Assembly: GCA_014169315.1 (NCBI GenBank)
Contig: AP022133.1
Location: 1,302,001-1,366,000 of the forward strand
Reading direction: 5' to 3'
Length of the DNA: 64,000 bases
DNA from: Enterobacter cloacae
GTDB lineage: Bacteria; Pseudomonadota; Gammaproteobacteria; Enterobacterales; Enterobacteriaceae
A model generated the notes under the pieces. That model was given only the letters and a program-made list of their open reading frames with translations. It ran no database searches and was not told the origin of the DNA. This document shows positions 1-64,000 of this stretch, piece after piece (positions within the stretch are counted from its first letter, which is position 1; each line of letters starts with the position of its first letter). The position numbers were made by a program, and so were the translations under genes.

Positions 1-239
1 GAAGCAAAAGAAGTAATGCGTGGAATAATCCAGGAAAGTACTTTTCTAGGTAAAAACCGTGTACCGGAAGAAGATGTATTTGCGATAGTAAAGAATGCTC
101 CTGAATTCAGTGAAGTTATGGTATTTGAATATCTAAAACTATTCAGACAGAATAAAAATCAAAACTATCCAGATAGTAAATCATCGCGTGAAAAGTACAA
201 ACGCATAGCTGATCCTACCCACGTAATATGGACACAGGC

Positions 240-1106
240 CTAAGCGAGGTTCTTGTTTTCAAATTGTTCCGGACTGAGGCCGCCACACCAACTGTGCCGC
301 CGCCACCGATTGTAATCACATTCGATATAATTAAACACCGTTGCCCGCATTATTTCCCGGCTGATAAAGTGTTCTCCATGGATACATTCCACTTTCAGCG
401 AATGAAAGAAGCTTTCCACGCAGGCATTATCGTAGCAGCAACCTTTTGCGCTCATACTTCCACGCAGATTATGCCGTTTCAGTTGCGCCTGATAATCTGC
501 TGAACAGTACTGGCCTCCACGGTCCGTGTGAACGATAACGTTCCGGGGCCTCTTACGCCGCCACAGCGCCATCTGCAGGGCATCGCAGGCCAGTTGCGCC
601 GTCATGCGTGGCGACATTGACCAGCCAATAACGGCACGTGACCACAGGTCAATGACCACTGCCAGATACAGCCAGCCTTCATCTGTACGTAAGTACGTGA
701 TGTCTCCTGCCCACTTCTGGTTCGGGCCACTGGCGTAAAAATCCTGCTCCAACAGATTTTCTGACACAGGCAGGCCGTGTGCGCGGTAGCTGACCGGGCT
801 GAACTTCCGGGAGGCCTTTGCCCTCAGTCCCTGACGGCGCAGGCTTGCCGCCACGGTTTTTACGTTAAAGGGGTAACCCTGAGCACGCAGTTCATCCGTC
901 AGGCGTGGGGCACCGTAACGCTGTTTTGACCGGGTAAAAGCCGCGAGGACAACGCTGTCGCAGTGTTGGCGGAACTGCTGACGCGTGCTTATCCTTGTCC
1001 GCCGCTGACACCACGTATACCAGCCGCTGCGGGCCACCCGGAGCACGCGGCACATTGCTTTGATGCTGAACTCAGCCTGATGTTTTTCAATAAAGACATA
1101 CTTCAT
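240..1106 (-). CDS. insF: IS3 transposase OrfB (DDE integrase domain)
   Basis: This 288-residue protein matches IS3 InsF as I know it. It has an N-terminal HTH_21-type segment followed by an rve integrase core with DITYL (first catalytic Asp), VHTDRGGQY (second Asp) and a final Glu in [12 protein letters not shown]. It begins at an ATG overlapping the insE stop (ATGA at 1103-1106). In this family the active OrfAB transposase is made by programmed -1 frameshifting near that overlap. The reading frame is intact, so the element may be mobile. Confidence 0.97.
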
Positions 1107-1402
1107 TTCAGGCGCTTCGCGAAGTATGTCGCGGCCTTTTGGAGGATAGCCAGCTCTTCATCCCGTTCTGCCAGCTGGCGTTTGAGACGTGCAATCTCGG
1201 TAGACATCTCCAGTTCACGTTCAGAAGACGTCTGCTGATTTTGCTGTTTACTGCGCCAGTTGTAGAGCTGTGATTCATACAGGCTGAGTTCACGGGCTGC
1301 GGCAGTAACACCGATGCGTTCAGCAAGCTTCAGGGCTTCACTGCGAAATTCAGGCGAATGCTGTTTACGGGGTTTTTTACTGGTTGATACTGTTTTTGTC
1401 AT
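1103..1402 (-). CDS. insE: IS3 OrfA (HTH protein)
   Basis: This is a 99-residue protein starting at [10 protein letters not shown]. An in-frame ATG three codons upstream exists, but the shorter form matches the usual IS3 protein length. The N-terminal helix-turn-helix lies around [20 protein letters not shown] and binds the terminal repeats. A C-terminal leucine-zipper-like stretch ([20 protein letters not shown]) mediates multimerisation. Its 3' end overlaps insF, where frameshifting would produce the fused transposase. Confidence 0.96.
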
Positions 1403-1651
1403 GTGAGTCACCTCTGACTGAGAGTTTACTCACTTAGCCGCGTGTCCACTATTGCTGGGTAAGATCAAGCAACCCTAGTATCACAGGCGTTTGAAGTACT
1501 AGTAAAGGAAGGGAAATCCCTTAATAGAATGAAGCAATACAAACCAAAGAAAACCGTAACAGAAGAACATGTAGCACTAGTTGAACTGCTAAAAGATGAA
1601 GGTGCGGATCTTATTACCTTAATTGAACGACTAGTAGCAATGAATAAGTAA

Positions 1652-2503
1652 TTGATTTATATGTAAATAATAACCGTAACTATAACCGTATTGTATACGT
1701 CGAAAATACGGTTATTATGAGTAAAATACGGTTGATGCCACAACATATAGTAGTTAAATCAATGGTTTACATACCACATATTGATTCCCGTAACTTAATA
1801 TAATATACACTTTAAAGTAAATGACTTACTTGTCTATTCAGTATCATAGAGCCTAACTCGCTTTGCTCGTTAGTCTCTGTAAAACCAAAAAGATAAGATC
1901 GTAAACTTGCGTTTTCTCGCTAGTCACTCGAAGAACGCCACGTCTTTTGTTTTTGTCTATCGACTACTGAAGGAAGTGAAAACCTATACTGTTTGGGGTC
2001 AGCCGTCTTTTGGAGTAACTACGCGGGCTTTGCCCTTGTCGGGTTATCGGGCTGTTTAAGCCATTACTATTAATTAATCTACTACTGGTACAGTACTACC
2101 AGAACTATGGACTTATCAGATGATGAGGCAGTATACTTCCAACAATCATTAGTTAACTAAGAGTTAGGTACAATAATCCGAGTAATTAATATCTTATCTG
2201 ATCATCTAAAGGTAGAATCACCAGATAATCCCATATAACCTTTATGGTCTATTTGTGACTTTATTAGCACCGATTAACATTAAGAAATCATTAGGAAAGA
2301 TGATACTTACGTAAATGATTGAAATAAAATATTAAACCCTCTGAAAACCGGATATTGGAGACAAGTACACAATTTACATTCAAAACCTTGAAAACATGTA
2401 GATAACAGGTATGTTTATAGGTATAGCTCGCTAACTAATAAAATTTATTAACTTATTCTCATTTAGATTACTTACAATACTTCAAGACGGGGAAGTGATT
2501 GAT
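1652..2503. other. Long non-coding phage region with several inverted repeats
   Basis: About 850 bp without a convincing gene on either strand. It holds the ATAACCGTATT inverted repeat and flanking half copies (1669-1733). An imperfect GCGTT...AACGC stem lies at about 1913-1940, and a GC-richer patch at about 2028-2075 contains ggGCTTTGCCC-like hairpins. A CTGGTA...TACCAG repeat at 2085-2102 spans an AGTACT. The 3' end carries the ribosome-binding site of the first EAL gene. The content suggests a control region (operators, an untranslated RNA, or an origin), but I cannot assign one. Confidence 0.5.
1669..1733. repeat. ATAACCGTA / TACGGTTAT inverted and direct repeats
   Basis: Perfect 11-bp arms ATAACCGTATT (1682-1692) and AATACGGTTAT (1705-1715) are separated by 12 bp. 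A direct partial copy lies before them (ataaccgtaa near 1670-1679) and another inverted one after (aatacggtt, 1725-1733). There is no T-run behind the stem, so an intrinsic terminator is unlikely. Clustered copies in both orientations resemble binding sites for a dimeric regulator or small iterons. This is inference from the pattern only. Confidence 0.6.
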
Positions 2504-3190
2504 ATGAAGCAGTTTTTCATAGTGGAGCCATTAGTAGACCCAGTTTCAATGAGGTTAAGAGGGGTTGAAATATTAACTCGCTTCCAAGATCAGTATGGTA
2601 AGTTTTACCCGCCGGATACTGTCATTCAGAGCATGAGCAATGAAGAAAGATGTTTGTTACTCAGAGAGCAAGTCACTGCTATCAAAGAAAAAAATGATTT
2701 CTTCACAAAGAACAATCTGTTGTGTAGTCTTAATGTTAACAGGGATATGATTGAATGTATCAATCGCACACCTGAAGAAGATTGCCTATTAAAGGGTATG
2801 AATTATGTGCGGCTTGAAATTTCAGAGAGTCTAGCAACATGTGAACTACACACCCGTACTAAACTAATAGAAGCACTATGTACTAGATTTGGTAAGGTAT
2901 GGCTGGATGATTTGGGAGCAGGATATTGTGATATAAGCATGGTTGATGCTTCTCAGTATGAATTGATTAAGATTGATCGTGAATACTTCTGGCGGGAAGC
3001 CAAGAAAGAACAGCCATTCAAAGGTTTGATACTCTATAAAAATAAATGTAATAAAATCGTCTTTGAGGGCGTAGAGACAGATGAACAACTTGAACTAGCT
3101 AGACGTTTAGAGGTATGGGGTGTACAAGGTTACTTGTTTAACTCTTGTAAATTAATCGATATTGAAAGTCTGGCACTTCGCTATGACTAA
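2504..3190 (+). CDS. Stand-alone EAL-domain protein 1 (putative c-di-GMP phosphodiesterase)
   Basis: The 228-residue protein is almost entirely an EAL domain, without sensor, GGDEF or membrane parts. The signature E-x-L is EIL (E22). The residues that bind metal, substrate and water in active EAL enzymes all appear present: N77 (SLNVN), E105 (LEISE), D135-D136 (LDDLGAG), K156 (IKID), E188/E191 (FEGVE) and Q208 (QGY). Hydrolysis of c-di-GMP to pGpG is therefore plausible, though not shown. I chose ATG 2504 because GGGGAAG (2489-2495) lies 8 bp before it; a GTG at 2495 overlaps that site. It is followed by a small gene and an unrecognised 199-residue gene. A second EAL gene at 5765 has a similar layout. 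Lowering host c-di-GMP would affect motility and biofilm; that role is inferred. Confidence 0.85.
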   Translation: MKQFFIVEPLVDPVSMRLRGVEILTRFQDQYGKFYPPDTVIQSMSNEERCLLLREQVTAIKEKNDFFTKNNLLCSLNVNRDMIECINRTPEEDCLLKGMNYVRLEISESLATCELHTRTKLIEALCTRFGKVWLDDLGAGYCDISMVDASQYELIKIDREYFWREAKKEQPFKGLILYKNKCNKIVFEGVETDEQLELARRLEVWGVQGYLFNSCKLIDIESLALRYD

Positions 3191-3233
3191 TATATGACTA
3201 TATAAGGCTGACAAATTAATATCTAGAATCGTT

Positions 3234-3419
3234 ATGTGCTATAAAATTCTGCCCCTTGATAATGGTATATATGAGATATATCGCTTGAGTGAAAGCAGCG
3301 ATGATTCTTTTACTCAGTTAGCCCGGACTATCCTTAGTTCACATGAGGTTTTACTAACGAATCCACAGGTGTATCCCGACATTTCATATATAGACTATAT
3401 TATGTTCTACGTACCCTAG
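3234..3419 (+). CDS. Small hypothetical phage protein
   Basis: A 61-residue acidic protein with no recognised domain, signal or membrane segment. It lies 43 bp after the first EAL gene and 13 bp before the next gene on the same strand, so all three are probably co-transcribed. No good ribosome-binding site is visible before ATG 3234, so translation may depend on coupling. It could also be spurious. Confidence 0.45.
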   Translation: MCYKILPLDNGIYEIYRLSESSDDSFTQLARTILSSHEVLLTNPQVYPDISYIDYIMFYVP

Positions 3420-3432
3420 TTAAGGAAGAAAA

Positions 3433-4032
3433 ATGAATTATAATAAATGTGACTATTCTGCTATAGAATTAGTGGATGGTGTAATCTTTCGCATGAAAGA
3501 TGATATTACTGGTTTTTATAAGTTAGTTGATAATGAAAAATATTACTATTATCATTTTGAGGATGGCGTCTATACACGTACTGATGGTTTAGTAACAATA
3601 GATAAGGGTGATCTTTTTTCTAATCTACTTGAGCTGAGAGCGGAGAGTTTCATTCATATCACAGACCAAAATATAGAAATGCCTCAGAGTGAATTCCGTA
3701 GTGCTTTTTTATATTTCGATAGTTTACGAGTCAGCATTGAAAGCATTGATGGAAACATGTCAATAAAATCATTTGATTATAAAACTGATACTGAAATTCA
3801 AACTTATAATGATGTACTACAGTTCTATAATCACATCATTGATAATAAATGTGCGTATTATGGAAGACCCGACTTTGACAATGATATTCTTATCAATTCA
3901 TTACGCAATATTGGCGTTCCAATCGACCAGGTTAAGGAACATCTTACAAGATTTGATATGTTTTGTAGAATGATTATTCCTGAATATCAGTATCCAATCT
4001 CACCAACAGAGATAAAACAGCGTAGCTATTAA
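3433..4032 (+). CDS. Unrecognised protein downstream of EAL gene 1
   Basis: A 199-residue acidic, Tyr- and Asp-rich soluble protein beginning 5 bp after the purine-rich AAGGAAGAAAA site. No family recognised. Its C-terminal region (residues ~120-165, including RPDFDNDILINSLR) looks distantly like the C-terminus of the 125-residue protein that follows the second EAL gene (RPIDNYRIALLINQFR). That makes an EAL-plus-partner module possible. The similarity was seen by eye and needs an alignment. A strong terminator follows directly, so this gene closes the first EAL transcription unit. Confidence 0.7.
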   Translation: MNYNKCDYSAIELVDGVIFRMKDDITGFYKLVDNEKYYYYHFEDGVYTRTDGLVTIDKGDLFSNLLELRAESFIHITDQNIEMPQSEFRSAFLYFDSLRVSIESIDGNMSIKSFDYKTDTEIQTYNDVLQFYNHIIDNKCAYYGRPDFDNDILINSLRNIGVPIDQVKEHLTRFDMFCRMIIPEYQYPISPTEIKQRSY

Positions 4033-4037
4033 TTTTC

Positions 4038-4075
4038 TCAATGCCTTTACTACTTGGTAAGGGCATTGAGCTTTT
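4038..4075 (+). terminator. Rho-independent terminator
   Basis: Stem arms TCAATGCCTTTA (4038-4049) and TAAGGGCATTGA (4058-4069) are followed by CTTTT, six bases after the stop of the preceding gene. It closes the first EAL cluster. Confidence 0.8.
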
Positions 4076-4198
4076 GGATTAACTTTAAAAAAACTTATCG
4101 ATAATCTTATATGGCTTTACTTCTATATCATACCTAAAGTACACTCATAACCTCACGCCCCCCACTATGGGTAGGTTTGTTGAAGGTGTGGGTGTGGC

Positions 4199-4645
4199 GT
4201 GAAGCTACCATACAACAGCCCTCAGTACTGTTACTCCCCCTTCAGTTTACATGTAAGTAAAGAAATTCTACATAAGGCCGATACTACCCATTGTGACTTA
4301 GAGGATGTTGAAACAACCTCTTGTATTCCAGATAGTTCACAAGGGTTACTAATGGGGAAAATTATTGTAGTTTTATTGGTGCTCATCGCTTTGTATTTCA
4401 AAATCTCAGGTGGAGATGTTAAGCATGAAGCACAGCACGAAGAACCGTCTACCCAGCTCACCAATCAAGAGTTACAGGACGCTAAGGATTTCGCTCAGGC
4501 TCTTATCCAGCGTGATTACACATGCGATAAAGTCACTAGGTTTAGCAATGCGAACTTCTCAGGCCGTATAGATGTATGGTGTGATGATCAATACCAGTAT
4601 GAGATTACAAAGCCTGGTGGACGCTGGCAGGTAGTAGCGAAGTAA
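4199..4645 (+). CDS. Small membrane-anchored hypothetical protein
   Basis: Reading from a GTG at 4199 gives 148 residues. The more likely start is ATG 4352, preceded by AAGGG, giving 97 residues. That form begins MGKIIVVLLVLIALYFKISG, a single hydrophobic segment that could anchor it or act as an uncleaved signal. The rest is a ~75-residue polar domain with two Cys (TCDKV and WCDDQ) that could pair outside the cytoplasm, ending in KPGGRWQVV. Family unknown. It sits alone between two terminators, as phage lysogenic-conversion (moron) genes often do, but no function is shown. Confidence 0.55.
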   Translation: MKLPYNSPQYCYSPFSLHVSKEILHKADTTHCDLEDVETTSCIPDSSQGLLMGKIIVVLLVLIALYFKISGGDVKHEAQHEEPSTQLTNQELQDAKDFAQALIQRDYTCDKVTRFSNANFSGRIDVWCDDQYQYEITKPGGRWQVVAK

Positions 4646-4663
4646 TCTGAAAATTTCAGTACT

Positions 4664-4697
4664 AAGCCCTTTATGATGTGAATCTACAGGGCTTTTT
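4664..4697 (+). terminator. Rho-independent terminator
   Basis: AAGCCCT (4664-4670) pairs with AGGGCTT (4688-4694), followed by TTTT. It lies 19 bp after the small membrane protein gene. Confidence 0.85.
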
Positions 4698-4751
4698 CAA
4701 TTTGTAAATGATATTATCATTCAGAACTTGCCTATAGTGAAGAGTGGTAAA

Positions 4752-5192
4752 ATGAAAATTACTGTTGAAAATATCTCTGAGATGTTCGAGGGAACGAAAG
4801 AACTATTGATTGGTGGGCTGATCACGGCTGTCACTGGTTTGATTATTATAATTGGTCCAAATGGCAACGAATATGTAAAAGTGCCTTTGATGTTTGTTGC
4901 GATATTTCTAATTACTATAATACCTGGTTTTATCGCGATGCTTTTCTCACCATTAACAAAACTGACAGCAAAGATTTTTGATATTAAAAGTAGCAATATA
5001 CTTTGCCGCCTGTTTTCATTTTTGTATTTCCTACTGTATTGGTTTGTAACGCTTTCAGTGTTCAACTTTATAATTAGAAATGTATTAAATGTACACCCAA
5101 TAGAAGATGGTATGAAAATATGCTTTGCTATTGGGTGCTTTATTGTCGCAGTAGTACAAACAAGAAGATTTTACACAATACTTATTAAGTAA
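4752..5192 (+). CDS. Hypothetical four-helix membrane protein
   Basis: A 146-residue protein with about four hydrophobic segments: LLIGGLITAVTGLIIIIG; VPLMFVAIFLITIIPGFIAM; LYFLLYWFVTLSVFNFII; and ICFAIGCFIVAVVQ. I prefer ATG 4752 to the upstream TTG at 4728 because GAAGAGTGG lies at suitable spacing. No known family recognised. It stands alone between two terminators in the accessory region. Phage membrane proteins at such places often act in superinfection exclusion or lysogenic conversion, but that is only a possibility here. Confidence 0.7.
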   Translation: MKITVENISEMFEGTKELLIGGLITAVTGLIIIIGPNGNEYVKVPLMFVAIFLITIIPGFIAMLFSPLTKLTAKIFDIKSSNILCRLFSFLYFLLYWFVTLSVFNFIIRNVLNVHPIEDGMKICFAIGCFIVAVVQTRRFYTILIK

Positions 5193-5198
5193 TTGAAT

Positions 5199-5259
5199 AT
5201 GCCCCAATAACATGAACTGTCCTACTCAATGGGGCCGTCAATGTGTAGGGGCATTTTTT
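5199..5259. terminator. Stem-loop terminator between convergent genes
   Basis: ATGCCCC (5199-5205) pairs with GGGGCAT (5248-5254), followed by TTTTT on the plus strand. It sits between the membrane-protein gene and the convergent minus-strand gene ending at 5258. Confidence 0.6.
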
Positions 5260-5446
5260 AGAATGGCAGTTCTTCTTGCCCACAGGACCAATCATCAGCA
5301 TGTTGTTCAACCACTCGGCGTTCAGCATGTAGATAAACTAGAGCATCCAACACCTTGTTAAAGGGTGTCTCGCTAATCAGTACAAAACAATCCCTTTCAA
5401 CCGTTCTCAGCCAGAACACCCCACCTACAGAACCTTCAAATATCAC
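5258..5446 (-). CDS. Small hypothetical protein, coupled second gene
   Basis: A 62-residue protein reading from GTG 5446; family not recognised. The start overlaps the stop of the upstream 42-codon frame as GTGA (5443-5446), a typical translational-coupling arrangement. The frame is open upstream to a TGA about eight codons before the GTG, so no longer start is possible beyond that. It runs against the neighbouring genes and ends in the stem-loop at 5199-5259. Confidence 0.5.
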   Translation of the reverse strand: MIFEGSVGGVFWLRTVERDCFVLISETPFNKVLDALVYLHAERRVVEQHADDWSCGQEELPF

Positions 5447-5571
5447 CCGATCACCAACTCGAATTGTTCAAGAATACTTCCCCGATAACAGACCGTGAAC
5501 CAAACCCCAGCGTGTGAGAACTGATGAACACCTCTACGTATGGATGGATCGTAACCGTTCTTATTGCCCAT
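5443..5571 (-). CDS. Small 42-residue hypothetical protein, first gene of coupled pair
   Basis: The frame runs from ATG 5571 (MGNKNGYDPSIRRG...) to TGA at 5445-5443, with AGGGCTTAGAA upstream as a possible weak ribosome-binding site. It overlaps the next gene by 4 bp. The sequence looks protein-like (aromatic residues in AGVWFTVCYRG), and the exact overlap favours a real two-gene unit. At this length a chance frame cannot be excluded. The gene is too short for most gene callers. Confidence 0.4.
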   Translation of the reverse strand: MGNKNGYDPSIRRGVHQFSHAGVWFTVCYRGSILEQFELVIG

Positions 5572-5764
5572 TTCTAAGCCCTCCACTAACCGTTAGATAC
5601 TGTAAATTTATACAGTGTAATACTGAAGAACAAGACGAAACGCTAAAAATTCAATAAAAACGATCATATTCAATAAGTTAAATGATTTTCTTTAGGCGAA
5701 TAGTTTCTATACTAATAGATTTGAGCGATCAATAATAGAGTATAAATCGATTAAAGAGATCAAT

Positions 5765-6463
5765 GTGATGATAATAACTAGCTTTATAGCAGAGCCGATC
5801 ATGACAACTTCAGGCCAACTGGTTGGTTGTGAATTGTTAACCCGTTTCCATTGCCAGGACTTGCCTGTACTGAACAGTAAGTACTTCATCATGGCTATGG
5901 ATAATGAAAGGAAGAGGGAACTACTCACACGACAACTACAGGCCATAGAATTACGTGCTTCATGGTTCAGGGATCACCGGCTTTTCTGTACCGTTAATGT
6001 TGATACCTTACAGGCACGGCTATGTGTATATGACAGTGGTATAACTCACTTACTGGATAAGCTGGAGTTTGTCAGGTTGGAGATCTCAGAAGACTTTGAA
6101 GGGTTGGAATTGGGTATAGATCATCCGGTGTTACGAACAATGTTAAACGTAGGCTATCGCTTGTTCCTTGATGATCTTGGTTCCGGTCGGGCTAACGTTG
6201 CGGCGTTAACTACTGGATGCTATGAAGCGGTAAAAATCGATAGGGCGTTCTACCGTGAGGAAGTACAGAAACCAACATTCAACGTACTGATGAAGAACAT
6301 CATGAACTATTGCCCCTATGTAATCGTAGAGGGAGTAGAGCAGCGGCAAGAGCTACCAGTACTACGCGATGCTGGAGTAACTGCGGTTCAAGGCTATCTA
6401 TACCGTTCAGTACCGTTCGACAAGATAACAACCTTATCTAACACCATAGTAAATACCCTATAG
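5765..6463 (+). CDS. Stand-alone EAL-domain protein 2 (putative c-di-GMP phosphodiesterase)
   Basis: 232 residues, again only an EAL domain. The active-site set appears complete: E23 (CELLTRF), N78 (TVNVD), E106 (LEISE), D136-D137 (LDDLGSG), K157 (VKID), E189/E192 (VEGVE) and Q209 (QGY). It is clearly homologous to the EAL protein at 2504 along its whole length but strongly diverged, so it is an old duplication or a separate acquisition. The start is GTG 5765 or ATG 5768; GAGA at 5753-5756 suits either. The gene is followed 22 bp later by an unrecognised 125-residue gene and then a terminator, repeating the layout of the first EAL cluster. Confidence 0.85.
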   Translation: MMIITSFIAEPIMTTSGQLVGCELLTRFHCQDLPVLNSKYFIMAMDNERKRELLTRQLQAIELRASWFRDHRLFCTVNVDTLQARLCVYDSGITHLLDKLEFVRLEISEDFEGLELGIDHPVLRTMLNVGYRLFLDDLGSGRANVAALTTGCYEAVKIDRAFYREEVQKPTFNVLMKNIMNYCPYVIVEGVEQRQELPVLRDAGVTAVQGYLYRSVPFDKITTLSNTIVNTL

Positions 6464-6485
6464 ACAATAACTATGGGGTATACCT

Positions 6486-6863
6486 ATGAACATCACATTA
6501 CACTTCCCTCAAGGCTCTACAAGCATCATAGACGGTACTTATACAGGTTATGAGTATTCCCGTTCAGATAAGCTAATTAACGCTCATATCACGTTTGATG
6601 AATCATACAAGCTATTCATCAACCAACACCGTTTAGTACTCAGCTATAAATACATCACAGTGAATCACCAACACAGCTACACAATCGGTAGATGGGTTTA
6701 TGACTGGAACACAATAGAAAATTACAAAGGCTCAGAGCGTGTACACCTCGACTATCTCCAGTGCTTGACTCAGGAATTAATACAAGATGAATCACTGAAC
6801 AGTAGACCTATAGATAACTATCGAATTGCTCTATTGATCAATCAATTCAGAGAACAAAAATAA
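6486..6863 (+). CDS. Unrecognised protein downstream of EAL gene 2
   Basis: A 125-residue soluble protein rich in Tyr, His and Ile, with an apparently beta-rich N-terminal half and a helical C-terminus. No family recognised. The end (DYLQCLTQELIQ... RPIDNYRIALLINQFR) resembles the C-terminal part of the 199-residue protein after EAL gene 1, by eye only. Same strand as the EAL gene, 22 bp gap, one shared terminator: almost certainly one transcript. Confidence 0.7.
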   Translation: MNITLHFPQGSTSIIDGTYTGYEYSRSDKLINAHITFDESYKLFINQHRLVLSYKYITVNHQHSYTIGRWVYDWNTIENYKGSERVHLDYLQCLTQELIQDESLNSRPIDNYRIALLINQFREQK

Positions 6864-6874
6864 CTCGACAATAT

Positions 6875-6903
6875 GAGAACCTTTTTCATATAGGTTCTCT
6901 TTG
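6875..6903 (+). terminator. Rho-independent terminator
   Basis: GAGAACCT (6875-6882) pairs with AGGTTCTC (6892-6899), then TTTG. It separates the second EAL unit from the packaging genes. Confidence 0.8.
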
Positions 6904-9351
<2,448 letters not shown>

Positions 9352-9359
9352 AATGATAA

Positions 9360-11335
<1,976 letters not shown>

Positions 11336-11350
11336 ACAAGGAAGTTCTAG

Positions 11351-13177
<1,827 letters not shown>

Positions 13178-13188
13178 TACAGGTATGA

Positions 13189-13491
<303 letters not shown>

Positions 13492-13492
13492 T

Positions 13493-13930
13493 ATGTTCAC
13501 GGCAGACTATACAATAAGAAAGTATTTGATTAATAAATTAGCAGTAATTGTTAATCTACAATATCCATCAAAAGCAACGGTAGATGATACCATAATGGTT
13601 TACATTGGTGATTCTTCAGTACAACGTACACAGATAGCCAAAGTAAATCAAATTGTAAACAATCAAATCGTACCATCAACTATTAGAAATTTATGTGAAT
13701 TTCGAGTTGAGTTTGTAGCTGTCGGACAATCATTTAAAAGTGCTTCGGATGAAATAGAAAAGATTCTTGAAGCACTTTATACATCTGGTTTCTTTGATGA
13801 ACTAAACCAGCAACTTCCAATGCCATTATTCAATATCCGAATTGAAGATAGTCTTATGACTTCCCAAGCCGAAGCCACGGAAACCGCATATGTTCACACG
13901 CAAACACTATCTTTTAGCTATGGGGAATAA
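13493..13930 (+). CDS. Putative tail terminator or tail completion protein (gpU-like position)
   Basis: 145 residues with an alpha/beta pattern; the segment SDEIEKILEALYTSGFFDEL resembles the central helix of gpU/HK97-gp10-type small tail proteins. It lies between the connector gene and the tail-tube gene and starts 1 bp after the former. The assignment is by position and general look. Ribosome-binding site GAGGAAATATA is inside the preceding gene. Confidence 0.5.
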   Translation: MFTADYTIRKYLINKLAVIVNLQYPSKATVDDTIMVYIGDSSVQRTQIAKVNQIVNNQIVPSTIRNLCEFRVEFVAVGQSFKSASDEIEKILEALYTSGFFDELNQQLPMPLFNIRIEDSLMTSQAEATETAYVHTQTLSFSYGE

Positions 13931-13932
13931 TT

Positions 13933-15624
13933 ATGGCTCAAACATTTTTAGGGAATCTAACTACAGTATGGATTAATACCGATACAACCAACGTTGATCC
14001 AAATGCCCGTACTTTTGTTCAAGTTGAAAACCTTTCAGCGTTTCCAAGTTTTAGTGAATCAACTTCTGTTTCAACTGTAGAAACATATGATAGTACTTAC
14101 ACCTCTAAAGTAGCGGGTGATAGTTCATATGGTGATATGACTATTCAAGTTAACTACGTTCCAGGTGAAAACGCCGTACTTGATTCTGCTGTTGATTCTC
14201 AGCAGTTAGTACAAGTCAAAGTAGAAATGCTTGATGAAGGTTCAAACGATACAACCGTGAACTATGTGCTTTATAACGGGTACTTATCCAGCGTATCAGA
14301 TACGTCAGATATGGATCAGGTTGTTACCCGCTCATACGTATTCACACCAGAAAACCAGGTATCAGCAGGTATTCTTGATGAATCTGTAGTTGAACTTTAT
14401 CGTGGTGATTGGGGCGTTGGTTCGAACGGTAACGAGTTCCCAAGCTATCAAGGCCGTGATGGTAACTCATTCGTTAAGATCGCAGCAGCCAACGCACCAA
14501 CAGGTGTTGATATGTTGGGTATCACTAACCTTGATGGTTCTAACGGTACTCAATTAGTAATGAACAAAACCGGTACGCCAGTACTGAACATTCGTAACTT
14601 CTCAACAGCAAGTAACGGGGCATGGTACAAGGTCTACACCAGTGCCGATAAACCAACGTTAACAGAACTTGGTGCGGCAGCCGCTACAGATCTCAGTAAC
14701 TACGTACCAATCACACGTACTGTCAATGGTAAAGCACTTACAGCCAACATTACTTTAGTGGCAGCAGATATTAGTGATGTTTACTCTAAGACCTACATTG
14801 ATTCAAACATAGTTCCGAAAGTATTCCAGTTAAACGGACACGCATTATCAGGAACGGCGTTGAACTTAGTAGCCGCAGATATTCTTGATGTGTATTCACA
14901 GACTCAGGTTAATAATACCTTTGTTGCTAAAACGGTTACTGTTAATGGATTACCATTAAGTTCTAATATTACATTAACGGCAACACAACTTACTGATATG
15001 GCATCATTGGCATTTAGTAATAGTACTTATGTGCCTAAGACGTTCTTAATCAATAACAAGCCATTATCTGGTACTAACATTCAATTGGTAGCAGCAGATA
15101 TTAGTGATGTATATTCCCGTACTGAAAGTAACGGATTGTTTGCGTTACGTATCACTACAATTAACGGTTATGCTCTTAACAGTAACGTAACCTTGAACTA
15201 TAACGATGTGGGAACGTATTCAAAAGCACAAATTGATGCTAAAGATGCCGCACTACAAGCGAACATTGATACCAAAGTAACTATCACTCAAGACCTTCTA
15301 ACAATAAATAACGTAGAAGATACTTTAGAACTTGATATGTCTGATGGTAAACGTGTATTCAAAGCAACACTAACCGCAGCAGTAACACAACTAAGTGTAA
15401 TCAATGGCAGTGGAAGCAACTTAAATAGCAAAACTATTACTATGTGTTTAACACAGGGAACAGGGGCAAATAAAATTTCATGGCCTTCTAATGTTATTTG
15501 GTCTTATGGTCGTGAACCAGTATTAACCTTTACTCAGAACTCAATTGATGTGATTCAATTCTTAACTGTCGATGGGGGGAGTACCTGGTACGGCTCCTTA
15601 CTAATGGCGGATCTACAAGAATGA
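13933..15624 (+). CDS. Tail-tube protein fused to tail-fibre repeats
   Basis: 563 residues. Residues 1 to ~155 look like a major tail-tube protein (TTVWINTDTT, VSTVETYDSTYTSKV, GDMTIQVNYVPGE, VTRSYVFTPENQV). A linker (GDWGVGSNGNEFPSYQGRDG) leads to about four fibre repeats, each with NGxxL then 'ANITLVAADISDVYSK'-like text, up to ~residue 445. A beta-rich C-terminal domain of ~110 residues ends the protein. A tube subunit carrying fibre repeats would decorate the whole tail. Alternatively, an in-frame deletion fused a tube gene to a fibre gene. The gene overlaps the next by 4 bp (ATGA at 15,621). Confidence 0.75.
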   Translation: MAQTFLGNLTTVWINTDTTNVDPNARTFVQVENLSAFPSFSESTSVSTVETYDSTYTSKVAGDSSYGDMTIQVNYVPGENAVLDSAVDSQQLVQVKVEMLDEGSNDTTVNYVLYNGYLSSVSDTSDMDQVVTRSYVFTPENQVSAGILDESVVELYRGDWGVGSNGNEFPSYQGRDGNSFVKIAAANAPTGVDMLGITNLDGSNGTQLVMNKTGTPVLNIRNFSTASNGAWYKVYTSADKPTLTELGAAAATDLSNYVPITRTVNGKALTANITLVAADISDVYSKTYIDSNIVPKVFQLNGHALSGTALNLVAADILDVYSQTQVNNTFVAKTVTVNGLPLSSNITLTATQLTDMASLAFSNSTYVPKTFLINNKPLSGTNIQLVAADISDVYSRTESNGLFALRITTINGYALNSNVTLNYNDVGTYSKAQIDAKDAALQANIDTKVTITQDLLTINNVEDTLELDMSDGKRVFKATLTAAVTQLSVINGSGSNLNSKTITMCLTQGTGANKISWPSNVIWSYGREPVLTFTQNSIDVIQFLTVDGGSTWYGSLLMADLQE

Positions 15625-18335
15625 TAAGAAAACAAAATATCAGCAATGCCCAACAGATGATTGAAGGGCATTGGAAATTTTTAGAACGTAATACGGGTTT
15701 AGTTAATGACAATAAAACAGATCATTTTGTACTAAACCCACAAAACGTTTTAGCAAACAACAGGCACTTTATAGCGGAAACAGGCTGGGAGGCACAACCG
15801 GACGGTGACGCAACCACAGAAGGACAATCCTTAGCAATTCTTGGTGCTATCTATGCGTATCAGGCAACCAAAGAACAGTACTATCTACAACGTGCTAAAG
15901 ACTTTTTCAACGCCTATCATTTGGCGTTCTTTCGTGGGGTAGCGTTTCCCGATCCACCTAATGGTTCATTACGTTGTAATTGGATCTGTAATGGCAAAGC
16001 TCCAGTACTGGCACATTACCCATTAGATCCAGAGTATCCAACTCATGGCGGGTTCAAGGGCGTCTTGTTCACATGGACGAACGGACAAACACAGATACCT
16101 CATGGTTCACCTAACTACGGTGAATACCTCGATGCGGTATGGTTTGCCTTTCCAGAAAGGGCGGGTCTTGGTTGGAACCAGGTTAACGCAACTGCCTACG
16201 CATGGTTAGCCAGTGAAGATAGCATTGATTGGGATACTAAAGCCCCTACCTATGATGTTGATTGGATTGTTGACCGTACAGGCCGAAAGGTAGATAGCAA
16301 TGGTGATGTACTGGCAGAAGGGCTAACAAGCCAGATCGGTACAGTCCAGCTCAAAGACACGTCTATAAACGGCAATTACCGATTCAACTACGCCACGAAG
16401 AATCCTGTATCAGAGGGGGGCTATCTCATGGGGCGTAATGAGCGTTGGCACAACAGGCCAGTAAACGTACCTATTGATAACTATGGTACGCTCGACTTTT
16501 CTGATAACGCATCAGATGCTGAATTGTGGTTCTGTCAGGCATGTAAACTACTATGGGATATTACAGGCGAACGTATCTATTACTTAGCATGGCAGAATTC
16601 ACTAATTACTTGTACTGGTTATTCTGATATTGATAAATTTGATATGTTCTTTCGTAAGAGTGTTATTGCTTTAACGCCTTTTACAGATGGTATCTCATAC
16701 GATTATTTCTATCCAAGTGATCAAGTAGCATCATATTCACGTGATTCAGATGGCTATATTGTCATTAATCAAAGTGCCTCAGCACAAACAACACTTGAAC
16801 AACAATCTATATGGTTCAAGTTTAATAATAGTTCATCATTCCATGTTGAATATAGTGGTGTTGATACAACTGGTAAGCCGTTAAGCCTTGCTGTAGCTAT
16901 GACAGTTAATAAAACAAAAACAGAAGATGGTGCTATTAGATACCGTTGCGGTTTACCCATTACCAATACTGACAACAGTATTATTTCAATGGATATTCCA
17001 ATGAACCACTTTACCAGAATTGCTAAACCAGACGGTGGACAGTACTTAACCGCAGATATGCGTATGATTTCCGATTATGGGGATAATACAGTAACTTCAC
17101 TTCAATATGTTTCCGGTATCGCTGGAACGTACTATGACAACGTGATTTCTACTACTATGGATTCTGACGGTAGTTCTACAGTTGGTTTCTGGATCTTTGA
17201 TGATGAAACACAGGACTTAAACACCTTCACATATAGAACATATGCTGATGATTTTAACATTCGTATTATTGATGATCTCGGTTGGCGTTGGTGGGCTATG
17301 CTACCAGCAAGCAACGGGGCATGGGTAACACAAACGTTTAATGTACTGGATTTTAAATTGAGTTCTTATCAACCGGATCATGAAGAAGGTGATGAACAGC
17401 CAGGACAACCAACACTAACAGGACGTGAAGAGTTTACACTATTACTTGATACCGATCCGGTTGATGGTGTCTCAGGTCGTATTGACTGGTATTGTGTTAA
17501 CGATTTGCCAGCACTTTATAATGATGGTGGTACAGGTGATTATTCAGTACTGGTTTCTCTAACTTTCAACGATAGTACCAGTAGTGGATATACAGCACGT
17601 TTAGGTGATTGTGTAATTCGTAATTACATGCTTGATAGTTTGTCATATACACCCGGACTAATACCATTTAGTAACATCACAGATCCATATGCTCAACTGT
17701 ATTCCGGTTGGCGAGGTCTACCATATCCAGGTTATCAACTACCCGCTATATGGTGTTTCAAAGGTACTACAATTGATCAAACCAGACTAAATAATAGTAT
17801 TAAGTTCTTATGTGATGCTCAAGATTGGTTTACTAATAAATTCCATCCTACTTTACCTGGTCCATGTGCTCAGGCTTATGTATGGAACCGTCAGGACGCA
17901 TTAGCATATTCACCTGATGGACAACCAGATCAATTTATTATGCAGCACTGGTATGAAGAAGCATGGTCAGGTTATGAACCTCGTGCGTTCTTTGGTGGTT
18001 GTGATGTAGTCCATGAACTATATCAACGTGGTGATTATGCTATTCCGCAGAACATTATTACGTACTGTCAAAACTGGATGAATTACTTGAAGTGGTTCAT
18101 GAAAAATAATGATGGTCACGCACCAACACGATTTAAAGATGATGGTGAAGTTATCTATGATGGCTTTACGGGTCATATGTCTGGTTTATGGCTTGCTGGT
18201 GCTTCAATGATGGCAATAGCAGGTTATCCAGATCACGAATTACTTGATTTACTATTCGCGGAAATTCAACAGAACTATAACGTAGTTTCAGCTAATCACG
18301 TAATGAATGGTGGCTGGTCATCAGGGCTTTGTTGA
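15621..18335 (+). CDS. Large six-hairpin-glycosidase-like virion protein, 3' end replaced by IS
   Basis: 904 codons, of which the last three or four (from 18,325) come from the IS903-group element, so the native C-terminus is lost. The N-terminal ~330 residues (QQMIEGHWKF, ATTEGQSLAILGAIYAYQ, YYLQRAKDFFNAYHLAFF) and the C-terminal ~200 residues (AQAYVWNRQDALAYSP, MQHWYEEAWSGYEPRAFFG) look like parts of an (alpha/alpha)6 toroid of the six-hairpin glycosidase type. A beta-rich insert of ~300 residues lies between them. It probably acts on capsular or envelope glycans at the tail, as depolymerases do. That is inferred from fold-like pattern and tail context; no catalytic pair can be named. Confidence 0.65.
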   Translation: MIRKQNISNAQQMIEGHWKFLERNTGLVNDNKTDHFVLNPQNVLANNRHFIAETGWEAQPDGDATTEGQSLAILGAIYAYQATKEQYYLQRAKDFFNAYHLAFFRGVAFPDPPNGSLRCNWICNGKAPVLAHYPLDPEYPTHGGFKGVLFTWTNGQTQIPHGSPNYGEYLDAVWFAFPERAGLGWNQVNATAYAWLASEDSIDWDTKAPTYDVDWIVDRTGRKVDSNGDVLAEGLTSQIGTVQLKDTSINGNYRFNYATKNPVSEGGYLMGRNERWHNRPVNVPIDNYGTLDFSDNASDAELWFCQACKLLWDITGERIYYLAWQNSLITCTGYSDIDKFDMFFRKSVIALTPFTDGISYDYFYPSDQVASYSRDSDGYIVINQSASAQTTLEQQSIWFKFNNSSSFHVEYSGVDTTGKPLSLAVAMTVNKTKTEDGAIRYRCGLPITNTDNSIISMDIPMNHFTRIAKPDGGQYLTADMRMISDYGDNTVTSLQYVSGIAGTYYDNVISTTMDSDGSSTVGFWIFDDETQDLNTFTYRTYADDFNIRIIDDLGWRWWAMLPASNGAWVTQTFNVLDFKLSSYQPDHEEGDEQPGQPTLTGREEFTLLLDTDPVDGVSGRIDWYCVNDLPALYNDGGTGDYSVLVSLTFNDSTSSGYTARLGDCVIRNYMLDSLSYTPGLIPFSNITDPYAQLYSGWRGLPYPGYQLPAIWCFKGTTIDQTRLNNSIKFLCDAQDWFTNKFHPTLPGPCAQAYVWNRQDALAYSPDGQPDQFIMQHWYEEAWSGYEPRAFFGGCDVVHELYQRGDYAIPQNIITYCQNWMNYLKWFMKNNDGHAPTRFKDDGEVIYDGFTGHMSGLWLAGASMMAIAGYPDHELLDLLFAEIQQNYNVVSANHVMNGGWSSGLC

Positions 18336-19380
18336 ATAAATCGAACTTTTGCTGAGTTGAAGGATCAGATCACGTATCCTCCCGACAACACAGACCATTC
18401 CGTGGCAAAGCAAAAGTTCAGAATCACCAACTGGTCCACCTACAACAAAGCTCTCATCAACCGTGGCTCCCTCACTTTCTGGCTGGATGATGAGGCGATT
18501 CAGGCCTGGTATGAGTCGGCAACGCCTTCATCACGAGGAAGGCCCCAGCGCTATTCTGATCTCGCCATCACCACCGTTCTGGTGATTAAACGCGTATTCC
18601 GGCTGACCCTGCGGGCTGCGCAGGGTTTTATTGATTCCATTTTTGCCCTGATGAACGTTCCGTTGCGCTGCCCGGATTACACCAGTGTCAGTAAGCGGGC
18701 AAAGTCGGTTAATGTCAGTTTCAAAACGTCCACCCGGGGTGAAATCGCACACCTGGTGATTGATTCCACCGGGCTGAAGGTCTTTGGTGAAGGCGAATGG
18801 AAAGTCAGAAAGCACGGCAAAGAGCGCCGTCGTATCTGGCGAAAGTTGCATCTTGCTGTTGACAGCAACACACATGAAGTTGTCTGTGCAGACCTGTCGC
18901 TGAATAACGTCACGGACTCAGAAGCCTTCCCGGGCCTTATCCGGCAGACTCACAGAAAAATCAGGGCAGCCGCGGCAGACGGGGCTTACGATACCCGGCT
19001 CTGTCACGATGAACTGCGCCGCAAAAAAATCAGCGCGCTTATTCCTCCCCGAAAAGGAGCAGGTTACTGGCCCGGTGAGTACGCAGACCGCAACCGTGCC
19101 GTTGCTAATCAGCGGCTGAGCGGAAGCAATGCACGGTGGAAATGGACAACGGAATATAACCGTCGCTCGATAGCGGAAACGGCAATGTACAGAATGAAGC
19201 AGTTGTTGGGAGATTCACTGACGCTGCGTGACTACGATGGTCAGGTAGCGGAAGCTATGGCCATGGTGCGTGCGTTGAACAGGATGACAAAGGCTGGGAT
19301 GCCAGAAAGCGTGCGTATTGCCTGAAAATCCAGCCAGCTACAGGGTCGTTCGCACGAAATCTTATTTATTCAACAAAGCC
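18325..19380 (+). mobile_element. IS903-group element (IS5 family), about 1056 bp
   Basis: The terminal inverted repeats are GGCTTTGTTGAATAAAT at 18,325 and its complement ending at 19,380, as in IS903. The length agrees with the ~1057-bp IS903 type, and the single transposase gene is intact. The expected 9-bp target duplication is absent: ggtcatcag precedes the left end and agtgctaac follows the right end. The two flanking phage genes are also not one gene. This points to an IS-driven adjacent deletion or recombination between two copies rather than simple insertion. Confidence 0.93.
18402..19325 (+). CDS. IS903-group transposase (IS5 family DDE)
   Basis: Starting at GTG 18,402 (VAKQKFRITNWSTYN) the protein has 307 residues, the IS903 transposase length. 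A longer in-frame start at 18,357 seems less likely. DDE-type features are HLVIDSTGLKVFGEGEW (first Asp), AAADGAYDTRLCHDEL (second Asp) and YNRRSIAETAMYRMKQLLG (YREK-like block with the catalytic Glu). The sequence is clearly diverged from classical IS903 but is of the same group. The frame is intact. Confidence 0.93.
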   Translation: MAKQKFRITNWSTYNKALINRGSLTFWLDDEAIQAWYESATPSSRGRPQRYSDLAITTVLVIKRVFRLTLRAAQGFIDSIFALMNVPLRCPDYTSVSKRAKSVNVSFKTSTRGEIAHLVIDSTGLKVFGEGEWKVRKHGKERRRIWRKLHLAVDSNTHEVVCADLSLNNVTDSEAFPGLIRQTHRKIRAAAADGAYDTRLCHDELRRKKISALIPPRKGAGYWPGEYADRNRAVANQRLSGSNARWKWTTEYNRRSIAETAMYRMKQLLGDSLTLRDYDGQVAEAMAMVRALNRMTKAGMPESVRIA

Positions 19381-20592
19381 AGTGCTAACCGCTATTCAGC
19401 ATCGTTTGGTATTGAAGATGGCTCATGGTTCGCACGTGTGGCAGCCTATGACGTGTTCGGACAGGATGAATTGGTATGGTCGCCTACTATCGGTTTTAAC
19501 CAAAACACGAAAGTACCGTACAGTAAATTGAACGAAGACGTTATTGATAGCCTACTTAACAGTGATACGGCTACTGGCATTGTTGAGAAACAGATCGTAG
19601 ATGAACTTGGTTCACGCTGGCAGCTACAGGTATCAAACAACGGTAACGTAACGGGCATTGCCTTAGCAGCAGATGAAAAAACATCGGTGTTTACCGTCAT
19701 GGCGGATCGCTTTAGCATCATCAGTACAGACAGTGCCAAGCTATCAGACAGGGTATATCCGTTTGTGGTTCAGGGTGGTAAGACTTATATCAACTCAGCG
19801 GTGATAGCATCAGCGAGCATCAATGAGGCTATGATAAATAACCTTTCCGTTTCCCGTGCGAAAATTCAGGATGCCGCAATAGACAATACGAAAATCGCCA
19901 ATGCCGCAATCCGTAACGCCCACATTATGGACGGCGTGATCGACTCAGCGAAGATTAGCCAGCAGATACAATCCAGTAATTGGGATGGTGTGAATGGTTG
20001 GGCTATCAATAAAAATGGTAATGCCTGGTTTGGTAACGTATCTGTACGTGGAAATATACAGGCAACATCTGGTGTACTGAATAACGTTACTATCAATGAA
20101 AACTGTAACATTCTTGGTACTCTAAGTGCCGCACGTATCGTTGGTGATATTTGCCGTCCACAATCAACTGGTATCAACCCTGTACCGTTTATCTTTGGCT
20201 CTAAGACTGTATCAGGTGGGCAGGCCGCATTAAATCCAGTAGCTAACCAACACTATATAGCATTGCGTATACGTGGTGAAGATTTTCCACGTTATTTTGA
20301 TAGTGATTTATCAATTGGTTTAACCTCATATGAACGTCAATACTTCTATATTCGTATGGGTGGTGATGGAATCGGTTTAACTAATCTCTATTATTATGAT
20401 GCTGGTAACGGTGGTAGTTCTACATCTTTCAGATTGAATTCTATATATGTTCCGCCTGTAGGTCGTGGTAACTGGAATTATATCTATGTGATGTGTACAA
20501 CTTCACGTAGTGGTATTGCTTCACTTAATGTTCCTGCTAACTGGTCATCATTCTTATATCGTGCTGGTGATCAGCCTTTATATAATGCGTAA
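19381..20592 (+). pseudogene. 3' remnant of host-specificity protein J-like gene
   Basis: About 403 codons without a phage start, beginning at the IS end. The text resembles the C-terminal half of lambda gpJ-type central tail fibres: TGIVEKQIVDELGSRWQLQVSNNG, then the DUF1983-like FTVMADRFSIIS...FVVQGGKTYINSAVI. The helical repeats INEAMINNLSVSRAKIQDAAIDN follow, with a receptor-binding C-terminal domain ending near RAGDQPLYNA. The N-terminal ~700 residues, which bind the tail tip, are gone. A transcript from the IS could still be translated from a TTG at 19,318, but such a product would not assemble into a tail tip. Confidence 0.88.
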
Positions 20593-20631
20593 TAAATACT
20601 ATTACCAAAATATAAAATAGGGAAGTACTAA

Positions 20632-20901
20632 ATGGGTATGGGAACAATTCTTGCTTTGGTTATTAGTGGTTTAGTGCTGATATATACTATTTTCCGTGAC
20701 AATACAAAAGATACTACTGACTTACTAAGTCGTGTATCTGATATTGAAACTACCATTGCGGTACAAGATAGTAACATTACACGTCTAAGCGACGAACAAG
20801 ACAAGATGAAAGAAACCTTGCGAAATCTTGAAATTCAAATTCACGAATTGGATATCAAACTTGAAAGGATTATTACTATTCTTGAACAATCAAAGCAGTA
20901 A
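20632..20901 (+). CDS. Small membrane-anchored coiled-coil phage protein
   Basis: 89 residues. An N-terminal transmembrane helix (GTILALVISGLVLIYTIF) is followed by a long heptad-like coiled coil (DIETTIAVQDSNITRLSDEQDKMKETLRN...LERIITILEQ). GGGAAGT lies upstream of ATG 20,632. Proteins of this build next to a lysozyme gene can be holin accessory, XhlA-like or spanin-like, but none of these can be picked from sequence. A bidirectional terminator follows, and the lysozyme gene is convergent. Confidence 0.65.
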   Translation: MGMGTILALVISGLVLIYTIFRDNTKDTTDLLSRVSDIETTIAVQDSNITRLSDEQDKMKETLRNLEIQIHELDIKLERIITILEQSKQ

Positions 20902-20905
20902 CAAA

Positions 20906-20944
20906 AAAAAGGGATAGTATCAATTATGGTACTATCCCTTTTTC
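20906..20944. terminator. Bidirectional terminator
   Basis: AAAGGGATAGTA (20,908-20,919) pairs with TACTATCCCTTT (20,930-20,941). An A-run on the left and a T-run on the right let it act on both the coiled-coil gene and the convergent lysozyme gene. Confidence 0.85.
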
Positions 20945-21391
20945 TTATTTGTTGGTTAATTGTGCGATCATCGCATTAACTCTATTTGGTGTCTGACGAT
21001 ACCATAAACTATCTTTCGCTTGTTTAATTGCTTCGGGGTAGTTGGCATCACGTAGTGCCTCAATCATCTTTTTAAACTTCATCGTTCCAGATAGGCCAAG
21101 TTGAAAAATCATGATGATCATGAAGTCTTGCCAATCTTTTGGAATGATTAGGTTTAGTTTACTTAGATGGCTTTCTGCTATAGCAATATCTTTATCAAGT
21201 AGGTGAAGTGCTTCTACTTCAGTAATACCATTATTGAAATTGTCACCTTGTAGTACTTTATGCCCGAATCCTACGGTTAAGAACCCTTCACTATCCTTAT
21301 ATGGATAATACTTGTTGTTTCTAAAGTACCCCATACGTGTTTGATATGCTCGTGATCCCTCATAATCTATTAGTCGTGTTTTTATATCCAT
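20945..21391 (-). CDS. T4-type lysozyme (GH24 endolysin)
   Basis: 148 residues. The E-D-T catalytic triad of T4-type lysozyme is visible: Glu11 in LIDYEGSRA, Asp33 in YPYKDSEG and Thr39 in GFLTVGFGH. There are about 13 extra residues between Glu and Asp compared with T4 lysozyme. There is no signal peptide or signal-anchor, so release would need a holin. The strand is opposite to all neighbouring late genes, with its own divergent promoter region (21,392-21,430). This suggests separate expression or independent acquisition. Confidence 0.9.
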   Translation of the reverse strand: MDIKTRLIDYEGSRAYQTRMGYFRNNKYYPYKDSEGFLTVGFGHKVLQGDNFNNGITEVEALHLLDKDIAIAESHLSKLNLIIPKDWQDFMIIMIFQLGLSGTMKFKKMIEALRDANYPEAIKQAKDSLWYRQTPNRVNAMIAQLTNK

Positions 21392-21396
21392 TGAAT

Positions 21397-21428
21397 AAAT
21401 ACCTTATGATAATTTTTATAAGGTATTT
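21397..21428. promoter_or_regulatory. Inverted repeat between divergent lysozyme and GIY-YIG-like genes
   Basis: Perfect arms AAATACCTTAT (21,397-21,407) and ATAAGGTATTT (21,418-21,428) surround 10 bp. Each arm contains the AAGG ribosome-binding site of the gene reading away from it, so both mRNAs start inside this 39-bp gap. The symmetry may reflect a shared operator, or simply similar leader sequences. Confidence 0.5.
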
Positions 21429-21430
21429 AT

Positions 21431-21862
21431 ATGGAAGCATGGCAATACAACGAAGATTGGAGTGAGAAGGAATTAACAAACGGTAGTTATGTAGGATTCG
21501 TGTATTTGTTCCAATTTGAAGATAACACAAGCTACATAGGTAGCAAACAGATGTACAAGAGAGTTAAGGACATTACTAAACTAAAAGATAATTCAATAGA
21601 AAACGGATGGCGTGAGTACAGTTCAAGTTCAAAGATAGTTAATTCCAAGATTGAAGAAGGGGTGAATTATACTCGAACCATTTTGTGGGCTTTCCCTTCG
21701 ATGAAAGAAACACTTTTTGTAGAAACAGCATTAATTATAAACGAAGGACTAAAAACGGGTAATCTAAACCTTGCTGTAATGCATAAGGCAAGATTACCAA
21801 GTGGGAAAGATGCTGTACGTATTCGCGGAATCCTTCAATCATTATATGAAATACTCAATTAA
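21431..21862 (+). CDS. GIY-YIG-like endonuclease family protein
   Basis: 143 residues. The start YVGFVYLFQFEDNTSYIGSKQ has the spacing of the two GIY-YIG beta strands (here GFVYLF and YIGSK). It is followed by a basic segment and a conserved-looking Glu (VETALI). Such proteins are found in T4-like and lambda-like phages as homing or structure-specific nucleases, often without proof of activity. The Arg and Tyr positions expected in the catalytic centre are uncertain here. It is followed 9 bp later by a tail-like gene, so it lies inside a late operon. Confidence 0.6.
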   Translation: MEAWQYNEDWSEKELTNGSYVGFVYLFQFEDNTSYIGSKQMYKRVKDITKLKDNSIENGWREYSSSSKIVNSKIEEGVNYTRTILWAFPSMKETLFVETALIINEGLKTGNLNLAVMHKARLPSGKDAVRIRGILQSLYEILN

Positions 21863-21871
21863 GGAATAGAT

Positions 21872-22480
21872 ATGGCTTGGAGAAACAGCAATAGCCCTAG
21901 TGATATGAAGCGATTCATAAACAAGAATAGCCCAAAGATAGGACAAGAATTTAAGAAAGAATTAAGTAGCCGTATGCGTATTGTTACACAGCACATTCAA
22001 AGAAAGATTGATAATGATGTTGCGGGTGGTGGTGTCGCGTTTACTGGAAAGAGTATGTACTTTAACTTTAGAAAGATAAGTGAGTTCAATACAGTGAACC
22101 AAATCATTCTATTACCTAATCAAACATCATATCTAAAGTACATTCTTGATCCAGCATATAAACGTGTTAATGAAGGTAAGATTATACCGTACCAGAATGC
22201 TAAGTTAACTAAGCAAGGTAACATTACACAGCTACGTTCAAGAACCAAGAGTGATAAATACAAAAAGGTGAAGAGTAGGAACGGTAACACGTACTTAATC
22301 GACACTACCAAGAAATCCTCTAAACGTAATCCTAAACTGGCACGTGAACAAAGGGTGATTGGTTATTATGGTTCCGTTGGTAGAAAACCATTGTTTGATT
22401 TCTATGATGAAACCGAGAAGCAAGTAATAGAACAATTAAGAACATTACGCGGTACGTTTGATTACCGTTGGAGGAAGTAA
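21872..22480 (+). CDS. Putative minor tail or tail-completion protein
   Basis: 202 residues, very basic (many Lys and Arg). Features are an N-terminal helix (KRFINKNSPKIGQEFKKELSSRM), a beta segment and the C-terminal GYYGSVGRKPLFDFYDETEKQV. The general build resembles gpZ/HK97-gp10-type tail-completion proteins, but the match is weak. AGGAATAG precedes ATG 21,872. The stop TAA at 22,478-22,480 abuts the next start. If this is gpZ-like it lies far from the other tail genes, which fits the scrambled order after IS rearrangement. Confidence 0.45.
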   Translation: MAWRNSNSPSDMKRFINKNSPKIGQEFKKELSSRMRIVTQHIQRKIDNDVAGGGVAFTGKSMYFNFRKISEFNTVNQIILLPNQTSYLKYILDPAYKRVNEGKIIPYQNAKLTKQGNITQLRSRTKSDKYKKVKSRNGNTYLIDTTKKSSKRNPKLAREQRVIGYYGSVGRKPLFDFYDETEKQVIEQLRTLRGTFDYRWRK

Positions 22481-22481
22481 G

Positions 22482-22805
22482 ATGGATAACTTAGCAAATT
22501 TCCCATGTTATGATCATTCTGTACTAACAGATTTTTCTTTTCAGACAATACAACCTGTAAGTGTTACATTAACATATGATAAAGCACTATCTGGTAGTAA
22601 GCTCATAAAAAAGAAAGTAGATAAAACAAAAGGTGATTTAGTCGTATATAGCTTCCATCATCATACAACACCTAAAGTAAATGAAGATGATGTATTGATG
22701 GTTGAATTAATGAAAGAACAAGTAGAAGTAAAGGTACTATTATCTTACAACCACATCTTTAAAGGTCATCGCGTAGTTTCTTGTGTTTGCCAAATACAAG
22801 GATAA
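22482..22805 (+). CDS. Hypothetical phage protein
   Basis: 107 residues, predominantly beta-strand by appearance, with a Lys-rich middle (GSKLIKKKVDKTKGD). I place the start at ATG 22,482 because a strong GGAGGAAG lies 5 bp before it; an in-frame start at 22,458 is inside the previous gene. The start is 1 bp after the preceding stop and the gene ends 3 bp before the holin-like gene, so it is co-translated with them. Family unknown. Confidence 0.65.
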   Translation: MDNLANFPCYDHSVLTDFSFQTIQPVSVTLTYDKALSGSKLIKKKVDKTKGDLVVYSFHHHTTPKVNEDDVLMVELMKEQVEVKVLLSYNHIFKGHRVVSCVCQIQG

Positions 22806-22808
22806 CAT

Positions 22809-23111
22809 ATGTTAAGTATTATCATTGACCTTATCAAAAACGGTATAAGTCTTATCAGTAAGAACAAAACCGAAGTTGCTAAGTCAAAAGACGAACTTGA
22901 AACAGAAAAAACAAGTGAAGCACAGGAAACAAACCGTGAAGAGATCAAGGCTGGAAAAGGCTGGAGATCATTTTTAGGTTATGCGTGTACTGGTATTCTT
23001 GTTTATAACTATATCTTAGTACCTATCTTAGATTACTTTGGTATCGTTTTATTCTCATTCCCACTATCTGACATTATCAGAATCATCATTTTGTTACTTA
23101 GTGGTAACTAA
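22809..23111 (+). CDS. Holin-like protein (3TM GTA-holin type)
   Basis: 100 residues. A hydrophobic or amphipathic N-terminal helix (LSIIIDLIKNGISLIS) comes first, then a charged linker of ~35 residues. Two membrane segments follow (FLGYACTGILVYNYILVPILDYFGIVL and IIRIIILLLSGN). The motif GWRSFLGYACTGILVYNYIL is close to the WR-x-GY pattern of holins of the three-TM 'gene-transfer release' family. It would let the signal-less lysozyme reach the cell wall. A strong terminator follows, so it is last in its operon, separate from the lysozyme gene. Confidence 0.7.
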   Translation: MLSIIIDLIKNGISLISKNKTEVAKSKDELETEKTSEAQETNREEIKAGKGWRSFLGYACTGILVYNYILVPILDYFGIVLFSFPLSDIIRIIILLLSGN

Positions 23112-23115
23112 TTAG

Positions 23116-23140
23116 AAAGCCCCTTATGGGGCTTTTTTTT
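23116..23140 (+). terminator. Rho-independent terminator
   Basis: AAAGCCCC, TTAT loop, GGGGCTTTTTTTT directly after the holin-like gene. Confidence 0.93.
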
Positions 23141-23301
23141 AAATTAAGTGGAGAAAATGCATAATGATTACAATCTAATTATAAAACATTGATAGTCGGT
23201 AATGCTTTTGATATGTATATTGCCATTTTTCAGTATGTCTCTTGATAACTCATAGACTATGCTGATAATCTAAAAAAGTATAAATGAGCTTCGAGGCTAT
23301 T

Positions 23302-23562
23302 ATGAAAAATGAAAATGATGTATCCAAAGAAGAGATGTTAAGTACAATAGTGGCACAAGCAAAAGAGTACGCAGCGATCGACTTTGAACAACTTGAAAGA
23401 GATGGTGTCATTAAAAAAGTCAGGGGAGGTTATCTGGTTGTCAAGCATAGTAAACTACCTGATGCGGCTAGAAAGTTAATGAAATCACTTAAGTCTACGA
23501 AAGATGGTGTACAAATGATTATCAGTAAGCCTCCAAAGTCTTTTCTTGATTTAGGGAAGTGA
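23302..23562 (+). CDS. Small hypothetical phage protein
   Basis: 86 residues from ATG 23,302, chosen because GAGG lies about 6 bp upstream; ATG 23,284 is in frame but has no ribosome-binding site. It is charged, with a helical N-terminus (KEEMLSTIVAQAKEYAAIDFEQLERDG), a beta hairpin (IKKVRGGYLVVKHS) and a helical end. The composition resembles small DNA-binding or antitoxin-like proteins, but no family is recognised. It forms a single-gene unit between two terminators, a moron-like arrangement. Confidence 0.6.
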   Translation: MKNENDVSKEEMLSTIVAQAKEYAAIDFEQLERDGVIKKVRGGYLVVKHSKLPDAARKLMKSLKSTKDGVQMIISKPPKSFLDLGK

Positions 23563-23569
23563 TTATGTA

Positions 23570-23593
23570 GGCCTCTTAACCGAGGCCATTTTC
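23570..23593. terminator. Terminator between convergent genes
   Basis: GGCCTC (23,570-23,575), loop TTAACC, GAGGCC (23,582-23,587), then ATTTTC on the plus strand. It can serve the plus-strand hypothetical gene, and it overlaps the end of the minus-strand gene that follows. Confidence 0.75.
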
Positions 23594-24461
23594 ATTTGGG
23601 AGTATTTATATTAATCATGACGTTTTGCTGATTAGCATAAAGTTTTACATCGTTATCATGAAAAGCTATCGTCAATTCTAAACTTTCTGTTTCTTTTAAA
23701 TTTAATGACTGCCTGATTTCTTTCTGATTGGTTTGGACTATCTGAGAGTAATAGTCTACCATTCTTTGAATATACATTAATCTACGTACGTCATGGAAAC
23801 TATCACCATTAGTCATAGTTCCAAATAGTTGATAAACAGTTCCATCTTCCATTTGCATAGCATAGTTACAATGAGCATTTCGTAATGCCATGCGTTGTTT
23901 AGTATCTAAATTATGTCCTGTTATACCTTTCACTCTAAAGTGCTCTATAGATTCAGGAAGATACTTATGAATTTTTTTTATCAGATTTTCATTTACCCAA
24001 ACATCAGAATATCCTCTTCCATGAGGCATAATGTCTATGAAAATGACGGCGTTTTCAAAAAACATACAAAATAAAACAGGACCTGTTCGCTTAAAGAATC
24101 CATTTTTAACGGGTTCTTCAGAAAGATGTAGGTGATGAATATTCCAAGAGTTTAATAGTAGGTCGTTGTAAATGTATTTTGTTGTACTCAAGGAAAGATG
24201 CGGATTTATTGTTAACCCAAGGGTAAGTTTCCTCTTGATGGATTCATATGCCTTTTCTGTTTCTTCAGGTACTTGAATTCCTGGTAGTTCGATTACTAAT
24301 CTTCTTTTATCGCTTGGTATTCTTCTTTGTAAGGCGAAAACAGCTTTTAAATTTTCAATTGTTGTTAAGCTATCATCATATTGAAAACCAAACTGAGCTA
24401 ACTGTTCATCAATATAAGTTCGCATTCCATTTTCAGGTGTGAATTTTATCATATCGAACAT
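23592..24461 (-). CDS. Unrecognised 289-residue protein co-transcribed with phage HAD gene
   Basis: A soluble protein with a mixed alpha/beta appearance and no signal or membrane segment. The middle has a striking block: LLLNSWNIHHLHLSEE, then RTGPVLFCMFFENAVIFID and MPHG followed by VWVNENLIKKIHKYLPESI. I recall similar 'WxIHHLHL...IDIxxHG' text in uncharacterised bacterial proteins but cannot name a family. The block's two beta strands and conserved His residues could suggest a RelE-like nuclease; that is speculative. It starts 13 bp after the HAD stop (ATG 24,461, or 24,452 with better spacing to CAGGGATG). Its place at the phage end beside the att junction is typical for cargo such as defence genes. 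Confidence 0.7.
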   Translation of the reverse strand: MFDMIKFTPENGMRTYIDEQLAQFGFQYDDSLTTIENLKAVFALQRRIPSDKRRLVIELPGIQVPEETEKAYESIKRKLTLGLTINPHLSLSTTKYIYNDLLLNSWNIHHLHLSEEPVKNGFFKRTGPVLFCMFFENAVIFIDIMPHGRGYSDVWVNENLIKKIHKYLPESIEHFRVKGITGHNLDTKQRMALRNAHCNYAMQMEDGTVYQLFGTMTNGDSFHDVRRLMYIQRMVDYYSQIVQTNQKEIRQSLNLKETESLELTIAFHDNDVKLYANQQNVMININTPK

Positions 24462-24474
24462 CCCTGTTTCAGTT

Positions 24475-25311
24475 TCACGCTGTAATTTTTTCTACTGAAA
24501 AGTACTGGTTTAATACATCAGCAATTCCAGTTTCTGTATTGTTACCTATTACTAAATCAGCACACGCTTTCACTTCATCAACAGCGTTACCCATAGCAAC
24601 ACCCAGGCCAGCAGTCTCCAGCATACTTAGATCGTTGAAATTATCACCAAAGGCCATAACCTGGCTCATAGATAAGCCTTGCGATTCTACCCATTGTGCC
24701 AGGCGTTTACCCTTACTGTTTCCGGCTTGTGCTATGTCTACTTGGTCGTGCCAAGACCATTCACAAGCAAGGCCAAGCTCACGCTCTACGATCTGACCAA
24801 AGCGATGTAGTTTTTCAGTATCAGAATCAGTAAGGGCGAATTTCCATATAGCATCAACATTTTGAGAGGCTTCACTCAGAGAGGGTACTTGTTTGAATAC
24901 TGGACGTTGTGACTCTGGAAGAGATTTAGCCCAATTTTCTGTACGGATAATATGCCCCGTTGGATTTTGATAAAACATGGCATCATCGGCATACATCAGA
25001 CTATGAACATTGTAACTATCAAGTAGGTTTACTAATTGAGTAGCTTGTTCTGGTTGTAATGGGTCTGAGGCAATAACTCTTTTTTCGGCGTAATCGTACA
25101 ATAAAGCACCGTTACAACATATAGCTGGTGTATTCAGTGCTAATGCCTGATAAAAAGGATGGATGGCTACAAAGTGCCGTCCGGTAACTATGACAACCTT
25201 TGCCCCTGATTTACGGGCATTCTGTAGGGCAGTTAATGAGGCTGGTAAAATAGTTTTTTCTGGCGTCAATAAAGTGCCGTCCAGATCAAGGGCGATTACC
25301 TGATAGTCCAT
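24475..25311 (-). CDS. Phage-borne YbhA-like HAD phosphatase (Cof family)
   Basis: 278 residues from ATG 25,311 with AGGTGA upstream. HAD motif I is ALDLDGTLL (nucleophile Asp9, acid Asp11). Motif II Thr is in VIVTGRH, motif III Lys in NSKGKRL and motif IV in FGDNFNDLSML. The C2-type cap has the WSWHDQVDI text of YbhA. E. coli YbhA dephosphorylates pyridoxal 5'-phosphate and some sugar phosphates, and this copy probably does the same. By eye, 51 of the first 71 residues equal the truncated host YbhA, so it is a diverged homologue and not a duplicate of the interrupted gene. It may replace the activity lost by integration. The 289-residue gene follows in the same transcript. Confidence 0.9.
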   Translation of the reverse strand: MDYQVIALDLDGTLLTPEKTILPASLTALQNARKSGAKVVIVTGRHFVAIHPFYQALALNTPAICCNGALLYDYAEKRVIASDPLQPEQATQLVNLLDSYNVHSLMYADDAMFYQNPTGHIIRTENWAKSLPESQRPVFKQVPSLSEASQNVDAIWKFALTDSDTEKLHRFGQIVERELGLACEWSWHDQVDIAQAGNSKGKRLAQWVESQGLSMSQVMAFGDNFNDLSMLETAGLGVAMGNAVDEVKACADLVIGNNTETGIADVLNQYFSVEKITA

Positions 25312-25464
25312 GTAGTGATTCACCTGATTTTGGTATGTAGTTTTTCCGATAGTACACCGCTTTGCGGCTACGACGAAACAAGGTGAAGAGAGTCTTGTTG
25401 AGCACTGGAACAACGTTGGATACTGGCGTATTGCCCTGGATTGGTGAAAATGTTGTAATAAGCG

Positions 25465-25686
25465 TCACACACTCAAGTAGGTGCCATTGCAGCAAATTGC
25501 AGGTGTATCTAACGCCAGTGCCTGATAAAAAGGGTGAATGGCAACGTGATGTCGACCCGTTACGATAAGGAGTTGATATCCCACTTCCTGCGCACGTTTG
25601 AGCGCTTCAAGGGAAGAGGGAAGAAGGGTTTTTTGCGGCGTAAGTAAGGTACCGTCTAAATCCAGAGCAATCACACGCGAGGTCAT
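25465..25686 (-). pseudogene. ybhA: 5' fragment of host ybhA at the right prophage junction
   Basis: The 73-codon frame begins MTSRVIALDLDGTLLTPQ and runs through VTGRHHVAIHPFYQALAL to AICCNGTYL, as in YbhA. It then hits unrelated codons (SV, stop). YbhA has about 270 residues, so the cap domain and motifs III-IV are lost. The break at about 25,474-25,480 marks the phage-host junction. The remainder should lie at the left prophage end. The fragment is divergent from pgl, the normal neighbour. Confidence 0.93.
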
Positions 25687-25826
25687 TTATTTTTCCGGGT
25701 TAATATTGAATTTATGTTCTGATGGGATGGTACACCGAGAGGCGGATGCTTCAAAACTCCCGACGACAATTCAGCATTCACCGTCAAAAGTTAACTACTT
25801 TCATGCGCAGTGAGGAGTGAGTATTC

Positions 25827-26822
25827 ATGAAACAAACCGTTTATACCGCCAGTCCTGAAAGCCAGCAGATCCACGTCTGGCGTTTAAATGCCGGAGGGAC
25901 ACTCACGCTGGTTCAGGTCGTTGATGTACCAGGACAGGTTCAGCCGATGGTCATCAGCCCGGATAAACGTTTCTTGTACGTGGGCGTGCGCCCTGAGTTT
26001 CGCGTGTTGGCCTACCGTATCTCCCCAGATGATGGTGCGCTGACTTACACCGCAGAAGCCCCCTTGCCGGGAAGCCCGACCCATATCTCCACCGATCGCA
26101 AAGGCCACTTCGTCTTCAGCGGCTCTTACAACGCCGGTTGCGTGAGCGTGACGCGTCTGGAAGACGGTATTCCGGTAGAAATGGTTGACGTGGTTGAAGG
26201 ACTGGAAGGTTGCCACTCGGCGAATATCTCTCCGGACAACCGCACTCTGTGGGTACCTGCGCTGAAGCAGGATCGTATCTGCCTGTTTACCCTGAGCGAT
26301 GATGGCAATCTGGTGGCGCAAAGTCCTGCTGAAGTGACTACCGTAGAGGGCGCAGGCCCGCGCCACATGGTCTTCCATCCAAACCAGCAGTATGCCTACG
26401 TGGTCAATGAGCTGAACAGCTCTGTGGACGTGTGGGAGCTGAAAGATCCTAACGGTCAGGTTGAGTGCGTGCAGACGCTGGATATGATGCCGTCTGGCTT
26501 CTCTGACACCCGCTGGGCGGCAGATATTCACATCACGCCGGATGGCCGTCATCTGTATGCCTGCGACCGTACCTCCAGCCTGATTACCGTGTTCAGCGTT
26601 TCCGAAGACGGTAGCGTGCTGGCGATCGAAGGTTTCCAGCCAACGGAAACCCAGCCGCGCGGCTTTAATATTGATCACAGTGGCAAATACCTGATTGCGG
26701 CGGGACAGAAATCCCACCACATTGCGCTGTATGAGATCAAAGGTGAGCAGGGCTTGCTGGAAGAGAAAGGGCGTTATGCCGTAGGCCAGGGGCCAATGTG
26801 GGTGGTTGTTAACGCGCACTAA
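25827..26822 (+). CDS. pgl: 6-phosphogluconolactonase
   Basis: 331 residues, nearly colinear with E. coli Pgl (YbhE), a seven-bladed propeller lactonase of the pentose phosphate pathway. It hydrolyses 6-phosphogluconolactone to 6-phosphogluconate in the cytosol. Typical blade repeats are visible: [74 protein letters not shown] and [29 protein letters not shown] precedes ATG 25,827. It is transcribed away from ybhA, as in E. coli, and ends at a strong terminator. Confidence 0.98.
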
Positions 26823-26834
26823 GCGGCTAAAAGC

Positions 26835-26863
26835 AAAAAACCTCGCGAATGCGAGGTTTTTTT
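26835..26863 (+). terminator. pgl terminator
   Basis: An A-run, then CCTCGC GAAT GCGAGG, then seven T, starting 13 bp after the pgl stop. Confidence 0.93.
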
Positions 26864-26883
26864 ATGCCCGGTGGTAGCCGGGT

Positions 26884-26907
26884 GAGCACATCAAAACGTA
26901 ACCAACA
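26884..26907 (+). repeat. Direct repeat, copy 1
   Basis: 24 bp beginning GAGCACATCAAAACGTAACC. It matches copy 2 at 27,175-27,198 except for G/A at the 15th base. Confidence 0.8.
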
Positions 26908-27174
26908 TGGTCATCATAATATTGGCTTAAGGCGATGTAAATTCATCGTCAATAAAGAAAAGAGATCACGGAATGAACACATAATATTATTTATAAAATA
27001 ATCAGTTGGTTAGTGGCGTTTTCTTTATAGATTCCTAAACTGGTTTTATCTGTTTTTATGTACAGTAGTGATTTGATATCATTCTGTCCGTTGGTTTGAT
27101 GTGTTGCAGTTCCGAAATTCAGGATCCTTTTTAAGTCCTGGCTGTCGGGTGGTGCCGACAGTGCCTAAACTGCG

Positions 27175-27198
27175 GAGCACATCAAAACATAACCAACA
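27175..27198 (+). repeat. Direct repeat, copy 2
   Basis: 24 bp beginning GAGCACATCAAAACATAACC, about 70 bp before the mini-protein start. It could be a duplicated regulatory site or the scar of a lost insertion. Confidence 0.8.
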
Positions 27199-27266
27199 CA
27201 CCTTCTGGTGACAGGCAGCGGAAAGGTAAGCCAGAGGAGAAGTGCTCTATACCAAAGGAGTGGCGT

Positions 27267-27356
27267 ATGAGCGGTGTGGAATGGGCAATTCTGTTCCTGC
27301 AACTCATGGTTGCTATCATGCAACTACTGGATGCGTATCTGAAGTTTGGGGCCTGA
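27267..27356 (+). CDS. 29-residue single-pass membrane mini-protein
   Basis: The frame MSGVEWAILFLQLMVAIMQL to ...YLKFGA is a single hydrophobic helix with a short polar start and end. A near-perfect AAAGGAG site lies 7 bp before the ATG. A strong terminator lies 14 bp after the stop, so this looks like a complete tiny gene. Enterobacterial mini-proteins of this size sit in the inner membrane and tune transporters or stress responses. Which one this is I do not know. Confidence 0.7.
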   Translation: MSGVEWAILFLQLMVAIMQLLDAYLKFGA

Positions 27357-27370
27357 CGCATTCAGTCGCA

Positions 27371-27400
27371 GTAAAAGGGGGATTGAAATCCCCCTTTTAC
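27371..27400. terminator. Bidirectional terminator
   Basis: GTAAAAGGGGG (27,371-27,381) pairs with CCCCCTTTTAC (27,390-27,400). It serves the mini-protein and convergent ybhC. Confidence 0.85.
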
Positions 27401-27407
27401 TCACATC

Positions 27408-28691
27408 TTACTGCTTCGGCTCAGCAACCACTTTGCTACCCAGCCCGCGGTTGTTGTATTCCCACATGCGGTTGAAGTTAGCGTCGTTCAGATTGCGCTG
27501 CACGTTTCCTTTATCGTCCACAGCACCGGTATTGCCGGAGAACGGACGTTTAGAGATGGCCGCATCTGCCCACGGTTTTGCCATGTTGAAACCTTCGTTG
27601 ATCACGCTGTCGCGGATCACAACCTGACCGTTGGTGGCGGAGTCCACATCCAGAGAACGGCCCAGTTGCGCCACATTGTCACCGGATGCGGTGAAGCGGC
27701 TGTTCACTGCCAGGAAACCGTAGAAGAGGTTAGACGGTGTCGCCGGAGCAAACACATAACCTTCCTGTTGAGTACGTGAGTTCACCACGCGGAAGTCGGT
27801 GTTATCAAACACCACCGCACCGCGACCAGACACCAGGTCCACGTCGCCTTCAACGTAGCTGTTGGTCACCAGAGTACGTGTCAGACGGTTATTCTGCAGG
27901 GTGTTCTGCACGCCACTGTTGGTCACGAAGAAGGTGTTCTGGCGGCCCAGAATGTTCACGTTGTTAATCTGCACCTGGTCGCCATCGCTACGCAGTGCCA
28001 CGGCCTGATGGTTGCCCGCGTCAACGCTGTCACCCAGGGTGTTCTGAATGGTCAGGTTTTGCAGCTGCAGGCCGTTGTTCTGTGACCAGAATACGGCAGA
28101 GCACATCACGCCAATGGTGGCGGAGCGCTTGCTCTGACAGTTATCAAACATATACCACGCGGGTTTACCTGGCATGTATTTCCCTGCCGGGTTCACCAGA
28201 CGACGCCAGGTGGTGCTATCGGTTTCAGAATCAATCGCCAGACCAATTTTCACGTCGAGCGCTTTTTCGCCCAGGCCGTAAAGAGTAATACTGCCTGGTG
28301 CGGCCGGAACGTAAACGGTGCCTTCATAGTCACCTGGCAGGATCGCGATGTACTGACGTGATGCACTGTGTTTGGTGATGGCAGCGTCAACCGCAGCCTG
28401 AACAGAGGTATGCGTTACGCCCTGCGCACCTGCCGGGCCAACAACGAAGTCAGGCTGCTTCGGCAGGTTAACAGAAGACGGTGTCCACGGTGCAGCGTTC
28501 GGATCCATCGCTGAGAAGTAGTGTGCGCGGTTGAAGTTTTTCGCTTCATCAGCGGACAGGATCGGACGGGAAGCGGTACCCGGCGCAACCTGCTCAGAAG
28601 GCCGCTGATCCGGTGGAGTTGAGCTGCATGCGGATAATGTCACGCCAAAGGCGAGTGCTAACGCCAGACGGGAAATCCTGGAAATGTTCAA
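27408..28691 (-). CDS. ybhC: Pectinesterase-family outer-membrane lipoprotein YbhC
   Basis: 427 residues. A lipoprotein signal peptide with lipobox LSAC (Cys22) is followed by a right-handed beta-helix of the pectin methylesterase family: VQAAVDAAI near the start, QNNGLQLQNLTIQNTLGD, QAVALRSDGDQVQINNVNILGRQNTFF and VEGDVDLVSGRGAVVFDN. The E. coli protein is an outer-membrane lipoprotein reported to have acyl-CoA thioesterase activity; its role is unclear. Pectinesterase substrates are not expected in this host. It is a single gene between the mini-protein terminator and the hut control region. Confidence 0.95.
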   Translation of the reverse strand: MNISRISRLALALAFGVTLSACSSTPPDQRPSEQVAPGTASRPILSADEAKNFNRAHYFSAMDPNAAPWTPSSVNLPKQPDFVVGPAGAQGVTHTSVQAAVDAAITKHSASRQYIAILPGDYEGTVYVPAAPGSITLYGLGEKALDVKIGLAIDSETDSTTWRRLVNPAGKYMPGKPAWYMFDNCQSKRSATIGVMCSAVFWSQNNGLQLQNLTIQNTLGDSVDAGNHQAVALRSDGDQVQINNVNILGRQNTFFVTNSGVQNTLQNNRLTRTLVTNSYVEGDVDLVSGRGAVVFDNTDFRVVNSRTQQEGYVFAPATPSNLFYGFLAVNSRFTASGDNVAQLGRSLDVDSATNGQVVIRDSVINEGFNMAKPWADAAISKRPFSGNTGAVDDKGNVQRNLNDANFNRMWEYNNRGLGSKVVAEPKQ

Positions 28692-28881
28692 GGTAGAGCT
28701 CCTGGGTATGCAAGTCTTTACGGGATAGACGAAATAGCCTGCTTTTTTATACTAAGTTGAGCGAAACGGGAAGATCAAAAGGGTAAAAGTTGCATTTTTC
28801 ACCCTCAGGAGGCAGGGAAGTCATCACAAATAAATAACATTTTCCACAAAGTCGGTTGACAGCAGACAGCAGATGAAAATA

Positions 28882-28897
28882 AATGTCTATACAACCC
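28882..28897. promoter_or_regulatory. Candidate HutC operator upstream of hutI
   Basis: TGTCTATACAA at 28,884-28,894 is identical to the core found before hutU at 31,898-31,908. Its position between ybhC and hutI, shortly before the hutI start, suits repression by HutC with urocanate as inducer. Confidence 0.75.
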
Positions 28898-28916
28898 ATG
28901 ACAAGTGAAACGCCCC

Positions 28917-30140
28917 ATGCAGCAGCTTCATCCCAACGATGTGATATGGCGAAATGCGCGACTGGCAACAATGGTTCCCGGTGAGTCTGCGCCGTATGGC
29001 CTGAAAGAACAACACGCCCTGGTGGTTCGCGGTCAGACACTTCTGGCCGTCGTGCCTGAGTCAGACACCCCTTCCGGGCATCATAACAGCGTCGATCTCC
29101 AGGGGCGTCTGGTGACGCCGGGTCTTATCGACTGTCATACCCACCTGGTGTTTGGCGGCGATCGCGCGGCGGAATGGGAGCAACGCCTGAACGGTATTTC
29201 ATACCAGACCATCAGCGCGCAGGGCGGTGGAATTAACGCTACCGTGACGGCGACTCGCAACAGCACACCAGAAACCTTGTTGCGCCTGGCGCAGCAGCGT
29301 CTTCAGCGTTTGATGGCTGAAGGCGTAACGACCCTTGAAATTAAATCGGGATACGGGCTGAACGCCGAAGCCGAAGAGAAGATGCTGCAGGTGGCGAATC
29401 AGCTTGCGCAGGATAATCCGGTCGACATCAGCCCAACGCTGCTTGCCGCTCATGCCGTGCCCGCAGAATACCGACAGAACCCCGACGCTTATCTGGCGCT
29501 GGTCTGCGAAGAGATCATGCCCTCCCTGTGGCAAAAAGGCCTGTTCGAAGCGGTGGATGTCTTTTGTGAAAATGTGGGCTTCACGCTGGCGCAAACCGAG
29601 CGGCTCTTCCAGGCCGCTGTCGCGCTGGGGATTCCGGTGAAAGGGCACGTGGAGCAGTTGTCGAATCAGGGCGGTGCCGCGCTGGTCAGTCGCTATAAAG
29701 GGCTTTCCGCCGATCATATTGAATATCTCGACGAGACAGGCATTCAGGCGATGGCACACAACGGCACGGTTGCGGTGCTGTTACCTGGCGCATTCTATTT
29801 TCTTCAGGAGCGTCAGCGCCCACCTGTTGAACAGCTCAGAAAACAGGGCATACCGATGGCCGTTGCCACCGACTACAACCCTGGCACCAGCCCGTTTGCG
29901 AGCATTCATCTGGCGATGAATATGGCCTGTGTTCAGTTTGGTCTGACACCAGAAGAAGCCTGGGCAGGCGTGACGCGACATGCGGCGCAGGCGCTGGGAC
30001 GTGGCGCGACGCACGGGCAATTACAGGCCGGATACGTGGCTGACTTTATCGTCTGGGATGCGCACCACCCGGTGGAAATGGTCTACGAGCCGGGACGCAA
30101 TCCGCTGTATCAACGTATTTTCCGTGGGGAGGGAGTATGA
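28917..30140 (+). CDS. hutI: Imidazolonepropionase
   Basis: 407 residues from ATG 28,917 (a GTG at 28,905 is in frame but less like the family). This is an amidohydrolase-fold enzyme, third step of histidine degradation, opening imidazolone-5-propionate to N-formimino-glutamate. Metal and substrate motifs are [56 protein letters not shown] and [12 protein letters not shown]. It is first gene of the hutI-hutG-hutC unit and its stop overlaps the hutG start by 4 bp. Confidence 0.97.
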
Positions 30141-31075
30141 CGCTCTGGCGGCCCGTTTCACAGACAGTCTGGCAGGGGCGCGATGACAGCGCCGAAGCCA
30201 GCAATGCAAAACGCATTTTCCAGACAATACACCAGCCGGAACAGTTTGCTCCCATATCATCAGGTATTGCCCTGATAGGGTTTGAATGCGATGAAGGGGT
30301 AAAGCGTAATCATGGCAGACCCGGAGCAGTGCAGGCTCCCGATGTACTGCGCAGGGCGCTGGCAAATATGGCCAGCCATCAGGGACATGAACGGCTGGCA
30401 GATATGGGCTCCATTTCCGTTGAGGGCGATGCGCTGGAGGCCGCTCAGCGGGCGTTAAGTGATGCAGTGACGTCATGCCAGCGCGCCGGAATGCGCACGC
30501 TGGTTTTGGGCGGTGGGCACGAAACCGCCTGGGCGCACGGGCGCGGGGTGCTGGATGCATTCCCGGACGACCGCGTGGTGGTGATCAACCTTGATGCGCA
30601 TCTTGATCTGCGCAAGGCCGAATGCGCGACCTCCGGTACACCGTTTCGCCAGCTGGCTCACTACTGCGCCGAACAGTCGCGGGTGTTTCAGTATGCCTGC
30701 TTTGGCGTAAGCCGCGCGGCGAATACTCAGGCGCTGTGGGATGAGGCGGAACGACTGAACGTGACGCTGGTGGAAGATCTCCATTTCCGTCGCGATGCGT
30801 TACCTTCACTGGAAAAGGTGCTGGCGCAGGCCGATCGCGTTTACCTTACCATTGACCTGGATGTCCTGCCCGCAGGTGAGATGCCTGCCGTCTCTGCACC
30901 CGCGGCGTTAGGGATACCCGCGCTGGAGCTTTTGCCAGTTATTGAACGTATTTGTCGTAGTGGAAAATTACAGGCGGCGGATCTGGTAGAGTTCAACCCG
31001 CACTACGATCGGGACGGACAAGGGGCACGGCTTGCTGCCCGTCTGGCCTGGCAAATTGCTCACTGGTGGGCATAA
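30137..31075 (+). CDS. hutG: Formimidoylglutamase
   Basis: 312 residues of the ureohydrolase (arginase/agmatinase) fold. Mn-binding motifs are [18 protein letters not shown] and TIDLDVLPA. It converts N-formimino-L-glutamate to glutamate and formamide, the last step of the five-gene Hut pathway. ATG 30,137 overlaps the hutI stop. The arrangement matches Klebsiella and Salmonella hut operons. Confidence 0.97.
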
Positions 31076-31091
31076 CAACACTGAAGGAGTC

Positions 31092-31823
31092 ATGATGTTT
31101 TCTCGCTCACCTCAATCCAGCCCTCCTGCGCCTTTTTATGAAAAGGTAAAGCAGGCGATAAGCGAAAAAATTGCTGCTGGCGTCTGGCGTCCTCACGATC
31201 GCATTCCGTCGGAGGCTGAGCTGGTGGCGCAGTTTGGTTTTAGCCGGATGACCATCAACCGGGCGCTACGCGAACTGACGGATGAAGGTCTTCTGGTGCG
31301 CCTGCAGGGGGTCGGAACGTTTGTGGCTGAACCCAAAGGACAGTCAGCGCTGTTTGAAATCCGCAGCATTGCCGATGAGATTGCTGCGCGTAACCATCAG
31401 CACCATTGCGAAGTACTGGTGCTCGAAGAGACGCAGGCCAGCGCCGAGCAGGCCGTGGAGCTGAACGTCAAGGAGGGAACCCGCATCTTTCATTCCGTGA
31501 TGGTGCATTTTGAGAACGATATTCCGGTGCAGATTGAAGACCGCTGCGTAAATGCTGAGCGGGTGCCGGATTACCTTGTTCAGGATTATACCCACACTAC
31601 GCCGCATGCGTATCTTTCGCTCGTTGCACCGCTGACGGAAGGGGAGCACATCGTGGAAGCGGTGCGCGCCACACCGCAGGAGTGCGAGCTGTTGCGGATT
31701 AAGGAGCATGATCCGTGCCTGCTGATCCGCCGTCGAACCTGGTCATCATCGCAGATTGTGTCGCATGCAAAGCTGCTTTTCCCCGGGGATCGTTACCGGC
31801 TGCAGGGCCACTTTATGTCATAA
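31092..31823 (+). CDS. hutC: Histidine utilisation repressor, GntR/HutC family
   Basis: 243 residues. The N-terminal GntR winged helix is PFYEKVKQAISEKIAAGVW...GFSRMTINRALRELTDEGLL. The C-terminal UTRA effector domain (residues ~95-240) binds urocanate in this family. GAAGGAG precedes ATG 31,092; a second ATG follows at 31,095. It is the last gene of hutIGC, so the repressor controls its own unit and the hutUH unit just downstream through the shared TGTCTATACAA sites. Confidence 0.96.
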   Translation: MMFSRSPQSSPPAPFYEKVKQAISEKIAAGVWRPHDRIPSEAELVAQFGFSRMTINRALRELTDEGLLVRLQGVGTFVAEPKGQSALFEIRSIADEIAARNHQHHCEVLVLEETQASAEQAVELNVKEGTRIFHSVMVHFENDIPVQIEDRCVNAERVPDYLVQDYTHTTPHAYLSLVAPLTEGEHIVEAVRATPQECELLRIKEHDPCLLIRRRTWSSSQIVSHAKLLFPGDRYRLQGHFMS

Positions 31824-31895
31824 GTTTTAAAAGCGTGATAGCTAACGCAATATAACAAAATTGTATCTTTTTTGTTAAATTCGGTCTTGTGTGTG

Positions 31896-31909
31896 CTTGT
31901 CTATACAAG
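31896..31909. promoter_or_regulatory. Candidate HutC operator upstream of hutU
   Basis: CTTGTCTATACAAG is a near-perfect palindrome, 41 bp before the hutU start. A degenerate half site (tatatctatttgtat) follows. It shares 11 bp with the site before hutI. Confidence 0.8.
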
Positions 31910-31950
31910 TATATCTATTTGTATCTTCTGTCCCGAATGAGGAACACACA

Positions 31951-33636
31951 ATGTCGTCAGGTAAATACCGCCAGCAGGATATCCGCGCCCCGCGCGGTAC
32001 CACACTTACCGCAAAAAGCTGGCTCACCGAAGCACCGCTGCGCATGTTGATGAACAACCTTGATCCTGAGGTGGCGGAAAATCCTCACGAGCTGGTGGTC
32101 TACGGCGGCATTGGCCGCGCCGCTCGCAACTGGGAATGCTATGACGCAATTGTTGAATCCCTGACCAACCTTGAACACGACGAAACCTTGCTGGTGCAGT
32201 CCGGTAAACCGGTTGGCGTGTTTAAAACCCATAAGAACGCGCCACGCGTGCTGATCGCCAACTCGAACCTGGTACCGCACTGGGCAACCTGGGAACACTT
32301 CAACGAGCTGGATGCCAAAGGGCTGGCAATGTATGGCCAGATGACGGCGGGCAGCTGGATTTATATCGGCAGTCAGGGGATTGTGCAGGGCACCTACGAA
32401 ACCTTCGTCGAAGCCGGTCGTCAGCACTATAACGGCTCGCTGAAAGGCCGCTGGGTACTCACCGCAGGCCTGGGCGGGATGGGCGGCGCACAACCGCTGG
32501 CCGCGACCCTTGCCGGAGCTTGCTCGCTGAACATTGAGTGCCAGCAGAGCCGCATTGATTTCCGCCTGCGTACCCGCTACGTCGATGAACAGGCTGAAAA
32601 CCTGGACGATGCGCTGGCACGTATTCAAAAATACACCGCCGAAGGCAAAGCCGTGTCGATTGCGCTGTGCGGCAACGCGGCGGACATTCTCCCTGAACTG
32701 GTGGCCCGTGGCGTGCGTCCGGATCTCGTCACCGACCAGACCAGCGCCCATGACCCACTGCACGGTTATCTGCCGCAAGGCTGGACGTGGGAAGCCTATC
32801 AGCAAAAAGCCGAAACTGACCCGGAAGGCACGGTGCTTGCCGCTAAACGTTCAATGGCCGGGCACGTCAGCGCCATGCTGGCCTTCAGCCAGATGGGCAT
32901 TCCGACCTTTGATTACGGCAACAACATCCGCCAGATGGCGAAAGAGATGGGCGTCAGTAATGCGTTTGATTTCCCAGGATTCGTTCCTGCCTATATTCGT
33001 CCGCTGTTCTGCCGGGGCATTGGTCCGTTCCGCTGGGTTGCCCTGTCCGGTGACCCGGAGGACATCTACAAAACCGATGCCAAAGTGAAGGAGATTGTCG
33101 CCGACGACGAACACCTGCACCACTGGCTGGATATGGCCCGTGAGCGCATCAACTTCCAGGGCTTACCGGCGCGTATCTGCTGGGTAGGGCTGGAGTGGCG
33201 GCAAAAACTCGGCCTGGCCTTTAACGAAATGGTGCGCAGCGGTGAAGTGTCCGCGCCGATTGTCATTGGCCGTGACCATCTGGACTCCGGCTCCGTTGCC
33301 AGCCCGAACCGTGAAACTGAAGCCATGCGTGATGGCTCCGATGCGGTGTCCGACTGGCCGTTACTGAATGCCTTACTGAATACCGCCAGCGGTGCAACCT
33401 GGGTGTCATTACACCACGGTGGCGGCGTGGGGATGGGCTTCTCCCAGCATTCGGGGATGGTCATCGTGTGCGACGGCACGGATGAAGCTGCAGCACGCAT
33501 CGCCCGCGTGTTGCATAACGACCCGGCAACGGGCGTGATGCGTCACGCCGATGCGGGTTACGAGATTGCGATTGAATGTGCCAAAGAGCAGGGGCTAAAC
33601 CTGCCGATGATCCCTGCCACACAAGGAAAGCATTAA
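31951..33636 (+). CDS. hutU: Urocanate hydratase
   Basis: 561 residues from ATG 31,951 ([16 protein letters not shown]), preceded by ATGAGGAAC. The enzyme uses tightly bound NAD to hydrate urocanate to imidazolone propionate. Family landmarks are [68 protein letters not shown] (active-site Cys) and [18 protein letters not shown]. It overlaps hutH by one base (TAATG). Confidence 0.98.
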
Positions 33637-35156
33637 TGAACGCATTAACACTCACCCCAGGTTCACTGACGTTAAAACAGCTGCGTAACGTCTGGCGTCA
33701 ACCAGTCACGCTCTCGCTTGATGAAAGTGCCCATCGCGCTATTAATGACAGCGTCGCCTGCGTTGAAGCTATCGTTGCCGAAGGGCGCACCGCCTACGGT
33801 ATCAACACCGGGTTTGGCCTGCTGGCGCAGACCCGTATCGCCACGCACGATCTGGAAAATTTACAACGTTCGCTGGTGCTGTCGCACGCCGCGGGCGTCG
33901 GTCAGCCGCTGGATGATGAGATTGTCCGTCTGATGATGGTGCTCAAAATCAACAGTCTGGCGCGCGGCTTCTCCGGTATTCGTCTGAGCGTGATCCAGTC
34001 GCTGATGACGCTGGTGAATGCGGAAGTGTATCCGTGGATCCCGGCGAAGGGGTCTGTCGGCGCGTCCGGCGACCTGGCTCCGCTGGCGCACATGTCATTG
34101 TTGTTGCTGGGTGAGGGCAAAGCGCGCTGGCAGGGGGAGTGGCTTCCTGCGAAAGAGGCGCTGAAAAAAGCCGGGTTAACGCCAATTACGCTGGCGGCGA
34201 AAGAGGGGCTGGCGCTGCTCAACGGGACTCAGGCGTCGACGGCATTTGCGCTGCGCGGTCTGTTTGAAGCGGAAGATCTGTTTGCTTCGGCGGTGGTGTG
34301 TGGTGCGCTGACCACGGAGGCCGTGCTTGGCTCTCGTCGTCCGTTCGATGCCCGCATTCACGAAGTGCGCGGTCAGCGGGGGCAGATTGACGCCGCCGCG
34401 ATGTACCGCCATGTGCTCACCGAGACCAGTGGCATTGCAGATTCACACCACAACTGTGACAAGGTGCAGGATCCATACTCGCTGCGCTGTCAGCCACAGG
34501 TGATGGGGGCGTGTCTGACGCAACTGCGCCAGGCGGCAGAGGTGCTGCTGGTGGAAGCCAACGCGGTGTCCGATAACCCGCTGGTGTTCGCGCAGGAAAA
34601 CGAGGTGGTTTCCGGCGGTAACTTCCACGCGGAGCCTGTGGCGATGGCGGCGGATAATATCGCGCTGGCGATTGCCGAAGTGGGAGCCTTATCAGAGCGT
34701 CGTATCGCGCTGATGATGGATAAACATATGTCCCAGTTGCCACCGTTCCTGGTACGTAACGGCGGGGTCAACTCGGGCTTTATGATTGCTCAGGTGACGG
34801 CTGCGGCGCTGGCGAGCGAGAACAAAGCGTTGTCGCATCCGCACAGCGTGGACAGCCTGCCAACGTCAGCGAACCAGGAAGACCATGTCTCTATGGCTCC
34901 GGCTGCCGGGCGTCGTCTGTGGGAAATGGCATCCAATACCCGTGGCGTGCTGGCCGTCGAGTGGCTGGCAGCCTGTCAGGGGATGGATTTGCGTGAGGGG
35001 CTAAAATCCAGTCCGCTGCTGGAGCAGGCGCGTCATGTGCTGCGCGAGCAGGTTTCACATTACGATGACGATCGCTTCTTTGCCCCGGATATTGATAAGG
35101 CGATGCAGCTTCTGGATGAAGGACGGCTGGTGGGGTTGTTGCCTTCCGTGCTGTGA
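33636..35156 (+). CDS. hutH: Histidine ammonia-lyase
   Basis: 506 residues from ATG 33,636, at the hutU stop. The ASG triplet in [15 protein letters not shown] forms the MIO electrophile by self-cyclisation. [11 protein letters not shown] and the C-terminal [18 protein letters not shown] complete the active site. It deaminates histidine to urocanate, which also acts as the inducer of HutC. It is the last gene of hutUH; a block of palindromic repeats follows instead of a classical terminator. Confidence 0.98.
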
Positions 35157-35159
35157 TGT

Positions 35160-35452
35160 TTTTGCCCTCTCCCTAACCCTCTCCCACAGGGAGAGGGTTC
35201 CCCAGGCGGTGGCGGTGAACCGCCCTGGCACGTTCACCTGTATCGTCGTTACAGAGTAGCAATCAACATAAAGTGAACGGAATAACCACTACTGCTTTAT
35301 GTTCCCCCTCACCCCAGCCCTCTCCCTCAATGGAGAGGGGGTATTCTGTGCCAACCTGTAATTTGTGGGGATCACTCAACCCACAGGGAGAGGGAATGGT
35401 TAGGTTTTCGCCCTCTCCCTGTGGGAGAGGGCCGGGGTGAGGGCATCAGCCC
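35160..35452. repeat. Cluster of palindromic dispersed repeats
   Basis: The hutH-ybhB gap holds at least three hairpin-forming units built on CCCTCTCCC...GGGAGAGGG, at about 35,165-35,200, 35,307-35,342 and 35,385-35,447. The last also carries the extension GGCCGGGGTGAGGGCA. This is a known type of enterobacterial intergenic palindromic repeat and probably ends or stabilises the hutUH transcript. The remaining ~90 bp show nothing recognisable. Confidence 0.75.
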
Positions 35453-35458
35453 GCACTA

Positions 35459-35935
35459 TTACGAATACATCGCCGTAATCGACGCACTACCCAGCGAGTG
35501 GAAATGCACGTTAAAGCCTACCATCGCGCCGCTCGCCCCTTCATCGACCTCAATCTTGTCTACGTCCAGCGCATGCACCGTGAAGATATAGCGGTGGGTT
35601 TCCCCTTTTGGTGGTGCTGCACCACCGTAACCCGCTTTACCAAAATCGGTACGGGTCTGGATAGCACCGCCAGGCAGGGCAACCCGACCGGAGCCTGAGC
35701 CCTGCGGCAATTCACGCGTATGCGCAGGCAGGTTAGCCACAATCCAGTGCCACCAGCCGGAGCCGGTTGGGGCATCCGGGTCGTAGCAGGTCACGACAAA
35801 ACTTTGGGTTCCCACAGGGATATCGTCCCACGCCAGATGCGGAGAAATATTATCCCCCTGATATCCCATCCCGTTGAAAACATGGCGTTCAGGCAGCTTT
35901 TCGCCGTCGCGCAGATCCTGACTGGTGATGTTCAT
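35459..35935 (-). CDS. ybhB: Raf-kinase-inhibitor-like PEBP-family protein YbhB
   Basis: 158 residues. Phosphatidylethanolamine-binding-protein family motifs are VTCYDPDAPTGSGWWHWIV and the GYGGAAPPKGETHRYIFTVHALD loop that shapes the anion pocket. Cytosolic; E. coli YbhB is structurally known but of uncertain function. In E. coli it is also next to bioA. Confidence 0.95.
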   Translation of the reverse strand: MNITSQDLRDGEKLPERHVFNGMGYQGDNISPHLAWDDIPVGTQSFVVTCYDPDAPTGSGWWHWIVANLPAHTRELPQGSGSGRVALPGGAIQTRTDFGKAGYGGAAPPKGETHRYIFTVHALDVDKIEVDEGASGAMVGFNVHFHSLGSASITAMYS

Positions 35936-36008
35936 ACGATTTACCCTCGGTACCCGATCATGGAAAAAGTGTAATGCATAAACAGAGTACCGAAGCTAAC
36001 ACATTGGG

Positions 36009-37298
36009 TTAAATCGAAAAATGTGCGGGAATGTTAACGGCTGCAACGACGGCATCCGTCAGCTTACTCAACTGAGCTTCAGTAATGATATACGGCGGCA
36101 TCAGGTAGATAAGCTTACCGAAAGGACGCACCCATACACCCTGTTCAACGAAGAAGCGCTGCAGTGCAGCCATGTTCACCGGATGGGTTGTCTCAATCAC
36201 GCCGATGGCACCCAGCACACGAACGTCCGCCACGAACTCAGCGCCAGAGGCTGCACTCAGTTCGTGTCTGAGCTGCATTTCAATGGCTGAGACCTGCATG
36301 CGCCACTCACCGCTTTCCAGAATGGCAAGGCTTTCGCTTGCCACCGCGCAGGCCAGCGGGTTGCCCATAAACGTCGGGCCGTGCATAAAGCAGCCCGCTT
36401 CGCCGTTGCTGATGGTGTCGGCAACGTGGCGGGTGGTGAGCGTGGCAGAGAGCGTCATGGTGCCGCCGGTCAGGGCTTTCCCCAGGCACAGAATATCCGG
36501 CGCGATACCCGCATGTTCGCAGGCAAACAGCTTGCCGGTGCGGCCAAATCCGGTGGCGATCTCATCGGCAATCAGCAGAATACCTTCGCGGTCGCACATC
36601 TTACGAATACGCTTCAGCCACTCCGGGTGATACATCCGCATTCCACCCGCGCCCTGTACAACCGGCTCAAGAATAACGGCAGCAATTTCATGGCGATGTG
36701 CCGCCATCAGACGGGCAAAGCCCACCATATCGGCTTCATTCCACTCGCCATCAAACCGGCTCTGTGGTGCCGGGGCAAACAGGTTCTCCGGCAGATACCC
36801 CTTCCACAGGCTGTGCATGGAGTTATCCGGGTCACAGACCGACATCGCGCCGAAGGTATCTCCGTGATAGCCGTTGCGGAAGGTGAGGAAACGCTGGCGA
36901 GGTTCACCTTTAGCGTGCCAGTACTGCAGCGCCATTTTCATCGCCACTTCAACGGCCACGGAGCCGGAATCCGCCAGGAACACGCACTCCAGCGCGTCGG
37001 GGGTCATCGCCACCAGGCGACGGCAAAGGTCAACCGCAGGTTGATGGGTGATCCCGCCGAACATCACGTGCGACATCTGGTCAATCTGCGTTTTCATTGC
37101 GGCATTCAGACGCGGGTGGTTGTACCCGTGAATGGCCGCCCACCAGGAGGACATCCCGTCAACCAACGCTTCGCCGCTGGCGAGATGCAGTTCACACCCG
37201 TGAGCTGAAGCTACCGGATAGACGGGCAAGGGGGTGGTCGTGGAGGTGTAGGGGTGCCAGATATGCTGCTTGTCGAAGGCGAGATCGTCCTGGGTCAT
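36009..37298 (-). CDS. bioA: Adenosylmethionine-8-amino-7-oxononanoate aminotransferase
   Basis: 429 residues from ATG 37,298 ([19 protein letters not shown]). A class III PLP aminotransferase: [54 protein letters not shown], and the PLP lysine in [16 protein letters not shown]. It uses S-adenosylmethionine as amino donor to make 7,8-diaminopelargonate. It is divergent from bioBFCD and shares the operator at 37,306-37,339. Confidence 0.98.
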
Positions 37299-37305
37299 AA
37301 TCGAC

Positions 37306-37339
37306 TTGTAAACCATTTTGAAAAGTTTTAGGTTTACGA
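37306..37339. promoter_or_regulatory. BirA (biotin repressor) operator between bioA and bioB
   Basis: TTGTAAACC (37,306-37,314) and GGTTTACGA (37,331-37,339) form the interrupted palindrome of the E. coli bio operator, at the same place. The right half differs by one base from perfect symmetry. BirA with biotinyl-AMP would block both divergent promoters. Confidence 0.9.
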
Positions 37340-37384
37340 GTATAAACCGAACCGAAAATTAACAAAACCCTTTGGAGAAGCCCA

Positions 37385-38425
37385 ATGGCTCACCACGCAC
37401 GCTGGACGATGTCGCAAGTTACTGAATTATTCAATAAACCTTTCCTGGAGCTGATGTTTGAAGCCCAACAGGTACACCGTCAGCACTTCGATCCGCGCCA
37501 TGTTCAGGTCAGTACGCTGCTGTCGATCAAGACCGGCGCATGCCCGGAAGATTGCAAATATTGCCCGCAGAGTGCGCGCTATAAAACCGGTCTTGAATCC
37601 GAACGTCTGATGGAAGTGGAGCAGGTGCTCGACTCTGCGCGCAAGGCAAAGAACGCCGGTTCGACCCGTTTCTGTATGGGCGCAGCGTGGAAAAACCCGC
37701 ACGAACGCGATATGCCATATCTGGAGCAGATGGTGAAGGGCGTGAAGGAGATGGGGCTGGAAGCCTGTATGACCCTTGGCACGCTGAACGAAGAGCAGGC
37801 GCAGCGCCTCTCGGCAGCAGGGCTGGATTACTACAACCACAACCTCGACACGTCGCCGGAGTTTTACGGCAACATCATCACCACGCGCACTTATCAGGAG
37901 CGTCTGGATACGCTGGATAAAGTCCGCGATGCAGGCATCAAAGTCTGTTCCGGTGGGATCGTCGGACTGGGTGAAACGGTGAAAGATCGTGCCGGTTTGT
38001 TGTTGCAGCTGGCGAACCTGCCAACCCCGCCGGAAAGTGTGCCCATCAACATGCTGGTGAAGGTCAAAGGCACACCGCTGGCGGATAACGACGACGTGGA
38101 TGCATTTGATTTTATCCGCACCATCGCGGTGGCGCGCATCATGATGCCAGGCTCGTTTGTACGCCTTTCTGCGGGTCGTGAGCAGATGAGTGAACAGACG
38201 CAGGCGATGTGCTTTATGGCCGGGGCTAACTCTATCTTCTACGGCTGCAAACTGCTGACCACGCCGAATCCGGAAGAGGACAAAGACGTACAGCTGTTCC
38301 GCAAGCTGGGGCTGAACCCGCATCAGACTGAGGTGCTGACGGGTGACAACGAGCAACAGCAGCAGCTGGAGCAGCAGATTTTCAACGCCGACACTGAACA
38401 GTTCTACAACGCGGCAGCCGTATGA
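37385..38425 (+). CDS. bioB: Biotin synthase
   Basis: 346 residues. Radical-SAM cluster motif [12 protein letters not shown], followed by the sites ligating the second [2Fe-2S] cluster (e.g. Cys in FCMGAAW and ACMTLGTL, Arg in [10 protein letters not shown]). It inserts sulfur into dethiobiotin. GGAGAAGCCC precedes the ATG. It is the first gene of bioBFCD and its stop overlaps bioF (ATGA). Confidence 0.98.
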
Positions 38426-39579
38426 CCTGGCAACAGCGTATCAATTCCGCCCTGGAAGAACGCCGGGCGGCGGATGCTTTTCGGGTACGCAGAGTAGTAG
38501 AAAACGGCGCAGGCCGTTTTCTCACCCGTGAAGATCGGCAGTTTTGTAATTTCTCCAGTAACGATTACCTCGGTCTGAGCCAGCATCCGGCAATCGTTCG
38601 CGCCTGGCAGGATGGCGCGGCACGGTTTGGCGTGGGCAGCGGGGGTTCGGGCCACGTCAGCGGCTATACGACGGCGCATCGGGCGCTGGAGGAGGCGCTT
38701 GCCGACTGGCTGGGTTACCCGCGTGCGCTGCTGTTTATCTCGGGTTTTGCCGCCAATCAGGCGGTCATCGCCGCTCTGATGGGCAAAGATGACCGGATTG
38801 TTGCCGACCGTCTAAGCCACGCCTCCCTGCTGGAGGCGGCAAATTTAAGCCCGGCGCAGCTGCGGCGTTTTGCACATAACGATGCCGGGCAGCTCTCAAC
38901 CCTGCTGGACAAACCCTGCGCCGGACAACAGCTGGTGGTGACGGAAGGGGTGTTTAGCATGGACGGCGACAGTGCGCCGTTGCGTGCGTTGCATGACGCG
39001 GCGAAACAGCAAAATGGCTGGTTGCTGGTCGACGATGCCCACGGTATTGGCGTGATGGGTGATGAAGGGCGGGGAAGTGCGTACCAGCAAAACGTGAAGC
39101 CGGAGCTACTGGTGGTCACCTTCGGCAAGGGCTTTGGTGTGAGCGGCGCTGCCGTGTTGTGCAGCGATCCCGTGGCCGATTATTTGTTGCAGTTCGCACG
39201 ACATCTGATTTACAGCACCAGTATGCCACCCGCGCAGGCCGTGGCGTTGTCCGCGTCGATGGCGGTGATCCGCAGCGAAGAAGGTGCGGAACGTCGGCAG
39301 CGGTTAGCGGAACATATTCATCGTTTTCGCCAGGGGTTAGGGGCGCTGCCATTTCAGAGTACGGACTCACTGAGCGCTATTCAGCCCGTTATTGTCGGCG
39401 AAAACAGCCGGGCATTAGCGCTGGCACAGGCGCTGCGCGAACGGGGAATGTGGGTCACCGCGATTCGCCCGCCGACCGTGCCACCGGGCACCGCCCGTCT
39501 GCGCCTGACGCTGACGGCAGCGCACAAAGCACAGGATATTGATGCTCTTCTGGAGGCACTGCATGTCGCCAGTCAATAA
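38422..39579 (+). CDS. bioF: 8-amino-7-oxononanoate synthase
   Basis: 385 residues; alpha-oxoamine synthase family of PLP enzymes. [46 protein letters not shown] and the PLP Lys in [16 protein letters not shown] are seen. It condenses pimeloyl-ACP with alanine. It overlaps bioB by 4 bp and bioC by 17 bp, within the tightly packed operon. Confidence 0.98.
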
Positions 39580-40318
39580 GCAGGCCATTGCAGCGGCGTT
39601 TGGCCGGGCAGCCAGGAGCTATTCGCAGCACGATGAACTGCAGCGCCAGAGCGCACAGGGGCTGCTTGCCACGCTCGGTGAGAACGCGTTTTCACAGGTG
39701 CTGGACGCAGGCTGTGGCCCGGGAAGTCACAGCCGCTACTGGCGCGAGGCGGGGAGCCACGTCACGGCGATTGACCTGTCAGCTCAGATGCTTGACGAGG
39801 CACGACTGCAACAGGCGGCAGACTGCTATCTGGTGGCCGATATCGAGGCTATCCCGCTGCCGGATGCACAGTTTGACCTCGTCTGGAGCCATCTGGCGGT
39901 GCAGTGGTGCAGCAGCCTGAACCGGGCAGCCGGTGAGCTTTATCGCGTGGCGCGTCCGGGGGGCAAAGTGGCCTTTACCACCTTGCTGGAAAGCTCATTA
40001 CCGGAGCTGAATCAGGCCTGGCGCGCAGTGGATGAACAGCCGCATGCCAACCGGTTTTTATCCCACGACCAGGTCACGCAGGCGTTGTCAGGCTGGCGCT
40101 ATCGCTGCGCGGTGCAAACCATCACGCTCAACTTCAGCGATGCTTTCAGCGCTATGCGCTCCCTGAAGGGGATAGGCGCAACACACCTGCATGCCGGGCG
40201 GGAGAGAAAACCACTCACCCGTGGGGAGCTGCAGCGTCTGGAACAGGCCTGGCCGCAACAGCGGGGTCTCTTCCCGCTCTCTTATCAACTTTTTCATGGG
40301 ATTATCGAACGTGACTGA
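39563..40318 (+). CDS. bioC: Malonyl-ACP O-methyltransferase
   Basis: 251 residues from ATG 39,563 ([17 protein letters not shown]). Class I SAM methyltransferase: motif [16 protein letters not shown], acidic VTAIDLS, and [14 protein letters not shown]. It methylates malonyl-ACP to disguise it for fatty-acid elongation towards pimelate. Start chosen by family N-terminus; an in-frame ATG at 39,539 lies deeper inside bioF. Confidence 0.97.
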
Positions 40319-41012
40319 ACGTTATTTTGTCACCGGAACAGATACGGAAGTGGGGAAAACGGTTGCCAGTTCTGCGCTGCTGCAGGCTGCGCGTCTGCAG
40401 GGAAAAACCACTGCCGGGTATAAGCCGGTAGCCTCAGGCAGCGAGATGACGCCGGAAGGCTTGCGCAATAGCGACGCGCTGACGCTACAGCGTAACAGCA
40501 GCCTGGTGCTCGCCTATCCGGCGGTAAATCCGTACACCTTTGCTGAGCCGACCTCACCGCACATCATCAGTGCAGACGAAGGCCGTCCGATTGATTTTTC
40601 CGTGCTGTCTGCCGGGCTGCGGGCGCTGGAAAGCCAGGCTGACTGGGTGCTGGTGGAAGGGGCGGGCGGCTGGTTTACGCCGCTTTCAGACGATCAGACG
40701 TTTGCGGACTGGGTGCAGGCAGAACAGCTTCCGGTGATCCTGGTGGTCGGTGTGAAGCTGGGCTGTATCAACCACGCCATGTTGACCGCTCACGCCATTC
40801 AACAGTCTGGTCTGCGTCTGGCGGGCTGGATAGCCAACGACGTGGTTGCTCCAGGAAAACGCCATCATGAGTATCTGGCAACGCTCAAACGGGCACTTCC
40901 TGCGCCGTTCCTCGGGGAGATCCCGTGGCTTGCCGACGACGCAGAGTGTGCCGAAACCGGACACTATCTCGATCTCAGCGTCTTGCCTCCAGTGACATCC
41001 AGTGAGCGATAA
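40311..41012 (+). CDS. bioD: Dethiobiotin synthetase
   Basis: 233 residues starting at GTG 40,311, which overlaps the bioC stop by 8 bp. Reading gives (M)[19 protein letters not shown] with the P-loop; KPVASGSE and [11 protein letters not shown] are further active-site landmarks. ATP-dependent carboxylation closes the ureido ring of dethiobiotin. The 3' end overlaps the convergent ABC ATPase gene by 38 bp, so no terminator separates them. Confidence 0.96.
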
Positions 41013-41697
41013 GCTCATCATCCAGCTCGTTAACGTGGCCCTGTGCCACGTTACGCCCGCGATACAGCATACAAAAACGATCTGCAACCCGGCGGATAAA
41101 CGACAGCTGTTGTTCGGCTAATAGCACCGTCATCCCTAATTCCCGGTTAAGACGCGCCAGCAGTTGCCCCAGCTTCTGGGCGAAGCTGTGTCCTGCACCA
41201 TGCATCGGTTCATCAAGGATCAGTATGCGTGGACGGTTCACGAGCGCGTTGGCGAGGGCAAGTTGATACTGGTCGTCAGGGGAAAGCCCCCTGGCGTGGG
41301 TTTGTCGCAGCGAGTAAAGCTGCGGAAACAGGTCATAAACATCACGTTTTGCTGCAGGATCAGCAATTCCCGTTGCCCGCATGGCGATGTGCAGATTCTC
41401 CTCAATGGTTAACTGAGAAAAGATCCGTCTGTCCTGAGGAACGTAGCCAATCCCTGACACTGCACGCTGTTCGGGGGCCTGGCTGAGTAAATCTTGCGGT
41501 GGGGCACCGGCTTCATGCCAGATGATGGTGCCACTCTCCACGGGCAAATTTCCTGTGATGCAATTGATCAGGGTTGTTTTGCCCATGCCCGGAAGGCCAA
41601 CGACACCCGTGCATAAACCTTGCGGTAAATCTAAATCGACATTCCATAGCGTATGTTGGCTTCCGTAGAACTGATTGACTGCGCGCAGACTCAACAT
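40975..41697 (-). CDS. Orphan ABC ATPase, UrtE/LivF-like, degenerate signature
   Basis: 240 residues with the layout of branched-chain amino-acid/urea transporter ATPases (LivF/UrtE): LWNVDLDLPQG, Walker A GLPGMGKTT, Q-loop region GYVPQDRRIFSQLTIEENL, Walker B ILILDEP and H-region VLLAEQQ. The signature LSGGQ is replaced by LSPDDQY, and the D-loop by MHGAGHS. Walker A lacks the usual GxNGAGK text, though GxxGxGKT is kept. No permease, substrate-binding or partner ATPase gene is near, and E. coli lacks this gene between bioD and uvrB. It may partner a transporter elsewhere, or have another role. Confidence 0.85.
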   Translation of the reverse strand: MLSLRAVNQFYGSQHTLWNVDLDLPQGLCTGVVGLPGMGKTTLINCITGNLPVESGTIIWHEAGAPPQDLLSQAPEQRAVSGIGYVPQDRRIFSQLTIEENLHIAMRATGIADPAAKRDVYDLFPQLYSLRQTHARGLSPDDQYQLALANALVNRPRILILDEPMHGAGHSFAQKLGQLLARLNRELGMTVLLAEQQLSFIRRVADRFCMLYRGRNVAQGHVNELDDELIAHWMSLEARR

Positions 41698-42028
41698 TTT
41701 TCTCTCCTTAAAAAGGGTACGGGTAAGGCTCTTTCTGGAATGTGCAAAACGCCTGCCAGAACCATTAAGTTGATTAAAAAAGAGGCTTTTTTAGGAATAA
41801 GTCACCGTCAGACGGGCGGTGGATTACCGAATTGCACAGCGACAGTGCCAGAGGTGTTGGGTCGTGGTGCAGCGATCGAAAATGCGGAATTGTGAGTAAG
41901 ATCTCACCAGGGCGTTATGAATAACTCAACTGATTATCATCAAAAAAGAGTGATAAAAATTTTTTGTCACCGCCCGGTGGGAAAAACCGGGAATTTGCTG
42001 AGTGGCGGTCTGTACGGGCTGGAAGCAG

Positions 42029-42051
42029 TTATCCACCATTCCTGTGGATAA
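42029..42051. promoter_or_regulatory. Pair of inverted DnaA-box-like sequences
   Basis: TTATCCACC (42,029-42,037) and, inverted, TGTGGATAA (42,043-42,051; TTATCCACA on the other strand, the consensus box). DnaA binding upstream of uvrB is known in E. coli, so conservation here is plausible. Confidence 0.7.
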
Positions 42052-42354
42052 CCATGTGTATTAGAGTTAGAAAACACGCGATAAGCGAGAGAATACGCGG
42101 GTTACGCCCAAATTGATGCGAAACACGGCTTTAGGAAATATTGTTTATTAATCAATTTGTTAGATAAAAGCAATTGCTGCAATCAAACGGTCATCCATTG
42201 CTCTAAAACTTTCATTACATGGCTTGACAAATGTTAAAAAAGAAAAAGTTCTGGGGATAACCCTGGTTCGCTGGTGTTTTATTTTGTCGCGGTCTAAATT
42301 TTGACCGGTAACGCGCTAATCATCTGCACGCTACTCTAAATATCCTGACACGCC

Positions 42355-42372
42355 ACTGGTTTTTCATCCAGT
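42355..42372. promoter_or_regulatory. LexA (SOS) box of uvrB
   Basis: CTG at 42,356-42,358 and CAG at 42,369-42,371, separated by 10 bp (gtttttcatc), about 77 bp before the uvrB start. This matches the known E. coli uvrB SOS box in form and place. Confidence 0.88.
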
Positions 42373-42448
42373 GTTTTTTACTGGCATTCCTGGCAACAAC
42401 GAGTAAAATTACTCACCTGCCGCTTTTTACGTCATCAGGTTGTCGCCC

Positions 42449-44464
42449 ATGAGTAAACCGTTCAAATTGAATTCTGCTTTCCGTCCTTCAGGCGATCAGC
42501 CTGAGGCGATCCGTCGTCTGGAGGAGGGGCTGGAAGATGGGCTGGCACACCAGACGCTGTTGGGGGTGACCGGTTCGGGTAAGACCTTTACCATCGCTAA
42601 CGTGATTGCCGACCTGCAACGCCCCACAATGGTGCTTGCCCCGAACAAAACCCTGGCGGCACAGCTGTACGGAGAGATGAAAGAGTTCTTCCCGGATAAC
42701 GCGGTGGAGTATTTCGTCTCCTACTATGATTACTACCAGCCTGAAGCCTATGTCCCGAGCTCTGACACTTTTATCGAAAAAGATGCTTCGGTGAACGAAC
42801 ACATTGAGCAGATGCGTCTGTCGGCGACAAAAGCGCTTCTGGAGCGCCGTGACGTAATCGTAGTGGCTTCAGTTTCTGCTATCTACGGTCTGGGCGATCC
42901 GGATCTTTACCTGAAGATGATGCTGCACCTGACTCAGGGGATGATCATCGATCAGCGCGCGATTGTGCGCCGTCTGGCGGAGCTGCAGTACGCCCGTAAT
43001 GACCAGGCGTTCCAGCGCGGTACGTTCCGCGTGCGTGGTGAGGTTATCGATATCTTCCCGGCAGAATCGGACGATATTGCGCTGCGCGTTGAGTTGTTTG
43101 ATGAAGAGGTTGAGCGCCTGTCGCTGTTCGACCCGCTGACCGGACATGTTGAGTCGGTTATTCAGCGTTTTACCATCTACCCAAAAACGCACTACGTCAC
43201 GCCACGTGAGCGTATCGTACAGGCGATGGAAGAGATCAAAGATGAACTGGCCGATCGCCGTAAGGTGCTTCTGGCGAACAATAAGCTGCTGGAAGAACAG
43301 CGCTTAAGCCAGCGAACCCAGTTTGATCTGGAAATGATGAACGAGCTGGGTTACTGCTCCGGTATCGAGAACTACTCGCGCTTCCTCTCAGGACGCGGGC
43401 CGGGCGAGCCACCACCCACGCTGTTTGACTACCTTCCGGCAGATGGTTTGCTGGTGATTGATGAATCTCACGTGACGATCCCGCAGATCGGCGGGATGTA
43501 TCGCGGTGACCGCGCCCGTAAAGAGACGCTGGTGGAGTACGGTTTCCGTCTACCGTCGGCGCTGGATAACCGTCCGCTGAAGTTTGAAGAGTTTGAGGCA
43601 CTTGCCCCGCAAAGCATCTACGTTTCGGCAACGCCGGGCAGTTACGAGCTGGAGAAATCCGGTGATGAGGTGGTTGACCAGGTAGTGCGTCCGACAGGTT
43701 TACTTGACCCTGTGATTGAGGTGCGTCCGGTTGCCACGCAGGTTGACGACCTGCTGTCTGAAATCCGTATCCGTTCTGCCATCAACGAGCGCGTGCTGGT
43801 CACGACGCTGACCAAACGTATGGCGGAAGATCTGACCGAATATCTTGAAGAACATGGGGAGCGGGTGCGTTATCTGCACTCGGATATCGATACCGTAGAG
43901 CGTATGGAAATTATCCGCGACCTGCGTCTGGGCGAGTTTGACGTACTGGTGGGGATTAACCTTCTGCGAGAAGGCCTGGACATGCCGGAAGTGTCGCTGG
44001 TGGCGATTCTGGATGCCGACAAAGAGGGCTTCCTGCGTTCTGAACGTTCGTTGATCCAGACCATTGGCCGTGCCGCACGTAACATCAACGGTAAGGCGAT
44101 TCTGTACGGTGACAAAATTACGCCGTCGATGGCGAAAGCGATTGGCGAAACGGAACGTCGTCGCGAGAAACAGCAGCGCTATAACGAAGAGCACGGGATC
44201 ATCCCGCAGGGGCTGAACAAGAAGGTGGTGGATATTCTGGCACTGGGTCAGAACATTGCGAAGACCAAAGCGAAAGGGCGCGGTAAAGCGCGTTCTGTGG
44301 TTGAGCCAGATACCGTTGAGCTAACGCCGAAAGCGCTGCAGCAGAAAATTCACGAACTGGAAGGGCAGATGATGCAGCACGCGCAGAACCTGGAGTTCGA
44401 AGAGGCTGCGCAAATCCGTGACCAGCTGCATCAGTTGCGGGATCTGTTTATTGCTGCGTCCTGA
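42449..44464 (+). CDS. uvrB: Excinuclease ABC subunit B
   Basis: 671 residues from ATG 42,449 ([21 protein letters not shown]). Helicase motif I is [12 protein letters not shown], and the beta-hairpin that clamps damaged DNA is [37 protein letters not shown] and later helicase motifs ([28 protein letters not shown]) follow. A C-terminal UVR coiled coil ([24 protein letters not shown]) contacts UvrC. It works in nucleotide excision repair with UvrA and UvrC and is SOS-induced through the LexA box upstream. Confidence 0.98.
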
Positions 44465-44469
44465 GCCGT

Positions 44470-44553
44470 TTTTGCCCGGTGGCGCTGCGCTTACCGGGCC
44501 TACGGGATTAGCGTCTTTTGTAGCCCCGGTAAGCGCAGCGCCACCGGGGTTTT
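44470..44553. repeat. Paired REP (BIME-like) hairpins with terminator
   Basis: GCCCGGTGGCGCTGCGCTTACCGGGC is repeated in inverted form as CCCCGGTAAGCGCAGCGCCACCGGGG, followed by TTTTTT. This is a typical pair of facing REP units between convergent uvrB and ybhK. Confidence 0.88.
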
Positions 44554-44556
44554 TTG

Positions 44557-45465
44557 TCAGCCCAGCGCCTGAATCGCCTTTTCCAGCGCTTCGCGCAGCA
44601 GATGGCGATCGTGGCGATACTGAATATCACTGGCTTCCAGCGGCTCCTGCACCACCACGCGGGCACTAATTCCTGACACATCCGCTTTCGGCCCGACCAC
44701 CACCGCATCGATGATTTTTTTCCCGACGTACTGCTCCATGATGCCGAGCTTATCCGCAAGCGTCAGGCCTGCCGCCGCCGGGCTCAGTTCACGCCCTAAA
44801 TTACCGATATAGACCACTGGTGCAGGGGTTCTGCGCAGCGCCTGGGCCAGCTCTTTGACCAGCAGAATGGGCATCAGGCTGGTATAAAAACTGCCCGGCC
44901 CAATCAGGATCAAATCCGCTTCGCCGATAGCATCAACGGCTTCGCGCGTCGCGGGCACGGCCGGATATGTCATAAGCTCTTTCGGCGGCAGGCAGAGCTG
45001 GTCGATATTTACTTCACCATAAACTTCATGGCCTTCCACGTCGATTGCCATCAAATCGACCGGTTGTTCAGACATCGGGATCAGGAATGCATCTACTTTA
45101 AGCAGATTTCGTATTAAATTGATGGCCTCAAGCGGGCGTACGCTCAGGTGATCCAGCGCCTTTAACATCAGATTTCCGAGGTTATGCCCGGAAAGTTCAC
45201 CATTACCACCAAAACGGTACTCAAACATTGCCGAGGCGACGCTCGGTTCGGTGATTAACTGGTTAAGACAATTGCGCATATCACCCCAGGCGATCCCACC
45301 TTCGGCACGACGGATCCGTCCTGTAGATCCTCCGTTATCGGTCGTAGTGACTATCCCTGTTAACCTTGAGCCCAGTGAAGACAAAGAGGACATTACCCGT
45401 CCCAGACCGTGGCCTCCACCGAGAGCGACCACACGGTCAAGATCCGCAAAAGTGCGATTGCGCAT
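44557..45465 (-). CDS. ybhK: YvcK/YbhK-family protein (gluconeogenesis factor family)
   Basis: 302 residues from ATG 45,465 ([22 protein letters not shown]). A Rossmann-like CofD/YvcK fold with [23 protein letters not shown], the [13 protein letters not shown] segment and [17 protein letters not shown]. Homologues bind UDP-sugars or NAD(P) and affect cell-wall and carbon metabolism in Gram-positives. The enterobacterial role is unknown. It is divergent from moaA, as in E. coli. Confidence 0.95.
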
Positions 45466-45702
45466 ACACATTCCTTATTACGTTCGAACAGCGTAACAGT
45501 ACCCTAACTACCCCTAAAAGACGATGCTTCACCCGACGCAAAATGACGTATATCAATGCGAAAGTGCTGTTTTTGCGTATTCTGTAGCGAAAATGCACGA
45601 TTACACCGCTATAAAGGTAATTATATAGCGAAAGGCGATAATGGCGAAGTGGTGATTTCCGCGCTACTATCGCCTTAACCACGTTTTCAAATTTGAAAAC
45701 AT

Positions 45703-45812
45703 ACACTCTAGCCTTTGTGCCTGTGTCGAAAGATATGGCGCTCTGGCCGTGGCGGATTTGCCACCAGGGTACAGAAAGAAATGACTGTGCCTCCCGTATC
45801 TGGAAAGGTGTA
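45703..45812 (+). promoter_or_regulatory. Molybdenum-cofactor (Moco) riboswitch upstream of moaA
   Basis: The leader contains ACACTCTAGCCTTTGTGCC at its 5' end, GGCCGTGGCGGATTTGCCAC in the middle, and CTCCCGTATCTGGAAAGGTG just before the moaA ATG. The arrangement and sequence closely match the E. coli moaA Moco RNA motif. The final helix includes the GGAAAGG ribosome-binding site, so ligand binding is expected to reduce moaA translation. The upstream ~200 bp should hold the promoter. Confidence 0.9.
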
Positions 45813-45813
45813 C

Positions 45814-46803
45814 ATGGCTTCACAACTTACTGATGCTTTCGCGCGTAAGTTTTTCTACTTACGTCTGTCGATTACCGATGTGTGCAACTTCCGTTGCACC
45901 TACTGTCTGCCTGATGGCTACAAACCGGGCAGCGTCACCAATAACGGCTTTCTCTCCGTGGATGAAGTGCGCCGCGTCACGCGGGCGTTCTCTGAACTCG
46001 GCACGGAAAAGATCCGCCTGACCGGTGGTGAACCCTCTCTGCGTCGTGACTTCCCTGACATTATCGCGGCGGTGCGTGAAAACGAGCGTATCCGTCAAAT
46101 TGCGGTGACCACCAATGGCTATCGCATGGCCCGTGATGTGGCGAACTGGCGCGATGCTGGCCTGACGGCGATTAACGTCAGCGTGGACAGCCTCGATGCC
46201 CGCCAGTTCCACGCCATTACCGGCCAGGACAAGTTCCGGCAGGTGATGGACGGTATTGACGCAGCGTTTGCTGCCGGTTTTGACAAGGTCAAAGTCAATA
46301 CGGTGCTGATGCGCGATGTTAATCATCATCAACTGGACACCTTTCTGGCGTGGATCAAACCACGTCGCATTCAATTGCGTTTTATTGAGCTGATGGAAAC
46401 CGGCGAGGGCAGTGAGTTGTTCCGTCGTCATCACATTTCCGGCATGGTGCTGCGCGACGAGTTGCTGAAGCGCGGCTGGATCCACCAGATCCGCCAGCGT
46501 AGCGACGGCCCGGCGCAGGTCTTTTGTCACCCTGATTACGAAGGGGAAATCGGGCTTATCATGCCGTATGAAAAAGACTTCTGCGCCAGCTGTAACCGCC
46601 TGCGCGTCTCCTCTGTCGGCAAGCTGCATCTTTGCTTGTTTGGCGATGGCGGCGTCGATCTGCGCGATCTGCTGGAAGATGATGCTCAACAGGACGCGCT
46701 TGAAGCGCGCATTTCCGAAGCGCTGACGCATAAAAAGCAAACTCACTTCCTGCATCAGGGCAACACCGGAATTACTCAGAACCTGTCATACATTGGCGGG
46801 TAA
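45814..46803 (+). CDS. moaA: GTP 3',8-cyclase
   Basis: 329 residues from ATG 45,814 ([19 protein letters not shown]), preceded by the riboswitch-borne GGAAAGG. The radical-SAM cluster motif is CNFRCTYC; the second [4Fe-4S] cluster is bound by [10 protein letters not shown]...LHLCLFG. The C-terminal GG needed for activity is present (YIGG). It starts molybdopterin synthesis from GTP together with MoaC. First gene of moaABCDE. Confidence 0.98.
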
Positions 46804-46827
46804 TCAGGCTTAAGAAGGAATCATAAG

Positions 46828-47340
46828 ATGAGTCAGGTAAGCGCAGAATTTATCCCGACACGTATTGCCATTCTGACCGTTTCCGACCGCCGTGGCGAAG
46901 AGGATGATACCTCCGGTCACTGGCTATGCGAGGCGGCACAGGAAGCAGGGCATAAAATCGTCGATAAAGCGATTGTGAAAGAGAACCGTTATGCTATTCG
47001 CGCCCAGGTTTCTCAGTGGATTGCGGGTGATGAGGTGCAGGTGGTGTTGATTACCGGCGGTACCGGGTTTACCGCGGGCGATCAGGCTCCTGAGGCGCTG
47101 ATCCCGCTGTTCGACCGTGAAGTGGAAGGCTTTGGTGAAGTGTTCCGTATGCTCTCGTTTGAAGAGATTGGCACCTCCACGTTGCAGTCCCGTGCGGTGG
47201 CCGGTGTGGCAAACAACACGTTGATTTTCGCTATGCCTGGCTCCACCAAAGCCTGTCGCACCGCGTGGGATAACATTATCGCGCCGCAGCTGGATGCCCG
47301 CACCCGCCCGTGTAATTTCCACCCTCATTTAAAGAAATAA
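46828..47340 (+). CDS. moaB: Molybdopterin biosynthesis protein MoaB
   Basis: 170 residues of the MogA/MoaB fold: ILTVSDRRGEEDDTSGHWL, LITGGTGFTAGDQAPEAL and FAMPGSTKACRTAWDNIIAPQLD. In bacteria that also have MogA its exact task is unclear; homologues adenylylate molybdopterin. GAAGGAATC precedes the ATG, and moaC starts 3 bp after the stop. Confidence 0.97.
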   Translation: MSQVSAEFIPTRIAILTVSDRRGEEDDTSGHWLCEAAQEAGHKIVDKAIVKENRYAIRAQVSQWIAGDEVQVVLITGGTGFTAGDQAPEALIPLFDREVEGFGEVFRMLSFEEIGTSTLQSRAVAGVANNTLIFAMPGSTKACRTAWDNIIAPQLDARTRPCNFHPHLKK

Positions 47341-47343
47341 GTT

Positions 47344-47829
47344 ATGTCGCAACTGACCCACATTAATGCCGCGGGTGAAGCCCATATGGTGGATGTCTCC
47401 GCCAAAGCGGAAACGGTACGTGAGGCACGCGCCGAAGCGTTTGTCACCATGCTGCCAGAGACGCTGGCGATGATTATCGACGGCAGCCACCACAAGGGCG
47501 ATGTCTTTGCCACCGCCCGCATTGCCGGGATCCAGGCGGCGAAACGGACCTGGGACTTAATCCCGTTATGTCATCCGCTGATGCTGAGCAAGGTGGAGGT
47601 GAATCTTCAGGCGCAGCCAGAGCATAACCGGGTGCGCATTGAGTCGCTGTGTCGTTTAACCGGTAAAACCGGTGTTGAGATGGAAGCCCTGACTGCGGCG
47701 TCGGTTGCTGCGCTGACCATCTACGATATGTGCAAGGCCGTGCAGAAAGACATGGTGATTGGCCCGCTTCGCCTGCTGGCGAAAAGTGGCGGCAAATCCG
47801 GTGATTTTAAGGTGGACAGCCATGATTAA
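47344..47829 (+). CDS. moaC: Cyclic pyranopterin monophosphate synthase
   Basis: 161 residues. [20 protein letters not shown] at the N-terminus, active-site [37 protein letters not shown] and the terminal KSGGKSGDF are family landmarks. It converts the MoaA product to cyclic pyranopterin. The 3' end overlaps moaD by 8 bp. Confidence 0.98.
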
Positions 47830-48067
47830 GGTTCTCTTTTTTGCGCAGGTACGCGAGCTGGTCAATACCGACAGCCTGACGCTCGATGCTCCCTTTGACG
47901 ATGTTGCCGCACTTCGCACGCATCTGGCCGCGCAAAGCGACCGCTGGGCGCTGGCGCTGGATGAAGGTAAGTTGCTGGCCGCGGTGAATCAGACGCTGGT
48001 CGAGTTTACCCATCCGCTCACGGCAGGGGATGAAGTCGCTTTCTTCCCGCCGGTCACAGGAGGCTGA
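47822..48067 (+). CDS. moaD: Molybdopterin synthase sulfur-carrier subunit
   Basis: 81 residues from ATG 47,822. Ubiquitin-like beta-grasp protein ending in PPVTGG; the terminal Gly-Gly is adenylylated and thiocarboxylated by MoeB. It delivers sulfur to precursor Z in complex with MoaE, whose gene starts 1 bp after the stop. Confidence 0.97.
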
Positions 48068-48068
48068 A

Positions 48069-48521
48069 ATGGCGGAAACCCGAATTCTGGTCGACCACGC
48101 GCGTTTTAATGTCGGAACAGAATACAGCTGGCTGGCCGAACGTGATGAAGATGGTGCGGTTGTCACCTTCACCGGCAAAGTGCGTAACCACAACCTCGGC
48201 GACAGCGTGAAGGCACTGACGCTTGAGCACTATCCGGGCATGACGGAAAAATCGCTTGCGGAGATTGTCGGGCAGGCGCGCAGCCGCTGGCCGCTCGGAC
48301 GGGTGACGGTTATCCACCGTATTGGTGAGATGTGGCCGGGTGAAGAGATTGTTTTTGTTGGGGTCACCAGCGCCCATCGCAGCAGCGCGTTCGCAGCAGG
48401 GGAATTCATTATGGATTACCTCAAGACCAAAGCACCATTCTGGAAGCGTGAAGCAACACCAGAGGGGGACCGCTGGGTTGAGTCGCGTGACAGCGACAAA
48501 CAAGCGGCCGGCCGTTGGTAG
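48069..48521 (+). CDS. moaE: Molybdopterin synthase catalytic subunit
   Basis: 150 residues from ATG 48,069 (MAETRILVDHARFNVGTEY). GAVVTFTGKVRNHN, LEHYPGMTEKSL, HRIGEMWPGEEIVFVGVTSAHR and the Lys-rich MDYLKTKAPFWKRE form the active site with the MoaD tail. CAGGAGGCTGAA before the start lies inside the moaD end. Last gene of the moa operon. Confidence 0.98.
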   Translation: MAETRILVDHARFNVGTEYSWLAERDEDGAVVTFTGKVRNHNLGDSVKALTLEHYPGMTEKSLAEIVGQARSRWPLGRVTVIHRIGEMWPGEEIVFVGVTSAHRSSAFAAGEFIMDYLKTKAPFWKREATPEGDRWVESRDSDKQAAGRW

Positions 48522-48579
48522 TTGGTTTACGCAAATGTGTTAGTCTTAACGTGTGTGTCTACTTAATCAGGAGTGAATC

Positions 48580-49287
48580 ATGGACCGATTTCCGCGTTCC
48601 GATTCGATAGTACAGCAGACCCGTAGCGGACTGCAGACGTATATGGCTCAGGTGTATGGCTGGATGACGGTCGGCTTACTGCTGACGGCGTTTATCGCGT
48701 GGTATGCGGCCAATACGCCTGAACTGATGATGTTTATCTTCTCCAGCAAAATCACCTTCTTTGGGCTGATTATTGCACAGCTGGCGCTGGTGTTTGTCCT
48801 GTCGGGAATGGTGCAGAAGCTCAGCGCCGGAATGGCAACCACGCTGTTTATGCTCTATTCGGCACTGACGGGGCTAACGCTCTCCAGCATTTTTATCGTC
48901 TATACCTACTCGTCCATCGCCAGTACGTTTGTGGTGACCGGTGGGATGTTTGGCGCGATGAGCCTGTGGGGTTACACCACCAAACGTGACCTGAGCGGTT
49001 TTGGCAGTATGCTGCTGATGGGGCTGATTGGGATTGTGCTGGCGTCGCTGGTTAACCTGTGGCTGAAGAGCGAAGCGCTGATGTGGGCCGTGACCTACAT
49101 TGGGGTGCTGGTCTTCGTCGGGCTGACGGCATACGACACGCAGAAGCTGAAGAACATTGGCGAGCAGATTGACGTGCGCGACAGCTCAAACCTGCGCAAA
49201 TACTCCATTCTGGGTGCGCTGACGCTGTATCTGGACTTCATCAACCTGTTCCTGATGCTGCTGCGTATTCTGGGCAACCGTCGCTAA
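48580..49287 (+). CDS. ybhL: BAX inhibitor-1/YccA-family membrane protein YbhL
   Basis: 235 residues with seven hydrophobic segments, among them VGLLLTAFIAWYA, LIIAQLALVFVLSGMV, TLFMLYSALTGLTLSSIFI and TLYLDFINLFLMLLRILG. TLYLDFINLF is the family C-terminal signature; bacterial relatives include Ca2+-leak channels. TCAGGAGTG precedes the ATG. Same position after moaE as in E. coli. Confidence 0.95.
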   Translation: MDRFPRSDSIVQQTRSGLQTYMAQVYGWMTVGLLLTAFIAWYAANTPELMMFIFSSKITFFGLIIAQLALVFVLSGMVQKLSAGMATTLFMLYSALTGLTLSSIFIVYTYSSIASTFVVTGGMFGAMSLWGYTTKRDLSGFGSMLLMGLIGIVLASLVNLWLKSEALMWAVTYIGVLVFVGLTAYDTQKLKNIGEQIDVRDSSNLRKYSILGALTLYLDFINLFLMLLRILGNRR

Positions 49288-49296
49288 GGTTGTTTT

Positions 49297-49324
49297 GCCG
49301 GGTGGCGGCTTCGCCACCCGACTT
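49297..49324. repeat. REP-like hairpin after ybhL
   Basis: GCCGGGTGGCGGCTTCGCCACCCGAC forms a long GC hairpin typical of enterobacterial REP units, between convergent ybhL and clsB. Confidence 0.75.
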
Positions 49325-49387
49325 AAATCCCGTTGTAACGCCTTCTCATTCTTCTTCCGGCTCTTCAGTATCAAATAACCGTCAACA

Positions 49388-50626
49388 TCAGGTTTTCTCT
49401 CCGTCTTCCACCTCTACGCGATCCTGAGTTTCCATTTTGGGCTGCACAGGGGGAGCCACACGTGCCAGCGTTGGTGTATGAGCGGGCAGCCAGCCCACCA
49501 TCGCCGGGAAATGACGCAGGAAGTGGAACGCCAGCACGCTTTTTCCGAGATTCCACCAGGTGCGTTTCGGTACCATCGAGTCATCCACACGCACACAGTC
49601 ATTGTCGAGCAGACCCTGCAGGTTATCGCGCAGGGTCTGATTAAACTGGCGATCGTGAATGATCAGGTTGGCTTCCAGATTAAGGGATAAACTCAGCGGA
49701 TCAAGATTACTGGAGCCGACGGTCGCCCAGTGATCGTCCATCAGCGCGACCTTGCCGTGCAGCGGTCGGCGGCGATATTCATAGATTTGTACGCCGCCTT
49801 TCACCAGATAGTTGTAGAGCAGGCGCGCACCGACCTTCACAATCGGTATATCCGGCTCACCCTGCACAATCAGTTTTACGCGCACGCCGCGTCGGGCGGC
49901 GTTACGCATGGCGTGAAGCAGGCGATAGCCGGGGAAGAAATAGGCATTGGCAATGATGACTTCATGCTTCGCCTTCGCCAGCATTTTCAGGTAGTGATGT
50001 TCGATATCGTTCCGGTGCTCAGCGTTATCCCGCCAGACAAACAGCGCCTGCGCTTCTCCGGGATGCCGGTTCTCTTCGGGGCGATGGCGGCGTACCCACC
50101 AGTGGTGGGAGACCTCTTTACCCGACAGGTTTTCCAGTTCGAACAGCAAGATGTCCTGAACCACGGGGCCTTCAATTTGAATGGCGTAATCCTGTTTGGC
50201 CTCTGCTCCATAGTCGGACATATGTTCAGCGGAATAGTTAATGCCGCCGACGAACGCCATCGCTTCATCCACAACCACAATTTTGCGGTGCATCCGGCGA
50301 AAGAGGTTAGTGCGCATACCAAACAGGCGAGATCCAGGATCGTAGTAGCGGAACACCACGCCCGCCGAGGTGAGCGCGTTGACGAAATCATCGCTAAGAT
50401 CCGGTGAACCATAGTCATCAAGTAATACGTCGATTTTGATACCACGCAGTGCGGCGCGCAACAGCACGGCATGCAACCGTCTCCCCACGTCGTCTTCGAA
50501 CCAGATAAAGGTCTCGAGGATCACCTTCTCCCGCGCGCGGCTGATGGCATCAAAAACCGCCGGATAGTAGTTATCACCATTTTCCAGCAGCGTAATGCGG
50601 TTACCTTCCCGCCAGACGCATCTCAT
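49388..50626 (-). CDS. clsB: Cardiolipin synthase B
   Basis: 412 residues from ATG 50,626 (MRCVWREGNRITLLENG). A longer in-frame start at 50,683 is not supported by the family. Two phospholipase-D HKD motifs are seen: HRKIVVVDEAMAFVGG and HGKVALMDDHWATVGSSN. It makes cardiolipin from phosphatidylglycerol and phosphatidylethanolamine (with YmdB in E. coli) at the inner membrane. In E. coli it lies between ybhP and ybhN; neither is present here. A short frame after the stop (LFDTEEPEEE, about 49,345-49,375) might be a ybhN end, but this is uncertain. Confidence 0.95.
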   Translation of the reverse strand: MRCVWREGNRITLLENGDNYYPAVFDAISRAREKVILETFIWFEDDVGRRLHAVLLRAALRGIKIDVLLDDYGSPDLSDDFVNALTSAGVVFRYYDPGSRLFGMRTNLFRRMHRKIVVVDEAMAFVGGINYSAEHMSDYGAEAKQDYAIQIEGPVVQDILLFELENLSGKEVSHHWWVRRHRPEENRHPGEAQALFVWRDNAEHRNDIEHHYLKMLAKAKHEVIIANAYFFPGYRLLHAMRNAARRGVRVKLIVQGEPDIPIVKVGARLLYNYLVKGGVQIYEYRRRPLHGKVALMDDHWATVGSSNLDPLSLSLNLEANLIIHDRQFNQTLRDNLQGLLDNDCVRVDDSMVPKRTWWNLGKSVLAFHFLRHFPAMVGWLPAHTPTLARVAPPVQPKMETQDRVEVEDGEKT

Positions 50627-50867
50627 AGGTGGATCTCCACGCTGATAAAATGAAGCAGCAGTTAAATACGATGAAGCTATCATGAATGTTTATTGTCAGC
50701 ACGTTACGCGAGAAAGCGGTATTTTATGGGCCATAAACGCCTTCCAGGATGACTATCCTGATGAAAATAAAGTGTAGTCGGCGTCACAAAAAGATGCGGT
50801 GTTACGGAATTTTCCGTAAAGTGCGGTAGTCTGAATAAGCAGAGAAATATTCTTCAGGAGAGAAGCC

Positions 50868-51278
50868 ATGAAGTGGCAACAACGCGTTCGTGTCGCAACT
50901 GGCCTGAGTTGCTGGCAGATAATGTTGCATTTACTGGTCGTGGCCGTACTGGTGATGGGCTGGATGAGCGGCACGCTGGTGCGTGTTGGCCTGGGATTAT
51001 GTGTGCTTTACGGCGTAACCGTGCTGTCGATGCTGTTCTTACAGCGTCACCATGAAGCACGCTGGCGCGAAGTGGGTGATGTGCTCGAAGAGCTCACCAC
51101 CACCTGGTATTTTGGTGCGGCGATGATCGTTCTGTGGCTACTGTCACGCGTGCTGCAAAACAACCTGTTGCTGGCCCTGGCCGGTCTGGCCATTCTTGCA
51201 GGGCCTGCGGTTGTCTCTTTACTTACCAAAGAGAAAAAGCTACGCAATGTTTCGTCTAAACATCGCGTACGCCACTGA
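50868..51278 (+). CDS. ybhQ: Inner-membrane protein YbhQ
   Basis: 136 residues with four hydrophobic segments ([73 protein letters not shown]). Function unknown in E. coli too. CAGGAGAGAAGCC precedes the ATG. The 3' end overlaps the convergent ybhR end by 39 bp. Confidence 0.93.
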
Positions 51279-52346
51279 CCCCGTCGTGGCCGCTATGACC
51301 AGTAGCGGCCACAAACTTCCCCAGATAATGTCCAGACTCGCATCCTTCAGATAGATTTGCTTGGTGATGTCCGTAAAGTGACGAATCGGGTTTATCCACG
51401 TCAGATCCTGTAACCACACCGGCATGTTCTCAACCGGAGAGACATAACCTGAGAGCAAAATCGCCGGCATCATAAAGACGAACACGCCAATAAATGCCTG
51501 CTGCTGTGTCGAGCAAAGCGCCGAGATCAGCAAACCAAAACCAACCAGCGACAGCCCGTAAATCACCATCGTGCAGTAGAACAGCGCCAGCGATCCGGCA
51601 AACGGAATTTGGTATGCCCAGATCCCAACTCCCAGCACGATAGTGGCCTGGAAGGTGGCGACAATCAGCGCCGGAACCGCTTTGCCGACGAAAATCTGCC
51701 AGGTTGCCAGAGGGGAAACCAGAAGCTGGTCAAGCGTACCTTGCTCGCGCTCGCGGGCGACGGAAAGTGACGTGACAATCATCACCCCAATGGTGGTGAT
51801 CATGGCGATCAGCGACGGCACCACAAACCACTTGTAATCCAGATTTGGGTTGTACCAGTTGCGCACTACCAGCTCGCTGTTATTGGGTTTGGTTTTACCT
51901 TCCATCAGCTCCTGCTGGTAATTTTTCACTATCTGTTGCAGGTAATTAGCCGCTATCTGGGCACTGTTAGAGTTACGCCCGTCGAGGATGAGTTGCATCG
52001 GTGCGGTCTGGAAAGTGTCCAGGTTGCGGGAGAAATCTGCCGGGAACCGGACCAGCAGCAACGCTTTTTGCGTGTCAATGGTGGGCTGGATCGCCTGCGG
52101 GCTTTTCAGCAACAGGATGTGGGTAAACGCCTTCGCCCGGGCAAAACGCTGGGTCAGTTCGACAGAATGTTTGCCACTGTCTTCGTTGTAGATGGCAATG
52201 GTAGCGTTCGTCACCTCAAGCGTCGCGGCGAACGGGAACAGAAAAACCTGTATCAACACCGGCAAAACCAGAATGACACGGGTCTGCGGCTCGCGCAGCA
52301 GCGACTGTAGCTCTTTGCGGATCAATGTCCATAAACGGTGAAACAT
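51240..52346 (-). CDS. ybhR: ABC-2 permease subunit YbhR
   Basis: 368 residues, the E. coli length. One N-terminal membrane segment, a large periplasmic domain (residues ~45-165), then five C-terminal segments with the ABC-2 signature ([16 protein letters not shown]). With YbhS, YbhF and YbhG it forms an efflux system linked to drug tolerance and Na+/H+ exchange in E. coli studies. Last gene of the cecR-ybhGFSR operon. Confidence 0.96.
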
Positions 52347-52355
52347 ATTCGCTCC

Positions 52356-53489
52356 TTAATCCAGTCGCCGTTTGGTCTTCACCCACGTCAACCCAATGAA
52401 CATCGTCGCCGAGGCCATCAGAAACAGGGTGTTGATAATCAGCACCAGCGGAATATTCCCCGCCAGGAACAGGCTTTGCAACGTACTCACAAAGTAACGC
52501 GCCGGAATAATGTACGTCACCGCGCGGATCACGGCGGGCATACTGTCTATCTGAAAGATAAACCCGGACAGCATAATCGACGGTAAAAAGGCGGCATTGA
52601 GCGCCACCTGGGCGGCGTTAAACTGGTTACGGGTCACGGTCGAGATGAGCAGCCCCATCCCCAGCGTGCTCAGCAGAAACAGGCTGGTGATGAAAAAGAG
52701 CAGCACCAGCGAGCCGCGATACGGCACACCGAGGATAAATACCGACACCAGCATGCAAAGCAGCATCGCCAGCATGCCGAGGAAGTAGTAGGGGATGAGT
52801 TTGCAGAGCAGCAGCTCTGCCCGCGTCACCTCAGTCGAGAGCAGTGCTTCCATTGTGCCGCGCTCCCACTCGCGGGCAATCACCAGCGAGGTGAGGATCG
52901 CGCCAATTACCGTCATGATGATGGTGACCGCGCCCGGAATAATAAAATGCTGGCTGATGGCGGCGGGGTTAAACCAGTAACGTGTCTGCACGTCGATCAG
53001 CGGTTCAAACGTTTCGCCTCTGTCCTCGGCTCGCTGCATTTGCCAGAGCTGCCAGATGCCTTCCACATAACCCTGCACGAAATTAGCCGTGTTTGGCTCG
53101 CTACCGTCGGTGATCACCTGAATGGGGGCGTCGGTATTCGCCCGCGCCATATTGGCGTCGAAATCTACCGGGATCACCACCAGCCCGCGAATTTTCCCGG
53201 CCTGCATCTTCTGGATCAACGCCTGGCGATTGTCGCTGATGGTGGCGTCAATATAGGGGGATCCGGTCATGGCATGGGTGAAGTCCAGCGCTTCTTTGCT
53301 CTGCTGTTCCAGTAAAATGCCCACCCGCAGCTTGCTCGAATCAAGGTTGATCCCGTAGCCAAAGATAAACAGCAGCATCAGGGGGATCACCACGGCAATC
53401 AGCCAGCTACTGGGGTCACGCACAATCTGGCGTGTCTCTTTGACGCACAATGCGCGCACCCTGCGCCACGAAATAGCGTTACTGCGCAT
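52356..53489 (-). CDS. ybhS: ABC-2 permease subunit YbhS
   Basis: 377 residues from ATG 53,489 ([19 protein letters not shown]); longer in-frame starts lie inside ybhF and are not supported. It has an N-terminal membrane segment, a periplasmic domain and five C-terminal segments with [17 protein letters not shown], the ABC-2 motif. Paralogue of YbhR and its expected heterodimer partner. It overlaps the ybhF end by 11 bp. Confidence 0.96.
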
Positions 53490-55218
53490 CGGTATGCTCC
53501 TTATCCCAGTCGTGGATGAGGGTGATAAATGCCTGCTCCATCGTTGGGTCGGGCTGGCTGTCGTCTGCGGCCTGCGTTTTGAGCGAGTCCGGTGTACCGT
53601 GGGCAATCAGTTTGCCGCGATAGACCAGCCCGATGCGGTCGCAGTATTCCGCTTCATCCATGAAGTGGGTAGTGACCATCACCGTCACCCCTTTTTCCAC
53701 CATGCTGTTGATGTGCAACCAGAACTCGCGACGGGTGAGGGGATCCACGCCCGAGGTCGGCTCATCGAGAAACAGAATATCCGGTTCATGCATCAGCGAG
53801 CAGGCCAGCGCCAGCCGCTGTTTGAATCCAAGCGGCAGTTCGTCGGTGGCGTGGGACGCTATGTTCGACAGGCCAAAGGCCTCACACATGCGGCTGATTT
53901 TCTCGTTTTGCGCCCGTCCGCGCAGGCCGTAAACGCCGGAGAAAAAGCGCAGGTTTTGCTCGACCGTCAGGTTGCCGTACAGCGAGAATTTCTGCGCCAT
54001 ATAACCCAGATGCTGACGCGCTTTACCGGAGCTGACCTTCAGATCCATATCCAGCACCAGCGCTTTGCCGGAGGTGGGGACCAGCAGCCCACACATCATC
54101 TTAAAGGTGGTGGATTTTCCTGCCCCGTTTGGGCCGAGCAGGCCAAAAATCTCACCGCGCTTCACGGCGAAATTGACGTTATCGGTGGCAGCAAAATCGC
54201 CGAACTTCTTCGTGAGGGATTTCGCTTCGATCACCGTTTCACCGGGCGTACCGTCGACCGTGTGCAGGATAGCGCCCAGTGGTGATTCCGATGTGCCCGC
54301 GCCGCCCAGCAGATCGATAAACGCATCTTCAAAGCGTGGCGCTGTCTCTTCAAGGTCTATTTCCGGTATGCCCGGTGCGTGGCGAATATCCGCTGCCGTG
54401 GCCCCTTTTTTGAGGATCACGCGCACGGAGCGGCCCTGAATCATCCCGTCGCTGACCAGCGGTAGCCTGAGCACCCGCTGCAGCAGCTTGCGGTTGGACT
54501 CCTGCGGGCTGTGCAGCAGGAAGCTGCGTCCGGCCATGCTTTGCGTCAGCGTTGTGGGTTCACCCTGGTAGAGCAGTTCGCCTTCGTTCATCAGCAGCAC
54601 GTCGCGGCATTGCTCGGCTTCATCGAGATAAGAGGTGCTCCAGAGGATCAGCATTCCGTCACCTGCCAGTTCATGCACCATCTGCCACAGTTCGCGGCGT
54701 GAAATCGGGTCGACACCCACGCCGGGTTCATCCAGCAGCAGCACCTTCGGCTCTCCCACCAGTGTACAGGCCAGCCCCAGCTTCTGCTTCATCCCGCCGG
54801 AGAGCTTGCCTGCCAGCCGGCCAGTGAATGGGCCAAGTGAGGTAAATTCCAGCAGACGAGCGAAGGTTTTTTGCCGGGTCTCACCGGTAACGCTGCGCAG
54901 GTCGGCGTACAGATTCAGGTTTTCCATCACCGTCAGGTCTTCATACAGACCAAATTTCTGTGGCATATAACCCAGCATGGCGTGGAGCGCACTGTCGTCG
55001 TGGATGGGGTCGAGGCCGAGTACGCTGGCGCTGCCGTCATCGGGCTTCAGTAGCCCCGCCAGCATTCGCATCAGCGTGGTTTTGCCTGCACCATCCGGGC
55101 CGACCAGCCCGGTCACATAGCCTTTCTGGATGGTACAGTTCAGCGGGGCAACGGCCGGTTTATCCAGGCCCGCGAAGCGTTTTACCAGATTGTTGAGCTG
55201 GATAACCGTGTCATTCAT
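53479..55218 (-). CDS. ybhF: Fused double ABC ATPase YbhF
   Basis: 579 residues with two complete ATPase domains. The first has [26 protein letters not shown] and [13 protein letters not shown]. The second has [14 protein letters not shown], a degenerate signature [12 protein letters not shown] and [13 protein letters not shown]. It powers YbhRS with the adaptor YbhG. Its start overlaps the ybhG end by 8 bp. Confidence 0.97.
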
Positions 55219-56206
55219 GTCGTTTCCCGTCGTTGAATTTTACGGTTACCGGCATACCCTGGCGCAGGGCGTCGTCGGCATCGGTCACGATGATGCGCAG
55301 GCGGTACACCAGAGCGGTACGCAGATCCGGTGTTTCAACGGTTTTTGGCGTGAACTCGGCAGTCGGGGAGACAAACCCGACGATGCCGTGATACGGCTTG
55401 TCCGGGCGACCGTCGGTATAGAGCAGCAGCTCCCGGCCCGGCTGCACCTGGCCGAGGCTGGGTTCATCAATGTAGGCGCGTACCCACACCGGACGGGTCA
55501 GTGACAGTGTTAAGACGGTACTGCCCGCGCTTAACATGCTGCCTGGTTCCACGGCGCGGGTCATCAGCGTGCCGTCAGAGGGGGCAACCAGTGTGGTATC
55601 GTGCAGATCCAGTTCCGCCTGGGCCAGCTGCGCCTGTGCCTGTTCAAGGCTGGCTTTTGCCTGAGCAATATTCTGCGGGCGGTTACCGGTATGGTACTGG
55701 CTTAATTTATCCTGTGCGGATTTCAGTGTTGCCTGCGCCTGGTCGCGGGAGGAACGCGCATTTTCCAGGTCATTGGCTGAAATCGTGCGACTTTTCCACA
55801 ACCCTTGCTGACGCGCATAGAAGTTCTGCGCATAGTCATAGGCCGCCTGTGCCTGTTTAACGGCTGCGGCGGCTTGGGCAATCTCTTCATCGCGATAGCC
55901 TGCCAGCATCAGGTCATACTGCGCCTGAGCGACAGACACCCCTGCCTTTGCCTGCATCAGCGCATTCTCGTATGGCGCTTTGTCCAGCATTCCCAGCATC
56001 TGCCCGCTTTTAATGGTATCGCCTTCGTCCACGGTGAGCGACGCCAGACGACCACCGACGCGGAAGCTCATGTTCACGGTACGAATATCGACATTGCCAT
56101 ACAGCGTCAGGCCTTTGTCCTGATGGCTCTGATACCACAGCCAGCCACCAACACCTGCGGCAAGCAGAACAACAACCACCAGAATGATGGCGACAGGTTT
56201 TTTCAT
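55211..56206 (-). CDS. ybhG: HlyD-family membrane-fusion protein YbhG
   Basis: 331 residues. N-terminal signal-anchor ([21 protein letters not shown]), a lipoyl half ([20 protein letters not shown]), a long coiled-coil hairpin rich in Ala and Gln (residues ~85-205), the second lipoyl half ([15 protein letters not shown]) and a beta-barrel. It links the inner-membrane ABC pump to the periplasm or an outer-membrane channel. It overlaps cecR by 4 bp. Confidence 0.96.
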
Positions 56207-56880
56207 GACTTCAGGCTCCTTTGCGTTAAGCCTTGCAGGATCAGATCGAGATGACAGGTGATGACCTGGCTAATCTGCGCGGCTTTATCCTCATCAAATT
56301 GTGTCCAGCCAGTACGTAGCAGGATAGTTTCCCGCCCCAGACGAAAGGCGAGCACTTCGCCCAGCAGGGCGTGGGTATGCAAGATGGTTTCTGTATCGTT
56401 GGCATCACGCCCGGTATAGGCCGCAATAAGCCGGGCCAGGTGGGTGTGCATCGGGGCAATGACCTGATCGTGAACCAGCTGATAGGCCGCAGTGGGGGAG
56501 AGCTGCTCACGGGAGATAAATTTACTCAGGTTCAGCGTATCGTCATGCGTCAACAGGCGGATCATATTGTGACAGGCATTGAGGATAAGCTGACGAATAG
56601 CGGCACGATCGGGTGACGGCTGGCTGAACAGCCTGGAGGCCTCGTCAATGTGCGGGCGAAAATTCGTGCCGATAAAATCGGCGATCGACTGCGCGCAGGC
56701 GAGGTACAAATCCTCTTTTGAGCCAAAATAGTAAGTAATGGCCGCAATGTTCTGCCCGGCCTGCGCGGCGGTATCACGCGTGGTGGCATGTAACCCATAC
56801 TCACCAAACTGCGCCAGTGCGGCGGCGATAAGCTGGCTTTTGGCCTGTTCACCTTTAGAGGTGGTCGGGGTTATATTCAT
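56203..56880 (-). CDS. cecR: TetR-family regulator CecR
   Basis: 225 residues. The N-terminal TetR helix-turn-helix is [46 protein letters not shown]; the rest is a DUF1956-type ligand domain. In E. coli CecR (YbiH) represses its own operon and the divergent rhlE. The perfect palindrome 15 bp upstream fits such control. First gene of the ybhGFSR operon. Confidence 0.96.
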
Positions 56881-56894
56881 GGCGGCATTAAAAA

Positions 56895-56914
56895 TTAATC
56901 AATCGATTGATTAA
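56895..56914. promoter_or_regulatory. CecR operator palindrome between cecR and rhlE
   Basis: TTAATCAATCGATTGATTAA is a perfect 20-bp palindrome directly upstream of cecR and about 175 bp before rhlE, as expected for a dimeric TetR-type repressor site. Confidence 0.9.
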
Positions 56915-57088
56915 GATTATGCCTTATTCGCAGTATCGTCGAGGGCGTGCTGAGGGATATTTTATGCGCCATGTCACAAAAGCTGCTACACTCCGCTGCT
57001 TCGCGACATTGTGGTTTTTGTCCTCTCCTTTATCGTTATATCTCCCTGAAAACTACACCTGTGACGGTCGGGGCGGTTCGGAGTTTTT

Positions 57089-58471
57089 ATGTCTTTTGAT
57101 TCCCTTGGCCTGAACCCGGAAATCCTGCGTGCAATTGCAGAGCAGGGTTACCTCGAGCCAACCCCGATCCAGAAGCAGGCGATCCCTGCCGTGCTGGAAG
57201 GCCGCGACCTGATGGCCAGTGCTCAGACCGGTACCGGTAAAACCGCAGGCTTTACTCTGCCGCTGTTAGAGCTGCTGGTAAAAAACCAGCCGCACGCGAA
57301 AGGCCGCCGTCCGGTTCGGGCGCTGATCCTCACGCCAACCCGTGAACTGGCCGCGCAAATTGGTGAGAACGTGCGTGAGTACAGCCGCTATCTCAACATT
57401 CGCTCGCTGGTGGTTTTCGGTGGGGTGAGCATCAACCCGCAGATGATGAAATTGCGTGGTGGTGTGGACGTGCTGGTGGCAACGCCGGGCCGTCTGCTGG
57501 ATCTGGAACACCAAAACGCGGTGAAGCTGGATCAAATTGAAATTCTGGTGCTGGACGAAGCCGACCGCATGCTGGACATGGGCTTTATCCACGATATCCG
57601 CCGCGTGCTGGCTAAGCTGCCACCGCGTCGTCAGAACCTGTTGTTCTCTGCGACCTTCTCCGACGACATCAAGGCACTTGCTGAAAAGCTGCTGCACAAC
57701 CCGCTGGAAATCGAAGTAGCGCGTCGTAACACCGCCTCTGAGCAGGTCACGCAGCACGTACACTTTGTTGATAAAAAGCGTAAGCGGGAACTGCTTTCCC
57801 AGATGATTGGCCAGGGTAACTGGCAGCAGGTGCTGGTCTTTACCCGTACCAAGCACGGTGCAAACCACCTGGCAGAGCAGCTGAACAAAGACGGCATTCG
57901 CAGTGCGGCGATCCACGGCAACAAGAGCCAGGGGGCACGTACCCGCGCGCTGGCTGATTTCAAATCCGGTGATATCCGCGTGCTGGTGGCCACCGACATT
58001 GCCGCGCGTGGCCTGGACATTGAAGAGCTGCCACACGTGGTGAACTATGAGCTGCCAAACGTGCCGGAAGATTACGTACACCGTATTGGTCGTACCGGCC
58101 GCGCGGCGGCCACCGGTGAAGCGCTCTCTCTGGTGTGTGTCGATGAACACAAACTGTTGCGCGACATTGAGCGTCTGCTGAAAAAAGAGATCCCGCGTAT
58201 CGAAACCCCGGGCTATGAAGTGGATCCATCCATCAAAGCGGAGCCGATCCAGAACGGTCGTCAGGGCGGTGGTCGCGGTCAGGGTGGCGGCGGTCGTGGT
58301 CAGCAACCGCGTCGCTCTGAAGGCGGTGCGCCAAAATCATCCGCTAAACCTCCGCGTCGTAACAACGATGCTAAACCGGCGGGTGAAAACCCGTGGCGCA
58401 GTGGTGAAGGGAAACCGGCAGGGGAAGGGCAGCGCCGACGCCGCCCGCGTAAACCTGCTAACGCGCAGTAA
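57089..58471 (+). CDS. rhlE: DEAD-box ATP-dependent RNA helicase RhlE
   Basis: 460 residues. Helicase motifs in order: Q-motif [64 protein letters not shown] and HRIGRTGRA. The C-terminal ~80 residues are Gly/Arg-rich ([13 protein letters not shown]) and basic, for RNA binding. It takes part in ribosome maturation and mRNA turnover. GGAG precedes ATG 57,089; transcription diverges from cecR. Confidence 0.98.
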
Positions 58472-58476
58472 TCTGG

Positions 58477-58508
58477 AAGCCCGGCAGTAAAGCCGGGCTT
58501 TTCTTTTT
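58477..58508 (+). terminator. rhlE terminator
   Basis: AAGCCCGGC (58,477-58,485), loop AGTAAA, GCCGGGCTT (58,492-58,500), then TTCTTTTT. Confidence 0.93.
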
Positions 58509-58534
58509 GCGGCAACGGAAAGAAAGTGCCACAA

Positions 58535-58554
58535 TAGTGGCTGTTTATACAGTA
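58535..58554. promoter_or_regulatory. LexA (SOS) box of dinG
   Basis: TAGTGGCTGTTTATACAGTA resembles the E. coli dinG SOS box (which reads TTG, N10, CAG). Here GTG at 58,537, ten bases, then CAG at 58,550-58,552. It lies just before the dinG start, and one half deviates from consensus. Confidence 0.7.
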
Positions 58555-58568
58555 TTTCAGGTTTTCCG

Positions 58569-60746
58569 ATGGCTTTAACCGCGGCGCTCAAAGCGCAAAT
58601 TGGTGCCTGGTATAAGGCGCTACAACAACAGATCCCCGATTTTATCCCCCGAGCGCCACAGCGGCAGATGATTGCTGACGTGGCAAAAACGCTTGCCGGG
58701 GACGACGGACGACATCTGGCGATTGAAGCCCCGACGGGCGTCGGGAAAACCCTTTCCTATCTGATCCCGGGCATTGCCATTGCGCGGGAAGAACAAAAGA
58801 CGCTGGTGGTCAGCACCGCCAATGTGGCGCTGCAGGATCAGATCTACAGCAAAGACTTGCCTCTGCTGCGCAAAATTATTCCCGAACTGCGTTTTACCGC
58901 CGCTTTTGGTCGCGGGCGTTATGTCTGCCCACGCAACCTGGCGGCGCTCGCCAGTAGCGAACCCACCCAGCAGGATCTGCTGGCGTTTCTCGATGATGAA
59001 CTGACGCCAAACAATAAGGCTGAACAGGATCGGTGTGCGAAGCTGAAAGCCGATCTCGACAGCTACAAATGGGATGGACTGCGCGATCATACCAATCAGG
59101 CGATTGACGACGACTTGTGGCGCAGGCTCAGCACTGATAAAGCCAGTTGTCTGAACCGCAACTGTCACTACTATCGTGAGTGCCCGTTTTTTGTTGCACG
59201 GCGTGAAATTCAGGAAGCAGAAGTGGTGGTGGCAAACCATGCTCTGGTCATGGCCGCGCTGGAGAGTGAAGCGGTCCTGCCGGAACCCAAAAACTTGTTG
59301 CTGGTGCTCGATGAAGGCCATCATCTGCCTGATGTGGCGCGGGATGCGCTGGAGATGAGCGCTGAAATTACCGCCCCGTGGTTCCGTCTACAGCTCGACC
59401 TGTTCTGCAAGCTGGTGGCAACCTGCATGGAGCAGTTCCGCCCGAAAACTACGCCGCCGCTGGCGGTGCCTGAGCGGCTGAGCGAGCACTGTGAAGAGGG
59501 GTACACGCTCATTTCGTCACTGAACAATATCCTGAACCTTTACCTTCCGGCGACGCAGGAAGCGGAGCACCGCTTTGCCATGGGCGAACTGCCGGAAGAG
59601 GTGATGGAGATTTGCCAGCAGCTGGCAAAGCATCTTGAAAAGCTGCGCGGGCTGGCGGAGATGTTCTTAAACGATCTCAGTGAGAAAACGGGCACCCATG
59701 ACGTGGTGCGTCTGCATCGCGTGTTGTTGCAGATGAACCGCGCACTCGGCATGTTCGAAGCGCAAAGCAAGCTCTGGCGACTGGCCTCCATGGCACAGGC
59801 CTCCGGCGCACCGGTCACCAAATGGGCCACCCGTGAAGCGAAAGACGGGCAGGTACATCTTTTCTTCCACTGCGTGGGCATTCGCGTGGCCGACCAGCTG
59901 GAAAAGCTCATCTGGCGCAGCGTACCACATGTGGTGGTGACCTCTGCGACGCTGCGCTCCCTGAACAGCTTCTCCCGTTTGCAGGAGATGAGCGGTCTGA
60001 GAGAAAAAGCTGGCGACCGCTTTGTGGCGCTGGACTCACCGTTTAATCACTGCGAGCAGGGTAAGCTGGTGATCCCGCGTATGAAGTACGAGCCGCTTAT
60101 CGACAACGAAGAGCAGCACATTGCTGAGATGGCGGCCTATTTTCGCGAACAGGTAGAGAGCAAAAAATACCCTGGCATGCTGGTGTTGTTTGCCAGCGGA
60201 CGTGCGATGCAGCGTTTTCTGGAACACGTCACCGACCTGCGTTTACTCCTGCTTGTTCAGGGCGACCAGCCGCGCTATCGGCTGGTTGAGTTACACCGCA
60301 AACGCATTGATAACGGTGAGCGCAGTGTGCTGGTGGGGTTGCAGTCTTTCGCCGAAGGTCTGGATCTGAAGGGGGATTACCTCACTCAGGTACATATCCA
60401 CAAGATAGCCTTCCCGCCCATCGACAGCCCGGTGGTGATCACCGAAGGAGAGTGGCTGAAAAGCCTGAATCGCTATCCGTTTGAGGTGCAAAGTCTGCCC
60501 GCTGCGTCGTTTAACCTGATTCAACAGGTGGGGCGTCTGATCCGTAGCCACGGCTGCTGGGGAGAGGTGGTGATTTATGATAAACGGTTGCTTACCAAAA
60601 ACTACGGTCAGCGGTTATTGAATGCGTTGCCCGTTTTCCCCATCGAGCAACCGGAGGTGCCTGAGGTAAAAAAACGCCCGGCACAACGGGCTGCGGGGCG
60701 TAAAAAAAGCATCCGTACCAGGGGGCGCAGCCCTACTGGTAAGTAA
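58569..60746 (+). CDS. dinG: ATP-dependent DNA helicase DinG
   Basis: 725 residues, XPD-like superfamily 2 helicase. Walker A is EAPTGVGKTLSYLIPG. The four iron-sulfur-cluster cysteines are in RYVCPRN and CLNRNCHYYRECPFF. LVLDEGHHLPD is the DEAH-type motif II, and FNLIQQVGRLIRS motif VI. It unwinds R-loops, D-loops and G-quadruplexes during repair. The last ~25 residues are strongly basic (KKRPAQRAAGRKKSIRTRGR), slightly longer than in E. coli. The 3' end overlaps the convergent fimbrial subunit gene by 14 bp. Confidence 0.97.
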   Translation: MALTAALKAQIGAWYKALQQQIPDFIPRAPQRQMIADVAKTLAGDDGRHLAIEAPTGVGKTLSYLIPGIAIAREEQKTLVVSTANVALQDQIYSKDLPLLRKIIPELRFTAAFGRGRYVCPRNLAALASSEPTQQDLLAFLDDELTPNNKAEQDRCAKLKADLDSYKWDGLRDHTNQAIDDDLWRRLSTDKASCLNRNCHYYRECPFFVARREIQEAEVVVANHALVMAALESEAVLPEPKNLLLVLDEGHHLPDVARDALEMSAEITAPWFRLQLDLFCKLVATCMEQFRPKTTPPLAVPERLSEHCEEGYTLISSLNNILNLYLPATQEAEHRFAMGELPEEVMEICQQLAKHLEKLRGLAEMFLNDLSEKTGTHDVVRLHRVLLQMNRALGMFEAQSKLWRLASMAQASGAPVTKWATREAKDGQVHLFFHCVGIRVADQLEKLIWRSVPHVVVTSATLRSLNSFSRLQEMSGLREKAGDRFVALDSPFNHCEQGKLVIPRMKYEPLIDNEEQHIAEMAAYFREQVESKKYPGMLVLFASGRAMQRFLEHVTDLRLLLLVQGDQPRYRLVELHRKRIDNGERSVLVGLQSFAEGLDLKGDYLTQVHIHKIAFPPIDSPVVITEGEWLKSLNRYPFEVQSLPAASFNLIQQVGRLIRSHGCWGEVVIYDKRLLTKNYGQRLLNALPVFPIEQPEVPEVKKRPAQRAAGRKKSIRTRGRSPTGK

Positions 60747-61236
60747 AGGTCACCTGTACGATGCTGTTGAATGTGCCGGCAGTGACGGGCATCGAGGTGG
60801 CGTAATAACGCGCAGCTAAGGGGAAGTCTGCCGTATGATCGCTTTGATTAATCAGCACGCTAAAACTGGCCTCCGGGGCGATAAGCATTTTATCCGGGCG
60901 ATCGGCCAGTTCGAGAGCCAGACCGCCAGCTGTGCCGGTATTCGCAAATTTCGTCGGGTGTGCTCCGTCCGCCTGTCCGTGAAACGTGGCGGTGGCAAGC
61001 GTTGTGGTGACCGGGCATTTCGAGAGCGTCAGATCAACGTTTTTCCAGACTCCCGTGTCACCGATGTCTTTAAAATCCCCGGACGTCGCCTGGCCGAGAT
61101 CGACCGTTAAATTTTGGCTGGCACTGTCTACGGAGCAGGTGTTCGCGAAGATGTTCCCCCGCATCTCTACCTGAATATCGTCCGCAATAGCGTTATACGC
61201 CAGGCCAAAAAGCAAAATCAGAAGATACTTTTTCAT
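60733..61236 (-). CDS. Minor fimbrial subunit (FimF/FimG-like)
   Basis: 167 residues. Signal peptide (KKYLLILLFGLAYNAIA), then a pilin domain with a Cys pair (ANTCSVDS and LSKCPVT). The C-terminal donor/acceptor strand pattern ends in IVQVTFTYQ, with the penultimate Tyr typical of chaperone-usher subunits. It overlaps the preceding adhesin gene by 4 bp and is the last gene of the operon. It runs into the dinG 3' end, so this operon end is tightly packed against the core chromosome. Confidence 0.9.
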   Translation of the reverse strand: MKKYLLILLFGLAYNAIADDIQVEMRGNIFANTCSVDSASQNLTVDLGQATSGDFKDIGDTGVWKNVDLTLSKCPVTTTLATATFHGQADGAHPTKFANTGTAGGLALELADRPDKMLIAPEASFSVLINQSDHTADFPLAARYYATSMPVTAGTFNSIVQVTFTYQ

Positions 61237-62219
61237 TTATAGCCCAGTGTAATGGTGGCAATGCTGTTGGCAGTACCAGGGGTTACGTCGGCGGCTATCT
61301 GCTCATAAGCCACTTCGAAGGGGATCTCCAGCGTCTGGTTGGCCTGTGCCACTGCGGCGGTGTCCCTGTAGGTACCGAAAACAGGGACTTCGCCATCATA
61401 TAACATACGAACTCCCACCCCGGTTGCGACACCAGTTTCTGGGGTCAGTTTGATAACGCCAGGAAAATCTGTCTCGTAGCCATTCGCACTCGTCACCATC
61501 GCTTCAGGCTGAACGGTGTCGGTGCAATTGACGTCAACATAAAACGTTTTACCGGGTGTCAGCGTGCCGGTGCCTGTAAAATCGCTGACCGGGAAATCAC
61601 CTAACGTGATCGTCAGGCTTTTTGGCGATACCGAGCAGGTCACTTCGTTAAATGTGACATTCCCTGCGTAGGAGATAACGTTGGGTTCGCCAATCCCCTC
61701 ATGGCCAAATACGCCAATACCAAACTGGGTTTGTGCCTGAGCCAACATTCCTGATGCGATCTCATTGCTGGTTTTCACCAGCTCAAGTGTGACGTCAAAA
61801 CTGAAGGATTGCTGCCCGTCGCTGGAGACGTAGCCAATGGGGGTGCCGCGAGAATCACACTGTACGCCACCCGCACCACTGATGCGCTGGCCCTTGTCGT
61901 TCATCAACGCGATGCCAATGCCAGGTACGCCCGAGTCATAAACGCCAGTCATGCCCGGGATTTCCGCACCCGTGCCGTAATAGCAGGAGACAATTTCCAG
62001 ACCACTATCGATGTTTTGATCGCAGTTTCCCGCCACATGCACTGTCTGTTCCGAACCGGGAATGATCGCCCCTACAGCCAGCGTTGTGGAGACCGAAATC
62101 GAGGCGACGTTAATCATTTTCGGCATATCCGGAGTGGTACAGGTCGCTTTCGCATGCGGCATAAATAACGCTGCAGTTCCCAGAATCAGTAAAAAAAAGC
62201 ATTGCTTAATCAATTGCAT
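61233..62219 (-). CDS. Two-domain fimbrial tip adhesin-like protein
   Basis: 328 residues from ATG 62,219 (MQLIKQCFFLLILGTAALFM), preceded by an AGG-containing leader; a longer frame upstream lies in the usher end. After the signal peptide there is an N-terminal lectin-like domain (residues ~25-185) with Cys pairs (CTTPDM/NCDQ, SCYYG/QCDSR). A C-terminal pilin domain follows (VTFNEVTCSVSPKSLTITLGDF ... ATITLGYK). The two-domain build and place between usher and minor subunit match FimH-type tip adhesins. The receptor is unknown. Confidence 0.85.
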   Translation of the reverse strand: MQLIKQCFFLLILGTAALFMPHAKATCTTPDMPKMINVASISVSTTLAVGAIIPGSEQTVHVAGNCDQNIDSGLEIVSCYYGTGAEIPGMTGVYDSGVPGIGIALMNDKGQRISGAGGVQCDSRGTPIGYVSSDGQQSFSFDVTLELVKTSNEIASGMLAQAQTQFGIGVFGHEGIGEPNVISYAGNVTFNEVTCSVSPKSLTITLGDFPVSDFTGTGTLTPGKTFYVDVNCTDTVQPEAMVTSANGYETDFPGVIKLTPETGVATGVGVRMLYDGEVPVFGTYRDTAAVAQANQTLEIPFEVAYEQIAADVTPGTANSIATITLGYK

Positions 62220-62241
62220 AATATTTAGCCTGAACGGTGGA

Positions 62242-64000
62242 TCACTGACACTGCGCGGCAGCATTAATGATGCTGGTTTTATCTTTCTCATCCGTTAGCG
62301 CGTATTCAGCGACGCAATGCTCGCTGGCACCTTGTCCCCAGTTAACGGAGAGTTTTCCGTGCTGAGGTAAACCGGAGAGGTAAGTCTGGCCGTCGTTGCC
62401 AACAATAAACTCGCTGTCCTTATCGTCGGTGGTGACCGTTGCGCCAAAGGGCAGCGGTTTACCGTTTTGCGTCAACGTCATCAGTACCCGACGCCCCACG
62501 CGAGTGTTGAAGCTGGCCCGCACCACGGCACCGCGTGTTGGGGTAACAATCTGCGCGGCGTGGGTCACGTCGGCATCGTCTGGTAGCGTTTCAGTATCCA
62601 GCGCAATGGTGTTATGACGATAGGCTGTGACAAATGGCACGACGGTATAGCCACGGAAATCGGTCTCGACGCCCGTCTGGTTGGTGATATGGGTACCATG
62701 TGTACCGGGTGCTTTCACCAGGGCGATGGTTTCCCCAAGCGGCTGGCTTAGCGTGATACCGTTGGCATGTGCCACAACGCCACCCTGCAGACCCATGTTG
62801 ACGGTACGCTGATATTTATCCTGACTGATGCCACCACTCACTTCGCCATAGGTGGCCTTATAGTCGGCATTCATGCTGGTGGAGCTACCGCTGCCGGTTG
62901 TGCTCAGCCCTTCCTGAATATTCCAGTTAAGATTGTCTTCCTGCAGGGCCGTGCCATTCAGGCCAATGTTCTGCGTGGTACCCTCTTTGGTGTTGTTCAG
63001 GTTGTACGTCGCCCAGGTGTTGTGCATCCAGTGATCCAGCGGTACGGAGACACTCAGGGAAAGCTGGTTGTCGTTGGTGACGGACTCCCCATCTTCATCG
63101 CTGTCGTTAGTATTCTTGTTCATGCTGTAGCTCAGGCTGTAGCTCACGCCGTGCCAGCTGTTGTTGTAGCTGACGCTCATGGAGGTCATGTCCTGGCTCT
63201 GGCTCCAGTAGGTCTCTTTGACCAGGCTTAGCGTCACCGATCCCCAGCCTTCACCAAGCGTCTGGTCGATGGTGGCCTCTGTGCGCGCGCGACGCTGCTG
63301 GGGGGCAGACCAGTCGTCTGAGCGGGTGTACGACTCCATCGTGTCTTCCAGGGTATAGAAACCTTTGCTGTTATAGCGATAGCCCGCCAGAGAGAAGTTG
63401 GTGCCAGACCCTGCGAAATCTTTGCTGTAACGTACGCGCCAGGACTGACCTTTACTGGCCTGCTGCTTTTTCAGCAAGGCTTTTGCACGCGTAACGTCGA
63501 TTGAAAAAGCGCCAAGATCGCCCATGTTTTTACCGGCACCGATGGCCTGCGACTGGTAATGGCTGCTCTGCTGCACGCCGCCATAGGCCGTAAAACCGTA
63601 GGGTAAACCATAGATAGCGCTGCCCTGGGCGAACGGAGTTTTCTCTACGTCGCTGTCGTACGAGCGATAACGACCGGCAGTGACGCTATAGCGCAGGTTA
63701 TGTTCACGTTGCAGCACCGGTACGGAGGCGTAGGGCACCACGAAATGGCTTTCGCTACCGTCGGTTTCTTTCACCGTCACCTGAAGGTCGCCGCTGCTGC
63801 CGGTTGGGTAGAGATCGTTAATTTCAAATGCCCCGGGAGCCACGGTATTTTGATAAATGATGTAACCGTTCTGACGCACCATCACCAGCGCATTACTGTG
63901 TGCGGTACCGCGAATAATCGGCGCGTAGCCTTTCTCGCTGTCCGGGAGCATGTCGCTGTCGGAATTAAGCTGTACGCCGGTGTAGGGTACGCTGTCAAAA
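62242..64000 (-). CDS. Fimbrial outer-membrane usher, partial at window edge
   Basis: At least 585 codons, open at the right edge of the window. Usher landmarks are SVPYTGVQLNSDSDMLPDSEKGYAPIIRGTA (read in part at 63,900-63,995), the plug-domain region VMVRQNGYIIYQNTVAPGAFEINDL, many beta strands of the 24-strand barrel, and a C-terminal domain with Cys in EHCVAEY and AAAQCQ. It would thread chaperone-bound pilins across the outer membrane. The N-terminus and the chaperone gene must lie further right. Confidence 0.95.
   Translation of the reverse strand, partial: FDSVPYTGVQLNSDSDMLPDSEKGYAPIIRGTAHSNALVMVRQNGYIIYQNTVAPGAFEINDLYPTGSSGDLQVTVKETDGSESHFVVPYASVPVLQREHNLRYSVTAGRYRSYDSDVEKTPFAQGSAIYGLPYGFTAYGGVQQSSHYQSQAIGAGKNMGDLGAFSIDVTRAKALLKKQQASKGQSWRVRYSKDFAGSGTNFSLAGYRYNSKGFYTLEDTMESYTRSDDWSAPQQRRARTEATIDQTLGEGWGSVTLSLVKETYWSQSQDMTSMSVSYNNSWHGVSYSLSYSMNKNTNDSDEDGESVTNDNQLSLSVSVPLDHWMHNTWATYNLNNTKEGTTQNIGLNGTALQEDNLNWNIQEGLSTTGSGSSTSMNADYKATYGEVSGGISQDKYQRTVNMGLQGGVVAHANGITLSQPLGETIALVKAPGTHGTHITNQTGVETDFRGYTVVPFVTAYRHNTIALDTETLPDDADVTHAAQIVTPTRGAVVRASFNTRVGRRVLMTLTQNGKPLPFGATVTTDDKDSEFIVGNDGQTYLSGLPQHGKLSVNWGQGASEHCVAEYALTDEKDKTSIINAAAQCQ

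Follow-up and report, generated by a model that had tools for sequence, protein, structure and literature searches.

Enterobacterial stand-alone EAL proteins are regulators of motility and biofilm, some of them enzymatic and others pure binders, and the question raised by this locus is what two of them might do for a prophage of Enterobacter cloacae. The initial annotation of the window (the whole stretch of 64,000 nucleotides that was analysed) had placed both genes, here called EALa and EALb, in a prophage, a placement sustained by the terminase, portal, capsid and tail genes that Pfam and PHROGs identify downstream of them and by a serine recombinase immediately to the left of the window (L073:13914-15761). 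The window copy of the prophage is damaged: it harbors an IS3-type element at about 240-1411 and a DDE transposase at 18357-19325, and the p104 gene is split, with residues 40-104 in frame -3 and residues 1-39 in frame -1 (tblastn). DNA searches of named phages with the EAL region and with positions 7000-12000 found nothing, nor did E. coli genomes yield a match for the EAL region at the search sensitivities applied. The features of the region are listed in Table 1.

Table 1. Features of the EAL region, in window coordinates
Feature	Position	Strand	Remarks
EALa, stand-alone EAL protein, 228 aa	2504..3190	+	Pfam EAL 2e-18; likely start ATG 2504; ORF 2495-3190 from GTG
p61, small ORF between EALa and p199	3234..3419	+	93-100% in L039/L042, L044 and L045
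p199, unrecognised gene 3' of EALa, 199 aa	3433..4032	+	9 homologous protein clusters
Strong hairpin, probably terminating the EALa unit	4037..4070	+	15 bp stem; -21.8 kcal/mol, z -5.9
p104, divergent gene upstream of EALb, 104 aa	5258..5571	-	tblastn; two halves in different frames
EALb, stand-alone EAL protein, 231 aa	5768..6463	+	Pfam EAL 2e-20; likely start ATG 5768; ORF 5765-6463 from GTG
9-bp hairpin across the EALb stop codon	6455..6479	+	-11.7 kcal/mol, z -3.0
p125, frequent, non-obligatory EALb neighbour, 125 aa	6486..6863	+	unrecognised gene
Imperfect hairpins 3' of p125, weak terminator candidate	6871..6908	+	-12.7 kcal/mol, z -4.2
Terminase small subunit (terS)	6987..7559	+	PHROG_57 2.2e-25; right-hand landmark of the EAL slot
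Terminase large subunit, gpA type	7462..9351	+	Pfam 9.2e-51; PHROG_15 6.5e-122

The description of the two products as pure EAL domains of about 230 residues, homologous yet strongly diverged and with every catalytic position kept, holds. EALa and EALb score 67.1 and 73.6 bits with PF00563, against a gathering cut-off of 31.3, and share 69 of 229 aligned residues (30%). The active-site positions established for EAL proteins (E, N, E, DD, K, E, E and Q, for metal and substrate binding) are identical at 11 of 11 in both, an agreement with a chance of about 1e-6 for eleven columns picked randomly in the EALa/EALb alignment. Both proteins match PHROG_32988 (5e-33 and 2.3e-35), and all 24 full-length phage sequences compared (20 EALb-type and 4 EALa) keep 10 or 11 of the positions, the three with ten (L054, L055 and L056) having exchanged R for K in ExLxR; the gene of P1 and the prophage genes L019 and L022 keep all eleven. 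The median dN/dS is 0.12 for EALb across divergent phages (135 of 136 pairs) and likewise 0.12 for EALa (5 of 6 pairs), and the active sites of both are, judged from these comparisons, under purifying selection. The loop after the DD motif, in its textbook form of the DFGTGYSS type, reads DDLGSGRANVAAL in EALb and DDLGAGYCDISMV in EALa, both deviating from that type, and the EALb loop is closer than that of EALa to DDFGTGMANFSAL of the host PdeH. A degenerate loop makes loss of activity possible in about half of EAL domains, according to PMC10333796. The host genome holds 24 EAL matches, EALa and EALb among them. A recent duplication was ruled out as the origin of the pair, since other phages carry separate orthologues of the two genes, and EALa forms a long branch by itself in the tree.

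The initial annotation had further proposed a repeated module made up of an EAL gene, an unrecognised partner gene downstream on the same strand and a terminator, the two partners being alike at their C-termini. The genes are there, and the hairpin is strong after p199 but weaker and imperfect after p125: a consensus scan recovered the hairpin at 4037-4070 and missed that at 6871-6908, its three terminator-like sites being no excess over a shuffle mean of 2.8. The resemblance of the partners did not survive comparison, as the C-terminal match amounts to 4 of 7 residues (E 2.8), the best BLASTP hit between p125 and p199 has an E of 0.64, and profile-profile alignment detected no homology (hhalign probability 0.4%, E 0.17). 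Neither protein had a significant match in Pfam, PHROGs or PADLOC, and their AlphaFold models (pLDDT 47 for p125, 58 for p199) are too poor for use; a Foldseek search with the p199 model returned nothing at E 0.001. As to association, 10 of 20 contigs have p125 downstream of an EALb-type gene (once interrupted, once shortened) and five others have it without an EAL gene, while p199 was found only behind EALa, in all four sequences (two near-identical) and in G013, a sample of few and related phages; it is present in 2 of 99 genomes (its own and G013) and in 1 of 295 family genomes (its own). The steadier neighbour of the EAL genes is p104, present at 18 of 19 EAL loci versus 2 of 14 EAL-less loci by profile on reading frames, or 3 of 14 when a tblastn match in L194 is counted (Fisher p 2e-5); its intact relative in L044 matches PHROG_2100 at 9.6e-10. 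With unrelated partners, an inconstant p125 and p104 as the steadier neighbour, the repeated module is unsupported and was dropped. Absent from the initial annotation is p61 (61 aa), which is kept together with EALa and p199 and has no PHROG match and only a sub-threshold Pfam match.

The EAL genes sit in a variable zone between recombinase and terminase, where sister phages have other cargo. Among 33 related prophage loci, the slot upstream of terS holds an intact EAL gene in 9, a stripped homologue in 10 and no EAL gene in 14; this count derives from 48 terL loci, four of which (L161, L163, L179 and L188) were read via an earlier-found locus of the same contig, and omits the 15 with less than 4.4 kb upstream of terS or in which terS was not found. 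Two loci outside the count (L178 and L181) also hold the stripped form. The twelve stripped forms are shortened and conserved, and retain 2-5 of the 11 active-site positions. For the nine used in the conservation profile and the dN/dS analysis, the median dN/dS of 0.18 (25 of 36 pairs computable) indicates purifying selection; within-group identity is 0.54 at the N-terminus and 0.48-0.59 over residues 151-220, compared with 0.08-0.17 over residues 101-150, a contrast that stems partly from deletions, which count as differences. The Pfam EAL model found nothing in three of four stripped forms and gave a sub-threshold match in the fourth. One and the same prophage slot can carry an intact EAL gene or a conserved homologue without the active site. 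This alternation, together with STM1697 as the nearest solved relative, lay beyond the single sequence available to the initial annotation. In E. coli MG48 and the viral contigs L180 and L201, with terL genes 96-97% identical, the place of the EAL gene upstream of terS is taken by an OLD/GajA-like nuclease, likely a defence-type gene; a PADLOC scan of ten proteins, mostly cargo or window genes, gave no match for seven.

These distributions bear on whether the genes matter at all. It is unlikely that they are passengers or decaying genes of no present use to host or phage: the IS3-type element, the DDE transposase and the split p104 would suit such a fate, but both EAL frames are intact, dN/dS stays near 0.12 across divergent phages, and EAL genes, intact or stripped, occupy 19 of the 33 sister loci. 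A family profile also matched 443 proteins at E 1e-10, and the 120 of them listed include proteins of Enterobacter, Klebsiella, Cronobacter, Raoultella, Pantoea and Lelliottia. Because ten of the 33 loci hold an active-site-less form and 14 no EAL gene, hydrolysis can be neither essential nor the whole of the selected function, and the stripped homologues of sister phages suggest that the protein may also touch a host partner, a protein-binding function that some phages would keep alone.

The best PDB match of both proteins is STM1697 of Salmonella (5hxg; 2e-25 for EALa and 7.5e-45 for EALb), an EAL-like anti-FlhDC factor that is likewise stand-alone and of comparable length; YdiV (STM1344), also stand-alone, is the second match of both. 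STM1697 differs in retaining 7 of 11 active-site positions, against 11 of 11 in the window proteins, and neither binds nor hydrolyses c-di-GMP, as stated in PMC10100727. The degenerate active site typical of anti-FlhDC factors is thus absent from EALa and EALb and occurs only in the stripped homologues. In a tree that took in 44 of 45 loci chosen from at least 80 found in genomes (L096, with its EAL frame broken in two, gave no row), which included six of the twelve stripped forms and four of the six members of the L019-L024 group, the window EALs, other phage EALs and stripped forms group with STM1697 to the exclusion of the other EAL proteins (support 97/96). This group held in a second tree from which ten rows, with the four longest branches among them, had been taken out (95/91), while the place of STM1697 within it changed. 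STM1697 lies inside an otherwise mostly phage-borne clade and YdiV outside it, as does the YdiV-like protein of the host (L154), with 4 of 11 active-site positions. In a Salmonella record labelled plasmid, steC and sapF flank a copy of STM1697 identical at 232 of 235 residues, and no phage genes are annotated in this stretch.

It is accordingly conceivable, if rather doubtful, that the phage EALs chiefly bind a host regulator, with FlhDC as first candidate, and lower flagellar expression as YdiV and STM1697 do, binding or turnover of c-di-GMP in EALa and EALb being a built-in switch now missing from the stripped forms. Besides the position of STM1697 and the selection on stripped forms, the AU test does not reject a single origin of these forms and STM1697 (p 0.49), and YdiV helices 6-8, which hold FlhD according to PMC3510510, correspond to part of the well-kept stretch 151-220. 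However, that stretch also contains core barrel elements, its contrast with the remainder is partly made by deletions, and the active site, needless for a pure binder, is kept in four separate lineages (EALa; EALb and its 60% relatives; the types of L019 and of P1). At the YdiV contacts with FlhD (F155, F168, E179, F181 and A184) EALb has T, F, N, L and N, so that F168 alone is kept; STM1697, an FlhD binder, likewise keeps F168 alone (hand count on alignments), so the contacts do not separate it from EALb.

Among NCBIfam models, that of PdeH (YhjH), a c-di-GMP phosphodiesterase of the host with the same active site and a similar loop, fits both window proteins best; their scores of 100.8 and 109 bits stay below the cut-off of 190 for the equivalog NF008617, the host's own PdeH reaches 441 bits with the NCBI phosphodiesterase equivalog, and the PdeH orthologues of the tree (NCBIfam, by L155) form a separate clade. 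The EAL gene of P1-like phages (PHROG_32988; 29-31% identity to EALb) resembles the window genes in being stand-alone, in keeping 11 of 11 positions and in its cargo site, flanked by mat and lxc at the place of the res-mod restriction genes of type P1; its neighbour runs divergently and bears a helix-turn-helix annotation (AraC-type in L210), and is not p104. A subclass of enterobacterial stand-alone EAL proteins has the same architecture, and horizontal transfer and inactive plasmid members are reported for it in PMC10333796. A Shewanella prophage is reported to affect motility and biofilm (PMC12440353), and a literature search whose coverage left out most subscription journals found no report of phage- or prophage-borne EAL proteins.

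We consider that EALa and EALb are probably active c-di-GMP phosphodiesterases in a cargo or defence zone; that they are accessory genes of lysogenic conversion whose activity alters the surface and motility of the host has, in our judgement, about an even chance of being right. A phage-encoded influence on host c-di-GMP, as the initial annotation had it, remains reasonable in view of two intact active sites under purifying selection. Both proteins would be made in the lysogen and would lower c-di-GMP globally or near one effector, with likely effects on motility and on the cellulose, exopolysaccharide and fimbriae of the cell surface. Enzymes that remove cyclic dinucleotide alarm signals of host defence might also fit the intact catalytic site and a cargo position that holds a defence-type nuclease in sister phages; we hold this reading to be very improbable, as EAL enzymes are chiefly known for c-di-GMP, the sequences carry no pointer to another cyclic dinucleotide and the stripped forms lack most catalytic residues. 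If the two proteins do act as accessory phosphodiesterases, the prophage would probably gain a host less susceptible to other phages. In one study (PMC8669472), the host enzyme PdeL shielded E. coli from phage N4 when catalytically active and not otherwise, and overproduced PdeH gave no effective protection; since PdeH is the most similar NCBI model, a benefit by superinfection exclusion is a guess.

More speculatively still, temperate phages of the Enterobacterales may keep a dedicated slot for a host regulator of EAL fold, either in a switchable form whose c-di-GMP active site is intact or as a stripped, always-on form that binds a host regulator and does no chemistry, and STM1697 may be a domesticated phage protein of this line. 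If so, the prophage would turn down the flagella or surface receptors of its lysogen and thereby exclude competing phages. Enzymatic-type and stripped EAL genes at one prophage locus, with STM1697 in their clade, offer a natural series on the role of the EAL fold after catalysis is lost, and the position of STM1697 raises the possibility that host motility regulators originated in phages. Because the Pfam EAL model mostly misses the stripped forms, counts of phages that control the c-di-GMP or flagella of their hosts may be too low. Should it prove a superinfection barrier, the phage EAL would join the defence-type genes of the same cargo zone. With intact and stripped forms at one slot, viruses may tune the surface and swimming of their hosts in more than one way.

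EALa and EALb, the two stand-alone EAL genes of the prophage, each encode one single EAL domain (Pfam), as the initial annotation had it, and the proteins are homologous yet strongly diverged, with 69 identities across 229 aligned residues. The catalytic positions read as kept are indeed so: 11 of 11 active-site positions, as defined in the EAL literature, are the same in both proteins, and 11 identical columns would have a probability of about 1e-6 if 11 columns were drawn at random from the EALa/EALb alignment. For both proteins the top solved structure was STM1697, the Salmonella anti-FlhDC flagellar regulator (PDB 5hxg), followed by YdiV, a related FlhD binder, and the top NCBI model was PdeH, a host c-di-GMP phosphodiesterase, with a score under the model cut-off. 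Both belong to PHROG_32988, a family without an assigned function to which the P1 gene scores 511 bits. A 9-bp hairpin lies over the EALb stop codon, and the EALb C-terminus in the window lineage is about 8 residues longer than in most orthologues.

Features of the prophage and of related loci
Feature	Location	Strand	Evidence
EALa	window 2504-3190	+	
p104	window 5258-5571	-	
EALb	window 5768-6463	+	
Hairpin at EALb stop codon	window 6455-6479		
Serine recombinase	L073:13914-15761 (~2-4 kb left of window)		PHROG_95 integrase, 8.3e-67
Terminase, portal, capsid, tail tip and lysozyme genes	window ~7-21 kb		Pfam, PHROGs
IS3-type element	window 240-1411		
DDE transposase	window 18357-19325		
HAD-type phosphatase gene	window 24475-25413	-	cf. 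L037:565-1404
p104 of a sister phage	L044:4955-5269	-	
P1-type EAL gene paired with a divergent regulator gene	L210:2769-3491		

The start of the window (G000:C1:1302001-1366000) falls within the prophage. Named homologues of the encoded proteins come mostly from Enterobacter species, and the host is accordingly taken to be an Enterobacter. A related prophage, with a large terminase protein 96% identical, has its site in ybhA of E. coli ESBLEC_MG48; it splits that gene, and immediately within the prophage boundary comes an unbroken gene for a full-length pyridoxal phosphatase, as if a replacement copy were supplied by the phage. A complete HAD-type phosphatase gene is also found at the far end of the window prophage, which is interrupted by two insertion sequences. 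In the relative in genome G013, the large terminase gene (terL) is interrupted and an IS3-type element adjoins the capsid gene. There are 46 copies of the hexamer AGTACT in the 22 kb of prophage at window 1500-23500, and host DNA has 2 in 38 kb; base composition predicts about 7 in the prophage, and a 5-mer Markov model predicts 43.6, which accounts for the count. No repressor or replication gene was recognised among the subset of prophage genes scanned or read between the recombinase and the small terminase gene (terS).

The proposal of a repeated module, in which each EAL gene goes with a similar partner, was not supported. The proteins p199, encoded downstream of EALa, and p125, encoded downstream of EALb, were unrelated in every test run (profile-profile and pairwise comparison). 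p199 is rare (9 protein clusters), being present in 2/99 genomes (its own and G013) and in 1/295 genomes of the family (its own); it follows EALa, with p61 between, in 4/4 rows of the loci examined, although the window row and the L042 row are almost the same. p125 follows an EALb-type gene in 10 of 20 contigs: nine times its frame is complete or shortened, and once, in L043, p125 itself is broken by an insertion sequence. In the remaining ten contigs the EALb-type gene is followed by an antisense gene of 169-171 aa (four contigs) or 269 aa (four) or by a different sense gene (one), or there is no frame of at least 60 aa before the large terminase frame (one). Since distant p125 relatives also occur in five contigs without a detected EAL gene (L166, L167, L186, L199 and L202), p125 is a common neighbour of EALb-type genes and not an obligate partner.

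To avoid selecting loci through the EAL gene, we sampled viral contigs by their terminase protein, and used for the slot count those 33 of 48 terminase loci in which terS is preceded by 4.4 kb or more. The slot holds an intact EAL gene in 9 of them, a shortened EAL homologue in 10 and neither in 14. The divergent gene p104 (104 aa, PHROG_2100) lies 86-319 bases upstream of 18/19 of these EAL genes, counting the EALb gene in contigs with EALa, which itself lacks p104. Among EAL-less loci p104 was found in 2/14 by profile, or 3/14 counting a tblastn match in L194 (Fisher p 3e-6 and 2e-5, respectively, a certainty overstated by phage kinship). Over all loci it lies upstream of 19/20 EALb-type genes and 10/12 stripped ones, one of the two exceptions beginning at a contig end. 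The window copy is divided over two frames. In sister phages p104 ends in acidic residues and LPF (e.g. CGQEELPF), which resembles by eye the C-terminal end of single-strand binding proteins. It may be a small protein of DNA metabolism or one that binds to the host.

The zone upstream of terS is a cargo zone, partly devoted to defence. In E. coli MG48 it is occupied by the gene for an ATP-dependent nuclease of OLD/GajA-like type (Pfam OLD-like TOPRIM 2.5e-16; PADLOC Old 4.7e-75), matched at 100% in contigs L180 and L201. Among other cargo of sister phages, L051 has a candidate defence gene of PDC-S31 type and L167 a gene that is type-IV-restriction-like. With PADLOC, 7 of 10 scanned proteins, p125 and p199 included, gave no match. 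Type P1 has res and mod in the interval from mat to lxc; at this place the P1 record OP279344, whose title states that res and mod are lacking, Ro157c2YLVW and plasmid pB1W1-p1 have an EAL gene with a divergent gene, annotated as helix-turn-helix in the latter two and as AraC-type in pB1W1-p1. In one E. albertii plasmid the EAL gene and regulator adjoin a type III restriction endonuclease gene. Thus, in two separate phage groups, EAL genes adjoin or replace defence genes. Relatives of the P1 gene occur in 236/72,556 plasmid records at E 1e-30, the surroundings being inspected for two P1-like plasmids among these matches. Pairing of a P1-type EAL gene with a divergent regulator gene was seen in loci L210, L212 and L209, the AraC-type regulator of L210 being nearest to YdeO; such a regulator might control the EAL gene.

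In a 76-row tree, the window-type phage EALs (EALa, EALb and their 60% relatives), the shortened homologues, which we call stripped forms, and STM1697 form one group (97/96), with the P1 gene just outside it. For STM1697 the tree uses L038, a Salmonella contig that came out of a phage preparation and was given this name by eye from its likeness to the 5hxg sequence. The group also takes in L019, L021, L022 and L024, prophage genes of other genomes, plus L074-L077; L075 and L076 adjoin an integrase-like frame, and no phage gene was seen by eye among the listed neighbours of L074 and L077, so that phage carriage is not demonstrated for all members. When ten rows, including the four longest branches, were removed, the group stayed (95/91, 96% of bootstrap trees). 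The stripped forms are a single clade (99/95 in the 76-row tree), and on the reduced tree their single origin with STM1697 was not rejected (AU p 0.49). EAL-carrying prophages are of differing kinds, the gene lying beside integrase and tail genes (L159), head and tape-measure genes (L158) or an integrase fragment (L160). In the literature searched, which leaves out most subscription journals, we met no publication on phage-encoded EAL proteins. The placement of the EAL genes, the stripped forms and the relation to STM1697 appear to be new, the domain and subclass being already known.

Stripped homologues occur at 12 loci, with 129-210 aa and 2-5 of the 11 active-site positions kept; the frames in L177 and L183 (129 and 135 aa) are fragmentary. 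Big segments are absent, and the L169 group has lost the entire DD loop. They match PHROG_32988 at 3e-10 to 4e-5 (4/4 scanned) and the PdeH NCBI model at 1e-5 (2/2), whereas Pfam shows almost nothing (EAL at 0.011 in 1/4); judged from these profiles, the homology to EAL is real, though weak. Given a median dN/dS of 0.18 (range 0.12-0.32; 25/36 pairs computable), the stripped forms do not look like decaying genes. Best kept are the N-terminus and residues 151-220 (EALb numbering), a contrast to which deletions elsewhere contribute. YdiV grips FlhD with its helices 6-8 (PMC3510510), and the equivalent segment falls within residues 151-220.

The analysis established complete active sites, purifying selection, a cargo position, a divergent neighbour and stripped alternatives. 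The phage EALs would lower c-di-GMP enzymatically in the lysogen, which may in turn alter surface and motility. The host phosphodiesterase PdeL shields E. coli from phage N4 and its catalytic activity is required, while overproduced PdeH gave no effective protection (PMC8669472); protection from phages through lower c-di-GMP is thus possible, varying with the enzyme. Two things speak against a purely enzymatic role: the kinship of the phage EALs with STM1697, and the fact that the same slot can hold a stripped form without an active site. The enzymatic and the binder reading predict opposite changes in motility.
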